64,000 nucleotides of DNA from Gammaproteobacteria bacterium (GTDB lineage: Bacteria; Pseudomonadota; Gammaproteobacteria; Xanthomonadales; Wenzhouxiangellaceae). The notes under the pieces were generated by a model. It ran no database searches and was not told where the DNA came from. It was given only the letters and a program-made list of their open reading frames with translations. Of this stretch, positions 1 to 64,000 are shown piece after piece. The translations under genes and the position numbers were made by a program. Numbering within the stretch: position 1 is the stretch's first letter; each line of letters starts with the position of its first letter. The DNA lies in NCBI GenBank assembly GCA_003565625.1, contig PXBD01000069.1, positions 1 to 64,000 of the forward strand, in the 5' to 3' direction.

Positions 1-543
1 ATCGTCGATGAGCGCGGGAACGTCGTCACCATGACCTCGTCGGTTGAGTCCATCTTCGGCTCGGGCCGCGTGGTCGACGGGTTTTTCCTCAACAACCAGC
101 TGACCGACTTCTCCTTCCAGCCCGAAGTGGACGGCCAGCCGACCGCCAACGCCGTGGCCCCCGGCAAGCGCCCGCGCTCCTCGATGACGCCCACGCTGGT
201 GTTCGATGCCGATGACCGTCTGGTCGCTGCTCTGGGTTCGCCCGGCGGGTCGGCCATCCTGGTCTACAACGCCAAGACTATTCTGGGCCTGCTGGCCTGG
301 AATCTGCCGCTGCAGGAGGCAATCAACCTGCCCAACCTGTTTGCCTGGCGGGGCAACTTCTTTGGTGAGGTTGATCGCTTTCCGGAAGAGGTCCTGGCTG
401 GACTGGCTGAACTGGGCGTAGAGGTGCGCGCTGGTCGAGGTGAAGAGTCCGGCCTGCACGGAGTGATATTTACTGCTGATGGGCAAGTAGAAGGCGCGGC
501 AGATCCGCGCCGGGAAGGAATCTGGCAGGCTCTGGAAGAATGA
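1..543 (+). CDS. ggt: Gamma-glutamyltranspeptidase, C-terminal part (5' end outside window)
   Basis: Gamma-glutamyltransferase/hydrolase, a periplasmic Ntn-hydrolase that cleaves the gamma-glutamyl bond of glutathione. The frame is open from the first base, so the gene starts upstream. The 180 residues seen correspond to almost the whole small subunit: the window seems to open just after the catalytic Thr, at a segment (IVDERGNVV) that in the family directly follows it. Other family marks are FGSG with GFFLNNQLTDFS, the KRPRSSMTPT block, and GSPGG, which forms the oxyanion hole and binds the substrate alpha-carboxylate. The end, near GAADPRREG, matches the usual C-terminus. The family is certain; processing and export cannot be judged because the signal peptide lies outside. 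Confidence 0.93.
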   Translation: MVDERGNVVTMTSSVESIFGSGRVVDGFFLNNQLTDFSFQPEVDGQPTANAVAPGKRPRSSMTPTLVFDADDRLVAALGSPGGSAILVYNAKTILGLLAWNLPLQEAINLPNLFAWRGNFFGEVDRFPEEVLAGLAELGVEVRAGRGEESGLHGVIFTADGQVEGAADPRREGIWQALEE

Positions 544-682
544 AGACTGGTTCCGGCGTGCATGTCAGCATGGGCCCCGACGACCATATTCTGCTCTGCG
601 ATCCCCGTCTGAGCCGGGTACGCAGTGGCGTGTGGGGAACCGAGGCCGTGATTGGGCGTCATTGCCATATCAAGTCAATCGT

Positions 683-1435
683 CTATCGTCGGCTTGGCAC
701 ACACATCCCTGACAGGCATTCGGACTGGGGCGGACACTGAACCCCGGAACAGACCGCGGATTGAGCCGGCTTCCAGCACCGACCATAGCTGCAGATTTCG
801 CCGGCGGCGCAACCGCGGCAGGGACCATCGTCGAGGGTCATGCAGGCCCCATTCTCGACTCGCACCATGCCATCAGGACAATGCTGACCACGACTCGACC
901 GAGCCCCAACAGAGCTGGCCACACCGCGCCGGTAGTGTTCGCGTTGTTCCATCCGGTCTAGGCGGGTGTTGGCGACGCAGCGGAAGTCGACGCAGGTTTC
1001 ACTACTGGCGCATTGCCAGTCCGTGCCCTGCCAGCCGCACTGAACCGGATAGCAATTACCGTCGGGGCAGGTATAAACCGGGTAGCAATTGCCGAGGTAA
1101 CAGCTCTTGCCTTGCGGGCAGTTGATCTGGCTGCAATCCTGGGGCAAAGCCTGGTCGCTGGTGAAGCAAATTCCGAGCCGGCAAATCTGGCCCCAGTCGG
1201 GACACTCGATATTCTCGCAGGCCATTGCAGCATGTCCCCTGATTCTTTCGATCAGGTCCAGGTTGAGACTGCGGCCGCCCTGCTGCTGGCCTAGACACAA
1301 ACTGCCCGACTGCATTCGGCCACAATCATTGGCGGCGACGGGGGCGCTGAGCAAGAGAACAAGCATCACGGCCAAACTGGGCAGCAGTGAACGGAAGATT
1401 ATGTTGAAGCGGCAAACATGGTGCGGTCGAGACAC
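683..1435 (-). CDS. Secreted cysteine-rich protein with repeated Cys modules
   Basis: Unrecognised exported protein of 250 residues. A GTG start at 1435 is chosen because GGAGG (1442-1446) lies six bases upstream; longer frames have no such site. The N-terminus is a signal peptide with a hydrophobic core (SLAVMLVLLLSAPVAA) and a probable cleavage before ND. The mature part has 26 Cys, many in a repeated module of the form C-x5/6-C-x4-C (CPQGKSCYLGNC, CAAGEICSYGRC, CPPQSECLSGMC), reminiscent of small disulfide-knotted EB or dickkopf-like modules. The Cys content indicates an oxidised, extracytoplasmic fold. A basic linker in the middle (RMEQREHYRRG) separates two Cys-rich halves. No enzymatic motif is seen; adhesion or binding is possible but not shown. 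Confidence 0.72.
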   Translation of the reverse strand: MSRPHHVCRFNIIFRSLLPSLAVMLVLLLSAPVAANDCGRMQSGSLCLGQQQGGRSLNLDLIERIRGHAAMACENIECPDWGQICRLGICFTSDQALPQDCSQINCPQGKSCYLGNCYPVYTCPDGNCYPVQCGWQGTDWQCASSETCVDFRCVANTRLDRMEQREHYRRGVASSVGARSSRGQHCPDGMVRVENGACMTLDDGPCRGCAAGEICSYGRCWKPAQSAVCSGVQCPPQSECLSGMCVPSRR

Positions 1436-1561
1436 GGGATACCTCCAGGGTGCGAGCAGTTGGGTTCGTTCCTTATTGCGTAATTCCGATCTCAAGCCGG
1501 CCATTGAACCAGCTGATGAGCCCATTGATGGTCTTTACGATCCAGCCACTGCCCGCTTTCC

Positions 1562-1996
1562 ATGTGCACGTCGCCAAAGACCGCCGCCGAAGCCAAACCA
1601 AGTGTCATGATCCAGGAGCCAGGTCTCGATCGGGTGCTGGAACTTGCCCCAGGGGCTTCGGCCGGGAATGTCGGGCTGCTGGCGGGACCGGCAATGGGTC
1701 CTCTGCTGGCCGGTGCCGGCGCACTGATCGCCATGCTGTTCGTTCTGGCCCTTGATCATATTGATGCGCTGCGGAACGCAGCTGGACGCGATGCGCTCCT
1801 GAGCCCGGCCATGACCTCGTCTTTCGGTCTTCTGGTCGCCGGCCTCTCGACCGAAACCCTGGGCTGGGTCGCGACCGGCGGCCCTGTCTGGGCGGGTCTG
1901 ATGGTAGCCAGCCTGGGCCTGGTTGTGGCCGCCGGTTACTGGCTGGTCAAGCGCCTGATCGGTCCGGAGTCCTCGGGTGAGCAGGGCAGTCCCTGA
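1562..1996 (+). CDS. Hypothetical small membrane protein
   Basis: Unrecognised protein of up to 144 residues. Two hydrophobic stretches look like membrane helices: PLLAGAGALIAMLFVLAL near residue 50 and GLMVASLGLVVAAGYWLV near residue 120, the second followed by positive charges (KRLIG). Codons in this frame have GC-rich third positions like the neighbours, which favours it over the overlapping frame on the other strand. No clear ribosome site precedes the ATG at 1562; ATG 1607 or GTG 1636 are alternatives that keep both helices. It lies between divergent and convergent neighbours with no operon partner, so nothing can be said of its role. Confidence 0.5.
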   Translation: MCTSPKTAAEAKPSVMIQEPGLDRVLELAPGASAGNVGLLAGPAMGPLLAGAGALIAMLFVLALDHIDALRNAAGRDALLSPAMTSSFGLLVAGLSTETLGWVATGGPVWAGLMVASLGLVVAAGYWLVKRLIGPESSGEQGSP

Positions 1997-2016
1997 GCTC
2001 GACTCCGGGGCCTTGG

Positions 2017-4128
2017 TCAAGTTTGATGGCGGATGAACCAGCACTGATGAATCCGCCGGTTACGCTCGAAATCCTTTGGAATCGACCAGGCGCTGCGGTC
2101 TTCGATGGCCAGTTCGTCGGCCAGGGCCGGGTCGAGCTTGAAGCCGCGGCGGTTGGTGGAGAAGATCAGCAGGCCGTCGGGGTGGAGCAGGCCGGTGGCT
2201 GAGCGGATCAGCTCGGCGTGGTCGCGCTGGATGTCCAGATCGCCGTCCATGCGCTTGGAGTTGGAAAAACTGGGCGGGTCGAGGAAGATCAGGTCATAGC
2301 GCTCGCGGCAGCGGCCCAGCCACTCGCGGCAGTCGGCGCGCATGAGCTGGTGGATGGGGCTGTTGCACTGGTTTAAGAAAAGGTTTTTCTGCGTCCACTC
2401 CAGGTAGGTGGCGGACAAGTCCACGCTGGTGGTGGCGCTTGCCCCGCCGAGGGCGGCGTGGACGGTGGCCGCACCGGTGTAACAGAACAGGTTCAGAAAG
2501 CGCTTGCCCCGGGCATTCGCCCCGATCCAGGTGCGTACCGGGCGGTGATCCAGGAACAGGCCGGTATCAAGATAGCCGGTCAGGTTGACCCATAGCCGGC
2601 AGGGGCCTTCGCGCACCTCCAGCATCTGCCCCTGTTCGCCCATGCGCCGGTACTGGCTGTCGCCGCGCTGGCGCTGGCGGACCTTGAACACCATTCGGGC
2701 CGGGTCGGTTGCCAGCGTTTCGGGCAGCACGCTCAAGGCCGCGCGCAGTCGAGCTTGGGCCTGGGCCGGGTCGATGCTGGCCGGTGCTGCGTATTCCTGC
2801 ACATGCAGCCAGCGCCCGTCGCTGGTGTCATAGACGTCCACGGCCAGCGCGTATTCGGGGATGTCGGCGTCGTAGACGCGGTAGCAATGGATGTCTTCGC
2901 GGGCCAGCCATTTTTTCAGCTGGCGCTGGTTTTTTTGCAGGCGGTTGACCAGATCCGGCGCCGGTTCGTGGTCTTGGCCTTCCCCATCGGCCGCGACTTC
3001 AAAACGCTCCAGCCGGCATTCGAGCGCCCCATTGTGAAGCTGCCAGGATTTGTCGGGCTTCAAGCCGATCTGGCAGCCGGCGCCGTTGAGCACGATCGCC
3101 CGCCAGCCGCCGAAACGGCTTTTCAGGGTCTGGCCCAGGCGCAGGTAAAGCGGCACTAACTCATGGTTCTCGCCCAGGCGCTCGCCGTAGGGCGGGTTGG
3201 TGGCGACCAGTCCGGGTCGGGCATCAGCCGGCGGCGCGGCCTGGCCGATTTCTAGAGGCTCGACGATCACTCGCCCGGCGAGGCCGGCACGACGAAGGTG
3301 CGACGCGCTGGCGGCCACGGCCAGTTCGTCCTCATCGTAGCCGATGATCGGCGGGATAGCCGCCAGGCCGCGGTCCTGGCGCTCCAGGGCTTCGTCCAAT
3401 AGCGACTTCCAGGCCTCATCGTCGTGGCCGCGCCAGCCGTGGAAGCCGAAACGGGTGCGAAGCAGGCCGGGAGCCGTGTCTCCCGCCATCCAGGCCGCCT
3501 CGATCAACAGCGTGCCGGAGCCGCATAAGGGGTCGATGAAGGCCCCACCGGCAGCGGCGATGTCGGGCCAATCGCCCCGGATCAGCATGGCCGCGGCCAG
3601 GTTCTCTTTCAGCGGAGCCGGGCCGCCCTCGCGCCGGTAGCCGCGTCGATGCAGGCTGTCGCCGGACAGATCAATTGCCAGCGTAACCGCATCGGCCAGC
3701 ATGTGGACGTGGATGCGCAGATCGGGGTATTCGGTATCGACCGATGGCCGCGATCCAGTCGATTCGCGGATCTGGTCGACCACCGCGTCCTTGACCCGCT
3801 GCTCGGCGAAGCGGCTGTGACTGATGCGGGCACGCACGCCGGTAAAGTCCACCGCCAGCGTGTGTTCCGGTCCGAGGTGACTGGACCAGTCAATGGTCTG
3901 GACGCCACGGTAGAGGGCCTGGTCGTCTTCGGCGCTGAACTCGGTCAGCGGCAAAAGTATGCGGTTGGCCAGGCGCGACCACAGGCAGGCCCGGTAGCCG
4001 GAAGCCAGGTCGCCGCCAAATCCGACTCCGCCGCGGCGGACCCGGGCACCGGTCAGACCCAGCTGCCTGAGTTCGGCAGCCAGCAGCTCTTCGAGCCCGC
4101 GCGGAGCGGTGGCGAAGAATGACCTCAA
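2017..4128 (-). CDS. rlmKL: Bifunctional 23S rRNA m2G2445/m7G2069 methyltransferase RlmKL
   Basis: Two-headed rRNA methyltransferase that modifies G2445 (N2) and G2069 (N7) of 23S rRNA during 50S assembly. Length (703 residues) equals the Escherichia coli protein. Domain order: THUMP RNA-binding domain (about 45-155), first Rossmann methyltransferase with DPLCGSGTLLIEAA near 200 and the catalytic NPPYGERLG near 311, then the second methyltransferase with LNLFCYTGAATVHAA near 545 and DPPSFSNSKRM near 617. The N-terminal MRSFFATAPRGLEELLA is the standard RlmL start. The ATG overlaps the stop of the upstream GMC oxidoreductase gene (4125-4128, ATGA), so the two are co-transcribed although functionally unrelated. 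Confidence 0.96.
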   Translation of the reverse strand: MRSFFATAPRGLEELLAAELRQLGLTGARVRRGGVGFGGDLASGYRACLWSRLANRILLPLTEFSAEDDQALYRGVQTIDWSSHLGPEHTLAVDFTGVRARISHSRFAEQRVKDAVVDQIRESTGSRPSVDTEYPDLRIHVHMLADAVTLAIDLSGDSLHRRGYRREGGPAPLKENLAAAMLIRGDWPDIAAAGGAFIDPLCGSGTLLIEAAWMAGDTAPGLLRTRFGFHGWRGHDDEAWKSLLDEALERQDRGLAAIPPIIGYDEDELAVAASASHLRRAGLAGRVIVEPLEIGQAAPPADARPGLVATNPPYGERLGENHELVPLYLRLGQTLKSRFGGWRAIVLNGAGCQIGLKPDKSWQLHNGALECRLERFEVAADGEGQDHEPAPDLVNRLQKNQRQLKKWLAREDIHCYRVYDADIPEYALAVDVYDTSDGRWLHVQEYAAPASIDPAQAQARLRAALSVLPETLATDPARMVFKVRQRQRGDSQYRRMGEQGQMLEVREGPCRLWVNLTGYLDTGLFLDHRPVRTWIGANARGKRFLNLFCYTGAATVHAALGGASATTSVDLSATYLEWTQKNLFLNQCNSPIHQLMRADCREWLGRCRERYDLIFLDPPSFSNSKRMDGDLDIQRDHAELIRSATGLLHPDGLLIFSTNRRGFKLDPALADELAIEDRSAWSIPKDFERNRRIHQCWFIRHQT

Positions 4129-5744
4129 GCCGCTTCGGCCGCAGTGACCTCGGGCTGCGCCACGGCTCGTCCCAGGATCAGGTCGGCCGCCTTCTCGGCG
4201 ATCATTACCGTCGGGGCGTTGGTGTTGCCGCCGACCAGGGTTGGCATGACCGAGGCGTCGATTACCCGCAGGCCGTCGACGCCGTGTACCCGAAGCGTCT
4301 GGTCGACCACCGCCAGGTCGTCCGAGCCCATGCGGCAGGTGCCGACCGGGGGGTAGATTGACTCGGCCTTGGCGCGGATGAAATCGATCAGCCCGGCGCG
4401 GTCGATCACTTCGTTGCCCGGGTAGATCTCATGGCCGCGGAACGGCTTGAAGGCCGGCTGGTTGAGAATTTCGCGCGACAAGCGCACACACTCCAGCATC
4501 ATTTCCAGATCTTCGGGTTCGCTCAGGTAATTCGCCCGGATCGCCGGCGGCTGGCTTGGATCGTCCGAGTGCAGGCCAATCCGACCACGGCTTTGCGGTC
4601 TGAGCGGGCAGGCATGTACGGTGTAGCCATCGCCGGGCAGGCGATTGCGGCCATGGTCATCGAGCAGGGCCGGCACGAAGTGCATCTGGATGTCGGGCCG
4701 ATCGTCACGACCGCGGCCGCTGACCAGGAAGCCGCCGGCTTCAGCGATGTTCGAGGTGCCCTCGCCCTCGTGGTAGAGAAAGTATTTCAGGCCCACGCGC
4801 AGCTCGCTGAGCTGGTCGTAAGTAATCGGCTGCGAGCACCGGGTCAGCGAGCAGATGTCGAGATGGTCTTGCAGATTGGCGCCGACCCCTTCGAGACCAT
4901 GGCGCACGTCGATCCCGGCCCGTTCCAGTTCGCCGGCCGGTCCGATGCCCGACAGCATCAGCAACTGCGGGGAGTTGATCGCGCCACCGGCCAGCAGCAC
5001 TTCGCGCCCGGCGCGCACGCTGCGGGTCACACCACGGCGGCGGTAGCGCACGCCGGTTACCCTGCGACCTTCCATCTCCAGTTTCAGGGTCAGGGCGCCG
5101 GTCAGTACGGTCAGGTTCGGGCGCGCGCGCGCGGGTTTGAGATAACCCACTGCCGTGGAGCAGCGCCGCCCGCCGCGCTGGGTAACCTGGTAGAGCCCGA
5201 AGCCGCGCTGGGCCGGGCCATTGAAGTCGCGGTTGGCGGCAAACCCGGCCTGCTCGGCGGCCTGGATGAAGACCTCGCTCAAGGGGTTGGAGTAGGACAG
5301 ATCTTCCACGCTCAACGGGCCGCCCACTCCGTGCAGCTCGGAGGCGCCACGGGCCTGGTTCTGCGAGCGGATGAAATACGGCAAGACATCGTCCCAGCCC
5401 CAGCCCGGATTGCCGGCAGCCGCCCAGTCTTCGTAATCGCTGCGGTGGCCGCGGATAAAGCACATGGCGTTGATCGAGCTCGACCCGCCCAGCACCCGAC
5501 CGCGCGGCCAGTACAGCCGGCGGTTGTTCAGGGCCGGCTCCGGCTCGGTCGAGTAATTCCAGTTCAGCGACTTGAAGTTGACCAGCTTGGCCAGCCCGGC
5601 CGGCATGTGAATGAAGGGGTTCCAGTCACGCGGCCCGGCCTCCAGCAGCAGGACCCGGTTGGCCGGGTCGGCGCTCAGGCGGTTGGCCAGCACGCAGCCG
5701 GCCGAGCCGGCGCCGACAACGATGTAATCATATTGTGTGGCCAT
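4125..5744 (-). CDS. GMC-family FAD-dependent oxidoreductase (choline/alcohol dehydrogenase type)
   Basis: Flavoprotein that oxidises an alcohol with FAD; 539 residues, usual for the bacterial choline-dehydrogenase-like branch. The FAD dinucleotide motif VVGAGSAGCVLANRL begins near residue 9, with the acidic ribose-binding end LLLEAG. GMC signature 1 appears as GRVLGGSSSINAMCF near 85 and signature 2 as GAINSPQLLMLSGIGP near 255. The C-terminal block holds the catalytic His region (YPPVGTCRMG) and the GGNTNAPTVMIAEKAAD end. The substrate cannot be set by sequence: the gene is not next to betB or betI, so choline oxidation is not supported. It shares a 4-base overlap with rlmKL. Start ATG 5744 gives a standard N-terminus. 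Confidence 0.92.
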   Translation of the reverse strand: MATQYDYIVVGAGSAGCVLANRLSADPANRVLLLEAGPRDWNPFIHMPAGLAKLVNFKSLNWNYSTEPEPALNNRRLYWPRGRVLGGSSSINAMCFIRGHRSDYEDWAAAGNPGWGWDDVLPYFIRSQNQARGASELHGVGGPLSVEDLSYSNPLSEVFIQAAEQAGFAANRDFNGPAQRGFGLYQVTQRGGRRCSTAVGYLKPARARPNLTVLTGALTLKLEMEGRRVTGVRYRRRGVTRSVRAGREVLLAGGAINSPQLLMLSGIGPAGELERAGIDVRHGLEGVGANLQDHLDICSLTRCSQPITYDQLSELRVGLKYFLYHEGEGTSNIAEAGGFLVSGRGRDDRPDIQMHFVPALLDDHGRNRLPGDGYTVHACPLRPQSRGRIGLHSDDPSQPPAIRANYLSEPEDLEMMLECVRLSREILNQPAFKPFRGHEIYPGNEVIDRAGLIDFIRAKAESIYPPVGTCRMGSDDLAVVDQTLRVHGVDGLRVIDASVMPTLVGGNTNAPTVMIAEKAADLILGRAVAQPEVTAAEAA

Positions 5745-5824
5745 GGATACCCGCCTTGAAAAAGGATGTTCAAAATCAGTCTAACCCACTCAATATCCTA
5801 GCGGCCGCAATTAGAGCCGCCAGT

Positions 5825-7027
5825 CTAAAGCGCTGCCGATGAGGCCTGGAGGCGATGACGCTGATCCGAGAACGCAAAGCCGCTTGGCGGCTTTTCCATG
5901 CCGCGGCACAGGCCCAGCAGCTTGAACTTCTCGCCCATCTCGCCGGGCATGATCAGGCGCTTGAGTTCACCGGCCAGGCGCATGCGGGTGGCCTCGTCAG
6001 TGGCCGCTTCGATCGCTTCATGTGCGTCCATGGCGACCATGAAGTCCGCCTGGGTGGTGAAGCCCGCCAGCTCCAGGCCGCAGCGCGCGCCGGCGTCGGC
6101 CACCGCGCTGAAATCGACAAAGGCCGACAGGTCGGTCAGGCCGGGCCAGACAAAAGGATCGAAGTGGGCGCGGTGGCGGTAGTGGCAGACCAGGGTGCCG
6201 GCGGAACGTTCGGGCAGGTAGTACTCCGAGCGTGGGTAGCCGTAGTCGATCAGCAGTACCGTCCCGGTTCGCAGGGGCCTGCTGATGGTTTCCAGCCAGG
6301 CCGGCAGGTCGAGGCAAATCTCGCTGCTATAGCCAACCGCCAGCTGCTTGCCAAGCCGCTCCTGCAGGTCAGCGAAAGCGCCTGCCAGGCGCGGGCGCGG
6401 TGTCTGATCGACCCAACCCAGGCGGTCACCATGGACGCGTACGCAGCGTTCCTGCAGTCCGTCCTTGCCGATCGAGAACACCGCAACCGGGAGTGCGTCG
6501 GCCACTTCGTTGGCGATGATCACGCCATCGAAGGGCTGATCGGGCGGTGCGTCGATCCACTCGATGCGCTGCAACACTTCATCGGGCAGTTCGCTGAGCG
6601 TCTCGCGCTGAACCGCGCGCAGGGCAGCGCTGGTCTCCAGGATCAGGTAGCGTTGCGGCCGGTGGCTCAGGGTGGAAAGCAGGTCGCGTGCCAGAGCGCC
6701 CGAGCCCGCGCCCGGCTCCATGATGAGGTAGTCGCCGGTCAGCGATCGGGCGATTTCGTCGACCTGGCGAGCCAGTGCGCCAGCGAACAGTTTTCCTTGC
6801 TCCGGTGCGGTGACAAAGTCGCCGCTGGCGCCGAACTTGTGCAGGCCGTTGACGTAGTAGCCCAGGCCGGGTTCGTACAGGGCCATCCGCATATAGTGCT
6901 CGAAGCTCACCGGCCCGCTGCGCCGGATGTCATCGGCAATGCGATGCCCCAGCTGCTGGCTGAGCCGGGCCAGCGGCGCTGGCGGTGTGGGCAGTTCCAG
7001 GCCGGCGGGTGGCCGATTCATGCGCAT
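5825..7027 (-). CDS. SAM-dependent methyltransferase of the MidA/NDUFAF7 family (COG1565)
   Basis: Protein of 400 residues of the MidA family, the bacterial relatives of NDUFAF7, which methylates an Arg of complex I subunit NDUFS2. Family marks: the N-terminal GPVSFEHYMRMALYEPGLGYY segment, followed by SGDFVTAPE near 70, the SAM-binding EPGAGSGALARDLL near 105, and the late block LLIDYGYPRSEYYLPER. In bacteria the target is not firmly established. The gene is divergent from a pteridine reductase gene, a neighbourhood I recall in Xanthomonadaceae. ATG at 7021 is an equally possible start two codons in. Nothing is missing from the domain. Confidence 0.9.
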   Translation of the reverse strand: MRMNRPPAGLELPTPPAPLARLSQQLGHRIADDIRRSGPVSFEHYMRMALYEPGLGYYVNGLHKFGASGDFVTAPEQGKLFAGALARQVDEIARSLTGDYLIMEPGAGSGALARDLLSTLSHRPQRYLILETSAALRAVQRETLSELPDEVLQRIEWIDAPPDQPFDGVIIANEVADALPVAVFSIGKDGLQERCVRVHGDRLGWVDQTPRPRLAGAFADLQERLGKQLAVGYSSEICLDLPAWLETISRPLRTGTVLLIDYGYPRSEYYLPERSAGTLVCHYRHRAHFDPFVWPGLTDLSAFVDFSAVADAGARCGLELAGFTTQADFMVAMDAHEAIEAATDEATRMRLAGELKRLIMPGEMGEKFKLLGLCRGMEKPPSGFAFSDQRHRLQASSAAL

Positions 7028-7143
7028 TCGCTGGCGAGTGGGTGGGCAGGCCGGAATTGTAGCCAGTCAGCGGCTGGCCGAGTGCTCATTGCTACTTGAC
7101 GGTCGGCCTGATCCAATAGCGTTTTCGACGGGAACCGAACACC

Positions 7144-7899
7144 ATGAAGGAATTGTCCGGCAGCGCGCCTTGCGCCGTCATTACCGGCGGAGCGCGCCGC
7201 ATCGGCGCTGAAATCGCGCGTCATCTGCATGCTCGTGGCCTCAGCGTCTGTCTGCACTACCGGGGCTCGGAACAGCCGGCGCGCGCGTTGGCGGAGGCCT
7301 TGAACGCGCAGCGCAGCGGCTCGGCCGTGCTGGTGCAGGCCGACCTGGCGGCGCCGGCCGCGTCCCAGGCCATTCGTGATGCGGCGCTGGCCGCGTTCGG
7401 ACGCATCGATGTGCTGGTCAACAACGCCTCGGCGTTCTATCCCACGCCGGTCGACCAGGCCGGTCAGGAGGACTGGGACGACCTGTTTGCCTCGAACGCG
7501 CGCGGGCCGTTTTTTCTCAGTCGGGCTTGTGCATCGGAAATGGCTCTCCGGGATGGCGCCATCGTCAACCTGGTCGATATTCATGGCCTGGTGCCACTGA
7601 AGGACAACAGCGTCTACTCCATGGCCAAGGCGGCGCTGGTCATGCAGACCCGGGCGCTGGCCAAGGATCTGGCGCCGGCGATCCGTGTCAACGGCGTGGC
7701 GCCGGGTTCGATTCTGTGGCCGGAGGGCGAGGCCGAGGCCGGGCAGGAGGCGCAGCGAGCCATTCTGGAGCGGGTGCCGCTGCAGCGCCAGGGCACGCCG
7801 GCCGACATTGCCGGGGCAGTGACCTTCCTGGCGCTGGATGCCCCGTACGTAACCGGTCAGATCCTGGCCGTGGATGGTGGCCGCATGCTGCACATGTAG
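7144..7899 (+). CDS. Pteridine reductase-like short-chain dehydrogenase (FolM/PTR1 type)
   Basis: NADPH-dependent SDR of 251 residues, most like bacterial pteridine reductases that reduce dihydropterins/dihydrofolate to the tetrahydro form. The cofactor motif reads ITGGARRIG rather than the usual TGxxxGIG; the Arg-Arg after GGA is characteristic of PTR1/FolM enzymes. HYRGSEQPA follows the second strand, consistent with NADP preference. NNASAFYPTP marks the fourth strand, and the catalytic pair is in YSMAKAAL. The C-terminal TGQILAVDGGRML is typical. It stands alone, divergent from midA; the 116 bases between them must hold both promoters. Substrate identity is inference from motif resemblance. 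Confidence 0.82.
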   Translation: MKELSGSAPCAVITGGARRIGAEIARHLHARGLSVCLHYRGSEQPARALAEALNAQRSGSAVLVQADLAAPAASQAIRDAALAAFGRIDVLVNNASAFYPTPVDQAGQEDWDDLFASNARGPFFLSRACASEMALRDGAIVNLVDIHGLVPLKDNSVYSMAKAALVMQTRALAKDLAPAIRVNGVAPGSILWPEGEAEAGQEAQRAILERVPLQRQGTPADIAGAVTFLALDAPYVTGQILAVDGGRMLHM

Positions 7900-7913
7900 C
7901 CGCTGTGCGCTTT

Positions 7914-9206
7914 TCAGCCGCGTTCGTTCAGCGGCACGTAGTCGCGCTCGCCGTAGCCGGTGTAAATCTGACGCGGGCGTCCAATCCGGTGGGCTGTGGC
8001 TGCCTGTTCCAGCCACTGGGCGACCCAGCCGACCGTGCGCCCGATCGCGAACATGGGGGTGAACATGCTGGTTGGAATGCCCAGCGCCTTGTAAATGATG
8101 CCGGAATAGAAATCCACGTTCGGATAGAGCTTGCGCTCGACAAAGTAGTCGTCTTTCAGCGCGATTTGCTCCAGTTCCATGGCCAGATCAAGCAGCGGAT
8201 CGGTCTGGCCGAGGTCAGCCAGTACGTCGTGGCAGGCCTTGCGGATGATGCGCGCGCGCGGATCAAAGTTCTTGTAGACCCGGTGACCGAAGCCCATCAG
8301 CCGGAACGGGTCGTTCTTGTCCTTGGCTTTCTTGACGTACTCACCAACCCGGCTGACATCACCGATCTCGTTGAGCATGTTGAGCACGGCCTCGTTGGCC
8401 CCGCCGTGGGCCGGGCCCCACAGGGCAGCGATGCCGGCGGCGACGCAGGCATACGGATTGGCGCCGGTGGATCCGACCAGGCGCACAGTCGAGGTGGACG
8501 CATTCTGTTCGTGGTCGGCGTGAAGAATGAACAACAGGTCCAGGGCCTTGGCGGCAACCGGGTTGACCTCGTAGGCTTCGGCCGGAACCGAGAACATCAT
8601 GTGGAGGAAGTTCTCGGGGTAGTTGAGCGAGTTGCGCGGATGAGCGCTGGGCCAGCCCATGTAGTGGCGGTAGGCGGCCGCGGCCACGGTCGGCATCTTG
8701 GCAATCATGCGCTTGGCGGCAAGGTTGCGGTGTTCAGGATTATTGACGTCCAGATTGGCCTGGTAAAACCCGGCCATCGAAGCAATTACGCCCGACAGAA
8801 TGGCCATCGGATGGGCGTCGTAGTGGAAGCCGCCGATAAAGGTGTTGACCTGTTCATGGACCATCGTGTGGTAGGTGATGTCGCGCTCGAACCCGGTTTT
8901 TTCAGCGGCCGACGGCAACTCGCCATAGAGCAGCAGGTAGGCCACCTCCAGGAAACTGGATTGTTCGGCCAGCTGCTCGATCGGGTAACCGCGGTAGCGC
9001 AGGATGCCTTGCGCACCGTCGATGAAGGTGATGTCGCTCTTGCAGTTGGCCGTGGTGCCGTAGCCCGGGTCGTAGGTGAAGTAACCCAGTTCCGGATTGA
9101 GCCGGGTGATGTCGATGGTCGGGTCCCCCTCGCTGCCGGCCACTACCGGCAGATCCAGGGTTTTTCCGGAGGACGAATCGGTCAGGGTCAATTTGCGCTC
9201 GGTCAC
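7914..9206 (-). CDS. gltA: Citrate synthase (type II, hexameric)
   Basis: Condenses oxaloacetate and acetyl-CoA to citrate. A GTG start at 9206 is chosen because AAGGAG lies six bases upstream and it gives 430 residues beginning TERKLTLTD, the normal gammaproteobacterial length; the frame is open 58 codons further upstream without family resemblance. Motifs: [19 protein letters not shown] near the N-terminus, catalytic His in [26 protein letters not shown], and [15 protein letters not shown] with the second active-site His and substrate Arg. Allosteric NADH-sensitive type II architecture is expected from the length. It is convergent with the pteridine reductase gene, with 14 bases between stops. 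Confidence 0.95.
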
Positions 9207-9306
9207 CGGGCTCTCCTTGGCATTTGGGTTCGTGGAATGGCGCCGGGACAGGCCCCGGTCACGCTGGCCAGCGCAGAAGTATCGCATACGCTGATGACGC
9301 GCTGCA

Positions 9307-10092
9307 TCAAGCAGTCGGGCGATCCATTCGCGGCCACTGCTCGGCATTGATGGTTTCGCGATAGGCATGCCAGGTGGCATGGCCGATGACCGGCAGCACG
9401 ACCACGAAAGCCAGCCATGCGGTCAGAATACCCAGCATCACGCCGGCCACGATCATCAGCGCCCACAGGGCCATCGCCGGTTTGTTGCGCAGCACTGCAT
9501 TGACGCTGGTGATCACGGCGGTCACCGCATCCACTCGCCGGTCCATGATCATGGGCAGGGAAAAGGCGCTGGCGGCGAAGATCACCAGGCAGAACAGGGC
9601 GCCGACCAGGCTGCCGATGCCGAGAAAAAGGGTCAGTTCGCGCCAGCCCGGATCGCTGATCTGGGGAAAGAAGATATAGAGCGTGTTGGCCGCCCGGGCC
9701 CAGATCAGCAGGACCACGATAAGGATCACGGCAAAGACCAGTGAGCGCTTGAGCGACCGAGCGGCATCGGCCACGCTCAGCCCGAGCGAGGGCTTTTCAC
9801 CCTGCTCCAGCCGCTGGCTGATCGCATACAGGGTCATCGCCAGCCACGGCCCGATAAACACGAAACCGGACACCAGGCCCAGATACAGGCCCAGGTTGCC
9901 CCACAGCCAGGCCGCGGCGCTGACCAGGTAGCTCAAGACCACCATCAGCGCGCCAAAGGTCAGGCTCTGGCGCGGGGCCGCCTTGACGTCGCGCCAGCCC
10001 TTGGCCAGCCAGCCCAGCGGCGCTGCGACCGGTATCGGTCGGCACGGCGCCAGCATGGGCAGTTCCTGCGATGAAGTCGGCCTGTCTGTCAT
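9307..10092 (-). CDS. DUF2189 integral membrane protein
   Basis: Polytopic inner-membrane protein of 261 residues belonging to DUF2189 (function unknown, sometimes annotated as related to cytochrome oxidase assembly without proof). About six hydrophobic segments follow an N-terminal cytoplasmic part with the family block [13 protein letters not shown]; examples are [20 protein letters not shown] and [14 protein letters not shown]. The C-terminal [15 protein letters not shown] is also typical. It lies just upstream of gltA in the same direction with about 100 bases between them, so read-through is possible but not shown. ATG 10056 is an internal alternative start. Confidence 0.8.
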
Positions 10093-10133
10093 ATCGGCAA
10101 GTCGAGCACAAAGCTGCAGGGAAAGTCAACGCT

Positions 10134-11084
10134 TCAGGGCGCGACCGGCAGGGTCTGGTTATGTTTGCGCAGCAAGGCCTGCAGCCTGGCGTCGAGGTCG
10201 AGCAGGCAGTGGCCGAGGTGCTGCTTGAAGGCTGCCGCCGCCGGCGTGATCTGGCGGCCGCGGCGCTGGATCAGGTGCCAGTTGACCGGCACGGGCAGTT
10301 CCCGGATCCCGACCAGGGCCAGACGTCCCACCTGGAGTTCGAGTACGACCGCGTGCAGCGACATGATTGCCACCCCGTGACCGCTCATTACTGCCTGCTT
10401 GATTGCTTCGTTGCTGCCCAGCTCCAGCGCGGGGTTCAGGGCCACGCCGAAGTTTTTCAGCCAGTCCTCGGTCCACATGCGAGTGCCCGAGCCCGGCTCA
10501 CGGACCAGCATGCGCTCTCCTTCGATCTGGTCAGCGGTCAGATCGTCACGCCTGATCCAGGGATGTTCCGGCGCGGCGATCATGACCAGTGGATTGAGCG
10601 CTACTGACTGGCTGACCAGGCCATCGCCTTCGGGCGGGCGGGTCATCAGGTAGGCATCATCCAGTCCTGCCTCGAGGCGTTTGAGCAGCTCGGCCCGCGG
10701 CACGATGGTCAGGCTCGCCTGGATACCCGGGTGGTCTTGCTGGAACTGCCCGATCAGCGGTGGCAGCAGGTACTCGGCGGTCGAGGCGGCGGCAACGCTC
10801 AGCCGGCCGCGCTCGACGCCCTGGCGTGCGGCCAGGCGCTGACGCAGCAGCTGTAGCTGGTCATCGATCCGGCGGGCGGCAGCCACTGCATCACGCCCGG
10901 CACCTGTCAGGTGCAGCCGGCGAGCGCGGATCTCGTAGAGCGGCAGACCAAGCGTTTCGGTCAGCTGCGATAACTGGATCGACAACGTCGGCGGAGTCAG
11001 GTGGAGGCGTTGGGCGGCCGCACTGATCGAGCCTTCCTCGGCGACCGTGCGCAGAATGCGGAGCTGGTGGAGGGTAGGCTTCAT
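10134..11084 (-). CDS. LysR-family regulator, CbbR-like
   Basis: LysR-type transcriptional regulator of 316 residues: winged helix at 3-62 (GSISAAAQRLHLTPPTLSIQ recognition region) and a periplasmic-binding-protein-like effector domain from about 90. Within the family it most resembles CbbR/CysB-like regulators (ASTAEYLLPPLIGQF, REPGSGTRMW, SNEAIKQAVMSGHGVAIMS). No RuBisCO genes are in the window, so CbbR function is not implied. It is divergent from the isocitrate dehydrogenase gene, with a 115-base AT-rich gap holding an inverted repeat, so icd is its likely target together with itself. If icd is truly broken, the regulator may be an orphan. Confidence 0.88.
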   Translation of the reverse strand: MKPTLHQLRILRTVAEEGSISAAAQRLHLTPPTLSIQLSQLTETLGLPLYEIRARRLHLTGAGRDAVAAARRIDDQLQLLRQRLAARQGVERGRLSVAAASTAEYLLPPLIGQFQQDHPGIQASLTIVPRAELLKRLEAGLDDAYLMTRPPEGDGLVSQSVALNPLVMIAAPEHPWIRRDDLTADQIEGERMLVREPGSGTRMWTEDWLKNFGVALNPALELGSNEAIKQAVMSGHGVAIMSLHAVVLELQVGRLALVGIRELPVPVNWHLIQRRGRQITPAAAAFKQHLGHCLLDLDARLQALLRKHNQTLPVAP

Positions 11085-11098
11085 TGTGGAAATATGAG

Positions 11099-11112
11099 TA
11101 GATTTTTATCTA
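11099..11112. promoter_or_regulatory. Inverted repeat between LysR gene and icd
   Basis: TAGAT-tttt-ATCTA is a perfect 5-base inverted repeat 15 bases upstream of the LysR start codon, inside a conspicuously AT-rich intergenic stretch (about 11090-11150) in otherwise GC-rich DNA. Divergent LysR genes commonly bind such sites to control both promoters. The operator role is inference from position and symmetry. Confidence 0.4.
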
Positions 11113-11199
11113 ACTATAACTCAATAAAAATTAACTTTAATCTATTCAGATGCGCGGCTACCTTGTCCGGGTCATCCCTTTCATGTTCCGGAGAACGCC

Positions 11200-12503
11200 A
11201 TGCACATCACCGCCCAGGCCACGCAATCCCGCCCCTCTTCCGCTGCCATGTCCGAACCCGTTCCGGTTGCCCTGGCCGCCGGCGACGGCATCGGCCCGGA
11301 AATCAGCGCTGCGGTATGCCGGATTCTTGAAGCGGCCGGGGCGCGGGTGTCGTTTGTACCGATCACGATCGGTCAGGCCAGCTATCGAGAAGGGGTGTCT
11401 TCGGGTATTCCGGCCGAGGCCTGGGCGGCGCTACGGGAACACCGGGTGGTCCTCAAGGGCCCGATCACCACGCCCCAGGGCGGCGGTTACAAGAGCGTCA
11501 ACGTGACCTTGCGCAAGTCGCTCGGCCTGTTCGCCAATATCCGGCCATGCCGGTCCTGGCATCCCTGGGTGGCCACCCGCCACCCCGACATGGGCGTGCT
11601 GATCGTGCGCGAGAATGAGGAGGACACCTACGCAGGCATCGAACATCGCCAGACCGCCGAGGTGACCCAGTGCCTCAAGCTGATCAGCCAGCCGGGTTCC
11701 GAGCGCATCATCCGCTATGCCTTCGAACTGGCCCGGGCCCAGGGCCGGCGCAAGGTCCACTGTTTTTCCAAAGACAACATCATGAAGCTGACCGATGGTC
11801 TGTTCCATCAGACCTTCGACCGGATTGCGGCGGACTATCCGGATATCGAATCAGCCCACCTGATCATCGACATTGGTACCGCGCTTCTGGCCGACCGCCC
11901 GGAAATGTTCGATGTCATCGTCGCGCCCAATCTCTACGGCGACATCATCTCTGACGTGGCCGCCCAGATCACCGGTTCGGTCGGACTGGGCGGGTCGGCC
12001 AACATCGGGCTGGATTTCGCCATGTTCGAAGCGGTTCATGGTTCGGCACCGGCGCGTTTTCCGAGGCCATCATCGCCCGGCTTGGCGACACGGTAGCCGA
12101 TGCGGGACCGGAGTGGCCACGGGTCAGCACGGCCTGGCCGAAGTCCGAGAGCCGCCCGCACAAGCAGCTGGTTGGTGTGGATGTCTTTGTCGACCACGAT
12201 CAGGATGGCCGCAATCCCGAACGCCTCGGCCGGGCGATCGAAGCGCTGACACTGGCCAACGAGCTCAAGCTCTCCTTGATCACCAACCGCGGCGTCAAGG
12301 TCTACCCGGATGGCCTGCCGGAAACCAGCTGCACCGATCACTGGCGCTGCCGCTTTCGCTCGCTCAATGATGCGCCGATCAAGCATCGCCAGGCCATCGA
12401 GCTGCTTGAGATGTTCGAGCAGGCCGGCCTGGATTTCATCAAGACCGAACATCTCTACACCTTTGACGGCGAACCTGGTTTTTCGCTTGGCCAGGGCGAA
12501 TAG
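11200..12503 (+). pseudogene. icd: NADP-isocitrate dehydrogenase (long alphaproteobacterial/Thermus-like form), frameshifted and internally deleted
   Basis: Isocitrate dehydrogenase converts isocitrate to 2-oxoglutarate. Bases 11200-12040 encode the normal N-terminal two thirds: LAAGDGIGPE, substrate loop KSVNVTLRKSLGLFANIRP, RENEEDTYAGIEHRQT, and the metal/cofactor region NLYGDIISDVAAQITGSVG ending FEAVHGSAP. There the frame breaks into RFPRPSS and stops at 12096. The correct continuation resumes in another frame at about 12046 as GTGAFSEAIIARLGD and runs to 12503, ending FSLGQGE, the expected C-terminus. The stretch that should follow HGSAP (DIAGKxIANPSG, dimer core and NADP loop, roughly 60 residues) is absent. 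The start ATG has GGAG six bases upstream. Either a deletion between short repeats inactivated the gene or the assembly is collapsed here. Confidence 0.88.
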
Positions 12504-12573
12504 AGCGCCACCAGCGCCTTGCCAAACCGACGTGTTGTATGATCAGCCCTCTAGTGTGAGTGCCCGCAGCGTG

Positions 12574-12918
12574 ATGGAAATGCAACCCGCCAACCTGGCT
12601 TCGCCGCTTGTGATTGCTGATCGCTTCGAATTGGACCGGCGAGCATTGGAATCGCTGTTGACTGAATTTCACGTGCGGACCTTGTCATTGTTCGGTTCGG
12701 CGGCGCGTGGAGAAATGTCTGAGAACAGCGATGTCGATCTTCTGGTTGAATTCGAGCCTGGGATGAAGCCATCGCTAGGTGGCTTGGTTGAGCTGCGTGA
12801 TTCGCTGTCCCAATTGCTGGGAGGGGTTCCGGTGGATCTGGTGACGCCCTCCATCCTCGAAAATCCGTTCCGGCGTCGCGCCATTTGTCAGGATTTGAAG
12901 CTTCTGCATGCAGCTTGA
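12574..12918 (+). CDS. mntA: MntA-type nucleotidyltransferase antitoxin
   Basis: Minimal nucleotidyltransferase of 114 residues, antitoxin of the type VII HepT/MntA system; characterised MntA enzymes inactivate HepT by adding AMP units to a Tyr. The catalytic motif GS-x10-DxD is complete: GSAARGEMSENSDVD near residue 42, followed by LLVEFEPG. ATG 12574 is chosen; ATG 12580 is two codons downstream and a GTG lies nine codons upstream. Its last 11 bases overlap the hepT gene, the usual coupling for these pairs. It follows the broken icd gene by 70 bases and is probably a separate mobile module. Confidence 0.9.
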   Translation: MEMQPANLASPLVIADRFELDRRALESLLTEFHVRTLSLFGSAARGEMSENSDVDLLVEFEPGMKPSLGGLVELRDSLSQLLGGVPVDLVTPSILENPFRRRAICQDLKLLHAA

Positions 12919-13273
12919 ACATCGCGACCCGGCATATGTCTGGGATATGCTCCGGGCAGCTCGGGAAATCGAACAGATGCTGGGCAGTAGTGACCTTGGG
13001 CAGTTCCTCTCCAACCTCACGCTAATGCGAGCGATCGAGCGGAACCTGGAGATAATTGGTGAGGCGGCGCGACGTTTGTCAACAACCTTTCGAGCGGCGC
13101 ATCCGGACATCCCCTGGCGGCAGGTGATCGGTCAGCGCAACATCCTGGCGCATGAGTATGGCCAGATTGATCACGAAAGTCTTTTCCGCACGGCAAGCGA
13201 AGATGTACCGCTTCTCATCGAGGTGCTGAGTCGAATCGTTGCCGACCTTGGTGAGCCAGGAAATCAGCGGTAG
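12908..13273 (+). CDS. hepT: HepT-type HEPN toxin (DUF86)
   Basis: HEPN-fold RNase toxin of 121 residues, partner of the preceding MntA. The active-site motif R-x4-H-x-Y is intact as RNILAHEY near residue 80; the Arg and His form the RNase site and the Tyr is the AMPylation target in studied pairs. The helix IERNLEIIGEAARRLS is the standard DUF86 block. Overlap of 11 bases with mntA supports translational coupling. No further gene belongs to the module; recG follows on the other strand. The target RNA is unknown. Confidence 0.92.
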   Translation: MQLEHRDPAYVWDMLRAAREIEQMLGSSDLGQFLSNLTLMRAIERNLEIIGEAARRLSTTFRAAHPDIPWRQVIGQRNILAHEYGQIDHESLFRTASEDVPLLIEVLSRIVADLGEPGNQR

Positions 13274-13306
13274 CTTTGCACGTCCGCTCCCTCCGTCAAG
13301 GCCGTC

Positions 13307-15361
13307 TCACACGTCAACAAACTGCTCAGCCGGGCCGATCCAGCGCTCGATGAGTTGCCGGGCCTGTTGCTCGTCGAGGCGCGTAGCCAGATGCTGGACC
13401 CGATCCAGCAAGGCTTCGTCCCGGGCCAGATCGGCGATCCGGAAGCGCAGGGCACCAGTCTGGCGGGTGCCGAGTACTTCTCCTGGCCCGCGCAGCTCGA
13501 GGTCTTTTTCGGCGATGACGAAGCCGTCGGTGGTCTCGCGCATTACCTCCAGGCGCGCGCGCGCAGTCTCGCCCAGAGGTGGTTTGTAGAGCAGCACGCA
13601 GGCGGCCTGGTCACTGCCGCGGCCGACCCGGCCGCGGAGCTGGTGGAGCTGGCTCAAACCCAGGCGCTCGGCGTTTTCGATGATCATCAGGCTGGCGTTG
13701 GGGACGTCCACGCCGACCTCGATCACGGTGGTGGCGACCAGGAGTCCGATGGCACCGGCGTTGAAGTCCGCCATCACCGCCTGCTTCTCGCTTGCTTTCA
13801 TGCGACCGTGAATCAGTCCGACCCGGAATTCGGCCAGTTCCCGGGCCAGCTCGCGCGCCCGGGTTTCGGCGGCTTCGGCTTCGAGCAGCTCTGATTCCTC
13901 GATCAGTGGGCACACCCAGTAGGCCTGGCGGCGCTCGCTCAGGGCCTGGCGCAGGCGGGCAATGACTTCAGGCCGCCGCTGCTGGCTGGCCGCCACGGTC
14001 GTGACCGGCTTGCGCCCGGGAGGCAGTTCGTCGAGGACCGAGATATCGAGCCCGGCATAGGCCGTCATGGCCAGGGTCCGGGGAATGGGCGTGGCGGTCA
14101 TGACCAGCTGGTGTGGCTGCAGGCTTCCCTTGCGGCCCTTGTCGGCCAGGGCCAGGCGCTGGTGGACGCCGAAACGATGCTGTTCGTCGACGATGACCAG
14201 GGCCAGATCGCGAAATGCCACCGCCTTCTGGAACAGGGCATGTGTGCCGACGGCCACGGCGGCATCGCCGGCCAGGCGCTCCAGCACTTCGCTACGAGCC
14301 CGGCCCTGGACCTTGCCGGCCAGCCAGACCGGCTCGATACCCAGCGGGGCCAGGTATTCGCTCAAGGTCTGGTAGTGCTGCTCGGCCAGGATTTCGGTCG
14401 GTGCCACGATCGCGGCCTGGTGACCGGTGGCGGTGGCGGTCACCAGCGCGGCCGCAGCCACCACGGTCTTGCCCGAACCGACATCACCCTGCAGCAGGCG
14501 GCGCATGGGCTGTCTTCGGGCCAGATCATGGCGGATATCGTCGATGACCCGCAGTTGGGCGCCGGTCGGCTCGAACGGCAGGGTGGCGAGCAGCCTGGAG
14601 ACCTTCCCGTCGGGATCGTCGAGCGCCGGTGCACGTTGCCGGGCGCGTGCCCGATTGACCCGGGCCAGGGCCAGATGGTGAGCCAGCAATTCTTCTTGGG
14701 CGAGGCGCTGCACGGCCGGATGGTAGCCCTCGATCAGGGCCTGGAGCGGCTCACCCGGGGCCGGGGCATGAATGGTGATGAGCGCGTTTCTGAGCGTTGG
14801 AAACAGGTCGCTGGCCGGCAGCAGGTCGGCCAGTTCCAGTGTGCCCTCCTGAAGCCGCTCAAGGGCGGCGCCGATCAGTCTGGAAAGGCGCGCCTGGCCA
14901 AGCCCCTGCGTGGTCGGATAAATCGGTGTCAGCGACTGTGGCAGGGGTGGTGATGCGCCGTCGGCCAGATCCAGGCATTGCGGATGGGCCATTTCCAGGC
15001 CGGTCGGTCCGGGTCGAACCTCACCGAAGCAGCGCAGGCGCCGGCCGGGGCTGAACTGGCTCAATTGCGAGGGATAAAAGCGGAACAGGCGCAGGGTGAT
15101 CTGGCCGGTGTCGTCGGCCAGTGTGGCCAGCAGCATGCGCTGGCGCCCCTGGCGGACTTCGCGGTGAACAATTCGGCCTTCGACCTGGACGCCGCTGCCG
15201 GCCCGAACCTGGCGCAGCGGAGTCAGGCAGGTTCTGTCTTCGTAGCGCAGCGGCAGGTGGAACAGCAGGTCGGTTTCGCGTTCCAGCCCCAGGCCGGCCA
15301 GCCGGCCGGCCAACTGCGGGCCGACCCCGGCTACTTCGGACAGCGCGCGGTCGCCAGCCAT
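13307..15361 (-). CDS. recG: ATP-dependent DNA helicase RecG
   Basis: Superfamily 2 helicase that remodels stalled replication forks and Holliday junctions; 684 residues, near the usual 690. The N-terminal wedge/OB domain carries LPLRYEDRT and later GRIVHREVRQGRQR. Helicase motifs follow: Walker A in LLQGDVGSGKTVVAAAA near 290, GTHALFQ, DEQHRFGVHQR (DExH box), MTATPIPRTLAM, the QAYWVCPLIEESE block and LRGRVGRGSDQA. The C-terminal FRIADLARDEALL is typical of RecG. Translation starts near the ridA stop (14 bases), so the two may be co-transcribed, though their roles are unrelated. Confidence 0.96.
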   Translation of the reverse strand: MAGDRALSEVAGVGPQLAGRLAGLGLERETDLLFHLPLRYEDRTCLTPLRQVRAGSGVQVEGRIVHREVRQGRQRMLLATLADDTGQITLRLFRFYPSQLSQFSPGRRLRCFGEVRPGPTGLEMAHPQCLDLADGASPPLPQSLTPIYPTTQGLGQARLSRLIGAALERLQEGTLELADLLPASDLFPTLRNALITIHAPAPGEPLQALIEGYHPAVQRLAQEELLAHHLALARVNRARARQRAPALDDPDGKVSRLLATLPFEPTGAQLRVIDDIRHDLARRQPMRRLLQGDVGSGKTVVAAAALVTATATGHQAAIVAPTEILAEQHYQTLSEYLAPLGIEPVWLAGKVQGRARSEVLERLAGDAAVAVGTHALFQKAVAFRDLALVIVDEQHRFGVHQRLALADKGRKGSLQPHQLVMTATPIPRTLAMTAYAGLDISVLDELPPGRKPVTTVAASQQRRPEVIARLRQALSERRQAYWVCPLIEESELLEAEAAETRARELARELAEFRVGLIHGRMKASEKQAVMADFNAGAIGLLVATTVIEVGVDVPNASLMIIENAERLGLSQLHQLRGRVGRGSDQAACVLLYKPPLGETARARLEVMRETTDGFVIAEKDLELRGPGEVLGTRQTGALRFRIADLARDEALLDRVQHLATRLDEQQARQLIERWIGPAEQFVDV

Positions 15362-15375
15362 ATGGCGCCGGCTGC

Positions 15376-15768
15376 TCAGCCGGCCGTGGCCAGCACCATG
15401 ACAGCGTCCATTTCCACCGGCACACCCTTGGGCAGTGCGGCGACCTGGATGGCGGCCCGGGCCGGGTAGGGTTCGCTGAAATACTCGGCCATGATGGCGT
15501 TGAGCGTTTGAAAATGGCCCAGGTCGGTCAGGAAAATGTTGAGCTTGACCAGGTCATTGAGCGACCCGCCGGCGGCTTCGGCTACCGCCGCCAAGTTGTC
15601 GAAAACCTGGCGGGTCAGTGCCTCGAAGTCACCGTCAAGCAACTCGCCGGTGGCCGGTACCAGCGGAATCTGGCCCGAAAGATAGACCGTGTCTCCGGCT
15701 CGAACGGCCTGGGAATAAGGCCCGATCGCGGCCGGCGCGCGATCGGTCTGGATGACGGAGCGGCTCAT
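15376..15768 (-). CDS. ridA: RidA-family enamine/imine deaminase
   Basis: Small trimeric enzyme that hydrolyses reactive 2-aminoacrylate and related enamines formed by PLP enzymes. From ATG 15768 the product has 130 residues, the usual size. The family blocks are present: [20 protein letters not shown] near 15, [16 protein letters not shown], and the C-terminal [20 protein letters not shown], which contains the conserved Arg (PAR) that salt-bridges the substrate carboxylate. An upstream GTG (15795) would overlap the next gene and is less likely. In many proteobacteria ridA sits near spoT and recG, which agrees with this position. Confidence 0.92.
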
Positions 15769-15775
15769 GCTGCGT

Positions 15776-16219
15776 TCAGTTGCATTCGCCGACACGACGG
15801 CCGGTCATCTCGATGGTGCTTTTCATCGGCCCCATCGGGGTTTCGGCGTTGGAGACAATCAGCGCCTCTGAGCGGTCCCCCATGAAGGTCATGTCCATGG
15901 TCATGTTCATGGTCATGCCGTCGACCTGGCAGACCATTTCATAGTTGGCCCCGTCGCGACGCATCTCTTCCCGGGTAACGTCACACTCGTCCATGTCCAT
16001 GTCGCCCATGAAGGTGTCGGCCTGGGCAATATCCTCGGCAGTGACACAGTCGGAGTGGGTATCGGTTTGTTCGGGCACCGGAAAGCCGGCTTCGACGGTC
16101 ATGCGTGTCTCGTATTCCCACTGGCCAGGTTCGATATTGGGGGTTTCGGCCTGGGCCAGGGTGAACAGGCTCATGGCCAGGCCGGCGATCAGGATGCGCG
16201 TGCTTGCTTTCAGGGTCAT
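15776..16219 (-). CDS. DUF3617 periplasmic protein, Met-rich
   Basis: Exported protein of 147 residues with a clear signal peptide ([16 protein letters not shown], cleavage after AQA). The mature part matches DUF3617, proteins of unknown function that start with a block like [14 protein letters not shown] and end with a disulfide-forming GxC. Three Cys remain after cleavage (DCVT, DECDV, VCQV) plus the terminal CN. A striking Met-rich stretch, [13 protein letters not shown] near residue 105, could bind copper or be a methionine-oxidation sensor, but similar stretches occur in this family without known role. It lies eight bases upstream of ridA. Confidence 0.8.
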
Positions 16220-16349
16220 GGTTGATCCTCAGGTGGAGTGTGAATTTCTGCCGATGGTTCGATCTCGATAACGAAAACGGTGGCGGGTTCCCGCCAGATC
16301 TGCGGCAAGTTATTTCCGGGCCATTGTAACGCCGGATGCGCAACGCGCC

Positions 16350-18182
16350 TCAAAGCACGGTTTCCGAGTTGTACCGCTGCGCAGTGGAGCGGCCGTTCTG
16401 TTTGGCCTGGTACATGGCCTGGTCGGCGCGCAGGATCAATTCCCGTTCATCCCGACCGTCATCCGGGTACAGGGCGACACCGATGCTGCACGAGATCGAG
16501 ATTTCCTGGTTGTCGAACGCAAACGCCTTGCCGATTCGGTCCGCGATTCGCTTGGCGATTGCGATGGCCTGGTCCGGTTCTGACAGATCATGCAGCAGGA
16601 CCAGGAACTCATCACCGCCGAACCGTCCGGCCACGTCGGGCCTGCGCAAGGTGCCGGCAATGCGGCGGGCGACCTGGACCAGAATCAGGTCACCAACCTC
16701 GTGACCATGTTGGTCGTTGACCGGCTTGAAATGATCGAGGTCGATGAACAGGAACGCGACCAGCGTGCCGGTTCGATCGGCCTCGGCCAGGGCCTGGTCG
16801 ATCAGGCTCGACAGATGGTTACGGTTGGCCAGGCCGGTCAAGGGATCTTCCTGGGCCATCTGGGCCAGCCGGCGCTGATGACGCTGGCTTTCGGTCACGT
16901 CGCGAACGATGCCGATTACCGCGTCCAGGCCGCCGTTGCTATCGTACAGGGCCGAGATGCTGGCCGAGTGCCAGCGCCAGTGCCCCTCGGCATGACGGAC
17001 TCGGTATTCAATGCCGCTCAGCGTTTCGCCATTCACAACCACCGCGCGCAAGGTCTTGCCCAGACGTGGTTGATCTTCGGGATGGATGAGGTCCATGCTG
17101 GACTGGCCGATGATCTCGTCCGGGTCGTAGCCCAGCAGTGCCTTCCAGTTCGGCGAGGCGTACTGGATCACCCCGCCATCGTTGACCAGCACGATCAGGT
17201 CGCTGGCGCTTTCGACTACCTTGCGGAAGCGTGCCTGGCTGGCCTGGGCCTGGCGAATGCTGTTGCGCAGTCGGCGCACCAGGATCAGGCTGGCGACGCT
17301 GAACAGCAGCCAGATTCCGATGGCGAGAACGACGGCCAGGTGCCAGACGGCGAGCACTGCGCTGCGGCTGGTCGATGCCGCCACGATCAGCCCGTATTCC
17401 GGCAGGGCCCGGAAGTGGACGATGCGGGCGATATCATCCAGGCCGGCACGCAGATGCACCGTCGCCGGCGCGGTCAGCGGCAGATCAACCCCGGTCATTG
17501 CGGTCAGGTCATCGCCGATGGAAAAACGCGAAGCGATGGGCAGGCGCAGAATCAGTGCGCCCGATTCGGTGAGTACGGCGATCGAAAGATCTTCTTCGCT
17601 CAGCAGTGCCTCCAGCGTGGCGGTCAGGCTGGTCACCGAGAACATCCCGACCGCGACCCCGACAAGTTCGCCGTCGCGGTTGCGCAGGGCGCGGGAGACG
17701 CTGATAAACCAGTCGTTTTCGTAGACCAGCGACGGTTGCGGTCTGGTCACATGCAGGGTGCTGTCGGGGTGGTCGCGGTGGTGGGTGAAGTACTCGTGCT
17801 CATCGACGTCCGGCATCGCGCCCTCCCAGGCAGTAGCCAGGATGCTGCCGTTGGCGTCCAGCACAAGCAAATCCTGAATGAAGGGGTTGGTCGCGCGTCG
17901 ATGTCGAAATCGATCGATGGCCTGTTCGGGCATAATCGATTGCTCAATCAGCAAGTCGGTGGCGGATCGAGTGACAAAACGGTCGAGGTCGGCCAACTGG
18001 TTGAAGATCAGGCGCTGGTAAGACAACGCACTCCGTTCGACTTCGGCTTCGGCCCGGTCGATGACGCGCTGGTACAAAAAGGCGGTCGCCATCCCCACCA
18101 ACAGGCCAAACAGCACTACCAGTCCAAGCCAGAGTGCTCGCAGTCCGTCTCTTGCTCTCGAATCCGGCCCCGTTCTCATCAC
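16350..18182 (-). CDS. Membrane diguanylate cyclase: dCache-PAS-GGDEF
   Basis: Synthesises cyclic di-GMP in response to an extracytoplasmic signal. Domains of the 610-residue product: N-terminal membrane helix (LWLGLVVLFGLLVGMATAFL, about 13-33), a periplasmic dCache-like sensor (35-280), a second helix (VVLAIGIWLLFSVASLILV, about 287-306), a PAS domain (about 322-435; HPEDQPRLGKTL, EYRVRHAEGHW) and GGDEF (about 448-605). The active site is intact (RFGGDEFLVLL) and the inhibitory I-site RRPD sits five residues before it, so feedback control is expected. No EAL domain. It is transcribed alone; no partner regulator is adjacent. Confidence 0.92.
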   Translation of the reverse strand: MMRTGPDSRARDGLRALWLGLVVLFGLLVGMATAFLYQRVIDRAEAEVERSALSYQRLIFNQLADLDRFVTRSATDLLIEQSIMPEQAIDRFRHRRATNPFIQDLLVLDANGSILATAWEGAMPDVDEHEYFTHHRDHPDSTLHVTRPQPSLVYENDWFISVSRALRNRDGELVGVAVGMFSVTSLTATLEALLSEEDLSIAVLTESGALILRLPIASRFSIGDDLTAMTGVDLPLTAPATVHLRAGLDDIARIVHFRALPEYGLIVAASTSRSAVLAVWHLAVVLAIGIWLLFSVASLILVRRLRNSIRQAQASQARFRKVVESASDLIVLVNDGGVIQYASPNWKALLGYDPDEIIGQSSMDLIHPEDQPRLGKTLRAVVVNGETLSGIEYRVRHAEGHWRWHSASISALYDSNGGLDAVIGIVRDVTESQRHQRRLAQMAQEDPLTGLANRNHLSSLIDQALAEADRTGTLVAFLFIDLDHFKPVNDQHGHEVGDLILVQVARRIAGTLRRPDVAGRFGGDEFLVLLHDLSEPDQAIAIAKRIADRIGKAFAFDNQEISISCSIGVALYPDDGRDERELILRADQAMYQAKQNGRSTAQRYNSETVL

Positions 18183-18243
18183 CCGGAAATCATAGCAGAG
18201 GCCGGCCGGACAGCGCTTTTTCAGGCTTCTGGCAGGCGCTTGA

Positions 18244-18957
18244 TCAGCACGGCATGTCGTTGTCGGTGTACTCGTTGAGCGGCAGCACGATAGCGCTTTC
18301 GGTCACCGGCGCCCGGGCCTTGTCGAAGCCGCCATAGGTCAACTCCAGCTGCATCTGGAACTGTGAGAAAAACCGCTCTAGCAACTCTTCACTGGTCGTG
18401 CCGACGGCCCGGATTTCATCGGCTTGCTCGTCGTAATCGAGCAGGATGCCGGTCAAGGCATGGGGTGCCGGTCCGGACACCACCTCGGCACCGCGCGCCG
18501 GATCGTAGCTGGAATATTCCATGCAGCAAACGATGCGGTTGTCGCCCGGGTCGGCGCCCGGATTCTGGCTCGGCCGGTAGCCAATGAAGTTGACGTGCCG
18601 GGTCGGGTGGGTGAGACGATGGGTGCAGATGGCAGCGTAGGAAACAATGGAGCGCTGCGGTCCGACTCCGCCGCGCCAGACATACTCGGATCCATTGCCG
18701 GTTTGCAGGCGCACGTTGGCCTCGGTGGGCCGATTGAGGTTGAGCAGGAAACAGGGCGTAGCCTGGTAGGGATAGCGGAATACGTAGTTGGTGTGGGGCG
18801 CCAGATCGCCGGGACGAATGGGCTTGCCGTCGCGGTCGACCAGCCGCACGGGCTGGTGCAGGCGGCCGGCTGCGGCCGGACCCGCCAGCAGTAACGGGTT
18901 GTGATGAACGGCAATGGCGGTGGCAGCGCAGGCCTGGACGAAACTCCGTCTTTTCAT
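18244..18957 (-). CDS. TAT-exported Rieske-like protein with altered cluster ligands
   Basis: Protein of 237 residues with a twin-arginine leader (MKRRSFVQACAATAIAV). The body resembles Rieske [2Fe-2S] ferredoxin domains of arsenite-oxidase-small-subunit type: C-x-H appears as CTH near residue 110, and a second Cys box as VCCMEYSSYDP about 30 residues later. The second His of the normal C-x2-H box is missing (CMEY), so a standard Rieske cluster could not form unless another residue serves. The following lines (GPAPHALTGILLDYDEQADEI) agree with the family's end. It could be a cluster-free or differently liganded homologue. It is a single gene; the redox partner is not evident nearby. Confidence 0.68.
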   Translation of the reverse strand: MKRRSFVQACAATAIAVHHNPLLLAGPAAAGRLHQPVRLVDRDGKPIRPGDLAPHTNYVFRYPYQATPCFLLNLNRPTEANVRLQTGNGSEYVWRGGVGPQRSIVSYAAICTHRLTHPTRHVNFIGYRPSQNPGADPGDNRIVCCMEYSSYDPARGAEVVSGPAPHALTGILLDYDEQADEIRAVGTTSEELLERFFSQFQMQLELTYGGFDKARAPVTESAIVLPLNEYTDNDMPC

Positions 18958-19029
18958 GGTTGATCCCCATTATTGTGATGCGCTCTGAGTATACGCATTC
19001 GGCAGCGTCGGGCGACCCATGGTGCCTTG

Positions 19030-19767
19030 TCAGTCGCCAGAGACCGTGGTGTCCAGCAGTACCTGCAAATCGGCGCGCGCCAATTCCTTGGCGATTGCTT
19101 GCGGGGTGTAACCGTTGCGGTCCCGGGCCTGCGCTGCGCCCCGTTCAACCAGGGTCTTAACCATGTCGGCATGGCCGCCGATTACCGCCAGGTGCAGTGC
19201 CGTCTGCCCGTTGCGGTTGGTTGCTTCCAGGTCCAGCCCGGGCCATTCCAGCAGTGCGGCAAAGGCTGCCTCGCGGTGGTCGAAGGCTGCGCGCATCAGC
19301 GCAGTCCAGCCGTAGACGTCAGCCAGGTTGGGATCGGCATCGGCCGCGGCCAACTCCCGCAACAACTCGGCATGATTCTTGGCCGTGGCCATCATGACGG
19401 CGCTCCAGCCATTGCTTGCCTGGGCGTTGATCGCAACGCCGGTGGCCAGAATTCGCCGCAGCGTTTCCGGATCGCCGCTGCCGGCGGCAAACATCAGGAC
19501 CGTTCCATCGAGATGATTGGTCGCGTTTGGATCAGCGCCAGCGCTCAGCAGAGCAGTGACCAGCTCGCTGTCACCGGCGCCGGCGGCGGCCATCAGCGCG
19601 GTCTTGCCGTATTCCGTTGGCTGGTCGACGTCGTTTTGCTGTGCCAGAAGCGCGCGAATGTCTTGCACCCGGTTGTGCACGATGGCGTCGTGCCACTGCT
19701 CGGCGGCCGAGTCAGCAATCGCCAGGGCGCTGCCCAGCAACAGGAACGTCACGATTACGATGCGCAT
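19030..19767 (-). CDS. Exported ankyrin-repeat protein
   Basis: Periplasmic protein of 245 residues. ATG 19767 is used because GAGG lies eight bases upstream; a GTG three codons earlier is possible. After a signal peptide (IVIVTFLLLGSALAIADS) come about six ankyrin repeats of 33 residues from residue 30, recognised by repeated blocks such as GKTALMAAAGAGDSELV, GTVLMFAAGSGDPETL, GWTALMRAAFDHREA and GQTALHLAVIGGHADMV. These form a protein-binding solenoid. In proteobacteria such periplasmic ankyrin proteins often sit beside catalases or envelope enzymes (AnkB type); here it is divergent from the znuD-like receptor, sharing its 147-base upstream region. Confidence 0.87.
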   Translation of the reverse strand: MRIVIVTFLLLGSALAIADSAAEQWHDAIVHNRVQDIRALLAQQNDVDQPTEYGKTALMAAAGAGDSELVTALLSAGADPNATNHLDGTVLMFAAGSGDPETLRRILATGVAINAQASNGWSAVMMATAKNHAELLRELAAADADPNLADVYGWTALMRAAFDHREAAFAALLEWPGLDLEATNRNGQTALHLAVIGGHADMVKTLVERGAAQARDRNGYTPQAIAKELARADLQVLLDTTVSGD

Positions 19768-19856
19768 TGCTCTCACCTCGACGGCGAATCGTAGCAGGCT
19801 GCAGGCACGAACGGGGCTATCCGGTCGATGCTGGAAAACGGTTACCGCGCAGAAGC

Positions 19857-19879
19857 GTAATGTAATACCATATCGTTTC
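19857..19879. promoter_or_regulatory. Putative Zur box upstream of znuD
   Basis: The 23 bases match the gammaproteobacterial Zur palindrome (GAAATGTTATA-N-TATAACATTTC, from memory) at 17 of 22 defined positions. The site lies 35 bases before the receptor's start codon, where a repressor would block the promoter. Zur represses zinc uptake genes when zinc is plentiful, which fits the receptor type. The site call is by eye and unscored. Confidence 0.6.
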
Positions 19880-19914
19880 TAATTCTTGTCCCACTCGTTT
19901 CGCAGGAGCAATTC

Positions 19915-22137
19915 ATGAACGGATATCGCAAGTTGCCGCTGGCGGCGGCCATTTCGCTGGCCCTGGCGGCCCCTTTGGCGGCACTCGCCCAAGCGGCGCC
20001 GGAAGACATCGAGGATCGCATCCAGGTAATGGCCGACCCACTCGGCGACCGCGGCCCCGATGACCTGGTTCGGCCGGTCAGTATCGTGGTTGGCGAAGAA
20101 CTCGAGCGTCGCCGTGCGGCCACCCTGGGCGAGGTGCTGGACGGTCTTCCCGGTGTCGCCAACTCCGACTTCGGGCCCGGCGTGGGCCGCCCGGTGGTGC
20201 GCGGCCTGCAGGGCTCGCGCGTCCAGGTTCTCGAGGACGGCATGGGCACTTCAGATGTGTCGCGCGAAGGTGCCGACCATGCCATTGGGATTGATCCGGC
20301 CCGCGCTGAGCAGGTCGAGGTATTTCGCGGGCCGGCCACGCTGCTCTACGGCAGCGGCGCCGCCGGCGGGGTGGTCAACGTGGTTACGCGTCGCTTTGAC
20401 CCGGATTTTTCTGACGACCTGCGCGTCGATGGGCGTTTCTCATACGGCTTCAACGGCAACGACAAGCAGGGCCGACTGGGTCTCGAGGCGCCGCTGAGTA
20501 ACGAGTTCGTGCTCCGCGCGGACTACAACATCCGGCGCACCGATGATTTCGATATCAATGGATTCCAGCAGGTGGGCCAGACCGCCGGTAACGAAGATAC
20601 GCTACGCATCAGCAGCATCGATACCGATTCGGCTTCGCTCACCGGTCTGCTGCGCGGTGACTGGGGCTTTTTCGGACTCGGGGTGAGTTATTGGGATACC
20701 GACTACGGCATTCCCGCCAATTTTGACGCCCGGCCGCGCGATCTCGGTGGTCAGAGTGACGACTTCGAGCGCGTGGTTGCCGACTCTCTTCGCTTTGATC
20801 TTCGGGGTGAATGGCTCGAACCGTTGCCCGGGTTCAGCGCCGCTCGCCTGAAGATGTCCTACACCGACTTCGAGCAGGAAGAGGCGGAATTCGAATTTAA
20901 TCGCAGTCCTGAAGGCGGTTTCCTGGACGAGCGTGTGGTCGAGGCCGACTTCGACAACAAGGAATGGGACACTCGCCTGGAACTGGTGCACGACCCGATC
21001 GCCAACTGGCGTGGCGTGGTCGGCCTGCAGTACACCGACCGTGACTTTTCCGCCGATGATCCCCGGGGCGCCGATCGCGGCTTCTACGTGCGTCCCAACG
21101 TGACCCGTACCCTGGCTGGTTTCGTCCTGGAAGAACTGCCAACCAACTTCGGCCGGATCGAGTTGGGCGCGCGCGTCGAGCGGGTGCGCTCCAACCCCGA
21201 AGATGTGATCGGTTCGCGCGTTCAGGGCATCACCCAGGCCGACGGCAGCTTCCTGGCCCTGCCCGAACGTCTGGATACCCAGAGCTTCACCCCGTTCAGC
21301 CTGTCGGCCGGTGCGGTGTTCGAGATTGGCAGCGATTACCATGCCCGCGCCATGGTCACCCGCGCCGAGCGTGCGCCCTCACCGGAGCAGCTGTTTGCCT
21401 TTGGCCGTCATGCTGCCGCCGGCACGTTTGAGGTCGGCGACCCGAACCTGGACAAGGAGGCCTATACCAACTTCGAACTGGGATTCGACCGCCACGCCGG
21501 CCCGTTCCGGTTTGACGCCACCGCCTTCTACAATCGGGTCAGCGATTTCATCTTCCTGGCCTCCGAAGACGACGGCACCGGCAACCCGGTCGGCGTTAAC
21601 GATATCGGCAATCGCGCCGGCGAGGGTGCGGCGGCCGGCTGCGAGCCCGGCGCTGGTAGCCTGTGCCGACTGCGCAACCAGTTGGTGATCAACCAGCAGG
21701 CCAATGCCGAGTTCTACGGCGTGGAATTCGAAGCCATTTCCCAGGTAGCCACCGGGCGTATTCCGCTCGACCTGCGGGTGAGTGGTGACTACGTGCGCGG
21801 CAAGCTGCGAAGCGGTGACAATCTGCCGCGCATCAGCCCGATGCGTCTGGGCCTGGGGGCCGACACCAGCTTTGGTGACTGGGATCTGTCGATCGACTTT
21901 CAGCGCGTGTTTCGCCAGACCAACGTAGCCGAGGCCGAGTCCGAAACCGGCAGCTACAACCTGGTCGGCTTCGACCTGTTCTGGACCCCGGTGCTGTTCC
22001 GCAACGCCCAGGTGTTCCTGCAGGGGCGCAACCTGCTCAACGAGGACGGCCGTCGCCACCAGAGCTTCTTCAAGGAAGACGCGCCCATCATCGGCCGTTC
22101 TTTCACCACCGGGCTGCGCTTTCAGTACGGCGGTTGA
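19915..22137 (+). CDS. znuD: TonB-dependent outer-membrane receptor, ZnuD-like (zinc)
   Basis: Outer-membrane beta-barrel of 740 residues for TonB-driven uptake. Signal peptide at 1-27 (cleavage near ALAQA), then the plug domain: IQVMADPL region, LGEVLDGLPGVANSDFGPG, RPVVRGLQGSRVQVLEDG with a following SDVSREGADHA, and EQVEVFRGPATLLYGSGAAG, which closely resemble ZnuD-type zinc receptors. The barrel ends with the aromatic-terminal strand TGLRFQYGG. A zinc-rather-than-iron assignment rests on the plug resemblance (including the HA after EGAD) and the Zur-like box 35 bases upstream. AGGAGCAATTC precedes the ATG as the ribosome site. A hairpin terminator follows the stop. Confidence 0.85.
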   Translation: MNGYRKLPLAAAISLALAAPLAALAQAAPEDIEDRIQVMADPLGDRGPDDLVRPVSIVVGEELERRRAATLGEVLDGLPGVANSDFGPGVGRPVVRGLQGSRVQVLEDGMGTSDVSREGADHAIGIDPARAEQVEVFRGPATLLYGSGAAGGVVNVVTRRFDPDFSDDLRVDGRFSYGFNGNDKQGRLGLEAPLSNEFVLRADYNIRRTDDFDINGFQQVGQTAGNEDTLRISSIDTDSASLTGLLRGDWGFFGLGVSYWDTDYGIPANFDARPRDLGGQSDDFERVVADSLRFDLRGEWLEPLPGFSAARLKMSYTDFEQEEAEFEFNRSPEGGFLDERVVEADFDNKEWDTRLELVHDPIANWRGVVGLQYTDRDFSADDPRGADRGFYVRPNVTRTLAGFVLEELPTNFGRIELGARVERVRSNPEDVIGSRVQGITQADGSFLALPERLDTQSFTPFSLSAGAVFEIGSDYHARAMVTRAERAPSPEQLFAFGRHAAAGTFEVGDPNLDKEAYTNFELGFDRHAGPFRFDATAFYNRVSDFIFLASEDDGTGNPVGVNDIGNRAGEGAAAGCEPGAGSLCRLRNQLVINQQANAEFYGVEFEAISQVATGRIPLDLRVSGDYVRGKLRSGDNLPRISPMRLGLGADTSFGDWDLSIDFQRVFRQTNVAEAESETGSYNLVGFDLFWTPVLFRNAQVFLQGRNLLNEDGRRHQSFFKEDAPIIGRSFTTGLRFQYGG

Positions 22138-23807
22138 TCGACTCCAGACCCTCCGTCGGATGAGTCCGACCTTGTGTACCCGGCTCCTCGCGAGCCGGGT
22201 TTTTTTTCGCCGAAATCGGCCTGCAGCCAGTGTCGCAGCTGGTCCATGCCCGCTGCCGGGCCCGGATATTCGGGCAGCAATCCGTCCCTGAACCCGCGTG
22301 CACGAAACGGTTGCAGGAGTTCCGGGTCGGCGGCGATGACGTGAACCGGGACAGCGGCGCTGGGCTCGCGGCCGGTGATCAGTGAAGCCGGCTGATGGTC
22401 GCCGAGCAGAATCAGCAAGGTGTTTTCGTCCACGAAGTGGCGGGCGTAGTCGAGGCTGACGTGGACGGAGTATTCCACGCTGCGGGCATAGTGATTGCGC
22501 AGCCGTTCGATGTCCTGCCACAGGCGTTGCGGAGCTTCGCCGGCATCGCGCCAGCGCTCGAACAGCGCGCCGTCGCCGATGGTCTTCCAATTGGGCTCCA
22601 GATCGATCACCGGGGTCCACGGCGCGTGGCTGCTGATCAGCGCGATCTGGGCAAACAAGGGCCCGGACGCCGCGGGTCGTAATTCGTGTTCGAAGTGATG
22701 CAGGGTGAACTGGTCGGGCATGGTGACCCAGTTCAGCGGCGGTCCGGCATAGTCCAGGCCGGCGGCCGGATACACCCGGTCAAAACCGTATTGATCGCCC
22801 TCGGGCCAGGGTCGGATGATGGCCGGCATCACTGCAACCGTCTCATGCCCGGTGGCGCGGAAATCATCGACCAGGGTGGTTCGGTGCGAATCCAGCAGCA
22901 ATCGGTACCAGAGCTGGTTGTCGATCCACTCCCCGCTCAGCGCGGTGGCGTGGGCCAGCCACGACTGGCCGCCGCGAATCGGCGCCTTGACCAGGCCGCT
23001 GACTGCCTTCAGGCCGGCGTCGGCCAGGACGGGCTCCATGGCTTGCAGTCTCGGCTCGACGATGGCGCGGTAGTTTGCGTCGTCGAATACGGTCACGCCG
23101 TAGGATTCGATGAACACCAGCAGCACGTCGAGGTCAGCCAGCGCAGGCAGTGGCGTACCCGGCTGCCGCGCGTCCGGTGATTCGGCGGCGAATTCCAGGC
23201 GGGCCTGATGGGCCGAGCGGATCTGGTCGGACTGAAAGGCCAGCGTGTCCCAGGCCGGGGTGCGCGCTGCGGTCCACGAAGACGTCCCGGTCAGGTCCAG
23301 CCAGAATGCGCCCAGGCACACGGCGGCCAAGGCGAAGGCGATGGCTCGCGCCGGGGTCGATGATTGCAGCCGCCCCGGCCGCAGCGCGCGCGCCAGCAGC
23401 AGCGTCAGGGCCAGCAGCGCCAGCCCGACCGCCACGGTGACGGCTACGGCACCGGCCCGGCCGATGTTGCCGTCGAGCAGGTTGAAGCCGGCGCTGATCA
23501 GGATGATGTCGAAATAGGCGTTCAGCGGCCGACTGAGGACCTGGTGGGTGGCGCCGTCGCCGATACCGAACACGAACGCAACCAGCAGCATGATGACGAC
23601 CACCCAGCGCAGGGCGCGGGTCCATCGGGTATCGGGCAGAGCGGCAAAGGCGGCGACCAGCACCCAGGCCTCCCAGGCAATCCAATAGCCGGCTTCCATG
23701 CCGAAGCGCAGCCACAGCGGCCCGACCAGAAGGAAGTTGGCAATCATGCCCCAGACCAGAAGCGCCAGCGATGCCCGGCCCGGGGTGGGCGATGAATTCA
23801 GGAGCAT
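22122..23807 (-). CDS. Membrane sulfatase-like (alkaline phosphatase superfamily) enzyme
   Basis: Polytopic protein of 561 residues with the architecture of LTA-synthase/phosphoethanolamine-transferase-like enzymes: about five N-terminal membrane helices (to residue 175) and a periplasmic sulfatase-fold domain. Catalytic marks: metal ligand Glu in VLLVFIESYG near 235, the nucleophile region RGGQSWLAHATALSG near 280 and LLGDHQPAS near 500 with the metal-binding Asp-His. Such enzymes transfer phospho-groups from lipids to envelope glycans or hydrolyse sulfate/phosphate esters; the substrate is open. ATG 23807 is chosen because the helices start right after it; the ribosome site is weak. Its last 16 bases overlap the 3' end of znuD. 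Confidence 0.8.
   Translation of the reverse strand: MLLNSSPTPGRASLALLVWGMIANFLLVGPLWLRFGMEAGYWIAWEAWVLVAAFAALPDTRWTRALRWVVVIMLLVAFVFGIGDGATHQVLSRPLNAYFDIILISAGFNLLDGNIGRAGAVAVTVAVGLALLALTLLLARALRPGRLQSSTPARAIAFALAAVCLGAFWLDLTGTSSWTAARTPAWDTLAFQSDQIRSAHQARLEFAAESPDARQPGTPLPALADLDVLLVFIESYGVTVFDDANYRAIVEPRLQAMEPVLADAGLKAVSGLVKAPIRGGQSWLAHATALSGEWIDNQLWYRLLLDSHRTTLVDDFRATGHETVAVMPAIIRPWPEGDQYGFDRVYPAAGLDYAGPPLNWVTMPDQFTLHHFEHELRPAASGPLFAQIALISSHAPWTPVIDLEPNWKTIGDGALFERWRDAGEAPQRLWQDIERLRNHYARSVEYSVHVSLDYARHFVDENTLLILLGDHQPASLITGREPSAAVPVHVIAADPELLQPFRARGFRDGLLPEYPGPAAGMDQLRHWLQADFGEKKPGSRGAGYTRSDSSDGGSGVDQPPY
22178..22207 (+). terminator. Rho-independent terminator of znuD
   Basis: ACCCGGCTC and GAGCCGGGT form a 9-base GC-rich stem around a 5-base loop, followed immediately by a run of T (22200-22207). 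It lies 41 bases after the znuD stop and inside the 3' coding end of the convergent sulfatase-like gene. Confidence 0.88.
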
Positions 23808-23898
23808 CCGCGCATGGTGACATGAGCGACTCCGAAGCCTGCGTGAAGCCAGGGCCTGGCCCACCCATTGCACCGGCGGCCACGCTACTATCGTTGGC

Positions 23899-24657
23899 GT
23901 GTGGACCTACCTTAAAAGTCGCTACGGCCTGCTGCGTTCCCTGGTGATCTATCGCCGGCCCTTCCGCCAGGCTGGCCTGCGGCGCTTCTACCGGCCTTTT
24001 ATCGGCCCAGGCGACCTGGTGTTCGATATCGGAGCCCATCTGGGTGATCGCAGCACTGCTTTTGCCGCACTCGGTGCCAGGGTGATAGCGCTGGAGCCGC
24101 AGCCACAGCTGTTTGCCTGGCTGCAGCGGCTGGCCGGGCGGAGTGATCAAGTGAGCTGCCTGGCCCTGGCAGCGGGCGCAAGTCCGGGCCGGATGGAACT
24201 GGCCGTCAGCCGGGTCAATCCCACCGTGGCCAGCCTGTCGAGGCGTTGGCGGGAACAGGTCGTGCGCACTCAGCCAGGGTTCGCCGGGATCGACTGGGAT
24301 GCCAGTTTCGCCGTCGAAGTGGTCACGCTCGACCAGCTGATCGAGCGCTACGGTGAACCGGTGTTCTGCAAGATCGACGTCGAAGGCTTCGAGGCCGACG
24401 TCCTGGCCGGGCTGTCGCGAGCGCTGGAAAGCCTGTCGGTGGAATTCGTCCAGGGCGCGCTGGATCAGGCGCAGGCCTGCGTGGATCGACTGGAAACACT
24501 GGCGCGCTACCGCTACCAGGTTGTGGCCGGCGAGAACCGGCGGTTTCATTTCTCCGCCTGGCGCAAGGCCCGGTCGATCCGGCACTGGCTGGATCACGGG
24601 GCGGACGGGCTGGCCTCGGGCGATCTCTACGCGCGGCTTGGCGATCGGTTACCGTAG
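23899..24657 (+). CDS. FkbM-family methyltransferase
   Basis: SAM-dependent O-methyltransferase of 252 residues. The SAM site is VFDIGAHLGDRSTAFAALGA near 37, followed by VIALEPQPQLFAWLQR; the FkbM-typical later block is VTLDQLIERYG, with FCKIDVEGFEADVLAGL near 160, whose KIDVEG is the family hallmark. FkbM enzymes methylate hydroxyls of polyketides, glycans and other natural products. The start is GTG 23899 (MWTYLKSRYG). It is seven bases upstream of the creatininase gene and clearly co-transcribed with it, which ties it to the GTP-cyclohydrolase/PTPS gene cluster. Substrate unknown. Confidence 0.85.
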   Translation: MWTYLKSRYGLLRSLVIYRRPFRQAGLRRFYRPFIGPGDLVFDIGAHLGDRSTAFAALGARVIALEPQPQLFAWLQRLAGRSDQVSCLALAAGASPGRMELAVSRVNPTVASLSRRWREQVVRTQPGFAGIDWDASFAVEVVTLDQLIERYGEPVFCKIDVEGFEADVLAGLSRALESLSVEFVQGALDQAQACVDRLETLARYRYQVVAGENRRFHFSAWRKARSIRHWLDHGADGLASGDLYARLGDRLP

Positions 24658-24664
24658 TCGTCTG

Positions 24665-25450
24665 ATGATCCATTCCTGGCAGCACCTCACCTCCCCCGAA
24701 CTGGCCCGGCTTGCCGGCCCGGACGCACTGGCGGTTCTGGTCCTGGGCGCGATCGAGCAGCACGGGCCGCATCTGCCGCTATCGACCGACCTGGACATTG
24801 CCAATGGCTTGCTCGATTTGGCGTTGCGCGAACTCGACCATGATCTGGACATTTTCGTGCTGCCACCGCTGGCCCTGGGCGCCAGCGATGAGCACGCCGG
24901 TTTTGCCGGCACCCTGTCGTTGTCCGCCCGGCAAATGCATCGCCAGCTCCAGCGCATCGGCGCCGCGGTGGCGCGCGTGGGTATCCGGCGCCTGGTGCTG
25001 GTCAACGCCCACGGCGGCAATATCGGCTGGCTGGGTCCGGCCGCGCTGGCCTTGCGCCAGCGGCATCAACTGCTGGTAGTCAAGGCCAGCTACATGAGCT
25101 TCCAGGCCCCGGCTCATCTGCTGGGTGCCGAGGAGTTGCGCCTGGGCCTGCACGGCGGGCAGGCCGAAACGGCCATGATGCTGCACCTGCACCCCGAACG
25201 GGTTCGTACCGAAGCGCTGGATGTGTTCGATTCGGTGGCCTCCGGAGATTCGCCCGAGGCGATGGTCGGCCCGGAGGCTGAAGCCGCCTGGGCCTGGCTG
25301 GCCGAAGATCTGAACCCGGGCGGCGTGGTTGGTAATGCGGTTGCTGCCAGTGCCGAACAGGGTCGGGAACTGGTGGCTTTCTACGGCCAGAAACTGGCCC
25401 GGGTGCTGCGCGAGACGGCCGCGACAGGCTTGCCCGGCTGGGAAGCGTGA
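24665..25450 (+). CDS. Creatininase-family metal-dependent amidohydrolase
   Basis: Binuclear metal amidohydrolase of 261 residues. Metal-binding residues are conserved: EQHGPHLPLSTDLDIA near residue 28 (Glu, His, Asp), NAHGGN near 120 and HGGQAETAMML near 165. The family includes creatininase, mycofactocin protease MftE, and the archaeal formamide hydrolase ArfB, which removes the formyl group from the first pyrimidine of archaeal riboflavin/F420 biosynthesis. With a GTP cyclohydrolase II gene next to it, a role on a pyrimidine or pterin intermediate is an attractive inference. ATG 24665 begins seven bases after the methyltransferase stop. It converges on ribA with 17 bases between. Confidence 0.88.
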   Translation: MIHSWQHLTSPELARLAGPDALAVLVLGAIEQHGPHLPLSTDLDIANGLLDLALRELDHDLDIFVLPPLALGASDEHAGFAGTLSLSARQMHRQLQRIGAAVARVGIRRLVLVNAHGGNIGWLGPAALALRQRHQLLVVKASYMSFQAPAHLLGAEELRLGLHGGQAETAMMLHLHPERVRTEALDVFDSVASGDSPEAMVGPEAEAAWAWLAEDLNPGGVVGNAVAASAEQGRELVAFYGQKLARVLRETAATGLPGWEA

Positions 25451-25467
25451 GACCGCGGCCTCAGTCC

Positions 25468-26598
25468 TTACTTGTTTGCGGAGTTGAGTACTTCGTCCAG
25501 CAGATGGCCGGAACGGCTGGCCTTGGCCGATAGGTAGCGGTGGTTTTCCGAGGTCAAGCGGCCAAACAGTTTCTCGCGCCCGGCTACCTCGATCCCGCCT
25601 GCGGCCAGCGCCCGCAGCTTGGAGGGGTTGTTGGTCAGCAGGCGCACCCGCTGGATGTTCAGCGCGGCCAGCATGTCGACCGCCACGCAGTAGCGCCGCT
25701 CGTCTTCCCCAAAGCCCAGGATCTGGTCGGCATCGACGGTGTCGTGGCCCTGGTCCTGCAGCGTGTAGGCGCGCAGCTTGTTGGCCAGGCCAATACCGCG
25801 GCCTTCCTGGGCCAGGTACAACAGGACGCCGCCGCCCAGCCCGTCGATGGTTTTGACCGCAGAGCGTAATTGCTCGCCGCAGTCGCAGCGCAGGCTGCCG
25901 AACAGGTCGCCGGTCAGGCAGGCCGAGTGCAGTCGTACTGGCACATCGACCGGCCACCGGGCCGGGTCGCCGATGACGACCGCGACGTGTTCACGCAATC
26001 CGTCGGGCTCGCGGAACAGCACGAAACGAGCCTGGTCGACATCGGCCAGCGGCACGCGCGCCTCGCTGACGCGTTTGAGCAGGCCCGAGGCCAGTTCGAA
26101 ACAATGCTCGGCCGCGCGCGCCGAGACGGTCAGCAAGGCGCCGCTGTCGATCTGGGTCTGCAGGGCCCGGCGCTGGCGTTGGTTCAGGCGCAGGGTCATG
26201 GCGGCCGGAATCAGCAGGGCTCGCCGCATCAGGGCCAGGGCCGCGCGCTCGGCCACCGTGGCCGGATGCGGGTCTCCGAACAGCTCACGATCCAGCGGCG
26301 CATCCTGGCTGGCCGCGCGCAGGATCGCCGCGACAGCCGCGCCGGCAGCCGCTGGCTGCAGCGGCAGGGCCGCGCAATCACTGCGCGGGTTCAGGCCCAG
26401 GCACTTGAGACGGTGACCGGTCAGGACAAGATGGCCGGCAGCCTCGTTGGCCAGCCCGGCCAGTTCTTCGTCTGCCAGGCCCTCCACCGGCTGTACCAGC
26501 ACGCTGGGAGATGGCGTGCCTGGCGGGCTTTGGTCATCGTCAATCACAACCGCCACGCCGCGGCGCAGGTCGAAGATGGCTCGTTCGGTCTGATGCAT
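25468..26598 (-). CDS. ribA: GTP cyclohydrolase II fused to a degenerate RibB-like domain
   Basis: The C-terminal half (about 185-376) is a complete GTP cyclohydrolase II, which opens GTP to a 2,5-diamino-pyrimidinone ribosyl phosphate: zinc Cys ligands in CLTGDLFGSLRCDCGEQL, phosphate loop QEGRGIGLANKLRAYTLQDQ, catalytic DER in GEDERRY and RLLTNNPSK. The N-terminal half starts like 3,4-dihydroxybutanone-phosphate synthase (ERAIFDLRRGVAVVIDDD) but the acidic catalytic loop expected next (DRENEGD) is replaced by QSPPGTPSPS, so this half should be inactive. No other riboflavin genes are nearby. It is divergent from a RibD-like reductase gene, with 92 bases between them. I infer that it feeds a dedicated pathway, not bulk riboflavin synthesis. 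Confidence 0.9.
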   Translation of the reverse strand: MHQTERAIFDLRRGVAVVIDDDQSPPGTPSPSVLVQPVEGLADEELAGLANEAAGHLVLTGHRLKCLGLNPRSDCAALPLQPAAAGAAVAAILRAASQDAPLDRELFGDPHPATVAERAALALMRRALLIPAAMTLRLNQRQRRALQTQIDSGALLTVSARAAEHCFELASGLLKRVSEARVPLADVDQARFVLFREPDGLREHVAVVIGDPARWPVDVPVRLHSACLTGDLFGSLRCDCGEQLRSAVKTIDGLGGGVLLYLAQEGRGIGLANKLRAYTLQDQGHDTVDADQILGFGEDERRYCVAVDMLAALNIQRVRLLTNNPSKLRALAAGGIEVAGREKLFGRLTSENHRYLSAKASRSGHLLDEVLNSANK

Positions 26599-26690
26599 TG
26601 GCGCAGAAATCTAAAAATTCAAGGGTACTACGCTACGGTGATCAGAAGGTTGAGGATGTGAAACACGCCCGAATTGGCGACAATCGCGGG

Positions 26691-27524
26691 ATGGAACGCT
26701 ATTCGACGGTTTGGGAGGCCTTGCTCGCCGCGCGTGAGTTCGACTGGTCGGCAAAGACATCTCATCGGGTCATGGTGGGGCGATCGGCGCTGGAGTTGGG
26801 GGCCGACGGCCAGTGGCAGGCTGATCGGCCGCTGGCGGCCGAAGATGCCCTATTGCTCGATGCGTTGCTGCCGCTGCTGGCCGGTCTGGATGGCATGGTC
26901 GTCGGGCAGCTGGGCCAGAGCCTCGACGGGCGCATCGCGACCGCCAGCGGCGATTCCTGGTACATCAACGGTCCGGTGGCCCGGTGCCATCTGCATCGCC
27001 TGCGGGCCCTGGTAGACGCGGTAGTGATCGGGGCGGGCACGGCCAGCGAAGACCAGCCCCACCTGACCGTTCGCCACGTGTCGGGGCAGGATCCGGTGGC
27101 GGTCATCCTCGACCCGCGCGGTCGAGTGCCGACCACGGGCCCATTGTTCGAGCGCTTGCCGGACGCGGCGCCGGTTCTGCATCTGGTGGCCGAAGGGGTC
27201 GACCCGGGTTCGGCGCCGCCTGGTGTTGAGCGCTTGTCCCTTCCGGCCACCCCTTCCGGGTTCGACCCGCGGCTGGTCGTGCGGCGCCTGGCCGAGCGTG
27301 GCCTGCGGCGGGTGTTGATCGAAGGCGGTGGGGTTACGGTGTCGCGCTTTCTCGAAGCCGACTGTCTCGACCGCCTGCACCTGCTGATTGCGCCGCTGAT
27401 CATCGGCTCGGGCCGGCCCGGTTTGCAGCTCGAGCCGATCCAGCGCCTGGTCGAAGCGCGGCGGCCGCCGATTCGCGGTCATGCCCTCGGCGATGAGCTA
27501 CTGGTGGACGTGCTTCTGCGCTGA
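26691..27524 (+). CDS. RibD C-terminal-type reductase (DHFR-like fold)
   Basis: Stand-alone homologue of the reductase half of RibD, which reduces the ribose of the pyrimidine intermediate to ribityl; 277 residues without the deaminase domain. Marks: GQSLDGRIATASGDSWYING near 85, LRALVDAVVIGAGTASEDQP, LDPRGRVPTTGPLF, the NADPH-binding RVLIEGGGVTVSRFLEA and LIAPLIIGSGRPG. ATG 26691 is used; GTG 26658, with a purine-rich stretch upstream, would add 11 residues. An unusual 65-residue N-terminal extension precedes the fold. Divergent from ribA and overlapping the flippase-like gene by 27 bases tail to tail. It may act on the RibA product in the same pathway. Confidence 0.84.
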   Translation: MERYSTVWEALLAAREFDWSAKTSHRVMVGRSALELGADGQWQADRPLAAEDALLLDALLPLLAGLDGMVVGQLGQSLDGRIATASGDSWYINGPVARCHLHRLRALVDAVVIGAGTASEDQPHLTVRHVSGQDPVAVILDPRGRVPTTGPLFERLPDAAPVLHLVAEGVDPGSAPPGVERLSLPATPSGFDPRLVVRRLAERGLRRVLIEGGGVTVSRFLEADCLDRLHLLIAPLIIGSGRPGLQLEPIQRLVEARRPPIRGHALGDELLVDVLLR

Positions 27525-28415
27525 AGGTCGCAGTAGCAGCACGATGGCGCCGGGCAGGCTGGCCAGCAGCACCAGCAAGCCGTAGGCGATGGCGGCGGCA
27601 ACGCCTTGCTCCGGCGGCAAGCCGCTGAGCAGCCAGATACCGGCGGCAGCACCCTCGCGCAAGCCCCAGCCGGCCACCGACAGCGGAATCAGCATGGCCA
27701 GCAACACCGGCAGGGCCAGCGCCATGCCCGTGGCGATGTCCAGATCCAGCCCGATGCCGCGGGCGGCGAGGGCGAATACCAGCAGGTAGCTGAGGACGAT
27801 CAGTACCGAACTGCCCAGCTGCACGGGCCAGGCGGTGCGCGCCAGCAGGGCCTTGTCGATGTCCTGGCCGACGATGGCGAGCAGCGGCCGCCAGCGTCGG
27901 CGCAGCAGGTAGGCCACGAGTGCCAGCAGCAGCGGCAGACTCAGCCCCAGCCCGTGGCGGCCGGTCCAGGGCAGGGCGCTCAGCGCCTCCCGCCATGGCG
28001 GGTACGCCAGCAGGGCCAGCACGGCCAGCAGCGCGACGACCAGCTGCCCCGAAGCGCGCTCGAGGATGACGGCGCGCCAGGCCGGTCCGAGGCGCCCGCT
28101 GGCTTGGGCGTGGCGCTGGGCGCGCCAGGCGTCACCGATCACGCCGCCGGGCATGACCTGGTTGACGAAGCCGGCCAGGTAGTAATCCGCCAGCGCTCTC
28201 TTCGGGCTCAGCTCAAGCCCCAGGCGGCGGGCGGTAAAACGCCAGCGCCACGCCGACAGTGCAGTCTGCGCAGTAGCCGTGGCCAGCGCCAGCAGCAGCC
28301 AGACCGGATGGATGTCGGCGATCTCGGCGGCAATGCGGGCCGGGTCCAGCCACAGCGCCAGGGCACCGAGCACGGCCAGGCTCAGCGTCCAGCGCAGCCA
28401 GAGTCGGGTCCTCAC
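27498..28415 (-). CDS. Flippase-like membrane protein (LPG-synthase TM / UPF0104 family)
   Basis: Polytopic inner-membrane protein of 305 residues with about eight helices, of the lysylphosphatidylglycerol-synthase TM-region family (COG0392). Family marks are the loop NQVMPGGVIGDAWRA near residue 90 and the late SVAGWGLREGAAAG near 250, plus a helix-rich end (GLLVLLASLPGAIVLLL). These proteins flip or handle lipid-linked substrates in several glycolipid systems. It is the last of four overlapping genes: its ATG overlaps the stop of the methyltransferase gene (28412-28415). That coupling to a glycosyltransferase suggests transport of a glycosylated product, which is inference. Confidence 0.85.
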   Translation of the reverse strand: MRTRLWLRWTLSLAVLGALALWLDPARIAAEIADIHPVWLLLALATATAQTALSAWRWRFTARRLGLELSPKRALADYYLAGFVNQVMPGGVIGDAWRAQRHAQASGRLGPAWRAVILERASGQLVVALLAVLALLAYPPWREALSALPWTGRHGLGLSLPLLLALVAYLLRRRWRPLLAIVGQDIDKALLARTAWPVQLGSSVLIVLSYLLVFALAARGIGLDLDIATGMALALPVLLAMLIPLSVAGWGLREGAAAGIWLLSGLPPEQGVAAAIAYGLLVLLASLPGAIVLLLRPSAQKHVHQ

Positions 28416-29275
28416 CGTGGCGGGAGGGCCAGCACGTCAACGTGGCCCACCTGCACCATCCGTCGCGCGCCCGCCAGGTCGGCCTGCCGTCGCTGGTGCC
28501 AGGCATTGATGCGGACGGATGCTGCGGGCGCCTGTTCGAGGGCCGCCTGGTGCCAGCCGGCCAACAGTTCCCGGCCCAGCGCCAGGCTGGGCGCATCTGT
28601 GCAGTCCAGCCGCCAGTCGCTGGCTTGCAGGCGCACATCGAAGCCGTGTCGGGCCAGGCTTTGGCTCAGCCGTTGTCCGGCCTCGGGGCCGAGGGCGCCA
28701 CCCAGGCCCTTGTCGCGGCGCTGATGCTGATTGAAGATATCTTGCATGTATTGGTCTTCTTCATCATCGATCATGCCGCCATCATGGTCTAAAAATCCGC
28801 GCCGGCCATCGACGCTGAGGACGAAAAGGCAGGCCGCGCGGGCCGCGGCGCAGGCGGCGCTCAGGCGCTCGATCCACGCAGCCGAGACCAGGTCGAAAAA
28901 CGCTGCCGCCGTGACCAGATCGGCTTGGCCGATCCAGGGCAGGCTCGAGTCGGACAGGTCGGCTTCGACCGTGGTCACGCTGAACTCGTCAGCCGGCGCC
29001 GGCACTATCGTGCGGGCCTGTGACCGGGCGCGGGCGAGCAGGCTGGCGTCGTGGTCGACCAGGGTCCAGTGCTGTGGCCGGGGCAGGCGCGGTGCCAGCC
29101 AGCGCAGGTTGCTGCCGGTACCGGCGCCCAGGTCGACGATTCGCAGGCGCCGGCCGTTCCGGGTGCGCGCCAGGACAGCAGCCAGATCCTCGAACAGCGC
29201 CTCGGACCGGGCGGCGTGATCGGCCGGCTCGCGCAGGCTCAGCCAGTCGGCGGCAAACACCTGGTGCCCGCTCAT
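28412..29275 (-). CDS. Class I SAM-dependent methyltransferase
   Basis: Rossmann-fold methyltransferase of 287 residues. Motif I is IVDLGAGTGSNLRWLAP near residue 46; WTLVDHDASLLARA follows with the acidic residue that binds the SAM ribose; DLVTAAAFFDLVSAAW is motif IV. The C-terminal half (WRLDCTDAPSLALGRELLAG, HVDVLALPPR) is not one I can place. It overlaps the glycosyltransferase gene by four bases (29272-29275) and the flippase-like gene by four (28412-28415), so all are made from one message. A small-molecule substrate in the same pathway is likely; the exact target is unknown. Confidence 0.83.
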   Translation of the reverse strand: MSGHQVFAADWLSLREPADHAARSEALFEDLAAVLARTRNGRRLRIVDLGAGTGSNLRWLAPRLPRPQHWTLVDHDASLLARARSQARTIVPAPADEFSVTTVEADLSDSSLPWIGQADLVTAAAFFDLVSAAWIERLSAACAAARAACLFVLSVDGRRGFLDHDGGMIDDEEDQYMQDIFNQHQRRDKGLGGALGPEAGQRLSQSLARHGFDVRLQASDWRLDCTDAPSLALGRELLAGWHQAALEQAPAASVRINAWHQRRQADLAGARRMVQVGHVDVLALPPR

Positions 29276-30342
29276 GTCTGCTCCAGGGCCAGCGCAAAAA
29301 GCCGGCCGCTGTCGGCCCAGCTCGGCAGGTGCGCGCGCACCCGAACCGCCGCCGCGGTCAAGTCCCGACGCAGCGACGGCTCGCTCATCCAGCGCGCGAT
29401 CGCGGCTTGCAACTGCTCGGCATCGCCGGGCGCGACCTGGAGTCCGGCGCCGTCCGGCAAGGTATCGGCCAGGGCACCACCGCTGGTACTGATCACCGGC
29501 AGGCCGCGCGCCAGCGCTTCGGTCACGACCATGCCGTAACCCTCGTAATGCGAGGGCAGGACGCAGACCGTGGCCCAGGCGTAGTCGTCGGCCAGTTCGG
29601 CCTCGTTGCGCTCGCCAGGCAGTTCAACCCGATCGCCCAGCCGGACATTCTTGATCTGCGCCGTTATCCGGGCGGCGAAGGCCCGATTCCGCTCGGCCGA
29701 TCCGCTCAGGCGGCAGCGCCAGCCGCCTGGCGCCAGCCTGGAGAGGGCATTGAGCAGCACGTCCTGGCCCTTGCGCGGGGTCAGGCTGGCCACGCACAGC
29801 AGATGTTCTTCGCCCGGCTGCGGTGCCTCGCCCATGCGGGCCCGGGTCGCCGGTGCCAGTTCGGCCGCCGCCACGCCGGGTTCGACGACGCAGGCCGGGT
29901 GGGTGCTCAAATCGAGTTCAACCAGGCGGCGCGCGGTATAGGCGCTGGTGACGATGATGCGGCGGCACAGGGCCAGCGCCCGGCGCTCGCTGCCCAGCAA
30001 CTGCAGACGGTCTTGCTCGTTCAGGCCGGTTTCATCGCTCAGCGGATGATGGACCAGTGCAGTGAGATCCAGCCGGTCGGCGTGGGCGGCGACGGCTTCG
30101 GGCACGGCGCCCAGCGCCAGGCCGTCGATGACGACCGCGGCACCGGCGGGCAGGGCGCACAGGGCCGCATCCATGGCCTCAACCGCCGTCTCATCGGCCA
30201 GCGGAAACCGCCCGTCCAGCCCGAACACATCGACCTTCCGGCCCAACTGCCTCAGTTCCTCGACAATGCGGCGATCGTAGAGATAGCCGCCGGTGCGCTG
30301 ATCCGGGTCGCCCGGGACGATCAGGGTCAGAGGCTGGCTCAA
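29272..30342 (-). CDS. GT4-family glycosyltransferase
   Basis: Retaining GT-B glycosyltransferase of 356 residues. The start is TTG 30342: GAAGG lies six bases upstream, and the TTGA overlaps the stop of the PTPS-like gene; no ATG fits the N-terminal strand [11 protein letters not shown]. Donor-side marks in the C-terminal domain are [17 protein letters not shown] near 205 and the sugar-nucleotide-binding [20 protein letters not shown] near 285 with the E-x7-E motif. The N-terminal [13 protein letters not shown] is typical of GT4 acceptor domains. Sugar and acceptor are unknown; the PTPS-like and methyltransferase genes on either side suggest a pterin-like or pyrimidine acceptor (inference). 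Confidence 0.86.
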
Positions 30343-30737
30343 AGCGGGCCTTCGTAGCTGGCCCAGGCGATGTGGGATTCCTTCAGGCTGACCTTGAGCC
30401 CGCTCAAGCCCGATGCTGCCGGACCGAGGCGGCCGTCTTGCACGGCCTCGGCCAGGCGGTCGAAGATCACCCGGGCCATAAACTCGGTGGTCGTGTTGCG
30501 GCCGTGAAAGGTTTCGATCTCGTCGAGATTGCGGTAGTTGTAGTCGGCCAGGATCGCGCCCAGGACCTGGCTGGCCAGGCCGATGTCGACGATCAGATCG
30601 TCCTCGTCCAGTTCCGGGCGGCGAAAGCTGGCGTCGACCACGTAGGTCGCGCCGTGCAGTTTTTGCGCCGGGCCGAAGATCTCGCCGCGGAAGCTGTGGG
30701 CGATCATAAAATGGTCGCGCACGGTCAGTTCGTACAT
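30339..30737 (-). CDS. Divergent PTPS/QueD-family protein with altered active site
   Basis: Member of the 6-pyruvoyltetrahydropterin synthase/6-carboxytetrahydropterin synthase fold, 132 residues. The family shape is clear: IAHSF carries the first zinc His, KLHGATY the second, then [19 protein letters not shown] with the substrate Glu, and KVSLKES near the end with the pterin-anchoring Glu. However, the canonical C-x3-HGH is here AQKLHGA, so the catalytic Cys and the third zinc His are gone, and the D-H of the LDHH block reads DYNY. A standard QueD or PTPS reaction is therefore unlikely. First gene of the four-gene overlapping unit. Confidence 0.82.
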
Positions 30738-30776
30738 GAATCAACTCCTGTTGTGAATATCGGAAAAACCCCTTTT

Positions 30777-30848
30777 AACCGCAGATGATCGCAGATAAAC
30801 GCGGATAGAACCCCAAAAAGCATTTGGGTTTTTTATTCATCTGCGGTT
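30777..30848. repeat. Inverted-repeat element with 10-base internal repeats
   Basis: AACCGCAGATGA (30777-30788) and TCATCTGCGGTT (30837-30848) are perfect 12-base inverted arms 72 bases apart end to end. The left arm continues as three 10-base units built on CGCAGAT (the last reads CGCGGAT). The centre holds the CCCAAA/TTTGGG hairpin. Elements built on GCAGAT units occur as dispersed repeats in many proteobacteria, so this is probably a REP/MITE-like element; copies elsewhere cannot be checked here. Confidence 0.65.
30812..30834 (+). terminator. Hairpin with T-run inside the repeat element
   Basis: CCCAAA and TTTGGG pair around AAGCA and are followed by six T on the + strand. No + strand gene ends upstream, so it is not the terminator of a neighbouring gene; it may be intrinsic to the element or attenuate antisense transcription into the dehydrogenase gene. 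Confidence 0.45.
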
Positions 30849-31856
30849 TCAAGGTTTCCAATCTTGTCCGTAGACGATGCGATGGCACAGCACTTCGCCG
30901 CTGGCCTCGGCCAGGCGCGGCATCAGTGCCGGCAGCTCCTCGAACCGGCTTTGGCCGCTGATCAGGCAGTCCAGGTCCGGTTCGAGCAGCAGTTCCAGGG
31001 CCTTGACCAGCCGTCGGCGATAGGTCCAGCGCGCGCGCCGGTCGGCCGGCAGCTGGCCGACCTGGCTGGAAATCAGCTTCAGGCGCCGGGCATGGAAATC
31101 TTCGCCCAGGGGCACGGTCGGTGCGGCGTCGCCGAACCAGCTGGCTTCGACCACCCTGGCCTCCCTGCCGGCGCAGGCCAGTGCGGTGCTCAAGCCCGCG
31201 GCGCTGGCGCTGGTGTGGATGATCACATCCTGCTCGGTCGGGGCGGCGTCCGGCGCGGCAAAATCGACGCCCAGACGGGCGGCGATCTGCGCTCGCTGCG
31301 GCTGCAGGTCGACCAGGGTCACTTCAGCGCCGGGGATGCGCCCGGCCAGCCAGGCGACCAGGCAGCCGACCACGCCGGCACCGATCACGCAGACCCGGTC
31401 GCCGGGCCCGATCCGCGCATCCCAGACCACGTTGAGCGCGGTTTCGGTGTTGGCCGCCAGCACCGCGCGCTCGGGCGGCAAGCCTTCGGGCAGGGCAATG
31501 ACGGCGTCGGCCGGCACCCGGTAGCGATCCTGGTGCGGATACAGGCAGAACACCTTGCGGCCCAGCAAGTCGTCCGGCCCGTGTTCGACTTGGCCGACGC
31601 TGGCATAGCCGTACTTTACCGGCGCCGGAAACTCGCCGTCCTGGAACGGCGCGCGCATGGCCTGGTACTGGCTGGGCGGCACTCGCCCGCTGAACACCAG
31701 CGCCTCGGTGCCGCGGCTGATGCCGCTGTAGCGCGCGCGCACCAGCACTTGCCCGGCCTGGGGCAAGGGCAGGTTTTCCTCGCGCAGCGTGCCGCGGTTG
31801 GGGGCTTCGACCCAGAAGGCCCGGGCCGTCGTGTGTGAATCAGAGCTTGCGTTCAT
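30849..31856 (-). CDS. Medium-chain dehydrogenase, BchC-like
   Basis: Medium-chain dehydrogenase/reductase of 335 residues. The N-terminal GroES-like domain has YSGISRGTEALVFSGRVP, in which Ser replaces the usual catalytic-zinc Cys, as in BchC-type enzymes (SGISxGTE). KYGYASVGQVEHG and GRKVFCLYPHQDRY follow; the Rossmann fold is DRVCVIGAGVVGCLVAWLAG near 150. The four-Cys structural zinc loop is absent. The start is ATG 31856 (MNASSDSHTTARAF). It is the first gene in this direction and is separated from the PTPS-like gene only by the repeat element, so the five genes may be one unit. Substrate: an alcohol or ketone in the same pathway (inference). Confidence 0.82.
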   Translation of the reverse strand: MNASSDSHTTARAFWVEAPNRGTLREENLPLPQAGQVLVRARYSGISRGTEALVFSGRVPPSQYQAMRAPFQDGEFPAPVKYGYASVGQVEHGPDDLLGRKVFCLYPHQDRYRVPADAVIALPEGLPPERAVLAANTETALNVVWDARIGPGDRVCVIGAGVVGCLVAWLAGRIPGAEVTLVDLQPQRAQIAARLGVDFAAPDAAPTEQDVIIHTSASAAGLSTALACAGREARVVEASWFGDAAPTVPLGEDFHARRLKLISSQVGQLPADRRARWTYRRRLVKALELLLEPDLDCLISGQSRFEELPALMPRLAEASGEVLCHRIVYGQDWKP

Positions 31857-31958
31857 GCCGGAATGATCGCCTGTGCGGGTACATGCCAGGGTGATTGTGC
31901 CGCAGCCTGAAGACCGCCGTTGACGCGCGCTTACAGCTTCGGCTGGCATGGTGAGCGC

Positions 31959-32735
31959 ATGACGAACCAGGCCCGACTCGAACCGGCTCAAGAATTCGGA
32001 CCCGCACAGGGGCCGCTGGGCGGCGGTGTGCTTGCCTGGCTGTGGCCGGCGCTGGCGCCGCTGGGCGCAGGCTTGCTGCTGCTGGCAGCGGGCGCTGACT
32101 GGCGCGTGATGCTGGCCGGGCTGGTCCTGCATGTCTCGGTCACCCTGTTGCTGGCTCACCAATGGCGAAGCCGAGCGGCCCGTTTTGGTTTGGCCAGCCA
32201 GGTCACCCTGGCGCGCAGCGGCCTGGTCGCGGTGCTGGCCGCCGCGCTGCTGCAGCCGGCGCTCTACCAGGAACTGGGCTGGTGGCTGGCGGGCCTGGCA
32301 TTGGCCGCCCTGGTTCTGGACGGCGTTGACGGCTGGCTGGCGCGACGCTTCGACGAGGCCAGCGATTTCGGGGCGCGCTTCGATATGGAAGTCGACGCCG
32401 CGCTGATCCTGGTGTTGTGCCTGGGCCTGATGGCGGCTGGAAAAGCCGGGGCCTGGGTGCTGGCCATCGGCCTGATGCGCTATGCCTTTGTCGCCGCGGC
32501 TCAGGTACGGCCGTGGCTGGCGGCACCGTTGCCGCCCAGCTTCCGGCGCAAGCTGGTGTGCGTGTGGCAGGTGGCCGCGTTGTTGATCTGCCTCACGCCC
32601 GTCATCGGTCCGGCGCTGGCGACCCCGATTCTGGCCTCGGCTATGGCCCTGCTGGTCTGGTCGTTCTGGCTCGACCTGGCCTGGCTGAAGCAAAACGCCG
32701 CATCCCATCTTTCAAGACTGGAGAATGACTCATGA
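31959..32735 (+). CDS. CDP-alcohol phosphatidyltransferase family membrane protein
   Basis: Integral membrane enzyme of 258 residues that joins a CDP-linked donor to an alcohol acceptor. The complete signature DGxxAR-x8-GxxxDxxxD is present as DGWLARR...GARFDMEVD near residue 122, with all Asp that bind the two metals. About seven helices surround it. ATG 31959 follows GGTGAG. It is divergent from the BchC-like dehydrogenase, with about 100 bases between, and overlaps the yceI-like gene by four bases (ATGA). Whether it makes a phospholipid for general use or a lipid anchor for the neighbouring pathway's product cannot be told. Confidence 0.86.
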   Translation: MTNQARLEPAQEFGPAQGPLGGGVLAWLWPALAPLGAGLLLLAAGADWRVMLAGLVLHVSVTLLLAHQWRSRAARFGLASQVTLARSGLVAVLAAALLQPALYQELGWWLAGLALAALVLDGVDGWLARRFDEASDFGARFDMEVDAALILVLCLGLMAAGKAGAWVLAIGLMRYAFVAAAQVRPWLAAPLPPSFRRKLVCVWQVAALLICLTPVIGPALATPILASAMALLVWSFWLDLAWLKQNAASHLSRLENDS

Positions 32736-33322
32736 AATTCAGGACTCTCGCCGTCGCGCTGTGCGCGACCACTTTGTTTGCTGCGACACTCGGTTCGGCC
32801 GAGCCGCGCGAATTCCAGATCGACGCTGAGCACTTCTCGGTCGGCTTCCTGGTCGGCCACATCGGTTTCAAGCACCAGCTCGGGATGTTTCTGGAGGCAA
32901 GCGGCGAGTTTGTCTGGGACGAAGACAACAATGAGCTGCACAGCGGCGAGGTGTTGATCCAGGCCGACAGCGTCTTCACCAATCACGATCGCCGCGACCG
33001 GCACGTGCGCAGCCGCGATTTCCTCCACGCCCGCCGCCATCCGGAAATCCGTTTCGAGGCCACATCCTGGGAGCCGGCCGGTGCCGACAGCGGCACCCTG
33101 CGCGGAGACCTGAGCCTGCGCGGCCAGACTCACCCGGTCGCGCTCGACGTGACCATCAACCGCAGGGCCGAATACCCTTTCGGCCATGAGCAATACACGG
33201 TCGGCATGTCGGCCCGCACCGTCATCCAGCGCAGCCAGTGGGGCATGAGCTATGCGCTGGAGGACGACCTGGTCGGCGACGACGTGCAGCTGATCCTGGA
33301 GTTCGAGGCGATCGCGCAGTGA
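32732..33322 (+). CDS. YceI-family periplasmic lipocalin-like protein
   Basis: Periplasmic beta-barrel of 196 residues that in the family binds isoprenoid or other long-chain amphiphiles. Signal peptide with cleavage near LGSAEP; then IDAEHFSVGFLVGHIGFKH, the NHDRRDRHVRSRDFLHARRH block, PEIRFEATSWE, and LRGQTHPVALDVTINR, all YceI hallmarks. The late RSQWGMSYALEDDLVGDDV is also standard. A 4-base overlap with the CDP-alcohol phosphatidyltransferase gene suggests a joint role with a lipid-linked compound. No metal site is apparent. Confidence 0.9.
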   Translation: MKFRTLAVALCATTLFAATLGSAEPREFQIDAEHFSVGFLVGHIGFKHQLGMFLEASGEFVWDEDNNELHSGEVLIQADSVFTNHDRRDRHVRSRDFLHARRHPEIRFEATSWEPAGADSGTLRGDLSLRGQTHPVALDVTINRRAEYPFGHEQYTVGMSARTVIQRSQWGMSYALEDDLVGDDVQLILEFEAIAQ

Positions 33323-33367
33323 CTGTGTGGCGGGTCCGGCGCCGTTGAAATGGGCCTTAGTGGCCCA

Positions 33368-34006
33368 CTAGGGCATGGACAGCCGCGGTTCCCCGGTTTC
33401 CGGATCGAAGCTCAGGCGCGCCGTATGGGTCGTTTCTGACAGTCGCGCGTCGATCGCGATCTCGACATCGAGGTGTCCGGCGCTCCAGCGCAGGAACGGG
33501 GGCGATTGGGCGGGACCGCTGTTGCGCCCGCTTTCCAGGACTGCCGGGAGCTGGTCGATCTCGGTCAGCGCGCCATCGTCCGTGATGCGAAACAATAGGC
33601 GTCGCTCATCCCTGTGGTCGTCGCCACCGCGTCGATCGACACCGTAACCGAACACGGAAAAGTACAGTGCATCGCCCTGCCAACCCGCGAGCGAGATCGA
33701 CTTGGGGTGCGGGATGTCGCCAAAGTCAGGGAGGGTCGCAACCCGTTCGGCGGTGCCCTGGTCGAGATCGAACCGGTACACCCTCGCTTCTCGATATATC
33801 ACCTTCGGAATACCGCCATTCGGAAAGGTGTTCAGGGCGCCGGTGGGATCTTTGACTCGCCAGTACTCAAGCGTGACGGCCAACTGGTGTGATTGCGGTT
33901 TTGTCGCCACATTACCGAGGCGCAGGTAGGTGCGCTCCGGACCGTAACTGCAGGCTGTCAGCATGAAAATGGCCGAAACGGCCAGGGCGCGCAGAGTCCA
34001 TGACAT
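33368..34006 (-). CDS. Hypothetical lipoprotein
   Basis: Unrecognised protein of 212 residues with a lipoprotein signal: LAVSAIFMLTAC, where the Cys at about residue 19 would be acylated. The mature part is largely beta-rich by composition, with no Cys pairs or catalytic motif I know. It lies alone between yceI (convergent) and hrpB. A hairpin without a T-run (33351-33367) separates it from yceI. Confidence 0.75.
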   Translation of the reverse strand: MSWTLRALAVSAIFMLTACSYGPERTYLRLGNVATKPQSHQLAVTLEYWRVKDPTGALNTFPNGGIPKVIYREARVYRFDLDQGTAERVATLPDFGDIPHPKSISLAGWQGDALYFSVFGYGVDRRGGDDHRDERRLLFRITDDGALTEIDQLPAVLESGRNSGPAQSPPFLRWSAGHLDVEIAIDARLSETTHTARLSFDPETGEPRLSMP

Positions 34007-34087
34007 CCGGTATCCCTCGCAGTCGTTGGGTAGGGAGCACTTTATCGATTTTCTTGGTGCCTTGGTGAGCGCTTGTTCATCGAATCT

Positions 34088-36550
34088 TCAACCGCGCGGC
34101 TTGGCGCGATCGCTGGGGATGGCGCTGCGGGGATCGTCGGGCCATGGATGTTTGGGATAGCGCCCGCGCATGTCCTTGCGGACTTCGGGGTAGGCGTTGG
34201 TCCAGAAGCTTTCCAGATCGGCGGTCACCGCCAGCGGGCGGCCGGCGGGCGAGAGCAGGTGCAAGACCACCGGCAGGCGGCCGTTGGCGATGGTCGGGGT
34301 GGTTTTCCAGCCGAACACGCTTTGCAGCTTGGTCGCCAGTACGGGCCCGCCTTCGGCCTTATAATCCAGCGCGACCTGGCGCCCGGTCGGAATGGTCATG
34401 GTGGCCGGCGCCAGCCGATCCAGCTCGGCCCAGCGCGCCGGGCCGAGCCTGTTTTTCAGGGCCTGCAGCAGATCCAGGCGCTCCAGGTCGCGCCAGCTTT
34501 TTGTGCCGTGCAGAAACGGCCCGAGCCAGTCTTCCAGCCTCTCCAGCAAGCGGGCGTCGTCGAGTTCCGGCCAATCGTTCGGCAACAGGCGCTGGAGACA
34601 CAGCACGCGCGCCTGCCACTGGCGCGCCGCGGCGGTCCATGGCAGGGCGTCCAGCCCCCTGGCCCGCACCGCCGCCAGCAACCCGGCTTCGAGCACGGCG
34701 GCCGGCGGCTGGGCCAGTTCGCTCTCGGCCAGTACCAGCGCACCCAGGCGACGCTGGCGCCAAGCGACGATGCGGCCGCGCGCCTCGTCCCAGGCGGCGG
34801 TTTCAATCTCTTCGATACGCGCTGCAAGCACTGATTCCAGTTCGGCCGCGCTGATGGCTGCGGCCAGGAAGATGCGCGCCTCACGGGTCTGGCCGTCGAG
34901 TTCTGCGGCGACCAGCCAGTCCGCGCCGGCCAGCGCATCGTCTTCCGGCAAAAAGGCGCCGCGGCCGTTGCTGAGCAGGAACCGGCCGCGGCCGCCGCGC
35001 GCCTGGGCGATGCGGTCGGGGAAGGCCAGCGCCAGCAGCCCGCCAATCTCGTCGATGTTGGCGCTGTGCCGGTCACGGCGCTTGCGCGAAAGGGCATCGG
35101 CCAGTTGACGGGCCGGCTGCAGACGCGCTGGTGATACCTGGCCATGGCCACGACGCAGCGCGTCCAGACGCAGGGTCAGGTCGCTGCCCGCTCCGCGCGG
35201 CAGCAGATCGCGATCGCTGAGCAGCGCGGCCAGCTCGGCGGCCAGGCGGTCATGGCCGCGCTCGCGGCCGCGCAGCAGCAGGTGGGCCAGGCGCGGATGC
35301 AGACCCGGCTCCAGCATGGCCCGGCCGTGGGCAGTGATCTTGCCTTCGCCGTTCAGCGCTTCGAGCTGGCGCAGCAGATCGACGGCCTGGGCCCAGTGCG
35401 CCGCCGGCGGCGGGTCCAGCCAGGTCAGTTCGCCGGCATCGCCAGCGCCCCAGCCGGCCAGCTCCAGCACCACCGGGGCCAGGTCGGCCTGCTCGATTTC
35501 CGGCGGGGTATGGGCGCGCAGCCGGGCCTGTTCGCCCTCGCTCCAGAGTCGGTAGCAGACGCCGGGTTCCAGGCGCCCGGCGCGTCCGGCACGCTGGTCG
35601 GCCGAGGCCCGTGACACCGGTTCGGTGATCAGCCGGGGCATGCCGGAGTTCGGGTCGAAGCGGGGGCGGCGCTGCTGGCCGGCATCGATGACCACGCGAA
35701 TGCCCTCGATGGTCAGGCTGGACTCGGCGATGGCGGTGGCCAGCACGATCTTGCGCTCGCCTGGCGCGGCCGGAGCGATGGCGGCATCCTGGGCTTCGGG
35801 ACGCATCTGGCCATAGAGCGGACACAGCCGGGTCCGGTCCGGCAGACTTGCGGTCAGCGCGCTCGCCACGCGCCCGATTTCGCCGGCGCCGGGCAGAAAC
35901 ACCAGCAGCGAGCCGCAGTCCTGGTCCAGCGCCTTGCGTATCGTGGCGACGACATGGTCGGCCAGCCGGCGCTCGCGCGGCGGTGGCCGGTAGCGCAGCT
36001 CGACCGGAAAGCTGCGGCCGCTCGCCTCGAGCAGCGGCGGCTGGTCGAGTTTCTCGCGCAGCGCTTCGACCGCCAGGGTGGCTGACATGATCAGGATGCG
36101 CAGATCGGGTCTGAGCGCCTGCTGGACCTCGCGCGCCAGGGCCAGGCCCAGGTCGGCCTGCAGCGAGCGTTCATGAAACTCGTCGAAGATCAGGCAGCCG
36201 ACGCCGTCGAGGCCGGGGTCGGACTGGATCATCCGGGTCAGGATGCCCTCGGTGACGACTTCGATGCGGGTGGCCGGCGAGATTTTCGTATCCAGTCGGG
36301 TTCGGTAGCCGATGGTCTGGCCAACGGCTTCACCGCGCTCGCGCGCCATGAAGCGCGCCGCCGAGCGTGCGGCCAGGCGACGCGGTTCGAGCATCAGTGC
36401 CTTGCCTTGCCCCAGCCAGCGGCTGGTCAGCAGGGCCGGTGGTACGCGCGTGGTCTTGCCGGCCCCGGGCGGGGCGCTCAGCAGGACGGTCGAATGTTGG
36501 GCCAGGGTTGCCAGCAGCTCGGGCAGCAGCGGGTCGATCGGGTAGCTCAT
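34088..36550 (-). CDS. hrpB: ATP-dependent helicase HrpB
   Basis: DExH-box helicase of 820 residues, the usual HrpB length; cellular role poorly known. ATG 36550 is used because MSYPIDPLLPELLATLAQ is the standard HrpB start; a longer open frame upstream lacks homology. Motifs: Walker A APPGAGKTTRVPPALL near 35, IFDEFHERSLQADL near 130, MSATL, SSLTIEGIRVVIDAG, and QRAGRAGR near 325. The C-terminal HrpB domain ends with TDLESFWTNAYPEVRKDMRG followed by RYPKHPWPDDP, a very conserved tail. It is followed by the lipoprotein gene in the same direction after 81 bases. Confidence 0.95.
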   Translation of the reverse strand: MSYPIDPLLPELLATLAQHSTVLLSAPPGAGKTTRVPPALLTSRWLGQGKALMLEPRRLAARSAARFMARERGEAVGQTIGYRTRLDTKISPATRIEVVTEGILTRMIQSDPGLDGVGCLIFDEFHERSLQADLGLALAREVQQALRPDLRILIMSATLAVEALREKLDQPPLLEASGRSFPVELRYRPPPRERRLADHVVATIRKALDQDCGSLLVFLPGAGEIGRVASALTASLPDRTRLCPLYGQMRPEAQDAAIAPAAPGERKIVLATAIAESSLTIEGIRVVIDAGQQRRPRFDPNSGMPRLITEPVSRASADQRAGRAGRLEPGVCYRLWSEGEQARLRAHTPPEIEQADLAPVVLELAGWGAGDAGELTWLDPPPAAHWAQAVDLLRQLEALNGEGKITAHGRAMLEPGLHPRLAHLLLRGRERGHDRLAAELAALLSDRDLLPRGAGSDLTLRLDALRRGHGQVSPARLQPARQLADALSRKRRDRHSANIDEIGGLLALAFPDRIAQARGGRGRFLLSNGRGAFLPEDDALAGADWLVAAELDGQTREARIFLAAAISAAELESVLAARIEEIETAAWDEARGRIVAWRQRRLGALVLAESELAQPPAAVLEAGLLAAVRARGLDALPWTAAARQWQARVLCLQRLLPNDWPELDDARLLERLEDWLGPFLHGTKSWRDLERLDLLQALKNRLGPARWAELDRLAPATMTIPTGRQVALDYKAEGGPVLATKLQSVFGWKTTPTIANGRLPVVLHLLSPAGRPLAVTADLESFWTNAYPEVRKDMRGRYPKHPWPDDPRSAIPSDRAKPRG

Positions 36551-36593
36551 GCCGGTCCGGCGCGGGCGCCGGGGGAAATGCGTGGATGGGCGT

Positions 36594-37154
36594 TCAGGCG
36601 CCCTTCCACTTGATGTTGCAGCCAATCGAAGGTTTCTGAGCCGGGCTGACCGGCCGGTCAGCCAACAGCGCATCGAGCGCGGCACGGATATCGCGACCGC
36701 TGACCGGAACGTCCTTGCCGGGGCGCGAATCGTCGAGCTGCCCACGATAGGCCAGACGGTTTCCGCCGTTGAAAATATAGAAGTCGGGGGTGCAGGCGGC
36801 ACCGTAGGCACGCGCGGTATTCTGCGGCTCATCGTACAGGTAGGGAAAGGCAAAGCCCAGCTGCTCGGCCAGTTCCTTCATCCGCTCGGGTCGATCCTGC
36901 GGGAAGCCCTGAATGTCGTTGCTGCTGATGGCGACCAGGCCGACCTCGGGCCCGGCATAGTCGTGGCCCAGACGCACCAGTTCATCAAGAATGTGTTTGA
37001 CGAACGGGCAGTGGTTGCAGATGAACATCACCAGGGTAGCCTTCTCGCCGGCGATGTCTGTGTAGCGAACAGGCTGACCGGACACCGTGTCCGGCAAGGC
37101 GAAATCCGGGGCGGGCGTGCCCAGCGGCAGCATGGTGGAGGCAGTCTTGGCCAT
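36594..37154 (-). CDS. Thioredoxin-family protein (peroxiredoxin/TlpA-like)
   Basis: Cytoplasmic thioredoxin-fold protein of 186 residues. The active site is FICNHCPFVKH near residue 48, a C-x2-C motif (CNHC) of a distinct AhpC/TSA-TlpA-like family. The N-terminal LGTPAPDFALPDTVSG and the later GAACTPDFYIFN (cis-Pro TP) are typical. No signal peptide is seen. Members are common in proteobacteria and annotated as redoxin or thioredoxin family; the substrate is unknown. Single gene between hrpB and mscS. Confidence 0.86.
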   Translation of the reverse strand: MAKTASTMLPLGTPAPDFALPDTVSGQPVRYTDIAGEKATLVMFICNHCPFVKHILDELVRLGHDYAGPEVGLVAISSNDIQGFPQDRPERMKELAEQLGFAFPYLYDEPQNTARAYGAACTPDFYIFNGGNRLAYRGQLDDSRPGKDVPVSGRDIRAALDALLADRPVSPAQKPSIGCNIKWKGA

Positions 37155-37187
37155 GGCGATATCCGGTAGACAATGAATTCCTGCCCA

Positions 37188-38060
37188 TTATGGCAGAGGC
37201 GCTTCGTCGTTCGGCTCGGCCGGGTCCTGTTGGCTTGATCGGACAACCTGTATCGGCATGGGCTTGGTCACCTCGCCGGTGTAGATCGTGCGGTGCGGGA
37301 AAGGAATTTCGATACCGGCCTGGTCGAATGCCTGCTTGATTTCAGCGCTGATGGTGTTGCGCAGGGTCAGGAAATTCTCCCGGCGCGCCCAGATCGAGAA
37401 CTGGATATCCAGCGATGATTCTCCAAAGCCGGTGAAAATGAAGAGCGGGGCGGGTTCGTCGAGGCAGTGGGTATTGGCCTCGGCAACCGCCATCAGCACC
37501 TCGCGTACGCGATCCAGGTTTTCCTTGTAGGCCACGCCCAGCATCAGGTCGAAACGCCGGATCGGGAAGCGGTTCAGGGTTGTGACCTCGCTCTTGATCA
37601 GGGTCTCGTTCGGGATCCGTACGAACAGGTTGTCCATGGTCCTGAGCTTGACCGACAGCGCATCAATGGATAACACCTCGCCGGTGGTGGAACCGACCTT
37701 GATGGTCTCGCCGACCTCGAAGCTGCGCTCACCGATCAGGAACAGGCCGCTGATCAGATTCGAAGCCGTGGTCTGGGAGGCAAAGCCGATGGCGACGGTC
37801 AGTACGCCGGCCGCGCCCATCAAGACGGCCAGGCTGAAGCCCAGCTCGCGCAGCGCCGAGGCCAGGAACAACCCCAGCACGGCATAAAATACCGCCCTTT
37901 GCAGTAGCTGCAGCAGGTTCGTGCCCACCCGAGTGCGCAGCGCGCGCGCCGCCATGCGGCTGACCAGCGGGGCGATCACCAGGCCCAGGGCGACCAGCAG
38001 TCCGGCCCTCAGCACCGGCATCGCTGCAGCCCAGTTGATGTTCTGAATCCATTCGCTCAT
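37188..38060 (-). CDS. mscS: Small-conductance mechanosensitive channel (MscS family)
   Basis: Channel protein of 290 residues, the size of Escherichia coli MscS, opening under membrane tension to release solutes. Three membrane helices occupy the first 115 residues; the pore helix is LMGAAGVLTVAIGFASQTTA with the Gly/Ala packing pattern. The beta domain has the family signature SFEVGETIKVG and VRIPNETLIKSEVTT. The C-terminal alpha/beta vestibule domain ends with IEIPFPHRTIY. Its start overlaps the upstream DUF432 gene by four bases, an association I recall from other proteobacteria, suggesting that DUF432 proteins serve the channel. Confidence 0.92.
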   Translation of the reverse strand: MSEWIQNINWAAAMPVLRAGLLVALGLVIAPLVSRMAARALRTRVGTNLLQLLQRAVFYAVLGLFLASALRELGFSLAVLMGAAGVLTVAIGFASQTTASNLISGLFLIGERSFEVGETIKVGSTTGEVLSIDALSVKLRTMDNLFVRIPNETLIKSEVTTLNRFPIRRFDLMLGVAYKENLDRVREVLMAVAEANTHCLDEPAPLFIFTGFGESSLDIQFSIWARRENFLTLRNTISAEIKQAFDQAGIEIPFPHRTIYTGEVTKPMPIQVVRSSQQDPAEPNDEAPLP

Positions 38061-38875
38061 GCTGAGTTCCCGAACAGCAGACTGAAGGCCCGCACCAGGC
38101 CCGAACGACCGGCCTCGTGGCGTGGTTTGGCCAGCAATTCCAGCCCGTCGGCGTAGTTTGGCGGGTGCCGATCAATCCGCACCGCAGCGAGGTCGGACTG
38201 ATCCTCGCGGGTCAGGTTCAGGCGCTGGGTCCACAGTGAACCATCGGTGGCCCCATAGAGCGACAGCATCGGCACCGGCAGGCTGAATTTTTCCAGCGAC
38301 AGCGGAGATTGAGCCTTGTTCTGGATGTGCAGCGGCGTGATTGCCCGGTGGGCTCGACGCGGCAGCTCGTCGATGTGGTGACGGGCCTGGGTGCGACCGG
38401 CGTAGCACAGCTCGCCCTCGCGGGTGGAGGGACCAAACCAGGTGTCGGACAGCGGCATGACCGGCAGTTCCCGGAGCAGGTTACCGGGCTTCCCCACCTC
38501 GAGCCGAATCCAGATCGGTGTGGACAGATAGAGCGTGACCTGCTGTCCGCTGAGCAGAAAGACCGGTTGGCGCGGACGGATGACGATGTTGCGATCGGCC
38601 AGCAGCGGCATCAGGTTCAGGAGGCTGGCGTCATCACCGATGACGTAGCGTTCCTTGCAGTCCGGCGGCAGGCTGCGGCGACCCTTGATCCGGGCCCGGT
38701 TCGGGGCAACGTCCTCGGCAATCGACTCGTAATGAATTCGCCACTCATCGGTGCCGTGACCCAGCCGGAGACGGAGCGGGCCGAGGTCGAGTTCCAGACC
38801 ATGCCCGACCGCCACCCGGCGCGGTGTCCACCAGGGGTCGGTGCTGGATCTGGGTCGGCTGGATGAGGCTGGCAT
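38057..38875 (-). CDS. DUF432 protein
   Basis: Protein of 272 residues of DUF432, function unknown. No signal peptide or membrane helix is seen, so it is probably cytoplasmic. Recognisable family blocks are PVFLLSGQQVTLYLSTPIWI in the middle, LPVMPLSDTWFGPSTREGEL, which includes the conserved DTWFG, and LCYAGRT. The 4-base overlap with mscS (38057-38060) means coupled translation and a likely common role in osmotic or membrane-tension response. The first 20 residues are low-complexity (MPASSSRPRSSTDP) and may not be translated. Confidence 0.75.
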   Translation of the reverse strand: MPASSSRPRSSTDPWWTPRRVAVGHGLELDLGPLRLRLGHGTDEWRIHYESIAEDVAPNRARIKGRRSLPPDCKERYVIGDDASLLNLMPLLADRNIVIRPRQPVFLLSGQQVTLYLSTPIWIRLEVGKPGNLLRELPVMPLSDTWFGPSTREGELCYAGRTQARHHIDELPRRAHRAITPLHIQNKAQSPLSLEKFSLPVPMLSLYGATDGSLWTQRLNLTREDQSDLAAVRIDRHPPNYADGLELLAKPRHEAGRSGLVRAFSLLFGNSA

Positions 38876-38914
38876 GGACTTAGTGTATCTCGTCGCAGCG
38901 CCCGGAAAACGTGG

Positions 38915-39808
38915 TCAGGCGCAATCCGGGTAGGCTGCGCGCCGCAGCAGGTCGGCGAGCGCGCGCGCGGCCGGGCCAGCGCTGTCGGGATCGGCAAACA
39001 CGAGGTATAGCGTCGCCCAGCGTTTCGCCCCCCGGACCAGCGGCAGTGGTTTGAGCGTGCCGCTGTCGAGTTCGCCCCGGATGATGTCCTCGGCATACCA
39101 GGCAAAGCCCAGACCCCGGCCGGCGGCAGCGATCGAGGTGGCCTTGGCGGTAACGGTCCAGCGTTGCTCTGTAACTTGCAGGGCGGCCGAGCCCGTCGGC
39201 TGGGTGGCACTGTCGCGCACGACCAGGTGGCGATGGCGGCGCAGGTCTTCGACGGTTAGCAGTCGGTTGAGCTGATGGAGCGGGTGCTGCGGCGCGGCCG
39301 CCGCCACGAATCGGACCTGCATCAGCGGGTCTCCGATGAAGCCAGCCGGAATGCTGGAGGCAATGGCCAGATCGACCCGGCCCGAGCTGAGCAATTCGGC
39401 CGTGCCCCCAAACACGGACTCATGCAGCTGGACGCGCAGTTCGGGTTGCTGTTCGGCCAGCCGTCCGAGGCAGTCGAGCAGCAGCCAGGTCGGGTAGATG
39501 ATTTCGGCGGCGATCCTCAATTCGGTTTCCCAGCCGGCCGCAGCCAGCGCGGCGGCGCGCTCCAGACGTTCGGCTTCCTCGATGAGGGCGCGGGCGCGGC
39601 GCACCAGCATGCGCCCGGCGCCGGTCAGCCGGGCTTTGCGGCCCTGGACTTCCAGTACCGATACATTCAGCAGGGTCTCGATCCGGTCAACTGCATAGCT
39701 GATCGTGGATTGCGACTTGCTGATGGCAGTTGCTGCCTGGGCATATCCGCCATGATCGACTACAGCGATCAGAGCGCGCCACTGCTCCAGGCTGATTTTG
39801 GGCTTCAT
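38915..39808 (-). CDS. LysR-family transcriptional regulator
   Basis: LysR-type regulator of 297 residues with the winged helix at 5-64 (YAQAATAISKSQSTISYAVDR without gaps in the family, recognition helix SQSTISYAV) and effector domain from 90. The divergent gene codes for a flavin-dependent azoreductase followed by a pirin. Such regulators next to azoR/pirin commonly sense electrophiles or quinones. The 100-base gap holds a 9-base inverted repeat that is its probable operator. The effector pocket does not suggest a ligand. Confidence 0.9.
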   Translation of the reverse strand: MKPKISLEQWRALIAVVDHGGYAQAATAISKSQSTISYAVDRIETLLNVSVLEVQGRKARLTGAGRMLVRRARALIEEAERLERAAALAAAGWETELRIAAEIIYPTWLLLDCLGRLAEQQPELRVQLHESVFGGTAELLSSGRVDLAIASSIPAGFIGDPLMQVRFVAAAAPQHPLHQLNRLLTVEDLRRHRHLVVRDSATQPTGSAALQVTEQRWTVTAKATSIAAAGRGLGFAWYAEDIIRGELDSGTLKPLPLVRGAKRWATLYLVFADPDSAGPAARALADLLRRAAYPDCA

Positions 39809-39813
39809 TATCG

Positions 39814-39842
39814 AAAATATCGAAAGATATAGGCGATATTTT
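39814..39842. promoter_or_regulatory. Inverted repeat operator between LysR gene and azoR
   Basis: AAAATATCG (39814-39822) and CGATATTTT (39834-39842) are perfect 9-base inverted arms separated by 11 bases, six bases upstream of the LysR start. Two overlapping ATCGAAA units (39811-39825) and a nearby CTATCGAT add symmetry. Position and spacing fit a LysR recognition site; function is inferred. Confidence 0.55.
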
Positions 39843-39908
39843 GCGCTTTTCTATCGATGGAGGCAACGCTAGGCTAGACCGTATTCCTTTTTTATTTCCG
39901 GAGTGTTC

Positions 39909-40517
39909 ATGAAAACCCTGCTGATGATTCAGTCCAGCCTGTTTATCGATGCGGGCCAGTCCAGCCAGTTGGCCCACGCTTTCTGTCAGCGCTGGAGCGA
40001 GGCGCATCCTGACGGCACCGTGCTGCATCGTGATCTGGCCAGCGAGCCTTTGCCGCATCTCGATGCCGAGGCTTTTGCCGGCTTCGGTCTCGATGTTGCC
40101 GAGCGAAGCCCGGCCCAGCAGGCGGCTGTAACCCGGTCGGATCAGTTGATCGCCGAACTCCGACAAGCGGATGCCGTTGTTGTGGCGCTGCCGATGTACA
40201 ACTTCACCGTACCGTCGACGTTCAAGGCCTGGATGGACCATGTCGCCTGGGCCGGCGTCACCTTTCGTTATACCGAGACCGGGCCCGAAGGACTGCTGGA
40301 TCCGAAACCGCTGTACGTGTGTTGTGCTCGCGGCGGAAAGTACAGCGGCACCGACAATGACACCCAGACGCGCCTGATTGAAATGTTTTTTGGCATGCTC
40401 GGTTTTCAGGAGCTGCACTTCACCTACGCTGAAGGACTGGCCTTGGGTGAACAAGCCGCTGCGGCCGCCCTTGACCAGGCCCATGGGCGCATCGCGCGCC
40501 TGCCGCTGGCAGCCTGA
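39909..40517 (+). CDS. azoR: FMN-dependent NADH azoreductase
   Basis: Flavodoxin-fold quinone/azo reductase of 202 residues. The FMN phosphate loop is QSSLFIDAGQSSQLA near residue 8, followed by DAVVVALPMYNFTVPSTFKA near 90, which binds the flavin ring and is diagnostic of AzoR; TGPEGLLDPK and the ARGGKYSG loop near 140 complete the site. ATG 39909 has CGGAG five bases upstream. Next gene (pirin) starts two bases after the stop, so they form an operon, controlled by the divergent LysR. Physiological substrates are probably quinones. Confidence 0.93.
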   Translation: MKTLLMIQSSLFIDAGQSSQLAHAFCQRWSEAHPDGTVLHRDLASEPLPHLDAEAFAGFGLDVAERSPAQQAAVTRSDQLIAELRQADAVVVALPMYNFTVPSTFKAWMDHVAWAGVTFRYTETGPEGLLDPKPLYVCCARGGKYSGTDNDTQTRLIEMFFGMLGFQELHFTYAEGLALGEQAAAAALDQAHGRIARLPLAA

Positions 40518-40519
40518 CC

Positions 40520-41377
40520 ATGAAGATGCGGACCCTGCAGCGGGTGATCGAGTCGCAGCCCACCTCGGATGGAGCCGGGGTGAAATTGCGCCGCAGCCTG
40601 GGGTCGAGTGCGTTTGCCCGGCTCGATCCGTTCCTGATGCTGGATGAATTCTTCTCCGACGACCCGGACGACTACCTGGCCGGCTTCCCCGATCATCCGC
40701 ACCGTGGGTTCGAAACCGTGACCTACATGCTGGAGGGGCGCATGCAGCATCGCGACCATCTGGGCAACACCGGCGATCTGGGTCCGGGTGTGGTGCAGTG
40801 GATGACCGCCGGCCGCGGCGTGATCCACTCCGAGATGCCGCAGCAGTCCGAGGGCCGGATGCGCGGGTTCCAGCTCTGGATCAACCTGCCGGCGGCGGAA
40901 AAGATGCGCCCGGCCGAGTATCGCGACATTCCAGCGAATCTGGTTCCGGAACTGCACTTTGCCGGTGGTATGGCGCGGGTGATCGCCGGACGACTGGAAC
41001 TGGCTGCAGGCCACCAGGCCGGCGTGATCAACGGCCAGCCGGGGACCATGGCGACCGATCCGCTCCTGCTGGATCTGCGCCTGGATGCCAATGCTGCGGT
41101 CGACCTCCCGATTCCTGCCGGCCACAATGCGCTGGTCTACGTCTACGATGGCGAAATGGCAGTCGCGGATCAGCGCGTACCGGGTCGCTCGGCGGGTCTG
41201 TTCGGCGACGGCGAGTTCGCCGGGCTCAGCGCGGGTGGTCTCGGTGGTCGCGCCCTGCTGCTGGCCGGCCGGCCGCTCGGCGAAGCGGTGGTCCAGTACG
41301 GCCCGTTCGTGATGAATACCCGTGAGCAGATCGAACAGGCAGTGGCCGATTACCGGGCCGGGCGTTTGACGATGTAG
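40520..41377 (+). CDS. Pirin-family cupin protein
   Basis: Bicupin protein of 285 residues, a family that includes iron-binding pirins with quercetin 2,3-dioxygenase activity. The metal ligands are HPHRGFETVTYMLEG near residue 57, MQHRDHLGN, and GRGVIHSEMP near 98 (three His and a Glu). PFLMLDEFFSDDPDDY precedes them as usual. It is cotranscribed with azoR, two bases apart, indicating a joint role in quinone or flavonoid detoxification (inference). Start ATG 40520; ATG 40526 is also possible. Confidence 0.92.
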   Translation: MKMRTLQRVIESQPTSDGAGVKLRRSLGSSAFARLDPFLMLDEFFSDDPDDYLAGFPDHPHRGFETVTYMLEGRMQHRDHLGNTGDLGPGVVQWMTAGRGVIHSEMPQQSEGRMRGFQLWINLPAAEKMRPAEYRDIPANLVPELHFAGGMARVIAGRLELAAGHQAGVINGQPGTMATDPLLLDLRLDANAAVDLPIPAGHNALVYVYDGEMAVADQRVPGRSAGLFGDGEFAGLSAGGLGGRALLLAGRPLGEAVVQYGPFVMNTREQIEQAVADYRAGRLTM

Positions 41378-41399
41378 CCAGCGCTGGCGGCCGCGTGAT

Positions 41400-43946
41400 C
41401 TATTCGGACAGGAAGTCCAGTAACTCGGCGGCCGGCATCGGGCGCCCGATCAGGTAGCCCTGGAACTCGTCGCAGCCCTGCGCGAGCAGGAATTCATGCT
41501 GGGCTTGCGTCTCCACCCCTTCGGCGATGGTGCCGATGCGCAGGGCCCGCCCCATGGCCAGCACCGCGCACACGATGGCGGCATCGTCGCCGTCGCTGGT
41601 GATGTCACGGACGAAGCTTTGGTCGACTTTGATCTTTGCGATCGGCAGATGTTTCAGATAGTTCAGCGACGAATAGCCGGTGCCGAAATCGTCCAGGGCG
41701 AAAGACACGCCCAGATTGCTCAGTTCATGCATGCGATCGGCGATCCCGTCGATATCTTCGAGGACGACATGCTCGGTCACTTCCAGCACCAGGTGGCGGG
41801 GATTGATGCCGTGATGCTCGATCGTCGAGCGCACCCGCTGGACAAAATCGGGCTGGTGGAACTGGCGCGCGCTGACGTTGACGGCAACCTGCCAGTTCCG
41901 GGCCTGCGGGTGCTCTGACCAGGCGCTGAGCGTTGCACAGGCAGCATCGAGCACCCATTGCCCGATGTCCACGATCAGTCCGGTCTCCTCGGCCAGCGGA
42001 ATAAACTGCATGGGCGGGATCAGGCCCTGCCTGGGGTCACGCCAGCGCACCAGGGCTTCGACGCCGACCCAGCGCCGCTCGCGGTCGACCTGGGGCTGGA
42101 AGTGCAGTTCGAACTCGTCGCGAACCAGGGCCTGGCGAAGGGCCTGCTCAAGCGCGCCGCGCCGCTCGAGCAGCGCCTGCATTTCCGGATCGAAAAAGCG
42201 GAAGCTATTGCGGCCCTCGTTCTTGGCCTGATACATCGCCACGTCGGCCTGGCGCAGCAAGGCCTCACGATCTGCCGCCTCGCCCAGAAACAGGGTGACG
42301 CCAATGCTGGCGGTCATTTCTATCGGGGCTGCGTCGGGGCTGAGCATGCACGGCGGAGCGAGTGCAGACCGGATTTTTGCGGCAATGGCTTCGGCTTGCT
42401 GAGCGGCTCGTTCCTGGTCGGTGGCGAGATCCTCGGCCAGCAGCACGAACTCATCCCCCCCGAGCCGGGCCAGGGTATCGCTGCGGCGGGTGATGGAGCG
42501 GAGGCGCTCGGCGGCTTTCCGGAGTAGCTCATCGCCATGCTTGTGTCCGAGCAGGTCATTGATTTTCTTGAAATGATCCAGGTCGAGCAGAAACACAGCC
42601 CCCCACTGCGCCGACCGATCGCTGGCCGCCAGGGCCTGGCCGAGGCGCTCCAGAGCCTGGCGGCGATTGGCCAGCCCGGTCAGTGGGTCGGAATAGGCCA
42701 GGCGCTGAATTTCCGCCTCGGCCTGCTTGCGCGCACCGATATCGCGGACAGACACACGCCGTCCCTGGTAATCGTCACCATCCATGATTGGCCGACAGCT
42801 GTGTTCGACCCAGCGAGTGGATCCGTCGCGGTGAACCACGCGCATTTCGACCCGGGCTTCCTGCTGACTGTCGCCGCCGTGCAGGTGACTTGCCAGGCGT
42901 CGATCCTACAGGTAACGATCGTCCGGATGCACTATCTCGTCGATCAGTTCCGGTCTGGCGGCCAGTTCGGCCGCGCTGTATCCGGTCAGTTGCTCGACCG
43001 ATGGTGAAGAATAGTGGAAGCTGCCATCGGGCCGGATCCAGTATTCCCAGTCACGCGTGCCGTCGACCATGGTCTGGAATTTCTGCTCATTTTCCTGCAG
43101 CTGGCGTTTGTTCCGGCTCAGGGCGGCCCCCATGCGGTTGAACGTTTCGCCGATGGTGCGGAACTCTCCATGCAGGCGGTCGATGCGATGGTCCAGTTGT
43201 CCGTGCCCGACCTGATTCATGCCCTGCTCGAGCACGCTCAACGGTCGCGTGACAAAGCGCCGGATGATCCAGGCCACGCTGGCCCAGAGAATCATCAGCA
43301 GCGTAAGCCCCCAGCCCAACTGGAAGACGAAGGCCTGCTGGACCCGGTCCTCGATCTTCGAGGCCGGGATCTTGATGCTGAGAATGCCGCGTAAATCACC
43401 GAGGGCGAAGTCATAGGCGGTGTCGTAGGCCGAGCGGATGGCCTCCGGGGCGTCAGCCTGGGCGCCGTGGCACTGCAGGCAGTAAGGCTCGATCCAGATC
43501 GGCTGGGCGTAGTGGTAATGGTGTGTACCGTTCTGCCCGCGAAAGGCGGTAAAGCGACGTTCCTCTTCGGGATGGGCGCGAAAGTACTCGATCGCGTGCA
43601 TCTCGATGGCATCGGCCTGCTGCTCGGGGTTGCGCGGGTCATCCGAGACGTTGTTGAACGACAGTCCGCTGCCGTCCCAGTGGTGAAAATCCGCCGAGAT
43701 CCGGTTCATGGCGTGGGCCGGCAAAAAACCGATGGTCTGCGCGGTCAGCTCGACGCCGCTGTCGATGAACTGGTGGTGGTAGATGCGACGGGTGGCCATC
43801 AGCACGTTGCGAATCTGTTCGGCCCGCTGAAGCAGATCGTCCTCGGCCAGCTGATGTTGTCTTTGATACAGGCCGTACTGAATCAGACCCATGCCGGCAG
43901 ACAGGATCAGAAAGATGATCAGCAGCAGCTTGCGTTCCAGCGTCAT
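41400..43946 (-). pseudogene. Haem-sensor HAMP-PAS-GGDEF-EAL gene interrupted by an in-frame TAG
   Basis: One long gene split by a single amber codon at 42906-42908; the frame is otherwise continuous. Start ATG 43946 (MTLERKLLLIIFL). Domains: membrane helix, periplasmic DUF3365/Tll0287-like sensor with a haem-attachment motif (YCLQCHG near 180), second helix (WGLTLLMILWASVAWII), HAMP, PAS (broken after HPDDRYL and resuming DRRLASHLHGGD), GGDEF and EAL. Catalytic parts are intact: RRSD I-site and RLGGDEFVLL; VEALVRW, NVSARQF, DDFGTGYSS, AEGVETQ. Without read-through the first part is a sensor lacking output; ATG 42845 could start a soluble GGDEF-EAL protein. It may be a recent nonsense mutation or a base error. 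Confidence 0.88.
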
Positions 43947-44116
43947 AATCTGGTGGTCGTTCCTCGCAGCCAGGCACCGATGGTCTTGCGCGGCAGCGGA
44001 AAATAGCCGTTGATGACGGTCGGGGCCCTGCAAGGGGTCATTTTTTTGCGTCCGGCTCCCATTTTGGCGAAAACTACGGACATTGATAGTACTGCAGATG
44101 GTTTAGTCTCGTAGGC

Positions 44117-45988
44117 ATGGAAGTCGAACAGCTGGACATTCGCGAGCATCTGCGCCGTCATCCGCCTTTTACCTTTCTTGATGAGGACCGGCTCAATCAG
44201 GTATCGGGTTCGGTCGAGATCGCCTATTTTCGCGCCGGGAGCGATATCGTGGTGCTCGGCCAGGAGGTCGCCGATCTGCACTACATCCGCCAGGGCTCGG
44301 TCGAGATGTTTCGGCGCAGCGGTGAGTTCTACAACCGCCTCGGTGAGGGCGACATCTTTGGCCAGATCAGCCTGATCAGCGGCCGCCCGGCCCGGTTTCC
44401 GGTCCGCGCGCTGGAAGACACGCTGATTTATTTCATCCCCGGCAGCCAGTTTCGCGCGCTCTACAACGAACTCGAAGAGTTTGCCGACTTTGTCGAAGTC
44501 GAGGATCGTACGCGCCTGCGCCAGGCCGGTGCACGCAGTCGCGAAGGGACGGAAATGCTGGCCACGCGGGTCGGTCGCCTGGTGCAGCGCTCGCCGGTGA
44601 TGATGAATGCCTCGGGCACGGTCCTGGAGGCGGCCCGCGCCATGACCGAGCAGGGCGTGGCCTCGATTCTGGCCTGCGCCGACGGTTGCGACCCGGACCA
44701 CCCGCAGCTGGTCGGCATCGTCACCGACAGCGATTTGCGCGGTCGATTGATCGCCGCCGGGCTGCCCTACGACACGCCCATCAGCGCGGTGATGTCGGAG
44801 GCGCTGATCACCGTCGAGGCCGACGATTACCTGTTTTCGGCCATGATGGCCATGCTACGCCATAATGTTCATCACCTGCCGGTGATGCAGCGCCTGCGCC
44901 CGATCGGGGTCATTGACCTGGCCGACGTGGCCGGCCACGGGACGCGCAACAGCCTGTACCTGGTTCGCAACATCCACGACCAGCCGGATCTCGACGGGCT
45001 CAAGAGCCTGCTGCCGGACGTTCGCGGCAGTTTCCTGCGCATGGTCGGCGAGGGCGCAACCGCCAACATGATCGGTAGCGCCGTGGCCATGATCGGGCGC
45101 AGCTTCAAACAGCGCCTGCTGGAGCTGGCCGAGGAGCGGCTGGGGCCGCCGCCGGTGCCGTATTGTCTGCTGGCGCTGGGCTCAATGGCGCGCGACGAGC
45201 AATCCATGCTCACCGATCAGGACAATGCCCTGATTCTCGACGATGCGTTCGATCGCAGCCAGCACGATGCCTATTTTCGCTCCCTGGCGGAGTTCCTGTG
45301 CGATGGTCTGGCCGAGCTTGGCTACACCTACTGCAAGGGCGACATCATGGCCACCAACGCCGACCTGCGCCAGCCGCTGGCGGTTTGGAAGGAACGTTTT
45401 GCCGGCTGGATCGCCCGGCCTGATCGGCCTGCCCTGCTCAACAGCTCCATCTTTTTCGACCTCGACGGCGTCCATGGCGAGACGCGCCTGGCCGATACCC
45501 TCAAGCAGTGGATCGCCGAGCAGGCCAGCCGCGCGCCAGCCTTTCTCGGTTGCCTGGCCCACAACGCCCAAACGCGAACGCCGCCGCTCGGGTTTTTCCG
45601 CGATTTCGTCCTTGAAAAAAGCGGTCGGTACCAGGATTCGCTGGATCTGAAGCGCCGCGGCACGGCCCCCATGGTCGATGTCATTCGCGTCCACGCCCTG
45701 GCCAGCGCGTCGGTCGCCCAGAACTCGTTTCGCCGCCTCGATGATGTTGCCGCCGCCGGCTTTCTGACCAACAGCATGGTTGCCGACCTGCGCGATGCGC
45801 TGGAATTTCTTGCCGGTACCCAGTACCGCCATCAGGCCTTCAACCTCGAGCAGGGCCTGGCGCCGGACAACAAACTCAACCCGGTCACGCTGGAAGCCTT
45901 CGATCGGCGCAACCTCAAGGACGCCTTCCGCGTGCTGAGTAACGCCCAGCGTTTCCTGCGGATGCGCTACCGGGTCGTACAGGTCTGA
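44117..45988 (+). CDS. Signalling protein: cNMP-binding, CBS pair, DUF294 nucleotidyltransferase
   Basis: Cytoplasmic protein of 623 residues. Domain order: cyclic-nucleotide-binding-like domain (about 20-135; GEGDIFGQISLISGRPARFP), two CBS domains that bind adenine nucleotides (about 155-285), a DUF294 nucleotidyltransferase with LALGSMARDEQSMLTDQDNA near 352 (GS-x-AR-x-E...D-x-D as in GlnD), and DUF294_C to the end. The group resembles PII-uridylyltransferase-like proteins and often sits near acetate permeases. It is three bases from an exonuclease gene that in turn overlaps a protein kinase gene. Its target for nucleotidylation is unknown. Confidence 0.9.
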   Translation: MEVEQLDIREHLRRHPPFTFLDEDRLNQVSGSVEIAYFRAGSDIVVLGQEVADLHYIRQGSVEMFRRSGEFYNRLGEGDIFGQISLISGRPARFPVRALEDTLIYFIPGSQFRALYNELEEFADFVEVEDRTRLRQAGARSREGTEMLATRVGRLVQRSPVMMNASGTVLEAARAMTEQGVASILACADGCDPDHPQLVGIVTDSDLRGRLIAAGLPYDTPISAVMSEALITVEADDYLFSAMMAMLRHNVHHLPVMQRLRPIGVIDLADVAGHGTRNSLYLVRNIHDQPDLDGLKSLLPDVRGSFLRMVGEGATANMIGSAVAMIGRSFKQRLLELAEERLGPPPVPYCLLALGSMARDEQSMLTDQDNALILDDAFDRSQHDAYFRSLAEFLCDGLAELGYTYCKGDIMATNADLRQPLAVWKERFAGWIARPDRPALLNSSIFFDLDGVHGETRLADTLKQWIAEQASRAPAFLGCLAHNAQTRTPPLGFFRDFVLEKSGRYQDSLDLKRRGTAPMVDVIRVHALASASVAQNSFRRLDDVAAAGFLTNSMVADLRDALEFLAGTQYRHQAFNLEQGLAPDNKLNPVTLEAFDRRNLKDAFRVLSNAQRFLRMRYRVVQV

Positions 45989-45991
45989 AGC

Positions 45992-46726
45992 GTGCTGGCG
46001 GCAGGCCGAGCAAAGACCGGGCAGCCGACAGACTGGCCGGGGCGGATGAAGGAACGGGAGGCAGCGACCAGCGTGCCCATGCTGGCCAACTATTTCCGCA
46101 GCGGAGTGCCTGACCCGGCAACACCGTTATCCGAAGTCGAGTTCGTTGCCCTGGACCTGGAAACCACTGGCCTGGAACCGCGCCAGAGCGGCATTGTCAG
46201 CGTCGGCCTGGTGCCGTTCACGTTGCGCCGGATTCGCGTGGCCGGGGCGGGGTACTGGGTGGTGCGCCCGCGCCGGACTCTCGACGAGGCGTCCGTGCTG
46301 ATCCACCGGATCACGCACGAGGGACTGGCTGCCGCGCCCCGGTTTTCGGCTGTGCTGCCCGAACTGTTGCAGGCCCTGGCCGGACGCGTGGTGGTGGTTC
46401 ACTATCGCCACATCGAGCGGCCGTTCCTCGATCAGGCCTGCCGGCGCTGGTTCGGCGAAGGTATCGAGTTTCCGCTGATCGATACGATGGCCCTCGAGGG
46501 CTGGATGCTGCGCCGCGGGCGCACCCGCCTGCAGCGCCTGGCCGACCGGCTCGGCTGGCGGCGCCGGGCCTCGCTGCGCCTGGGAACTTGCCGGGAGCGT
46601 TATCACCTGCCGGCTTACGGAGCCCATCACGCCATGACCGATGCCCTGGCCACGGCCGAGTTGTTCCAGGCCCAGGTGGCCTGGCACCTGTCGCCGGACT
46701 GGCGCCTGGAGCAGCTGTGGCTGTAG
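45992..46726 (+). CDS. DnaQ-like 3'-5' exonuclease (DEDDh)
   Basis: Exonuclease of up to 244 residues with the DEDDh fold of DNA polymerase III epsilon. Exo I is ALDLETTGLEPRQSG near 53 (Asp, Glu), Exo II lies at VVVHYRHIERPFLD near 135, and Exo III is HHAMTDALATAELF near 212 with the catalytic His and Asp. GTG 45992 is the longest start; ATG 46046, after a G-rich stretch, is a good alternative. It follows the DUF294 gene by three bases, a pairing seen in many gammaproteobacteria, and its last 10 bases overlap the kinase gene. It is not the replicative epsilon, which lacks this context. Confidence 0.88.
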   Translation: MLAAGRAKTGQPTDWPGRMKEREAATSVPMLANYFRSGVPDPATPLSEVEFVALDLETTGLEPRQSGIVSVGLVPFTLRRIRVAGAGYWVVRPRRTLDEASVLIHRITHEGLAAAPRFSAVLPELLQALAGRVVVVHYRHIERPFLDQACRRWFGEGIEFPLIDTMALEGWMLRRGRTRLQRLADRLGWRRRASLRLGTCRERYHLPAYGAHHAMTDALATAELFQAQVAWHLSPDWRLEQLWL

Positions 46727-49302
46727 AACGCACATCACTGGCGCGCCTGACCCCGGCCCGGCGGCGGGTGCTGGATCGCGCCTTCGCCTGGCTGACCGAA
46801 CAGCCGCCGGCCGAACGCGCTCGCCAGCTGCAGGCCTGTTGCCAGCGTTGCCCGCGGGCCGGGGCCTGGCTGACTCGCCTGGTTACCGCGCTGGATCAGT
46901 CCGACGAGCACTGGCAGGCACCGCTGGGGCGTCTTGCCGAAGCGGTTTCGCGCCAGTCCCCGACGACCGAACATGAATTGCCCGGGGGCACCCGGCTGGG
47001 TCCGTGGGAGATCATTGAACCGGTCGGCAGCGGCGGCATGGGAGTGGTCTACCGGGTAGCGCGCGCGGACGGAGCTTTCGAAATGACGGCGGCCGCCAAG
47101 CTGATCCGGATGCGCCGCGACAGCCGTCTGGAGGTCCGTCTGGCGATCGAGCGTCAGCTGCTGGCCCGGCTCGACCACCCCAGTATCGCCCGTATCGTGG
47201 ACGGCGGAACCGGCCCGGATGGCGAGCCGTACCTGATCATGGAGTGGGTGCCGGGCAAGGATCTGACCGGCTGCGCCGCGGATTTGAACCTGGCCCAACG
47301 GCTCGATCTGTTTGCCGATATCGCGGCCGCGGTCGCCCACGCCCATCAGCGCAGCGTCGTCCACGGGGACATCAAGCCGGCCAATGTGCGACTCGGGGCC
47401 GATGGCCGCGTCCGGCTGCTGGATTTCGGTGTCGCCCGACTGGTGCTCGACGAAGCCGGGGGCGAGGGCGAGGCGCTGATCGCGCTGACCCCCCAGTTTG
47501 CCGCCCCGGAGCAGCTGGACGGCCAGCCGGCCTCGACCCAGACCGACGTCTGGTCGCTCGGAGCGCTGCTGGCCTGGCTGCTGCTGGAGGATCGATTTGC
47601 GCGCGAACTGCTGGCCGATCCAACCGGCCTTGGCCTGGCGCTGAAGGGGCGGGTGCGCTACCCGGGTGACCTCGCGGCGATCATCACCACGGCCTGCGCC
47701 CATCAGCCGGAAGCGCGCTATGGCGGTGTCGGTGAGTTGATCGAGGATCTCGCTCGCCACCGTCGTCTCGAGCCGGTTCAGGCCCGCACTCCGACCCGGA
47801 GGTACCTGCTCGACCGCTTCATTCGCCGCAATCCGGTTGCCGTCAGCCTTGGCGGTTTGTCGGCTCTGCTGCTGCTGGCCGGGCTGGTTGGTACTGCCTG
47901 GCAGGCGCATCTGGCGGGTCTGGAACGCGACCGGGCCGAACTGCAGCGCGACCGGGCCGAGTTGCAGGCGGCCACGACCGCGCGCGTGAGCGAGTTCGTG
48001 GTCGGATTGTTCGAGCAGGCCGATCCCTTCCGCAGCGCCGGCGCGGAACTGAGCGCGCGCGATCTGCTGCGCCAGGGCCGCGAGCGGATTGCGATGCTGG
48101 ATGAGGCGCCGCAGGTGCAGGGAGAAATGCACCAGGTACTGGCCAGAGTGCATCGCTCGCTGGCCGAACATGACATCGCCTACGAGTTGTCGAAGCGGGC
48201 CCTGGACTTGTTGCAGGCACGGCAACCGGCCGACCCGGCCCGCCTGGCCTCGGCCTGGACGGTGCACGGCGGCACCCTGGCCTCACTGGGCCGCTACGAG
48301 GAGGCAGAGCAGGCCCATCGAAGGGCCCTGGAATTGACCGATCCGGACAACTTGCTGGCGGTTGCCGAACGCCTCAACAACCTCGGCCTGGCCGCTTTTT
48401 CGCTCGGTCGATTGGGCGAGGCAGAGAGCCTGCTGGAAACCGCCCTGGGGCTGCGTCGGGCCGAGATTCCCACCAGCGCCGAAACGGCCGCTTCGCTGAA
48501 CAATCTGGCCCTGGTGCTGGCCGCCCAGGACCGCCTGCTCGAGGCCGAGCCGCTCTACCAGGCCGCTCTTGAACTGCGTGAATCGGTGCTTGGCGAGGAG
48601 CACCCGGCGACCACCTATTCACTGACCAACCTGGCCACTTTGCTGGTTCGGCTGGATCGCCTGGCCGAGGCCGAAGCCGCCTATTTGCGCGCGCTGGAAC
48701 TGCGTCGGGCCGTGTTCGGTGACGATCACCCTGCAGTGGCCAGCGTGCTGTACCAGATTGGCTGGCTGCAGTCGCGCCAAGGTCGCCTGGTGCCGGCGCG
48801 CGCTTACCTGGAGGAGGCCCTGACCATTCGCCAACGGGTGCTGGGCTTCGACCACCCATCCACCGCGGTCATCCTCAACGCAGCGGCCGTGGTTGCGCGC
48901 GACCTGGGCGAGTTTGCGCAGGCCGAGGACTGGCTGCAGGAAGCGCTGGCCATCTACCGCACGGTCTATGGGGACTCGCACCATGATATCGCCCTGGTGC
49001 TGACCAACCTGGGCCAGCTGCGGCTGGCTGCGGGCGCTGCCGACCAGGCCGAGCGCTTGCTGCAGCAGGCCCTGGCGATGAATCGTATGGAACTGGGTCC
49101 GCTCCATCGCCACGTGGCCGACAACCTGCGCAGCCTGGCCGAAGTAGCGATGGCAGCCGGCCGGCCTGAGCAGGCGGCCGAGTATCTTGCCGACGCCGAC
49201 GAGGTGCTCGACCGGCTCGACCTGCCGGTCGAGCATCCGGACCGAATGGCCGTGCGTGAGCTGACCGCGCGCCTGGCCCACCAGGCGCTGCCGGTCCCGT
49301 AG
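46717..49302 (+). CDS. Membrane Ser/Thr protein kinase with TPR sensor domain
   Basis: Eukaryotic-type kinase of 861 residues. GTG 46717 is chosen: GGAG lies five bases upstream and the start overlaps the exonuclease stop. Domains: N-terminal region of about 85 residues, kinase (about 88-345) with GSGGMGVVY loop, AAAKLI Lys, HGDIKPANV catalytic loop, LLDFGVARL and FAAPEQLDG, all key residues present; one helix (SLGGLSALLLLAGLVGTAW, about 372-390); a coiled segment with a repeated RDRAELQ unit; then about ten TPR repeats to the end, rich in SLNNLALVLAAQ-type helices. The TPR part should be periplasmic and bind proteins. The type is frequent in Xanthomonadales-like genomes. Confidence 0.91.
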   Translation: MAVERTSLARLTPARRRVLDRAFAWLTEQPPAERARQLQACCQRCPRAGAWLTRLVTALDQSDEHWQAPLGRLAEAVSRQSPTTEHELPGGTRLGPWEIIEPVGSGGMGVVYRVARADGAFEMTAAAKLIRMRRDSRLEVRLAIERQLLARLDHPSIARIVDGGTGPDGEPYLIMEWVPGKDLTGCAADLNLAQRLDLFADIAAAVAHAHQRSVVHGDIKPANVRLGADGRVRLLDFGVARLVLDEAGGEGEALIALTPQFAAPEQLDGQPASTQTDVWSLGALLAWLLLEDRFARELLADPTGLGLALKGRVRYPGDLAAIITTACAHQPEARYGGVGELIEDLARHRRLEPVQARTPTRRYLLDRFIRRNPVAVSLGGLSALLLLAGLVGTAWQAHLAGLERDRAELQRDRAELQAATTARVSEFVVGLFEQADPFRSAGAELSARDLLRQGRERIAMLDEAPQVQGEMHQVLARVHRSLAEHDIAYELSKRALDLLQARQPADPARLASAWTVHGGTLASLGRYEEAEQAHRRALELTDPDNLLAVAERLNNLGLAAFSLGRLGEAESLLETALGLRRAEIPTSAETAASLNNLALVLAAQDRLLEAEPLYQAALELRESVLGEEHPATTYSLTNLATLLVRLDRLAEAEAAYLRALELRRAVFGDDHPAVASVLYQIGWLQSRQGRLVPARAYLEEALTIRQRVLGFDHPSTAVILNAAAVVARDLGEFAQAEDWLQEALAIYRTVYGDSHHDIALVLTNLGQLRLAAGAADQAERLLQQALAMNRMELGPLHRHVADNLRSLAEVAMAAGRPEQAAEYLADADEVLDRLDLPVEHPDRMAVRELTARLAHQALPVP

Positions 49303-49311
49303 AAGCGCTGC

Positions 49312-51108
49312 CTAAAAGGACTCGTCGGCGAAGTCCATCAGGGGCCCGGCACCGGCCCGGACCTTGGCCGCCAGCGATCCGGTTTCCGGCAGCATGCGGG
49401 TCATGAAGAAGCGCGCGGTATCGAGCTTGGCCTGGTAGAAAGCCGCCTTGCCGGCGCCTTCGTCCAGGCGCTGGCGGGCGATGGCCGCCATCTTCGCCCA
49501 CATGAACGCCATCGCGGTCAGAGCAAACAGCCGCAAATAATCGGTGCCGGCCGCACCGGCCTCGAGCGGGTCGCGGCTCATCTGCTGGTAGACCCAGGCG
49601 GTGGTGTCCTGGAGCAGCTGGGCTGAGTCTTTCAGCGGGGTCAAGAACTCGGCCAGATCGGCCTGGCCATCGTGCTCGGCGATGAAACCCATGACCGGGG
49701 TGAAGAAGGCCTTGAGGTTCTCGCCGTTGTTGGCGACCAGCTTGCGGCCGACCAGGTCCAGGGCCTGAATGCCGTTGGTGCCTTCATAGATCTGGGTGAT
49801 GCGCACGTCGCGGGCGAACTGCTCCACCCCGGTATCGCGCACATAGCCGGCGCCGCCGTGAACCTGCATGCCGAGGTTGGCCACCTCCGAGCCCAGGTCG
49901 GTGAAGTAGGCCTTGATGATCGGCGTCATCAGCGCCACCCAGTACCCGGCCTGGCGGCGCACGGCCGCGTCCGGGTGATGCAGTTCCAGCTCCAGCTGCA
50001 CGCCGGTATACAAGCCCAGGGCGCGCGCGCCTTCAATCGAGGCGCGCGCAATCAACAGCATCTTGCGCACGTCCGGATGAACCAGGATGGGGTCGGCCGG
50101 CTGATCGGGGAACTTCGGGCCGGCCAGGCTGCGCCCCTGCAAACGCTCGCGCGCGAAGGTCACGGCGGCCTGGTAGGCGGCCGAAGCCATGCCCAGGCCC
50201 TGGATGCCGGTGACCAGGCGGGCGGCGTTCATCATGGTAAACATCGCCGCCAGGCCGCGCCCTTCCTCACCGATCAGAAACCCGCTGGCGCTGGTGTATT
50301 CCATCTCGCAGGTGGCCGAAGCCTTGATCCCCATCTTCTTTTCCAGCCCGACGCACCTGACGCCGTTGCGCTCCCCCAGGCTGCCGTCGGCGTTGACCAG
50401 GAACTTGGGCACCAGAAACAGGCTGATGCCGCGCGTGCCGGCCGGCGCGTCCGGGGTCCGGGCCAGGACCAGATGGATGATGTTTTCAACCATGTCATGT
50501 TCACCGGCCGAGATCCAGATCTTCTTGCCGGTGATGCGGTAACTGCCGTCATCGGCGCGCTCGGCGCGGGTCCGCAACAGCCCCAGGTCGGTGCCGCAGT
50601 GGGGCTCGGTCAGGTTCATGGTGCCGCCCCACTCACCGCTGACCATCTTCGGCAAATACGTGGCCTTTTGCTCGTCGGTGCCGTGATGGTGAATCACCTC
50701 ATAGGCGCCGAGGGTCAGGCCGGGGTAGGCGGCGAACGAGGCGTTGGCCGCGTTGATCATTTCCGACAGGGCCAGGCCGATGAAGTTGGGCAGGCCCTGG
50801 CCGCCGAAGTCAGGGTCGGCAATCAGACCGGTCCAGCCGCCTTCGCGGTAGTCCCGGTAGGCATCCGCAAACCCGTCGGGCATGATCACCTCGGCGCTGG
50901 CTTCGTCGAGACGACAGCCGATCTCGTCACCGACCGCATTGAGCGGCTGGAGGATGTTTTCGGCCACCTTGGCCGCCTCGCTCAGAACGGCTTCGACCAC
51001 ATCGGGCGAGGCCTCGGCCATGGACGCCAGATCGGCACAGCCGTCCAAGTCAAGAAATTCGTTGTAGAGGAAGTCGAAGTCTTCGAGCGGGGCCTTGTAG
51101 GAGGGCAT
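49312..51108 (-). CDS. Acyl-CoA dehydrogenase (DmdC/FadE-like long form)
   Basis: FAD acyl-CoA dehydrogenase of 598 residues, the long form that includes 3-methylmercaptopropionyl-CoA dehydrogenase DmdC and some fatty acyl-CoA dehydrogenases. The N-terminus MPSYKAPLEDFDFLYNEFLD is typical. Marks: MNLTEPHCGTDLGLLRTRA near 165 (FAD/substrate loop), ITGKKIWISAGEHDM, LGMQVHGGAGYVRDTGVEQF near 425 with the probable catalytic Glu region, and RDVRITQIYEGTNGIQALDL. Beta-oxidation of long- or medium-chain acyl-CoA is more likely than DMSP use, since no other dmd gene is near. Monocistronic. Confidence 0.92.
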   Translation of the reverse strand: MPSYKAPLEDFDFLYNEFLDLDGCADLASMAEASPDVVEAVLSEAAKVAENILQPLNAVGDEIGCRLDEASAEVIMPDGFADAYRDYREGGWTGLIADPDFGGQGLPNFIGLALSEMINAANASFAAYPGLTLGAYEVIHHHGTDEQKATYLPKMVSGEWGGTMNLTEPHCGTDLGLLRTRAERADDGSYRITGKKIWISAGEHDMVENIIHLVLARTPDAPAGTRGISLFLVPKFLVNADGSLGERNGVRCVGLEKKMGIKASATCEMEYTSASGFLIGEEGRGLAAMFTMMNAARLVTGIQGLGMASAAYQAAVTFARERLQGRSLAGPKFPDQPADPILVHPDVRKMLLIARASIEGARALGLYTGVQLELELHHPDAAVRRQAGYWVALMTPIIKAYFTDLGSEVANLGMQVHGGAGYVRDTGVEQFARDVRITQIYEGTNGIQALDLVGRKLVANNGENLKAFFTPVMGFIAEHDGQADLAEFLTPLKDSAQLLQDTTAWVYQQMSRDPLEAGAAGTDYLRLFALTAMAFMWAKMAAIARQRLDEGAGKAAFYQAKLDTARFFMTRMLPETGSLAAKVRAGAGPLMDFADESF

Positions 51109-51177
51109 GCGGCAGTCCAGGTGCGAAAGGCGGCGAGATTACCATACGCCGGCGTATGCGAACGTGCGGGGTTGCCC

Positions 51178-53280
51178 TCAGCTCGTTGCGATGGTTTGAT
51201 CCTCGGGCTGCCACTGGTCTCCCGGCACGGGTCGGGCAAACAGGAAGCCCTGGAAGGCGTTACAGCCGAAATCCTTTAGCAGATCCAGCTCTGCACGCGT
51301 TTCGACCCCTTCGGCGATCACCGTGAGTCCGAGTGCATGACCCATGGAGATGGTGGCGCGGACAATGGCGGCACTGCTGGTCGTAGCGATCATGTCAGAG
51401 ACGAACGACCGATCGATTTTGAGGGTGTGGAACGGCAAATTCTTGAGGTAGGACAGGGAAGAAAAACCGGTGCCGAAATCGTCCAGGGCCAGACCGACAC
51501 CCAGGTCCCGTATCGCCAGCATCCGCTGTTGTGTCTGATGGAGGTCGTTGAGCACCACCGATTCGGTCAGTTCCAGGCTCAGCCGGCCCGGCTGGATTTC
51601 GTACCGTTCCAGCGCCTCGAGCAATTGGTCGACAAAGCGCGGCTCGTGGAACTGGCGGGCGCTGACGTTGATCGACAGATGCAGGCCGCGTGTGCGCGGA
51701 TGTTGCGCCCAGCTCTGCAATTGCCGGCAGGCGGTGTCCAGCACCCATTGACCGATCGGCAGGATCAGCCCGGTCTCCTCGGCCAGCGGGATGAACTGGC
51801 CCGGTGGAATCGGGTCTTCCCCCGGACGATTCCAGCGAATCAGTCCCTCGGCACCTATCAGGCGACCGCTGGCGTCGAACTGCGACTGGTATGCCAGTGC
51901 CAGGTGGTTCTGCTCCAGGGCCTGGTGCAGACCATTCTCGATGCGGCCACGCGCTTCGACCAGGGCCTGCATTTCGCCGTTGAAGAAACACCAGCTGTTG
52001 CGGCCGGCATCACGCGCGCGCTGCAGGGCGATTTCGGCCTTGTTGAGCAACCGTTCCGCATTTTCGTGGTCATGGAGTACCAGGCACAGGCCCATTGTGG
52101 TCGAGTGCCGAACCAGCGTTTCGGTCTCACCCACGCAATGCGGTAATTGAAGCTCCTCGTGGATGAGTTCGGCCAGGTCATGGGCCTGGGTTGCGGCCCG
52201 GTTCCGGCGACGCGACAGGTTTTCAACCACCACGGCGAAGCGGTTGCCACCAATGCGGGCAACCGTGGAGTCATCGCTCAGGTTTTCGCGCAGCCGTTCG
52301 GCAACCGACTCCAGGACGCGGTTGCCGATGTCGTAGCCATGGGTATCGTTGATGAACTTGAAGCCGTCGAGATCCAGTGCCAGTACCATCCCGTGGCGAC
52401 CAGTTTGCCGGGCTGAGCGTGATGCCTGCTGCAAACGATCAAGGAGCAGCGAGCGATTGGGCAGGCCGGTCAGTTCATCGAAGTTCGCCAGTTGATGAAT
52501 ACGGCTTTCCGAATCGCGCAACTGGGTGACGTCGCTTTTGACCGCGACGTAATGGGTCACGCGGCCGTCGTCGGCTCGAATTGGCGCCACGGTTGCCGTT
52601 TCAAGATAGACCGACCCATCCTTGCGGGTGTTGCAGAACTCACCGTTCCAGACCTCGCCACGACAGATGGTGGCCCACAGATTGCGATAGGTGGCCGGCG
52701 GGGTTTTCCCCTGATTGAGGATGGAAGGGTTCTGGCCCAGCACTTCGGCGGCGCTGTAGCCGGTCTGGTCGAGAAAGGCCTGGTTGACGTACTCGATCGC
52801 TGGCCGGGTATCGGTAATCACGATGCTGGTCGGGCTTTGCTCGACCACCATGGCCAGCTTGCGCAGCTGATCTTCGGCGCGCTTTCGGCGACAGCGTTCC
52901 GCTGCGCTGTTCACGGCCCGTCGGATGACGCTGGGCAGGCGCAGCAGATTGTCCTTGAGGACGAAGTCATTCAGGCCATGCTGCAGCAAGGTGACCGCCA
53001 TTTCTTCGCTGACCGTTCCCGAGACCAGCACAATGGGTAACTCGGGTCGTTGCTTGCGGATCAGACCGATGGTGTCTTCGAAGTGCATGCCGGGCAGGGT
53101 GTAGTCGTACAGCACGGCATCCCATTGCTCATCGGCGAGCGCGGCGGCGAGCTGCTCAGTGCGATCAACCCGTCTGATCCTGGCCTTCAGGCCGGACTGC
53201 TCCAGGCGCCGCTGAATCAGCAATGCATCGGCCTCGGTGTCTTCGAGCACGAGCAGACGCAGCGGCGTATCAGCAGCCAT
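51178..53280 (-). CDS. Response regulator REC-PAS-GGDEF(degenerate)-EAL phosphodiesterase
   Basis: Cyclic di-GMP protein of 700 residues. REC domain (1-125; phospho-Asp in VLYDYTLPG), PAS (about 140-265), GGDEF-like domain (280-430) whose signature reads IGGNRF, so cyclase activity should be lost, and an EAL domain (445-690) with every catalytic element: EGLIRWN, NVSARQF, ELTESVV, DDFGTGFSS, LKIDRSF, AEGVETR, FQGFLFARP. It should therefore hydrolyse c-di-GMP under phosphorylation control, with the dead GGDEF as possible GTP sensor. ATG 53280 overlaps the stop of the upstream response regulator by 11 bases; this is the last of three coupled genes. Confidence 0.92.
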   Translation of the reverse strand: MAADTPLRLLVLEDTEADALLIQRRLEQSGLKARIRRVDRTEQLAAALADEQWDAVLYDYTLPGMHFEDTIGLIRKQRPELPIVLVSGTVSEEMAVTLLQHGLNDFVLKDNLLRLPSVIRRAVNSAAERCRRKRAEDQLRKLAMVVEQSPTSIVITDTRPAIEYVNQAFLDQTGYSAAEVLGQNPSILNQGKTPPATYRNLWATICRGEVWNGEFCNTRKDGSVYLETATVAPIRADDGRVTHYVAVKSDVTQLRDSESRIHQLANFDELTGLPNRSLLLDRLQQASRSARQTGRHGMVLALDLDGFKFINDTHGYDIGNRVLESVAERLRENLSDDSTVARIGGNRFAVVVENLSRRRNRAATQAHDLAELIHEELQLPHCVGETETLVRHSTTMGLCLVLHDHENAERLLNKAEIALQRARDAGRNSWCFFNGEMQALVEARGRIENGLHQALEQNHLALAYQSQFDASGRLIGAEGLIRWNRPGEDPIPPGQFIPLAEETGLILPIGQWVLDTACRQLQSWAQHPRTRGLHLSINVSARQFHEPRFVDQLLEALERYEIQPGRLSLELTESVVLNDLHQTQQRMLAIRDLGVGLALDDFGTGFSSLSYLKNLPFHTLKIDRSFVSDMIATTSSAAIVRATISMGHALGLTVIAEGVETRAELDLLKDFGCNAFQGFLFARPVPGDQWQPEDQTIATS

Positions 53281-53722
53281 CGGGTGCTGACTCCACGGGG
53301 TCGTTGGTGGCCATCCAGTACACGCCGAGACTGGCCACGGTCTGGGCGAATTCGGCAAAGTCCACCGGCTTGGGTACAAAGCTGTTGGCGCCATTCTCAT
53401 AGGAGCGCAGAAGGTCTTCGGGCTCATCCGATGAGGTCAGGATGACCACCGGCAGCAGGCGGGTTCGCGGATGGGCGCGCAACCGGGTGAGGACGTCGAG
53501 GCCGGACAGCTTCGGCAGGCCGATATCAAGCAATACGACTGCTGGCAGCGAGGCAGACACGCGTTCGGCGAACTCGCCCTCGCCGAACAGGTAGTCCAGC
53601 GCTTGCTGACCATCGCGAACCACGTCAATGCGGTTGCCCACGCCCGCTTTGGCCAGCGCGCGCAAGGTCAGCGCCTCATCTTGCGCGTCGTCTTCGACCA
53701 GCAACAGGGTTCGATTCCTCAT
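53270..53722 (-). CDS. Single-domain response regulator (Rcp1-like)
   Basis: Receiver domain of 150 residues without output domain. LLVEDDAQDEALTLRAL holds the acidic metal site, LLDIGLPKLSGLDVL the phospho-Asp near residue 67, VVILTSSDE the Thr and SFVPKPVDF the Lys. The long insert before the Asp (DYLFGEGEF) is typical of Rcp1-type regulators paired with phytochrome-like kinases. It overlaps the sensor kinase gene by four bases (53719-53722) and the REC-PAS-GGDEF-EAL gene by 11. Probably a phosphate shuttle or sink between them. Confidence 0.93.
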   Translation of the reverse strand: MRNRTLLLVEDDAQDEALTLRALAKAGVGNRIDVVRDGQQALDYLFGEGEFAERVSASLPAVVLLDIGLPKLSGLDVLTRLRAHPRTRLLPVVILTSSDEPEDLLRSYENGANSFVPKPVDFAEFAQTVASLGVYWMATNDPVESAPDGC

Positions 53723-54729
53723 CCACTTTCCCTCGGACAGGTCGTGAATACGAAGCGCGCTCCCTCATTGCGGCGAGCTTCACCGATGACATCGCCACCG
53801 TGCCGGTGAATGATACGTTGCACGGTGGCCAGGCCGATGCCGATGCCGGGGAATTCGTCCTGGCGATGCAACCGCTGAAAAGGCTTGAACAGGGCGGCGG
53901 CATGGCGCATGTCGAACCCGGCACCGTTGTCTTCGATGTACACCGCGGTCTGGCCATCGAGCTGTGTGGTGCCGAAACGAATGACGGCCCGCTCAAGGCC
54001 TGCGCTGTACTTCCAGGCATTGTGAACCAGGTTGGCGGTGACGGCTTCGAGCATGCGCTGATCCCCCTCGACGACCACGTTGGGTTCAATGATGGCTTCG
54101 ACTGTTCGTTCCGGCTCCTGTATCTGCAAATCCTCCAGCTGGCGCGAAACGATCTCCGACAGGTTGACCCTGGATCGATCAAGATCGCCCCGCGTGGCCC
54201 GCGAGAGCGCCAGAAGACCGTCGATCAGTGCATGCATGCGCGCGCTTGCCGCCCGTATCTGGTCGAGATGACCGCGGGCGGCCGGATCGAGTTCGGCGTG
54301 ATGGTCTTCGATCAGTGCTTCGGAAAATCCATTCATGGCCCGGAGCGGAGCGCGCAAGTCGTGAGAAACGGCGTAGGCGAAGCTGTTCAACTCCTCATTG
54401 GCGGCTTGGAGCTCGGCCGTGCGCTGGGCCACCCGACGCTCCAGGCGCGCCTGTTGTTCAATTTCCAGCGCTTCTCGCTCGGCCGCCAGCTGCTTGATCC
54501 GGGACACCAGGCGGGTAATCAGACCGTAGAGCAGTCCGGCGGTCACCAGCACGAACAGCCAGCCCTTGAGCATATTGACCCACACCAGGTGGGCCGGGTT
54601 GTTGAACAGGGCATCTACGGCCAGATCCGACAACGCGATCCAGGCAATGGCGACGATGGTGTAAACCAGCACGATCCGCAGGGCCGCGGTGGAAGTGCGC
54701 AACTGCCCTGGGCGCGTTGGTCCGGTCAT
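53719..54729 (-). CDS. Membrane sensor histidine kinase
   Basis: Two-helix membrane kinase of 336 residues. Helices at about 18-38 (IVLVYTIVAIAWIALSDL) and 52-72 (MLKGWLFVLVTAGLLYGLI) with almost no periplasmic loop, then a coiled coil rich in Glu/Arg (QQARLERRVAQRTAELQAA), a DHp helix with the phospho-His in SFAYAVSHDLRAPLR near 122, and the HATPase domain (VTANLVHNAWKYS N box, DNGAGFD and GIGIGLATVQ). The DHp/ATPase pair is of the Cph1/bacteriophytochrome-like class. It heads a three-gene overlapping unit ending in a c-di-GMP phosphodiesterase. Confidence 0.93.
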   Translation of the reverse strand: MTGPTRPGQLRTSTAALRIVLVYTIVAIAWIALSDLAVDALFNNPAHLVWVNMLKGWLFVLVTAGLLYGLITRLVSRIKQLAAEREALEIEQQARLERRVAQRTAELQAANEELNSFAYAVSHDLRAPLRAMNGFSEALIEDHHAELDPAARGHLDQIRAASARMHALIDGLLALSRATRGDLDRSRVNLSEIVSRQLEDLQIQEPERTVEAIIEPNVVVEGDQRMLEAVTANLVHNAWKYSAGLERAVIRFGTTQLDGQTAVYIEDNGAGFDMRHAAALFKPFQRLHRQDEFPGIGIGLATVQRIIHRHGGDVIGEARRNEGARFVFTTCPRESG

Positions 54730-54880
54730 GGCCCAGGCGCCGGCCAGGGACAGGTTCCGGGTGCTCCGCGGACAGCGCTACGGGCGGCGTGGGCGTGGTA
54801 AGAATGAGCAGGTCTGTTCATTTGGCTTACCATACGCTGTTAATCGACTGCGTTTCCATCCCTTCCACGAGGAATCAAAA

Positions 54881-55081
54881 ATGAACGAGGAAAAACTCAA
54901 CCAGTCCGTCCGCAAGTTTCTCAAGCAGGTCGGCGTGACCTCGCAACGCGAAATCGAGATTGCCGTGCGCTCGGCCGCCGAGGCCGGCAAGCTCCCGGCC
55001 GGCCCGCTGGCCGTCAAAGTGGTCCTCGAGTGTCCCGAACTCGACCTGGCGCACGAGGTCAGCGGCCAGCTGGAGTCCTGA
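54881..55081 (+). CDS. DUF6494 small protein
   Basis: Conserved small protein of 66 residues. ATG 54881 follows GAGGA by seven bases. The start MNEEKLNQSVRKFLKQVGVT with following SQREIEIAV and the later GKLPAGPLAVKVVLECPEL match the DUF6494 family, cytoplasmic proteins of unknown function widespread in proteobacteria. It is helical by composition and acidic. It converges with moeA, with one base between their stops. No role can be inferred from context. Confidence 0.87.
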   Translation: MNEEKLNQSVRKFLKQVGVTSQREIEIAVRSAAEAGKLPAGPLAVKVVLECPELDLAHEVSGQLES

Positions 55082-55082
55082 T

Positions 55083-56342
55083 TCAGTCTCCGTTCCAGAC
55101 CGGCTGGGCAAACGGCTCGACGGTCACCGGTTGGCCGGCGCTGACATCGGCCTGGTCGGGCGCCAGGTTGATCAGGCAGTCGGCCTCGCTCATCGAGCGC
55201 AGCACGCCGGAGCCCTGGTGGCCGAACGGGGCCACCGCCAGGCCCTGCTCGGTGGTTAGCAGCCGGCCGCGCTGGAATTCGCGCCGTCCGGCCCGCTTGC
55301 GGATATCGGCGGTCACCGGCAGGGTGATCTGCAGCGGCAAGCGTGGACGCGAGCCGGCCAGCTGAACCAGCGCCGGCCGGACCAGCTGCAGGAAGGTGAC
55401 CATGGCCGAGACCGGGTTGCCGGGCAGGCCGAAAAACCAGGCCTGATCGATGCGCCCGAAGGCCAGCGGCCGCCCGGGCTTCATCGCCACCTGCCAGAAG
55501 CCGACGTTGCCGTGCTTTTCCAGCGCTTCGACCACGTAGTCGGCGTCGCCGACGGAAGCACCGCCAGTGCTGAGCACCGCATCGCAGCGGGCCGCGCGGG
55601 CCAGGGCTTCGTCGAGCGCCTCGCGGCGGTCGGGCACGATGCCCAAGTCCTCGATTTCGACGCCGAGCTCGCTTAGCAGTCCGAACAGGGTGTAGCGGTT
55701 GGAGTCGTGGATCTGGCCCGGCTCCAGGGTCTGGCCGACCGGCTTGAGCTCATCACCGGTGGAAAAGAACGCTACTTTCGGCCGCCGTCGCACCTGTACT
55801 TCCGGTACCCCGACCGAGGCCAGCACGCCGAGGTCGGCTGCGGTCAGCCAGCGCCCGGGCTGCAGCGCGACGTCGCCCCGGGCAAGGTCTTCACCGGCCG
55901 GCCGGACGTTGGCTCCGGGTTTGGCCGGTTTTTCAAATCGGACCTGGTCGCCATCGCGTTCGGTTTGTTCCTGCATGATGACGGTGTCGCCGCCGTCGGG
56001 AACCACCGCTCCGGTCATGATGCGCACGCACTCCCCCGGACCGACCCGACCCGAAAAGGGACGGCCGGCAAAGCTTTCCCCGACCAGCTTCAGGGTCGTG
56101 CCGGGCGCGGTCAGGTCGCTGCCGCGCAGGACGTAGCCATCCATGGCCGAATTGGTGTGGGCGGGCACATCGATGGCGGCGCTCACGGGTTCGGCCAGCA
56201 CCCGGTGCAGGGCTTGGTGCAGGTTGACGGTTTCGATGTCGCTGAGGGGCTGGACGGCGTCCAGAATGTTCGCCCGCGCCTGTTCCAGGGGAAGTGCCGG
56301 CGTATCGTGGCCGCCGGCTGCCTTGCGTTGCTTGATGCTCAT
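55083..56342 (-). CDS. moeA: Molybdopterin molybdotransferase MoeA
   Basis: Inserts molybdate into adenylated molybdopterin to form active Mo cofactor; 419 residues. Domain order is normal: linker domain, then the MoCF-binding domain. Marks: AHTNSAMDGYVLRGSDL near 60, RIMTGAVVPDGGDTVIMQE near 108, the FFSTGDELKPVGQ and STGGASVGDADYVVEAL blocks, and KPGRPLAFG followed by FFGLPGNPVSAMVTF. It is the last of six genes from 60318 down to 55083 and overlaps mobA by four bases (56339-56342). Confidence 0.96.
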   Translation of the reverse strand: MSIKQRKAAGGHDTPALPLEQARANILDAVQPLSDIETVNLHQALHRVLAEPVSAAIDVPAHTNSAMDGYVLRGSDLTAPGTTLKLVGESFAGRPFSGRVGPGECVRIMTGAVVPDGGDTVIMQEQTERDGDQVRFEKPAKPGANVRPAGEDLARGDVALQPGRWLTAADLGVLASVGVPEVQVRRRPKVAFFSTGDELKPVGQTLEPGQIHDSNRYTLFGLLSELGVEIEDLGIVPDRREALDEALARAARCDAVLSTGGASVGDADYVVEALEKHGNVGFWQVAMKPGRPLAFGRIDQAWFFGLPGNPVSAMVTFLQLVRPALVQLAGSRPRLPLQITLPVTADIRKRAGRREFQRGRLLTTEQGLAVAPFGHQGSGVLRSMSEADCLINLAPDQADVSAGQPVTVEPFAQPVWNGD

Positions 56343-56965
56343 GGGGACTGCTCGGAAAGTGAGGATGTCAGTTGGGCTGCCAGTGCGTCGCGCTGCTCTG
56401 GCGTATTGATATTGTCAAAGGCCGCAGCCGCGTCGCTGAAATCCACCCGGGACCAGCGGCGGGTGGCGTACCAGGCGTCGGGCTTGCGCTCACCGGCGGC
56501 CAGCGCGCGTTCCAGGTCCGGCAGCAATTCGGTCCGGAACAGGCCATGCAGGGTGTGCACCCGGCCACCGGCCTCGGCGACGGCCAGTTCGCTGTCGTCG
56601 CGCGCCATGGCCGCGGCCAGTCGAGCCACCAGATCGCGCGGCAGGGTCGGTGTATCGCAGGGCACTACCGCCAGGAACGGGGTGGCGGCGGCCTGCAGGG
56701 CCGCATGCAGGCCCGCCAGCGGACCCTGGAAACCCTCGTGTTCATCGGCGATGACCGGCAGGCCGAAACGGCTGTAGGCCTCCTGCGACCGGTTGGCATT
56801 GATCAGCAGCGTTGCCGCCTGGCCGCGCAGGGCTTCCAGCGTCCAGGCGATCATCGGCCGACCGCCGATTTCGACCAGGCCTTTGTCAATGCCGCCCATG
56901 CGGCGGGCGCGGCCACCGGCCAGGACGACGGCCGTGATCTGGTCTGGATGGGCTACTGCGGGCAT
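56339..56965 (-). CDS. mobA: Molybdenum cofactor guanylyltransferase MobA
   Basis: Adds GMP to Mo-molybdopterin, making the bis-MGD cofactor of DMSO-reductase-type enzymes such as formate dehydrogenase; 208 residues from ATG 56965. GTP-binding signature AVVLAGGRARRMGGIDKGL near residue 12; VVPCDTPTLPRDLVARL near 97 with the metal Asp; HTLHGLF and the WRVDFSDAAAAFDNINTP end are typical, here with SRVDF. The upstream gene (moeB-like) ends 14 bases before. The need for MGD supports a formate dehydrogenase or similar enzyme near the window. Confidence 0.94.
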   Translation of the reverse strand: MPAVAHPDQITAVVLAGGRARRMGGIDKGLVEIGGRPMIAWTLEALRGQAATLLINANRSQEAYSRFGLPVIADEHEGFQGPLAGLHAALQAAATPFLAVVPCDTPTLPRDLVARLAAAMARDDSELAVAEAGGRVHTLHGLFRTELLPDLERALAAGERKPDAWYATRRWSRVDFSDAAAAFDNINTPEQRDALAAQLTSSLSEQSP

Positions 56966-56978
56966 GCGGTTTAGGTCC

Positions 56979-58127
56979 TCAGGAATGACAAAAGTGTGGG
57001 TCGTCGGCATAGCCGGGAAATTCACGTCCAGGCGCGCAATACCGGCACTCCGGGTCGGCATGCAGCAGGACCTGGCGCAGGCTTGATCGCCGGGCGTCGA
57101 ACAGCAGCAGGCGCCCGATCAGGGGCTCGCCGATACCGGTGATGAGCTTGATGACCTCCAGCGCCTGGAGCAGCCCGATGATGCCCGGCACCACGCCGAG
57201 CACGCCGGCCTCGCTGCACGAGGGAGCGAGCTCCGGCGGCGGTGGTTCGGCAAACAGGCAGCGGTAGCAGGGTTGGCCGCCGGCCGGAAAAACCGAGACC
57301 TGGCCCTCGAAGCCCTGCACGGCGCCGTACACATTGGGCAGCCCCAGCCGCTGGCAGGCGTCGCTGACCAGGTAGCGGGTGGCAAAGTTGTCCGAACCGT
57401 CCACGACCAGGTCGTAGTCGGCCAGCACGGCCTCGACGTTGCCGGCATCCAGGCGCAGGGTATGGCGGCGGATTCGAACCGTCGGGTTGAGCGCCTCCAG
57501 GGTCAGTCGGGCCGACTCGGTCTTGTCCATGCCGACCCGGTCATCGCGGTGGACGACCTGGCGGTGCAGGTTCGAGCGCTCGACCCGGTCATGATCGATC
57601 AGGCCGAGCGTGCCGACACCGGCCGCCGCCAGATAAAGCGCGGCCGGAGAACCAAGACCGCCGGCGCCGACCAGCACCACGCGGGCCTTGCCTAGCAACG
57701 CCTGGCCAGCCGGGCCCAGTTCGGGCAGGATGATCTGGCGGGCGTAGCGCTGGCGGGCATCGGCATCCGCCGCCTCGGGCAGGATGTAGGGCAGCCCTTC
57801 GTTTTTCCAGCGGTTGAAACCGCCTTCGACCACGGCCACGTTGCGATAGCCGAGCTGGCGCAGATCGGCAGCGGCCAGCAGCGAACGGGTGGTGGCGGCG
57901 CACAGCAGCAGCACCGGCTGGCCGGTATCCGGGACTTCATCGCCGATGCGCATCTCGAGGTAGCCGCGGCCCAGCGCGCGCGCCGCTTCCGGCGTGCCCA
58001 GGGCAATTTCCTCGGCCTCGCGCACGTCAATCAGCACCGCTCCGGTGCGGCAGCGCGCCAGCGCCTCGGTCGGACTGACCAGGGGGATGTCGCGCTTGAT
58101 GTGCTCGAGGCGAATCTCCAGGCTCAT
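56979..58127 (-). CDS. moeB: MoeB/ThiF-type adenylyltransferase fused to a rhodanese domain
   Basis: E1-like enzyme of 382 residues. An N-terminal rhodanese domain (about 10-115) has the Asp-Val-Arg block AVLIDVREAEEIAL and a possible active Cys in LLLCAATTRS; the adenylyltransferase follows with YARQIILPELGPAGQ, VLVGAGGLGSPAALYLA near 150 and VDGSDNFATRYL. Zinc Cys pairs CYRC and CRYC are both present, as is the Cys region ELAPSCSEAGVLG. It would adenylate and sulfurate the C-terminal Gly-Gly of the MoaD-like protein encoded next to it. The rhodanese-first order is the reverse of MoeZ. Confidence 0.93.
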   Translation of the reverse strand: MSLEIRLEHIKRDIPLVSPTEALARCRTGAVLIDVREAEEIALGTPEAARALGRGYLEMRIGDEVPDTGQPVLLLCAATTRSLLAAADLRQLGYRNVAVVEGGFNRWKNEGLPYILPEAADADARQRYARQIILPELGPAGQALLGKARVVLVGAGGLGSPAALYLAAAGVGTLGLIDHDRVERSNLHRQVVHRDDRVGMDKTESARLTLEALNPTVRIRRHTLRLDAGNVEAVLADYDLVVDGSDNFATRYLVSDACQRLGLPNVYGAVQGFEGQVSVFPAGGQPCYRCLFAEPPPPELAPSCSEAGVLGVVPGIIGLLQALEVIKLITGIGEPLIGRLLLFDARRSSLRQVLLHADPECRYCAPGREFPGYADDPHFCHS

Positions 58128-58136
58128 GCGCCCGCC

Positions 58137-58433
58137 CTAGCCGCCGGCGACCGACGGGACAACCAGCAGGGTATCGCCGGGGCGCACCACGGTGGCCAGT
58201 CCGTCTGCGCTGCGCACGTCGCGCTCGTTGATGAACAGATTGACGTGCGGGCGCAGCTGACCGCCGCGGGTCAGGATGCGACTGAGCAGCAGCGGATGCG
58301 ACCCCCCGAGATCGGCCAGCGCCTCGGCTACCGTGGCGCCCGTGGCGGGAAGGGCCATTGCGTTACCGGCCAGCGGCTGCAGGGCAGCGGGCAATTCGAT
58401 CGTGATGGTGGCGGGGACGGAAGCGTCTTGCAT
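58137..58433 (-). CDS. moaD: MoaD/ThiS-family sulfur carrier
   Basis: Ubiquitin-like sulfur carrier of 98 residues ending in SVAGG; the C-terminal Gly-Gly is thiocarboxylated by the partner E1. ATG 58433 with GGAG upstream gives a normal N-terminus. Family blocks: ATVAEALADLGGSHPLLL, VNLFINERDVRSADGL and LLVVPSVAGG. It is nine bases upstream of the moeB-like gene. Whether it serves molybdopterin synthase (moaE is not in the window) or another thio-transfer cannot be told; the moeA/mobA neighbours favour the Mo cofactor. Confidence 0.9.
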   Translation of the reverse strand: MQDASVPATITIELPAALQPLAGNAMALPATGATVAEALADLGGSHPLLLSRILTRGGQLRPHVNLFINERDVRSADGLATVVRPGDTLLVVPSVAGG

Positions 58434-58441
58434 GTCGGCTT

Positions 58442-59230
58442 TCACTCCTTTTGGGACCGGTCGCCAGCCTGACGTTTGATGACATCCACGACGGGGACCC
58501 TGCGCGCCCGTTCGCGCTTCAGGCAAGTCAGGATCACGCGGTCGAAACGATCGCTTTCAGCGAGTGCCAGGCGGGCCGCTTCGGTCGCCAGCCCCCGGCT
58601 TGTTTCGTCGTCGACCTGGTTGATGATCGGCAGTATAACAAGGCCGTCGGTGCGCTCCGAGATGCCGCCGGGCCGGGTGAAGATGGCGGCCAGATGGGCC
58701 GGTTCGATGCGCTCTCCGGGGGCCAGGTCAAGCACCGCGCCCACCCGCTCGGGGCGGTGGACGAAGCTCTCGTCCAGCGGCTTGCCGATGACCTGGGCCG
58801 ACAAGATCATCAGCACGGTTCGGGTGCGCGCCGGCAGCACCGGCTCGCCGGGTTTCGGGCATTTGAGGCCGCGCATGCGGGCTCCATCGGCCTTGACCAG
58901 GGTCAGGTCAAAACCACCCTGTTCATGCAGTTGATCCACGCCGTCCGGGCTTAAGCCGCCGTAGCGACCGGGCTTCTCGCTCGGCAGCAGGAAGGCGTGG
59001 CGGCCGTCTCCGCTCAGCTTTCCGGCCATGCTCAGCAGCTCGGCTTCGTTGCCGACATGAACCTCGACGCCGGTCCAGCGCGGCGGTCGGGCGGTGAACA
59101 CGGTTCCGGTCCAGGCGATCCGGCCGGTGGCGTGGGCGGCCAGCTCATTGAGCACGCTTTTCTTGCCGCCGGCGCCGATGGCGGCCACGATGCCGCCGTT
59201 CAGGCCGAGGGCCTCGGCGAGAGCATTCAT
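58442..59230 (-). CDS. yqeC: YqeC-family selenium/molybdenum cofactor protein
   Basis: Protein of 262 residues of the YqeC family, linked to selenium-dependent molybdenum hydroxylases and also found with other Mo-enzyme loci. P-loop-like GGIVAAIGAGGKKSVLNELA near residue 12; FDLTLVKADGARMRGLKCPK near 108, an excellent family block; and ILPIINQVDDETSRGLATE near 208. ATG 59230 is used because the core starts at once; it overlaps the upstream BNR-repeat gene by four bases. Presence in an operon with mobA, moeA and moeB supports a role in cofactor maturation. Whether selenium is involved is not shown. Confidence 0.87.
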   Translation of the reverse strand: MNALAEALGLNGGIVAAIGAGGKKSVLNELAAHATGRIAWTGTVFTARPPRWTGVEVHVGNEAELLSMAGKLSGDGRHAFLLPSEKPGRYGGLSPDGVDQLHEQGGFDLTLVKADGARMRGLKCPKPGEPVLPARTRTVLMILSAQVIGKPLDESFVHRPERVGAVLDLAPGERIEPAHLAAIFTRPGGISERTDGLVILPIINQVDDETSRGLATEAARLALAESDRFDRVILTCLKRERARRVPVVDVIKRQAGDRSQKE

Positions 59231-60318
59231 GTCAGCACTGCAGCCTGGATGGTGAGGATGGGCGGCAGCACGGCGGGAAGGAGGTGCCACTGCTCGCCAC
59301 GGTCGCGACTGGCATACACCTGGCCGCTGGAGGTGCCGAAGTAGACGCCGAGCGGATCCAGGCCGTCGGTATCCAGACCGTCGCGCAACACCGTCAGGTA
59401 GCAGTTTTGCTGCGGCAGGCCGCGGGTCAGTGCCTCCCAGCTGGCGCCGCCGTCGCTGGTTCGGTATACGCGCAGGGCGCCGTCCACGGTGGTGCGGAAC
59501 TGGCTGGAGTCTTCCGGAATGGTGAACAGGACGTCGGGATCGGACGGATCCAGTCCCAGGGCGTAGCCGAAATCGCTGGGCAGACCGGCGGTGATTTCGG
59601 TCCAGCTGGCGCCGCCGTCATCGGACCGCCAGGTGCCGGTATGGCTCTGGCGGTAGAGCCGGTCGGGATCGGCCGGGTGCATGCGCAGGGTGTGATCATT
59701 ATGGCCGGCGGGGGCGTCGTGTTCGGCCAGGTAGGGCGCGCGGATGCCCCGGTTGCAGGCCTGCCAGCTGGCGCCGTCATCATCGGACCGGTAGGTGCCG
59801 CCGGCGGCCAGGGCTGCATAGAGCCGGTTGTTGCTGGCCGCTAACGAGTGGACCGCGCACCCCCCCTTGGCCGGATGCCAGCGCTCGGCGGTCGGGTGGG
59901 TATGAAAAGCAGGCAAACCTTCCCAGCGCAAGCCACCGTCGTGCGAGACGAACAGCCCGGGGGGTTCGATTCCGGCATACAGGGTGTCGGGCCGGGTATC
60001 CGGACCGGGCGCCAGCGACCAGATCGTCTTGAGGTGGCTTTCGTCGTCGTCATCGCCATGGCTGGGAACGGCCTGAAGCGGGTACCATTGACGGCCGCCG
60101 TCGTCGGTCCGATAGATGTGCACGCCCCAGATCGGATGATGGGCGGCGGCGAATCCGCGCCGGCCGTCGTGGCGCGGATCGAGAAATGCACGCTGGATTT
60201 CATAGCCGGGCATGTGCGGGCCCTCGATCTGGAACCGTTCGCGCCCGGCGTCGCTGCGCGCGATGAACAGGCCCTTGCGGGTGCCGATGAGCACGGCGAC
60301 CGAAGTCGATGTTGACAT
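59227..60318 (-). CDS. BNR/sialidase-like beta-propeller protein (VPS10-type repeats)
   Basis: Cytoplasmic beta-propeller of 363 residues without signal peptide. Several Asp-box-like repeats are visible: YRTDDGGRQWYPLQ, VSHDGGLRWEGL, YRSDDDGASWQA, WRSDDGGASWTEI, YRTSDGGASWEAL and ASRDRGEQWHLL, all of the S-x-D-x-G-x-x-W type. VAVLIGTRKGLFI at the start is typical of the WD40/YVTN-like exo-sialidase family found in Mo-cofactor and other operons; sialidase activity is not implied. ATG 60318 begins the six-gene Mo operon and overlaps yqeC by four bases. Function unknown, scaffolding of Mo-enzyme maturation is speculation. Confidence 0.85.
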   Translation of the reverse strand: MSTSTSVAVLIGTRKGLFIARSDAGRERFQIEGPHMPGYEIQRAFLDPRHDGRRGFAAAHHPIWGVHIYRTDDGGRQWYPLQAVPSHGDDDDESHLKTIWSLAPGPDTRPDTLYAGIEPPGLFVSHDGGLRWEGLPAFHTHPTAERWHPAKGGCAVHSLAASNNRLYAALAAGGTYRSDDDGASWQACNRGIRAPYLAEHDAPAGHNDHTLRMHPADPDRLYRQSHTGTWRSDDGGASWTEITAGLPSDFGYALGLDPSDPDVLFTIPEDSSQFRTTVDGALRVYRTSDGGASWEALTRGLPQQNCYLTVLRDGLDTDGLDPLGVYFGTSSGQVYASRDRGEQWHLLPAVLPPILTIQAAVLT

Positions 60319-60361
60319 TGAGATTCGTTCGGCGGGATGATGAATGTAACGAGTATATCGA

Positions 60362-61459
60362 ATGCAGAATATGAGAGAGGAAATTCCGCAGCGCATCGAG
60401 CAGATTGCGCTCGAGGTGCAGTTGCGCGCCCTTGGCGAGGCGTTGGGCGATGCCTGCGTCACGCCCGAGGTCGAAATCGAGGCCGGCGAGGCTCGCATCG
60501 TGCTCGAAGTGGCCTACCCGGCGCGGCGTTTCGGCCGCGCCATGGCGCGCGCGATCCGGGCCGCGGTAGAAGAGCTGCCCGGGATCGAACGGGCCTCGGT
60601 CAAGGTCGTTACCAAGATTACCCCGCACCAGGTCCAGCCCAACGTCCAGCGGCTGCAGGTGGTCAAGAACATCATCGCGGTGTCCTCGGCCAAGGGCGGG
60701 GTCGGGAAGTCCACCGTGTCGGCCAACCTGGCCCTGGCGCTGGCCGCCGAAGGTGCCCGCGTGGGCATGCTGGATGCCGACATCTACGGCCCCAGCCAGC
60801 CGCGCATGCTCGGCGTCAAGGGCCGGCCGGACTCCGAGGATGGCACCAGCTTCGAGCCGATGATGAGCTACTCGATTCAGTCGATCTCGGTCGGCTACCT
60901 GATCGATGAGGAAGAGCCCATGATCTGGCGCGGGCCGATGGTGACCAAGGCCCTGCAGCAGTTGCTCGGCAACACGCGCTGGAAGGACCTCGACTACCTG
61001 ATCATCGACATGCCCCCGGGCACCGGCGATATTCAGCTGACCTTGTCGCAGCAAGTGCCGGTGGCCGGTGCGGTCATCGTGACCACGCCCCAGGACATCG
61101 CCACGCTGGACGCGCGCAAGGGCCTGCAGATGTTCCGCAAGGTCAACGTGCCGGTGCTCGGCATCGTCGAGAACATGAGCCTGCATACCTGCTCGAACTG
61201 CGGCCACCAGGAGCATATCTTCGGCGCGGGCGGTGGCGAGCGCATCGCGTCGGATTACGGCGTGCCGTTGCTCGGTTCGCTGCCGCTGGACCTGCGGATT
61301 CGAGAACACGCCGACAATGGCCGTCCGACCGTGGTCGCCGACCCCGACGGCGAGGTGGCCGGACTGTACCGGCAGATCGCGGTCCGGATGGCGGCCAAGC
61401 TGTCGATGCAGGCGACCGACTTCACCCACAAGATGCCGAAAATCGTCATCAAACCCTGA
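60362..61459 (+). CDS. apbC: Mrp/NBP35-type Fe-S cluster carrier ATPase
   Basis: P-loop ATPase of 365 residues that carries 4Fe-4S clusters to apo-proteins. N-terminal MIP18-like (DUF59) region of about 90 residues; deviant Walker A SSAKGGVGKSTVSANLALAL near 105 with the signature Lys; DADIYGPSQPRMLG; LIIDMPPGTGDIQLTL near 220; and the cluster-bridging C-x2-C in LHTCSNCGHQEHIF near 278. Start ATG 60362 (ATG 60371 also possible). It is divergent from the Mo-cofactor operon with 43 bases between, and is followed by DUF3305/DUF3306/ferredoxin genes. Confidence 0.95.
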   Translation: MQNMREEIPQRIEQIALEVQLRALGEALGDACVTPEVEIEAGEARIVLEVAYPARRFGRAMARAIRAAVEELPGIERASVKVVTKITPHQVQPNVQRLQVVKNIIAVSSAKGGVGKSTVSANLALALAAEGARVGMLDADIYGPSQPRMLGVKGRPDSEDGTSFEPMMSYSIQSISVGYLIDEEEPMIWRGPMVTKALQQLLGNTRWKDLDYLIIDMPPGTGDIQLTLSQQVPVAGAVIVTTPQDIATLDARKGLQMFRKVNVPVLGIVENMSLHTCSNCGHQEHIFGAGGGERIASDYGVPLLGSLPLDLRIREHADNGRPTVVADPDGEVAGLYRQIAVRMAAKLSMQATDFTHKMPKIVIKP

Positions 61460-61483
61460 TTGATACCGTCTCGGAGCAGATTC

Positions 61484-61978
61484 ATGGAACCGCCCAAAAT
61501 GCCGCGCTATGCCCATCGTCCGATGACCGTGATGATGGAGCACAATGCCTCCAGCTGGCAGGTGATCGGTATCCTGCCCTCGGCCCGACCGGTCACAGGC
61601 GGTCCGCGCCGGGAGCTTGTCCGCGACGGCGGCGAGAGCAAGATCTATCGCTGGGAGGGGTTGGAGCTGACCCTGACGCCGGATGCCTGCGATGACTACT
61701 GGTTCAACCTGACCAGCCAGCAGCCGCGCCTGTACGTGGTCTGCCAGCCCGGTAAAGAAGGCGAGCCGCTGCCGCTTCGACTCAGCGCCGATCCGGATGA
61801 TTCGGTCGCGGCCGAGGAGGCCGAAGAGTGGTTTTTCCAGGCCGCCATGCCGGCTCCGGTCGTGCTCTGGGTCCGCGACTACGTCGCCACCCACTATCGC
61901 CCCGGCCCGCGCAAGCAGAAAATCAAGGGCAAGCGCGGCGACAAGTACAAAAACCCGTTCGACGCGAGAAAGTTATGA
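61484..61978 (+). CDS. DUF3305 protein
   Basis: Protein of 164 residues of DUF3305, a family found next to formate dehydrogenase genes in many proteobacteria; function unknown. ATG 61484 has GGAG eight bases upstream. Recognised by WQVIGILP near residue 26, the LTPDACDDYWFNLTSQQPRL block followed by YVVC, and the basic tail GPRKQKIKGKRGDKYKNPF. It has no signal peptide. A 4-base overlap with the DUF3306 gene (61975-61978) couples the two. Confidence 0.87.
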   Translation: MEPPKMPRYAHRPMTVMMEHNASSWQVIGILPSARPVTGGPRRELVRDGGESKIYRWEGLELTLTPDACDDYWFNLTSQQPRLYVVCQPGKEGEPLPLRLSADPDDSVAAEEAEEWFFQAAMPAPVVLWVRDYVATHYRPGPRKQKIKGKRGDKYKNPFDARKL

Positions 61979-62634
61979 GCGAAGACGAAGGATTCCTGCA
62001 GCGCTGGTCACGGCGCAAGCAAGGCATTACCCGCGACGACGAGGAACCGAGCGAGGCAGATCCTGATCAAGTCAGCCCGGCGGCCGAGGTTCGGCCCGAA
62101 GAACCGGACCCAACGGTGGCCGCCGAGGCGGCGGCAGAAACGGACTCCGAGCCGGAGCCAGAACCCCCGGGCGACGAGGATATGCCGCCGCTGGAAAGCA
62201 TTGACAAGAGTGGCAACGTGGCCGCCTTTTTTTCGCCCCGGGTCAGTGAGGGGCTGCGGCAGGCGGCCCTGCGGCGCCTGTTCCGGCAACCCAAGTACAA
62301 CGTGGTCGACATGCTCGATGACTACGCCGAGGACTACAGTAAACCGGTGGCCATGGGCAACATCCTGACCTCCGACATGCGCTACCGTGCCGAACAGGCG
62401 CGCAAGCGGCTGGAGGCCAAGCTCAAGGAAAGTCTGGCCGAGAACAACGACGGGCCGGAGGGGCCGGAAGACGCGGCCGGGCAGCCGGATGCGGTGGCTT
62501 CCACAGCCGAGCCCGAAACGACGGACACCGAAGAGGGTGTGGCCGAAAGCAGCGAATCCATGGCCCAGGTCGAGGATTCGCAGGTAGAAGATTCTCAGGT
62601 CGAGGATTCGGATCCGGATTCTCGTCCCGTCTGA
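61975..62634 (+). CDS. DUF3306 protein with acidic repeat tail
   Basis: Protein of 219 residues of DUF3306, always beside DUF3305 in the loci I recall. The N-terminal EGFLQRWSRRKQ and the central FRQPKYNVVDMLDDYAEDY are family blocks; between them lies a long acidic, Pro-rich linker (EPEPEPPGDEDMPP). The C-terminal 60 residues are again acidic and hold three copies of QVEDS encoded by 15-base repeats (62566-62610). Intrinsic disorder outside the central block is likely. It probably helps assembly of the Fe-S/Mo enzyme encoded downstream, by association only. Confidence 0.86.
   Translation: MSEDEGFLQRWSRRKQGITRDDEEPSEADPDQVSPAAEVRPEEPDPTVAAEAAAETDSEPEPEPPGDEDMPPLESIDKSGNVAAFFSPRVSEGLRQAALRRLFRQPKYNVVDMLDDYAEDYSKPVAMGNILTSDMRYRAEQARKRLEAKLKESLAENNDGPEGPEDAAGQPDAVASTAEPETTDTEEGVAESSESMAQVEDSQVEDSQVEDSDPDSRPV
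62566..62610. repeat. Three 15-base tandem repeats in the DUF3306 gene
   Basis: Three units of CAGGTCGAGGATTCG (the middle one with three changes) encode QVEDS three times in the disordered acidic tail. Unit number may vary by slippage. Confidence 0.8.
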
Positions 62635-62652
62635 ACGGATACGAGGTAACGC

Positions 62653-64000
62653 GTGCAAGAAGAGATGCTGGAGATTGACCAACTGAGCGCCACCGGCCCG
62701 ACAGGCCAGGCCCGTGCCCTGGCCCTGGAGGCGTTCGATCCGCCGCCGGAACCCATGGAATGGGTCGAGTATCACTCCGAGGGGCGGCTGCTCATCATCG
62801 GCCCGGCCGACGAAGCCTGGGGGATTGCCGAGCAGCTCAAGGATGACCTGAAGATCACGATGCTGGCCACCAGCCCGCCGTCAGAGCCACCGGATCGGGC
62901 GCCGCCGGGGCGCTACCTGGATGGTCGGCCGCGCGAGCTGTCGGGCTACCTGGGCGCGTTCACCCTCAAGGTGGAGGTCGATCGCGGACGGGTGCTGGAG
63001 GCCGGTGCGGCTTTCGGGATTGATCCGGGCACTTTCGACCTGGTGCTCGACCTCGACGGCTCGGCCGATTCGGGCGTCGACGAACCACCGGTGGGCTACT
63101 ACCGGGTGCGCAGCGAAGCCGACCGGGAACGGGCCCTGGCCGAGCTGCCGGACATGCAGGGTGACTTTCAGAAGCCGCGCTTTTTTGCCTATGACCCCGA
63201 CATCTGCGCGCACGGCTCGCGCGGCCTCGATGGCTGCCGCAAGTGCGTGGACGCCTGCGCCACCGGCGCCGCTTACAGCATCGGCGAAAAGATCGAGATC
63301 GACCCCTATCTTTGCCAGGGTTGCGGTAGCTGTGTCACGGTCTGCCCGTCGGGGGCGATGCGCTACGCCGCGCCGCCGTCGGAAGACCTGCTGGATTCAG
63401 TCCGCCGGCTCCTGGCCGAATTCCGCGACGAGGCCGGGGGGCAGGCTCAGACTCCCGACGTCCTCCTCTACAGCGCCGAAAGCGCGCTGTCGACGCTGAC
63501 CGCGCTGGCCTCCGAGTTGCCCGAACATGTACTCCCGGTAGCGGTCGAGGATGTCGGCTCGGTGGGCGCCGATACCTGGCTGTCGCTGCTCGCCTACGGC
63601 GCCGGTCGGGTGGTCTTGCTGACCGGCCCTGCACCGGCGCCGACGCTGCTGGATGCCACGCGTCGTCAGATCAACATCTACCGGGTCATTCTGGAGGGTC
63701 TGGACGATCAGCATGCCGCGCAGCGTCTCGTCTTGCAGCCTGGCGAACTCGACCTTGCCGTACTGGCCGAGCCGTTGCCGGCCGTGGTGGATCGACCGGC
63801 CACGCACGCGGCCATCGGCACCAAGCGGGAAATCCTGCGCCAGGCGCTCGCCCACCTGCATGACCACGGTGTTGGCCAGGGCAGTGAAACCATTGCGCTG
63901 CCTGCTGGCGCGCCGTTCGGAGAAATCCGGGTCGACGGCGATGCCTGTACTTTGTGCATGGCCTGTGTTTCGGTCTGTCCGGTTTCGGCGATCCAGGGCG
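62653..64000 (+). CDS. 4Fe-4S polyferredoxin-like protein, 3' end outside window
   Basis: Iron-sulfur protein, at least 449 residues, open to the window end. GTG 62653 is used: GAGG lies six bases upstream; ATG 62665 is the alternative. After a 150-residue N-terminal part, cluster motifs appear: CAHGSRGLDGCRKCVDAC near 187, CQGCGSCVTVCPSGAM near 222 (a complete C-x2-C-x2-C-x3-C-P) and CTLCMACVSVCPVSAIQG at the edge. Between clusters 2 and 3 lies a Rossmann-like region (LLYSAESALSTLTALASELP) similar to the FrhD/MvhD-type or heterodisulfide-linked electron carriers. Such proteins accompany DUF3305/DUF3306 in formate dehydrogenase loci, so it should carry electrons for that enzyme (inference). 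Confidence 0.9.
   Translation, partial: MQEEMLEIDQLSATGPTGQARALALEAFDPPPEPMEWVEYHSEGRLLIIGPADEAWGIAEQLKDDLKITMLATSPPSEPPDRAPPGRYLDGRPRELSGYLGAFTLKVEVDRGRVLEAGAAFGIDPGTFDLVLDLDGSADSGVDEPPVGYYRVRSEADRERALAELPDMQGDFQKPRFFAYDPDICAHGSRGLDGCRKCVDACATGAAYSIGEKIEIDPYLCQGCGSCVTVCPSGAMRYAAPPSEDLLDSVRRLLAEFRDEAGGQAQTPDVLLYSAESALSTLTALASELPEHVLPVAVEDVGSVGADTWLSLLAYGAGRVVLLTGPAPAPTLLDATRRQINIYRVILEGLDDQHAAQRLVLQPGELDLAVLAEPLPAVVDRPATHAAIGTKREILRQALAHLHDHGVGQGSETIALPAGAPFGEIRVDGDACTLCMACVSVCPVSAIQG

Follow-up and report, generated by a model that had tools for sequence, protein, structure and literature searches.

A conserved PTPS-IV gene cluster, distinct from riboflavin synthesis, whose product may be an envelope-directed glycoside

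The window analysed here, a stretch of 64,000 nucleotides from a gammaproteobacterial genome, holds twelve neighbouring genes between positions 22122 and 33322. All twelve genes named in a first-pass annotation are present, and each matches its named family by profile. They are listed below with their profile matches and their frequencies among 80 related loci examined in detail. Those loci are the best-scoring of at least 588 found in a scan of 84,980 species, and the sample therefore favours the window's own sequence.

22122..23807, minus strand: membrane sulfatase-like protein (PF00884, 31.6 bits); accessory, 14/80 loci, 13/80 by profile
23899..24657, plus strand: FkbM-type methyltransferase (PF05050, 55 bits); accessory, 18/80
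24665..25450, plus strand: creatininase-family amidohydrolase (PF02633, 203 bits); accessory, 45/80
25468..26598, minus strand: GTP cyclohydrolase II (RibA) with a degenerate DHBP-synthase-fold N-terminal half (PF00925, 185 bits); accessory, 41/80
26649..27524, plus strand: RibD-type reductase without deaminase (PF01872, 120 bits); core, 49/80
27498..28415, minus strand: flippase-like LPG_synthase_TM protein (PF03706, 134.5 bits); core, 60/80
28412..29275, minus strand: class I SAM methyltransferase, MT (PF13649, Methyltransf_25); core, 79/80
29272..30330, minus strand: GT4 glycosyltransferase (PF00534, Glycos_transf_1); core, 79/80
30339..30737, minus strand: PTPS-IV, a T-fold protein (PF01242, 83.8 bits); core, 80/80
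30849..31856, minus strand: BchC-like medium-chain dehydrogenase, apparently zinc-less (ADH_zinc_N, weak and below cut-off); core, 80/80
31959..32735, plus strand: CDP-alcohol phosphatidyltransferase (PF01066, 60 bits); core, 70/80
32732..33322, plus strand: YceI-family protein (PF04264, 131 bits); core in part of the range, 21/80

Four gene junctions overlap, as had been claimed: flippase-like/MT, MT/GT4 and CDP-alcohol transferase/YceI by 4 bases each, and the convergent RibD-type reductase and flippase-like genes by 27. The most constant genes, those for the dehydrogenase, PTPS, GT4 and MT, stand in one order in 77 of the best 80 of at least 588 loci, order being that among the twelve searched families, with other genes free to intervene. 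Of the 77 ordered loci, 74 have no gap of 1,000 bases or more within the series; the gaps in L067 and L086 measure 1.9 and 4.3 kb. GT4 and MT are fused into a single reading frame in 17 loci, and GT4 is absent from locus L088 and one plasmid locus. The RibD-type reductase was not found in 31 of the same 80 loci, including all 14 from Streptomyces; 16 of the 80 are shorter than 20 kb, so some gene absences are contig ends. The core order recurs in named genomes of several phyla and in a relative assembled as one contig (G026, locus L116), and the central genes are common to Halomonas, Marinobacter, Streptomyces and Variovorax. Plasmid-borne copies also exist. In a FastTree phylogeny of 100 rows, rooted on a haloarchaeal locus with a PTPS of another type and with phylum labels assigned by hand, the 30 actinobacterial rows group together in a single clade, which suggests that the cluster is old in that group.

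Few further neighbours recur in 40 loci chosen from the 80: one type of ABC ATPase occurs in 7 of them, and each of four families in 4. Genes read as OpgG-like and OpgH-like glucan genes were seen in 6 and 5 of these 40, and the CDP-alcohol transferase, having slipped past the overlap filter, resurfaced in 8. A link to cytochrome b561, which is annotated beside two plasmid loci, found no support: those two proteins, used as queries, matched in none of the best 80 of at least 588 loci.

The cluster is patchy, occurring in 21 of 61 related genomes and in 13 of 276 in a sample of the class (the window's own genome counted). PTPS, RibA, creatininase and dehydrogenase are for the most part present or absent together among the 61 relatives: the 21 genomes with PTPS include 20 with the dehydrogenase (E<=1e-20), 19 with a high-scoring RibA (E<=1e-56) and 19 with a high-scoring creatininase (E<=1e-40), where presence was counted anywhere in the genome, incomplete genomes were included and relatedness was ignored. 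RibA and creatininase lie on a different contig from PTPS in G006, G020 and G023, the creatininases of G054 are far from the cluster, and two complete genomes (G048 and G057) have RibA relatives and no PTPS. The first-pass annotation had proposed a search for co-occurrence in other genomes and had named neighbourhood in this genome alone as fatal to its reading; the genes proved to be neighbours in many genomes of several phyla.

Eight of the genes also occur, in the window's order and orientation, in a family of genomes of about 1 Mb: those for YceI, CDP-alcohol transferase, dehydrogenase, PTPS, GT4, MT, the flippase-like protein and the RibD-type reductase. This block is found in 17 of 18 small-genome loci, the remaining one being cut by a contig end; the reductase and the flippase-like gene are present in all 18, and YceI in the 17. 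Every one of the 11 near-complete members has PTPS, whose signature varies in the family (FGPAK, FGRAQ, FGKAA and others). Most members bear a rhodopsin, and in size, base composition and rhodopsin the family reminds us of SAR86-type bacteria; a literature search found no paper on SAR86 with tetrahydropterin. RibA, creatininase, FkbM and sulfatase genes are all lacking from these loci, and 9 of the 11 near-complete members have one PF00925 protein elsewhere in the genome. Because RibA and creatininase are missing from 18 of 18 loci, the entry point may be the ordinary riboflavin precursor. Going by this family, those four genes are outside the minimal set, a correction to the earlier view of twelve genes as one coherent set. 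RibA (41) and creatininase (45) are nonetheless commoner than YceI (21) in the best 80 of at least 588 loci.

A role for the cluster as a riboflavin biosynthesis operon, already doubted in the first pass, is ruled out by a complete operon, nrdR-ribD-ribE-ribBA-ribH-nusB, on another contig of the same genome (G000:C40). A profile search found RibE, RibH, RibB and the RibD deaminase on that contig and none of them among the cluster proteins, and the cluster's RibA and reductase are not the organism's sole copies. We consider it strongly supported that the genes form a coherent pathway that is conserved and separate from riboflavin synthesis.

The window RibA scores above the cut-offs of PF00925 and NF001591 (225 bits), just below that of TIGR00505 (196.6 against 205.85) and well below that of NF006456 (324.6 against 464). 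Its N-terminal half has no match to PF00926, the RibB family, and the best fold matches of its predicted model are structures of RibBA, RibBX and DHBP synthase (3mgz, TMt 0.60), so that the earlier description of a dead RibB-like half is a fair one. Compared with the E. coli enzyme (2bz0), it has the zinc Cys triad and the catalytic Tyr, Asp and Arg, positions that are conserved in the family alignment. Where 2bz0 has Tyr the window RibA has Tyr too, and because this residue is kept, it probably releases formate itself. The same position is Met, His, Gln or Ile in 20 of the 41 RibA-bearing loci among the best 80 of at least 588, and all 20 have a creatininase in the locus, adjoining in 17.

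The creatininase belongs to its family, as had been stated, and its motif residues E31, H33, D42, H116 and E168 are invariant in the aligned rows. Its scores against the MftE (122.5 bits), creatininase (81) and ArfB (24.9) models all fall below cut-off, and we rejected identities as mycofactocin MftE (equivalog cut-off 172) and as the ArfB deformylase (cut-off 180). BrbF and ArfB take as substrate the formylated pyrimidine that follows the opening of GTP, and BrbF (SMc02977) of Sinorhizobium, annotated as a creatininase, is reported in PMC9478397 to deformylate this kind of compound. The cluster protein might do likewise, although BrbF and ArfB serve riboflavin and it falls below the ArfB cut-off. 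A window RibA that likely deformylates by itself leaves its creatininase without an explanation as a deformylase, and the presence of creatininase in 18 of 21 loci with a Tyr-type RibA weakens that role further.

The altered PTPS/QueD protein of the first pass can now be named. FGPA is found in 81 of 81 rows (window plus 80 loci) and the following Q in 80, giving FGPAQ, which PMC5445326 describes as the signature of the PTPS-IV subfamily of COG0720. In all 81 rows A24 replaces the QueD Cys and A30 the last zinc His. With the CxxxHGH motif lost and a score of 42.4 bits against 89.25, identity as QueD (6-carboxytetrahydropterin synthase) was rejected, which suggests that annotations of that name in the clade are wrong. 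The PTPS of the haloarchaeal relative is not PTPS-IV by motif. E85 and E120, presumably the ring-binding positions, are kept in 81 of 81 rows. The dehydrogenase is not BchC (51.3 bits, equivalog cut-off 291.25), and has S47, G49, E51, K81, G83 and Y84 in 80 of 80 rows. Among solved structures, the RibD-type reductase, lone as claimed, comes closest to 6p8c, which is a diaminopyrimidine reductase.

For the remaining core proteins, GT4 residues E263 and E271 are present in 79 of 82 rows, and the MT model (mean pLDDT 94.4) matches only generic class I methyltransferase folds. The CDP-alcohol transferase, above the PF01066 cut-off, has the family motif DxxDGxxAR...GxxxDxxxD; its nearest NCBIfam model is pgsA (40.5 bits against 109). 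Family names are the basis of the putative roles given to the flippase-like, CDP-alcohol and YceI proteins.

We suggest, at a probability of about one half, that the cluster encodes a PTPS-IV pathway that leaves riboflavin synthesis at its first intermediate and leads to a pterin-like or pyrimidine glycoside that is methylated and moved to the envelope. The cluster RibA, if present, or else the housekeeping enzyme would convert GTP to 2,5-diamino-6-ribosylamino-4(3H)-pyrimidinone 5'-phosphate; Streptomyces-type clusters would use a formyl-retaining RibA and a creatininase-family deformylase. The deaminase-less reductase would then reduce the ribosyl chain with the 2-amino group retained, PTPS-IV and the dehydrogenase would rework the side chain or bring about closure of a pterin-like ring, and GT4 would add a sugar to the compound that MT methylates. 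The CDP-alcohol transferase would attach this compound to a carrier, either a phospholipid or something similar. Passage over the inner membrane would fall to the flippase-like protein, and handling in the periplasm to YceI. Order, co-occurrence and the separate riboflavin operon uphold the conserved, distinct pathway in the first-pass proposal of a GTP-derived, glycosylated, methylated and exported compound; the substrates, reactions and product we infer from enzymes that they fit. The lack of a plain phosphatase among the eight core genes counts against our reading. In tetrahydrobiopterin and pterin glycoside synthesis, too, a PTPS-type protein works alongside a reductase and a sugar transferase; the cluster differs in its RibA-type rather than FolE-type enzyme nearby, in a PTPS without the catalytic Cys, and in its extra lipid-type and flippase-type genes.

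It is unlikely, though worth weighing first, that riboflavin-like enzymes were repurposed to start from a sugar phosphate and build an unusual glycolipid or glycan head group, with nothing derived from GTP. The GTP-opening enzyme is not among the most constant genes and is missing from every small-genome locus, and GT4, the flippase-like protein and the CDP-alcohol transferase point to the envelope; however, the cluster RibA retains residues found also in the E. coli enzyme and accompanies PTPS in 19 of 21 relatives, and the presumed ring-binding glutamates never vary. Somewhat less probable is a secreted secondary metabolite or signal, useful in competition and spread by horizontal transfer. 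Patchiness, plasmid-borne copies and Streptomyces carriers fit such a compound, whereas retention of PTPS in every near-complete 1 Mb genome, the single actinobacterial clade and a core order shared across phyla do not. That the pathway is an offshoot of flavin or deazaflavin (F420-type) metabolism is more improbable still: we know of no place in F420 synthesis for a sugar transferase, a flippase or a phosphatidyltransferase, no F420 gene was read among the few recurrent neighbours of the 40 loci, and the haloarchaeal relative has another type of PTPS, although a passage of a 2016 review, citing unpublished work, does put PTPS-IV in archaeal F420 synthesis (PMC5041015). Accidental neighbourhood is ruled out by order in 77 of the best 80 of at least 588 loci and by co-occurrence in 61 relatives, and with the one-contig relative and several phyla showing the same order, an assembly artefact is a negligible prospect, even for an assembly in 95 contigs.

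Our literature search for the gene set found no paper and no product; the earlier statement that no product is described thus stands, while the set itself has left traces. The 2017 AGeNNT paper lists PF00925 (labelled FolE2) and PF01872 as PTPS-IV neighbours (PMC5445326). The term glycosyltransferase has 0 occurrences in it, and the passages on PTPS-IV there and in PMC5041015 mention neither GT4 nor small-genome retention. A passage of PMC2853524 places SCO6655 under riboflavin metabolism, and SCO6652 appears in an expression table of PMC3610822. Structure 3D7J scores 204 bits against a profile built on the PTPS family of the window and is an ortholog. It is the structure of SCO6650 of Streptomyces coelicolor, to our knowledge an orphan without pathway or product. 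SCO6655 of the same species is reportedly a GTP cyclohydrolase that keeps the formyl group, and is presumably of the Met type; among the best 80 of at least 588 loci, 13 of the 14 from Streptomyces carry dehydrogenase-PTPS-GT4-MT together with a Met-type RibA and a creatininase.

More tentatively, the product of the PTPS-IV pathway might be a glycoside of the envelope, pterin-like or ribityl-pyrimidine in nature and either linked to a lipid or carried by one, perhaps a periplasmic redox- or light-related cofactor, kept by 1 Mb genomes for a basic function. A PTPS-IV pathway would provide a context for two results that so far stand alone, the SCO6650 structure and the reported formyl retention of the SCO6655 enzyme, and the eight-gene pathway of the 1 Mb genomes probably makes something basic that has so far been nameless.

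The twelve-gene set that the first-pass annotation placed at 22122-33322 is present as described. Most of the genes fall into two co-directional blocks, in which three junctions have 4-base overlaps. The features, all at 22122-33322 unless coordinates are given, are:

minus strand: co-directional block of dehydrogenase, PTPS/QueD-like protein (PTPS), GT4 glycosyltransferase, methyltransferase and flippase-like protein
plus strand: co-directional block of CDP-alcohol transferase and YceI
convergent to the dehydrogenase-to-flippase block, overlapping it by 27 bases: RibD-type reductase
in the same direction, 7 bases apart: FkbM and creatininase
minus strand, each alone: RibA and a sulfatase-like gene
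19915-22137, convergent to the sulfatase-like gene with a 16-base overlap: putative TonB-dependent receptor gene
30777-30860, between PTPS and dehydrogenase: inverted repeat (AACCGCAGAT... and ...ATCTGCGGTT), spotted by eye and resembling a dispersed intergenic repeat; the pattern tested has 1 copy within the window

A creatininase fragment 80% identical to that of the window terminates another contig of this assembly, 3,150 bases long (G000:C93:3017-3148, locus L120), perhaps reflecting a second strain in the bin.

As the annotation stated, the cluster is not a riboflavin operon. The annotation proposed looking for a separate riboflavin set, and one lies on contig 40 of the window's own genome (2.8 Mb, 95 contigs, 89.5% complete): of two PF00925 proteins, counting the RibA of the window, the second sits within nrdR-ribD-ribE-ribBA-ribH-nusB. 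A family search found no PF00926 match in the window RibA, and the model of its N-terminal half takes the DHBP-synthase fold (mean pLDDT 84.0; TMt 0.60 to 3mgz). Full-length matches of the model to 4i14 and 6mnz have rmsd values of 13.7 to 16.0, so the relative placing of the two halves is unreliable. A complete genome that lacks the PTPS also encodes a RibA of this degenerate-RibB type (L122, 8690-10084).

The sole strong solved relative of the window PTPS is 3D7J, the structure of SCO6650 from Streptomyces coelicolor (204 bits; runner-up 26.6). The 3D7J study reportedly found no zinc, no catalytic triad and no PTPS activity, together with a pterin-type pocket. In the window protein and those of the best 80 of at least 588 loci, alanine replaces both the QueD cysteine and the HGH motif's final histidine, and H14, H28, E85, E120, S121 and H122 are retained (81/81 in each case). 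The window protein carries FGPAQ, given in PMC5445326 as the signature of the subfamily PTPS-IV, which PMC5041015 links to archaeal F420 on unpublished work. Two Streptomyces plasmids (L107, L113) carry a PTPS of this family alone, with the pathway remainder absent and MEKHLA, cupin and BTAD regulator genes nearby.

A scan of 84,980 species gave at least 588 confirmed loci, and the best 80 were retained; by record title these come from gamma-, beta- and alphaproteobacteria, Actinomycetota, Gemmatimonadota and Acidobacteriota. Among these best 80 of at least 588, the dehydrogenase and PTPS are present in 80, GT4 and methyltransferase in 79, CDP-alcohol transferase in 70, flippase in 60, RibD in 49, creatininase in 45, RibA in 41, YceI in 21, FkbM in 18 and sulfatase in 14; iterated profiles changed only the sulfatase count, to 13. 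Judged among the twelve searched families, dehydrogenase-PTPS-GT4-MT (MT, methyltransferase) is consecutive on one strand in 77 of these 80, with all gaps below 1,000 bases in 74 of the 77. Of the other three loci, L062 lies at a contig end, L088 is missing GT4 and L102 is rearranged. The series extends through the flippase in 58/80, from CDP-alcohol transferase through RibD in 32/80, and to all eight genes, YceI included, in 15/80.

PTPS matches occur in 28 of 72,556 plasmid records, many of them weak, and there are plasmid-borne versions of the cluster, that of Rhodobacteraceae SC52 being without GT4. A Haloarcula plasmid (L111, 8981-12335) has dehydrogenase, PTPS-family protein, GT4 and a weak methyltransferase in the same order, with CDP-alcohol transferase and creatininase close by. 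Its protein was rejected as PTPS-IV (36% identity, no signature, PHSHH in its place), and the row reads as a parallel pathway using another PTPS type. Periplasmic glucan synthesis genes lie near the cluster in several genomes (L105, 9079-10881; L024, L027, L028, L031, L036, L057), annotated as mdoH in Methylosinus and elsewhere OpgG/OpgH-like by our reading. In a concatenated tree of 100 loci, three groups of rows (the 30 actinobacterial ones, 7 from small genomes and 2 from Gemmatimonadota) each form a clade with support 1.0, the Gemmatimonadota pair being placed among gammaproteobacteria, and the two Acidobacteriota rows are not together. The cluster is therefore old in actinobacteria, with some transfer.

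Across 61 related genomes, the window's own among them, the PTPS is present in 21. By high-scoring matches, counted per genome with parts sometimes on different contigs, the dehydrogenase occurs in 20 of these and 3 others (Fisher P 6e-12), RibA in 19 and 5 others (2e-9), and creatininase in 19 and 3 others (9e-11), relatedness being ignored in all three tests. In G054 the creatininases are distant from the cluster. Among discordant genomes, G001, G003, G013 and G014 are 63-84% complete, G005 (93%), G019 (99%) and G022 (96% complete) are fragmented into 110 to 460 contigs, and G048 and G057 are complete genomes with a RibA relative and no PTPS.

The 41 RibA proteins of the best 80 of at least 588 loci were typed by alignment at what is presumably Tyr105 of E. 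coli RibA: 21 have Tyr, 16 Met, 2 His, 1 Gln and 1 Ile. The Ile protein, from Halomonas halmophila (L066, 14189-15397), also has SLLCDCG in place of SLRCDCG and is perhaps a decaying or altered enzyme. SCO6655 reportedly makes the formylated pyrimidine owing to Met in place of Tyr at this position. Creatininase is present in all 20 non-Tyr loci, adjoining RibA in 17, and in 18 of 21 Tyr-type loci as well (same best 80); the motif residues of the window creatininase are intact in the alignment. According to PMC9478397, Sinorhizobium BrbF (SMc02977), annotated as a creatininase, deformylates the formylated pyrimidine. Because BrbF does so and every non-Tyr locus has a creatininase, pairing of a formyl-retaining RibA with a creatininase deformylase is a well-founded interpretation of the Streptomyces form; it leaves the creatininase of the window's form, whose RibA has Tyr, without an evident role.

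Already known are the PTPS-IV subfamily, a single structure and some of the gene neighbourhood; a search mostly without subscription papers found no paper on this gene set. We read the pathway as a GTP-derived one on the pterin/flavin side, and there is a fair chance of its product being of a new kind. The top solved match of the RibD-type reductase is 6p8c, an enzyme whose name refers to the not yet deaminated diaminopyrimidine; this agrees with the lack of a deaminase and with a PTPS-fold protein retaining E85 and E120. At the positions where zinc-dependent enzymes carry their ligands, the dehydrogenase shows SRGTE and KYGY. In 17 of the best 80 of at least 588 loci, GT4 and MT are distinct domains fused in a single frame, and sugar transfer and methylation therefore work near each other, probably on one and the same compound. 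The CDP-alcohol transferase, the flippase-like protein and YceI point to the cell envelope. From the reductase match, the dehydrogenase residues, the GT4-MT fusion and the envelope-type genes, we propose, with a probability of about one half, that the product is a pterin-like or pyrimidine glycoside taken to the envelope; the individual chemical steps are inferred.

Of 276 genomes (a sample of the class at 90% completeness or more, plus the window's own), 13 have the PTPS, two of them of 1.0-1.1 Mb. The family of those two has it in 18 of 25 genomes, and in 11/11 of those with completeness of 90% or higher and contamination no greater than 5%. RibD, flippase, MT, GT4 and PTPS occur in 18/18 small-genome loci in the order and orientation of the window, as do dehydrogenase, CDP-alcohol transferase and YceI in 17, the remaining locus ending at a contig end. 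RibA, creatininase, FkbM and sulfatase had no match in these 18 loci (10-20 kb each). Among the 11 near-complete genomes, nine carry a single PF00925 protein away from the locus (open frames of 362-367 residues), none being found in the other 2, and rhodopsin occurs in 9/11. Here the PTPS signature varies, with forms such as FGPAK, FGRAQ and FGKAA, and A, T or V takes the place of the last histidine; the TTTE glutamate is retained in all 17 loci covering that part. That the whole pathway is retained in very small genomes is the strongest new fact to emerge from this work.
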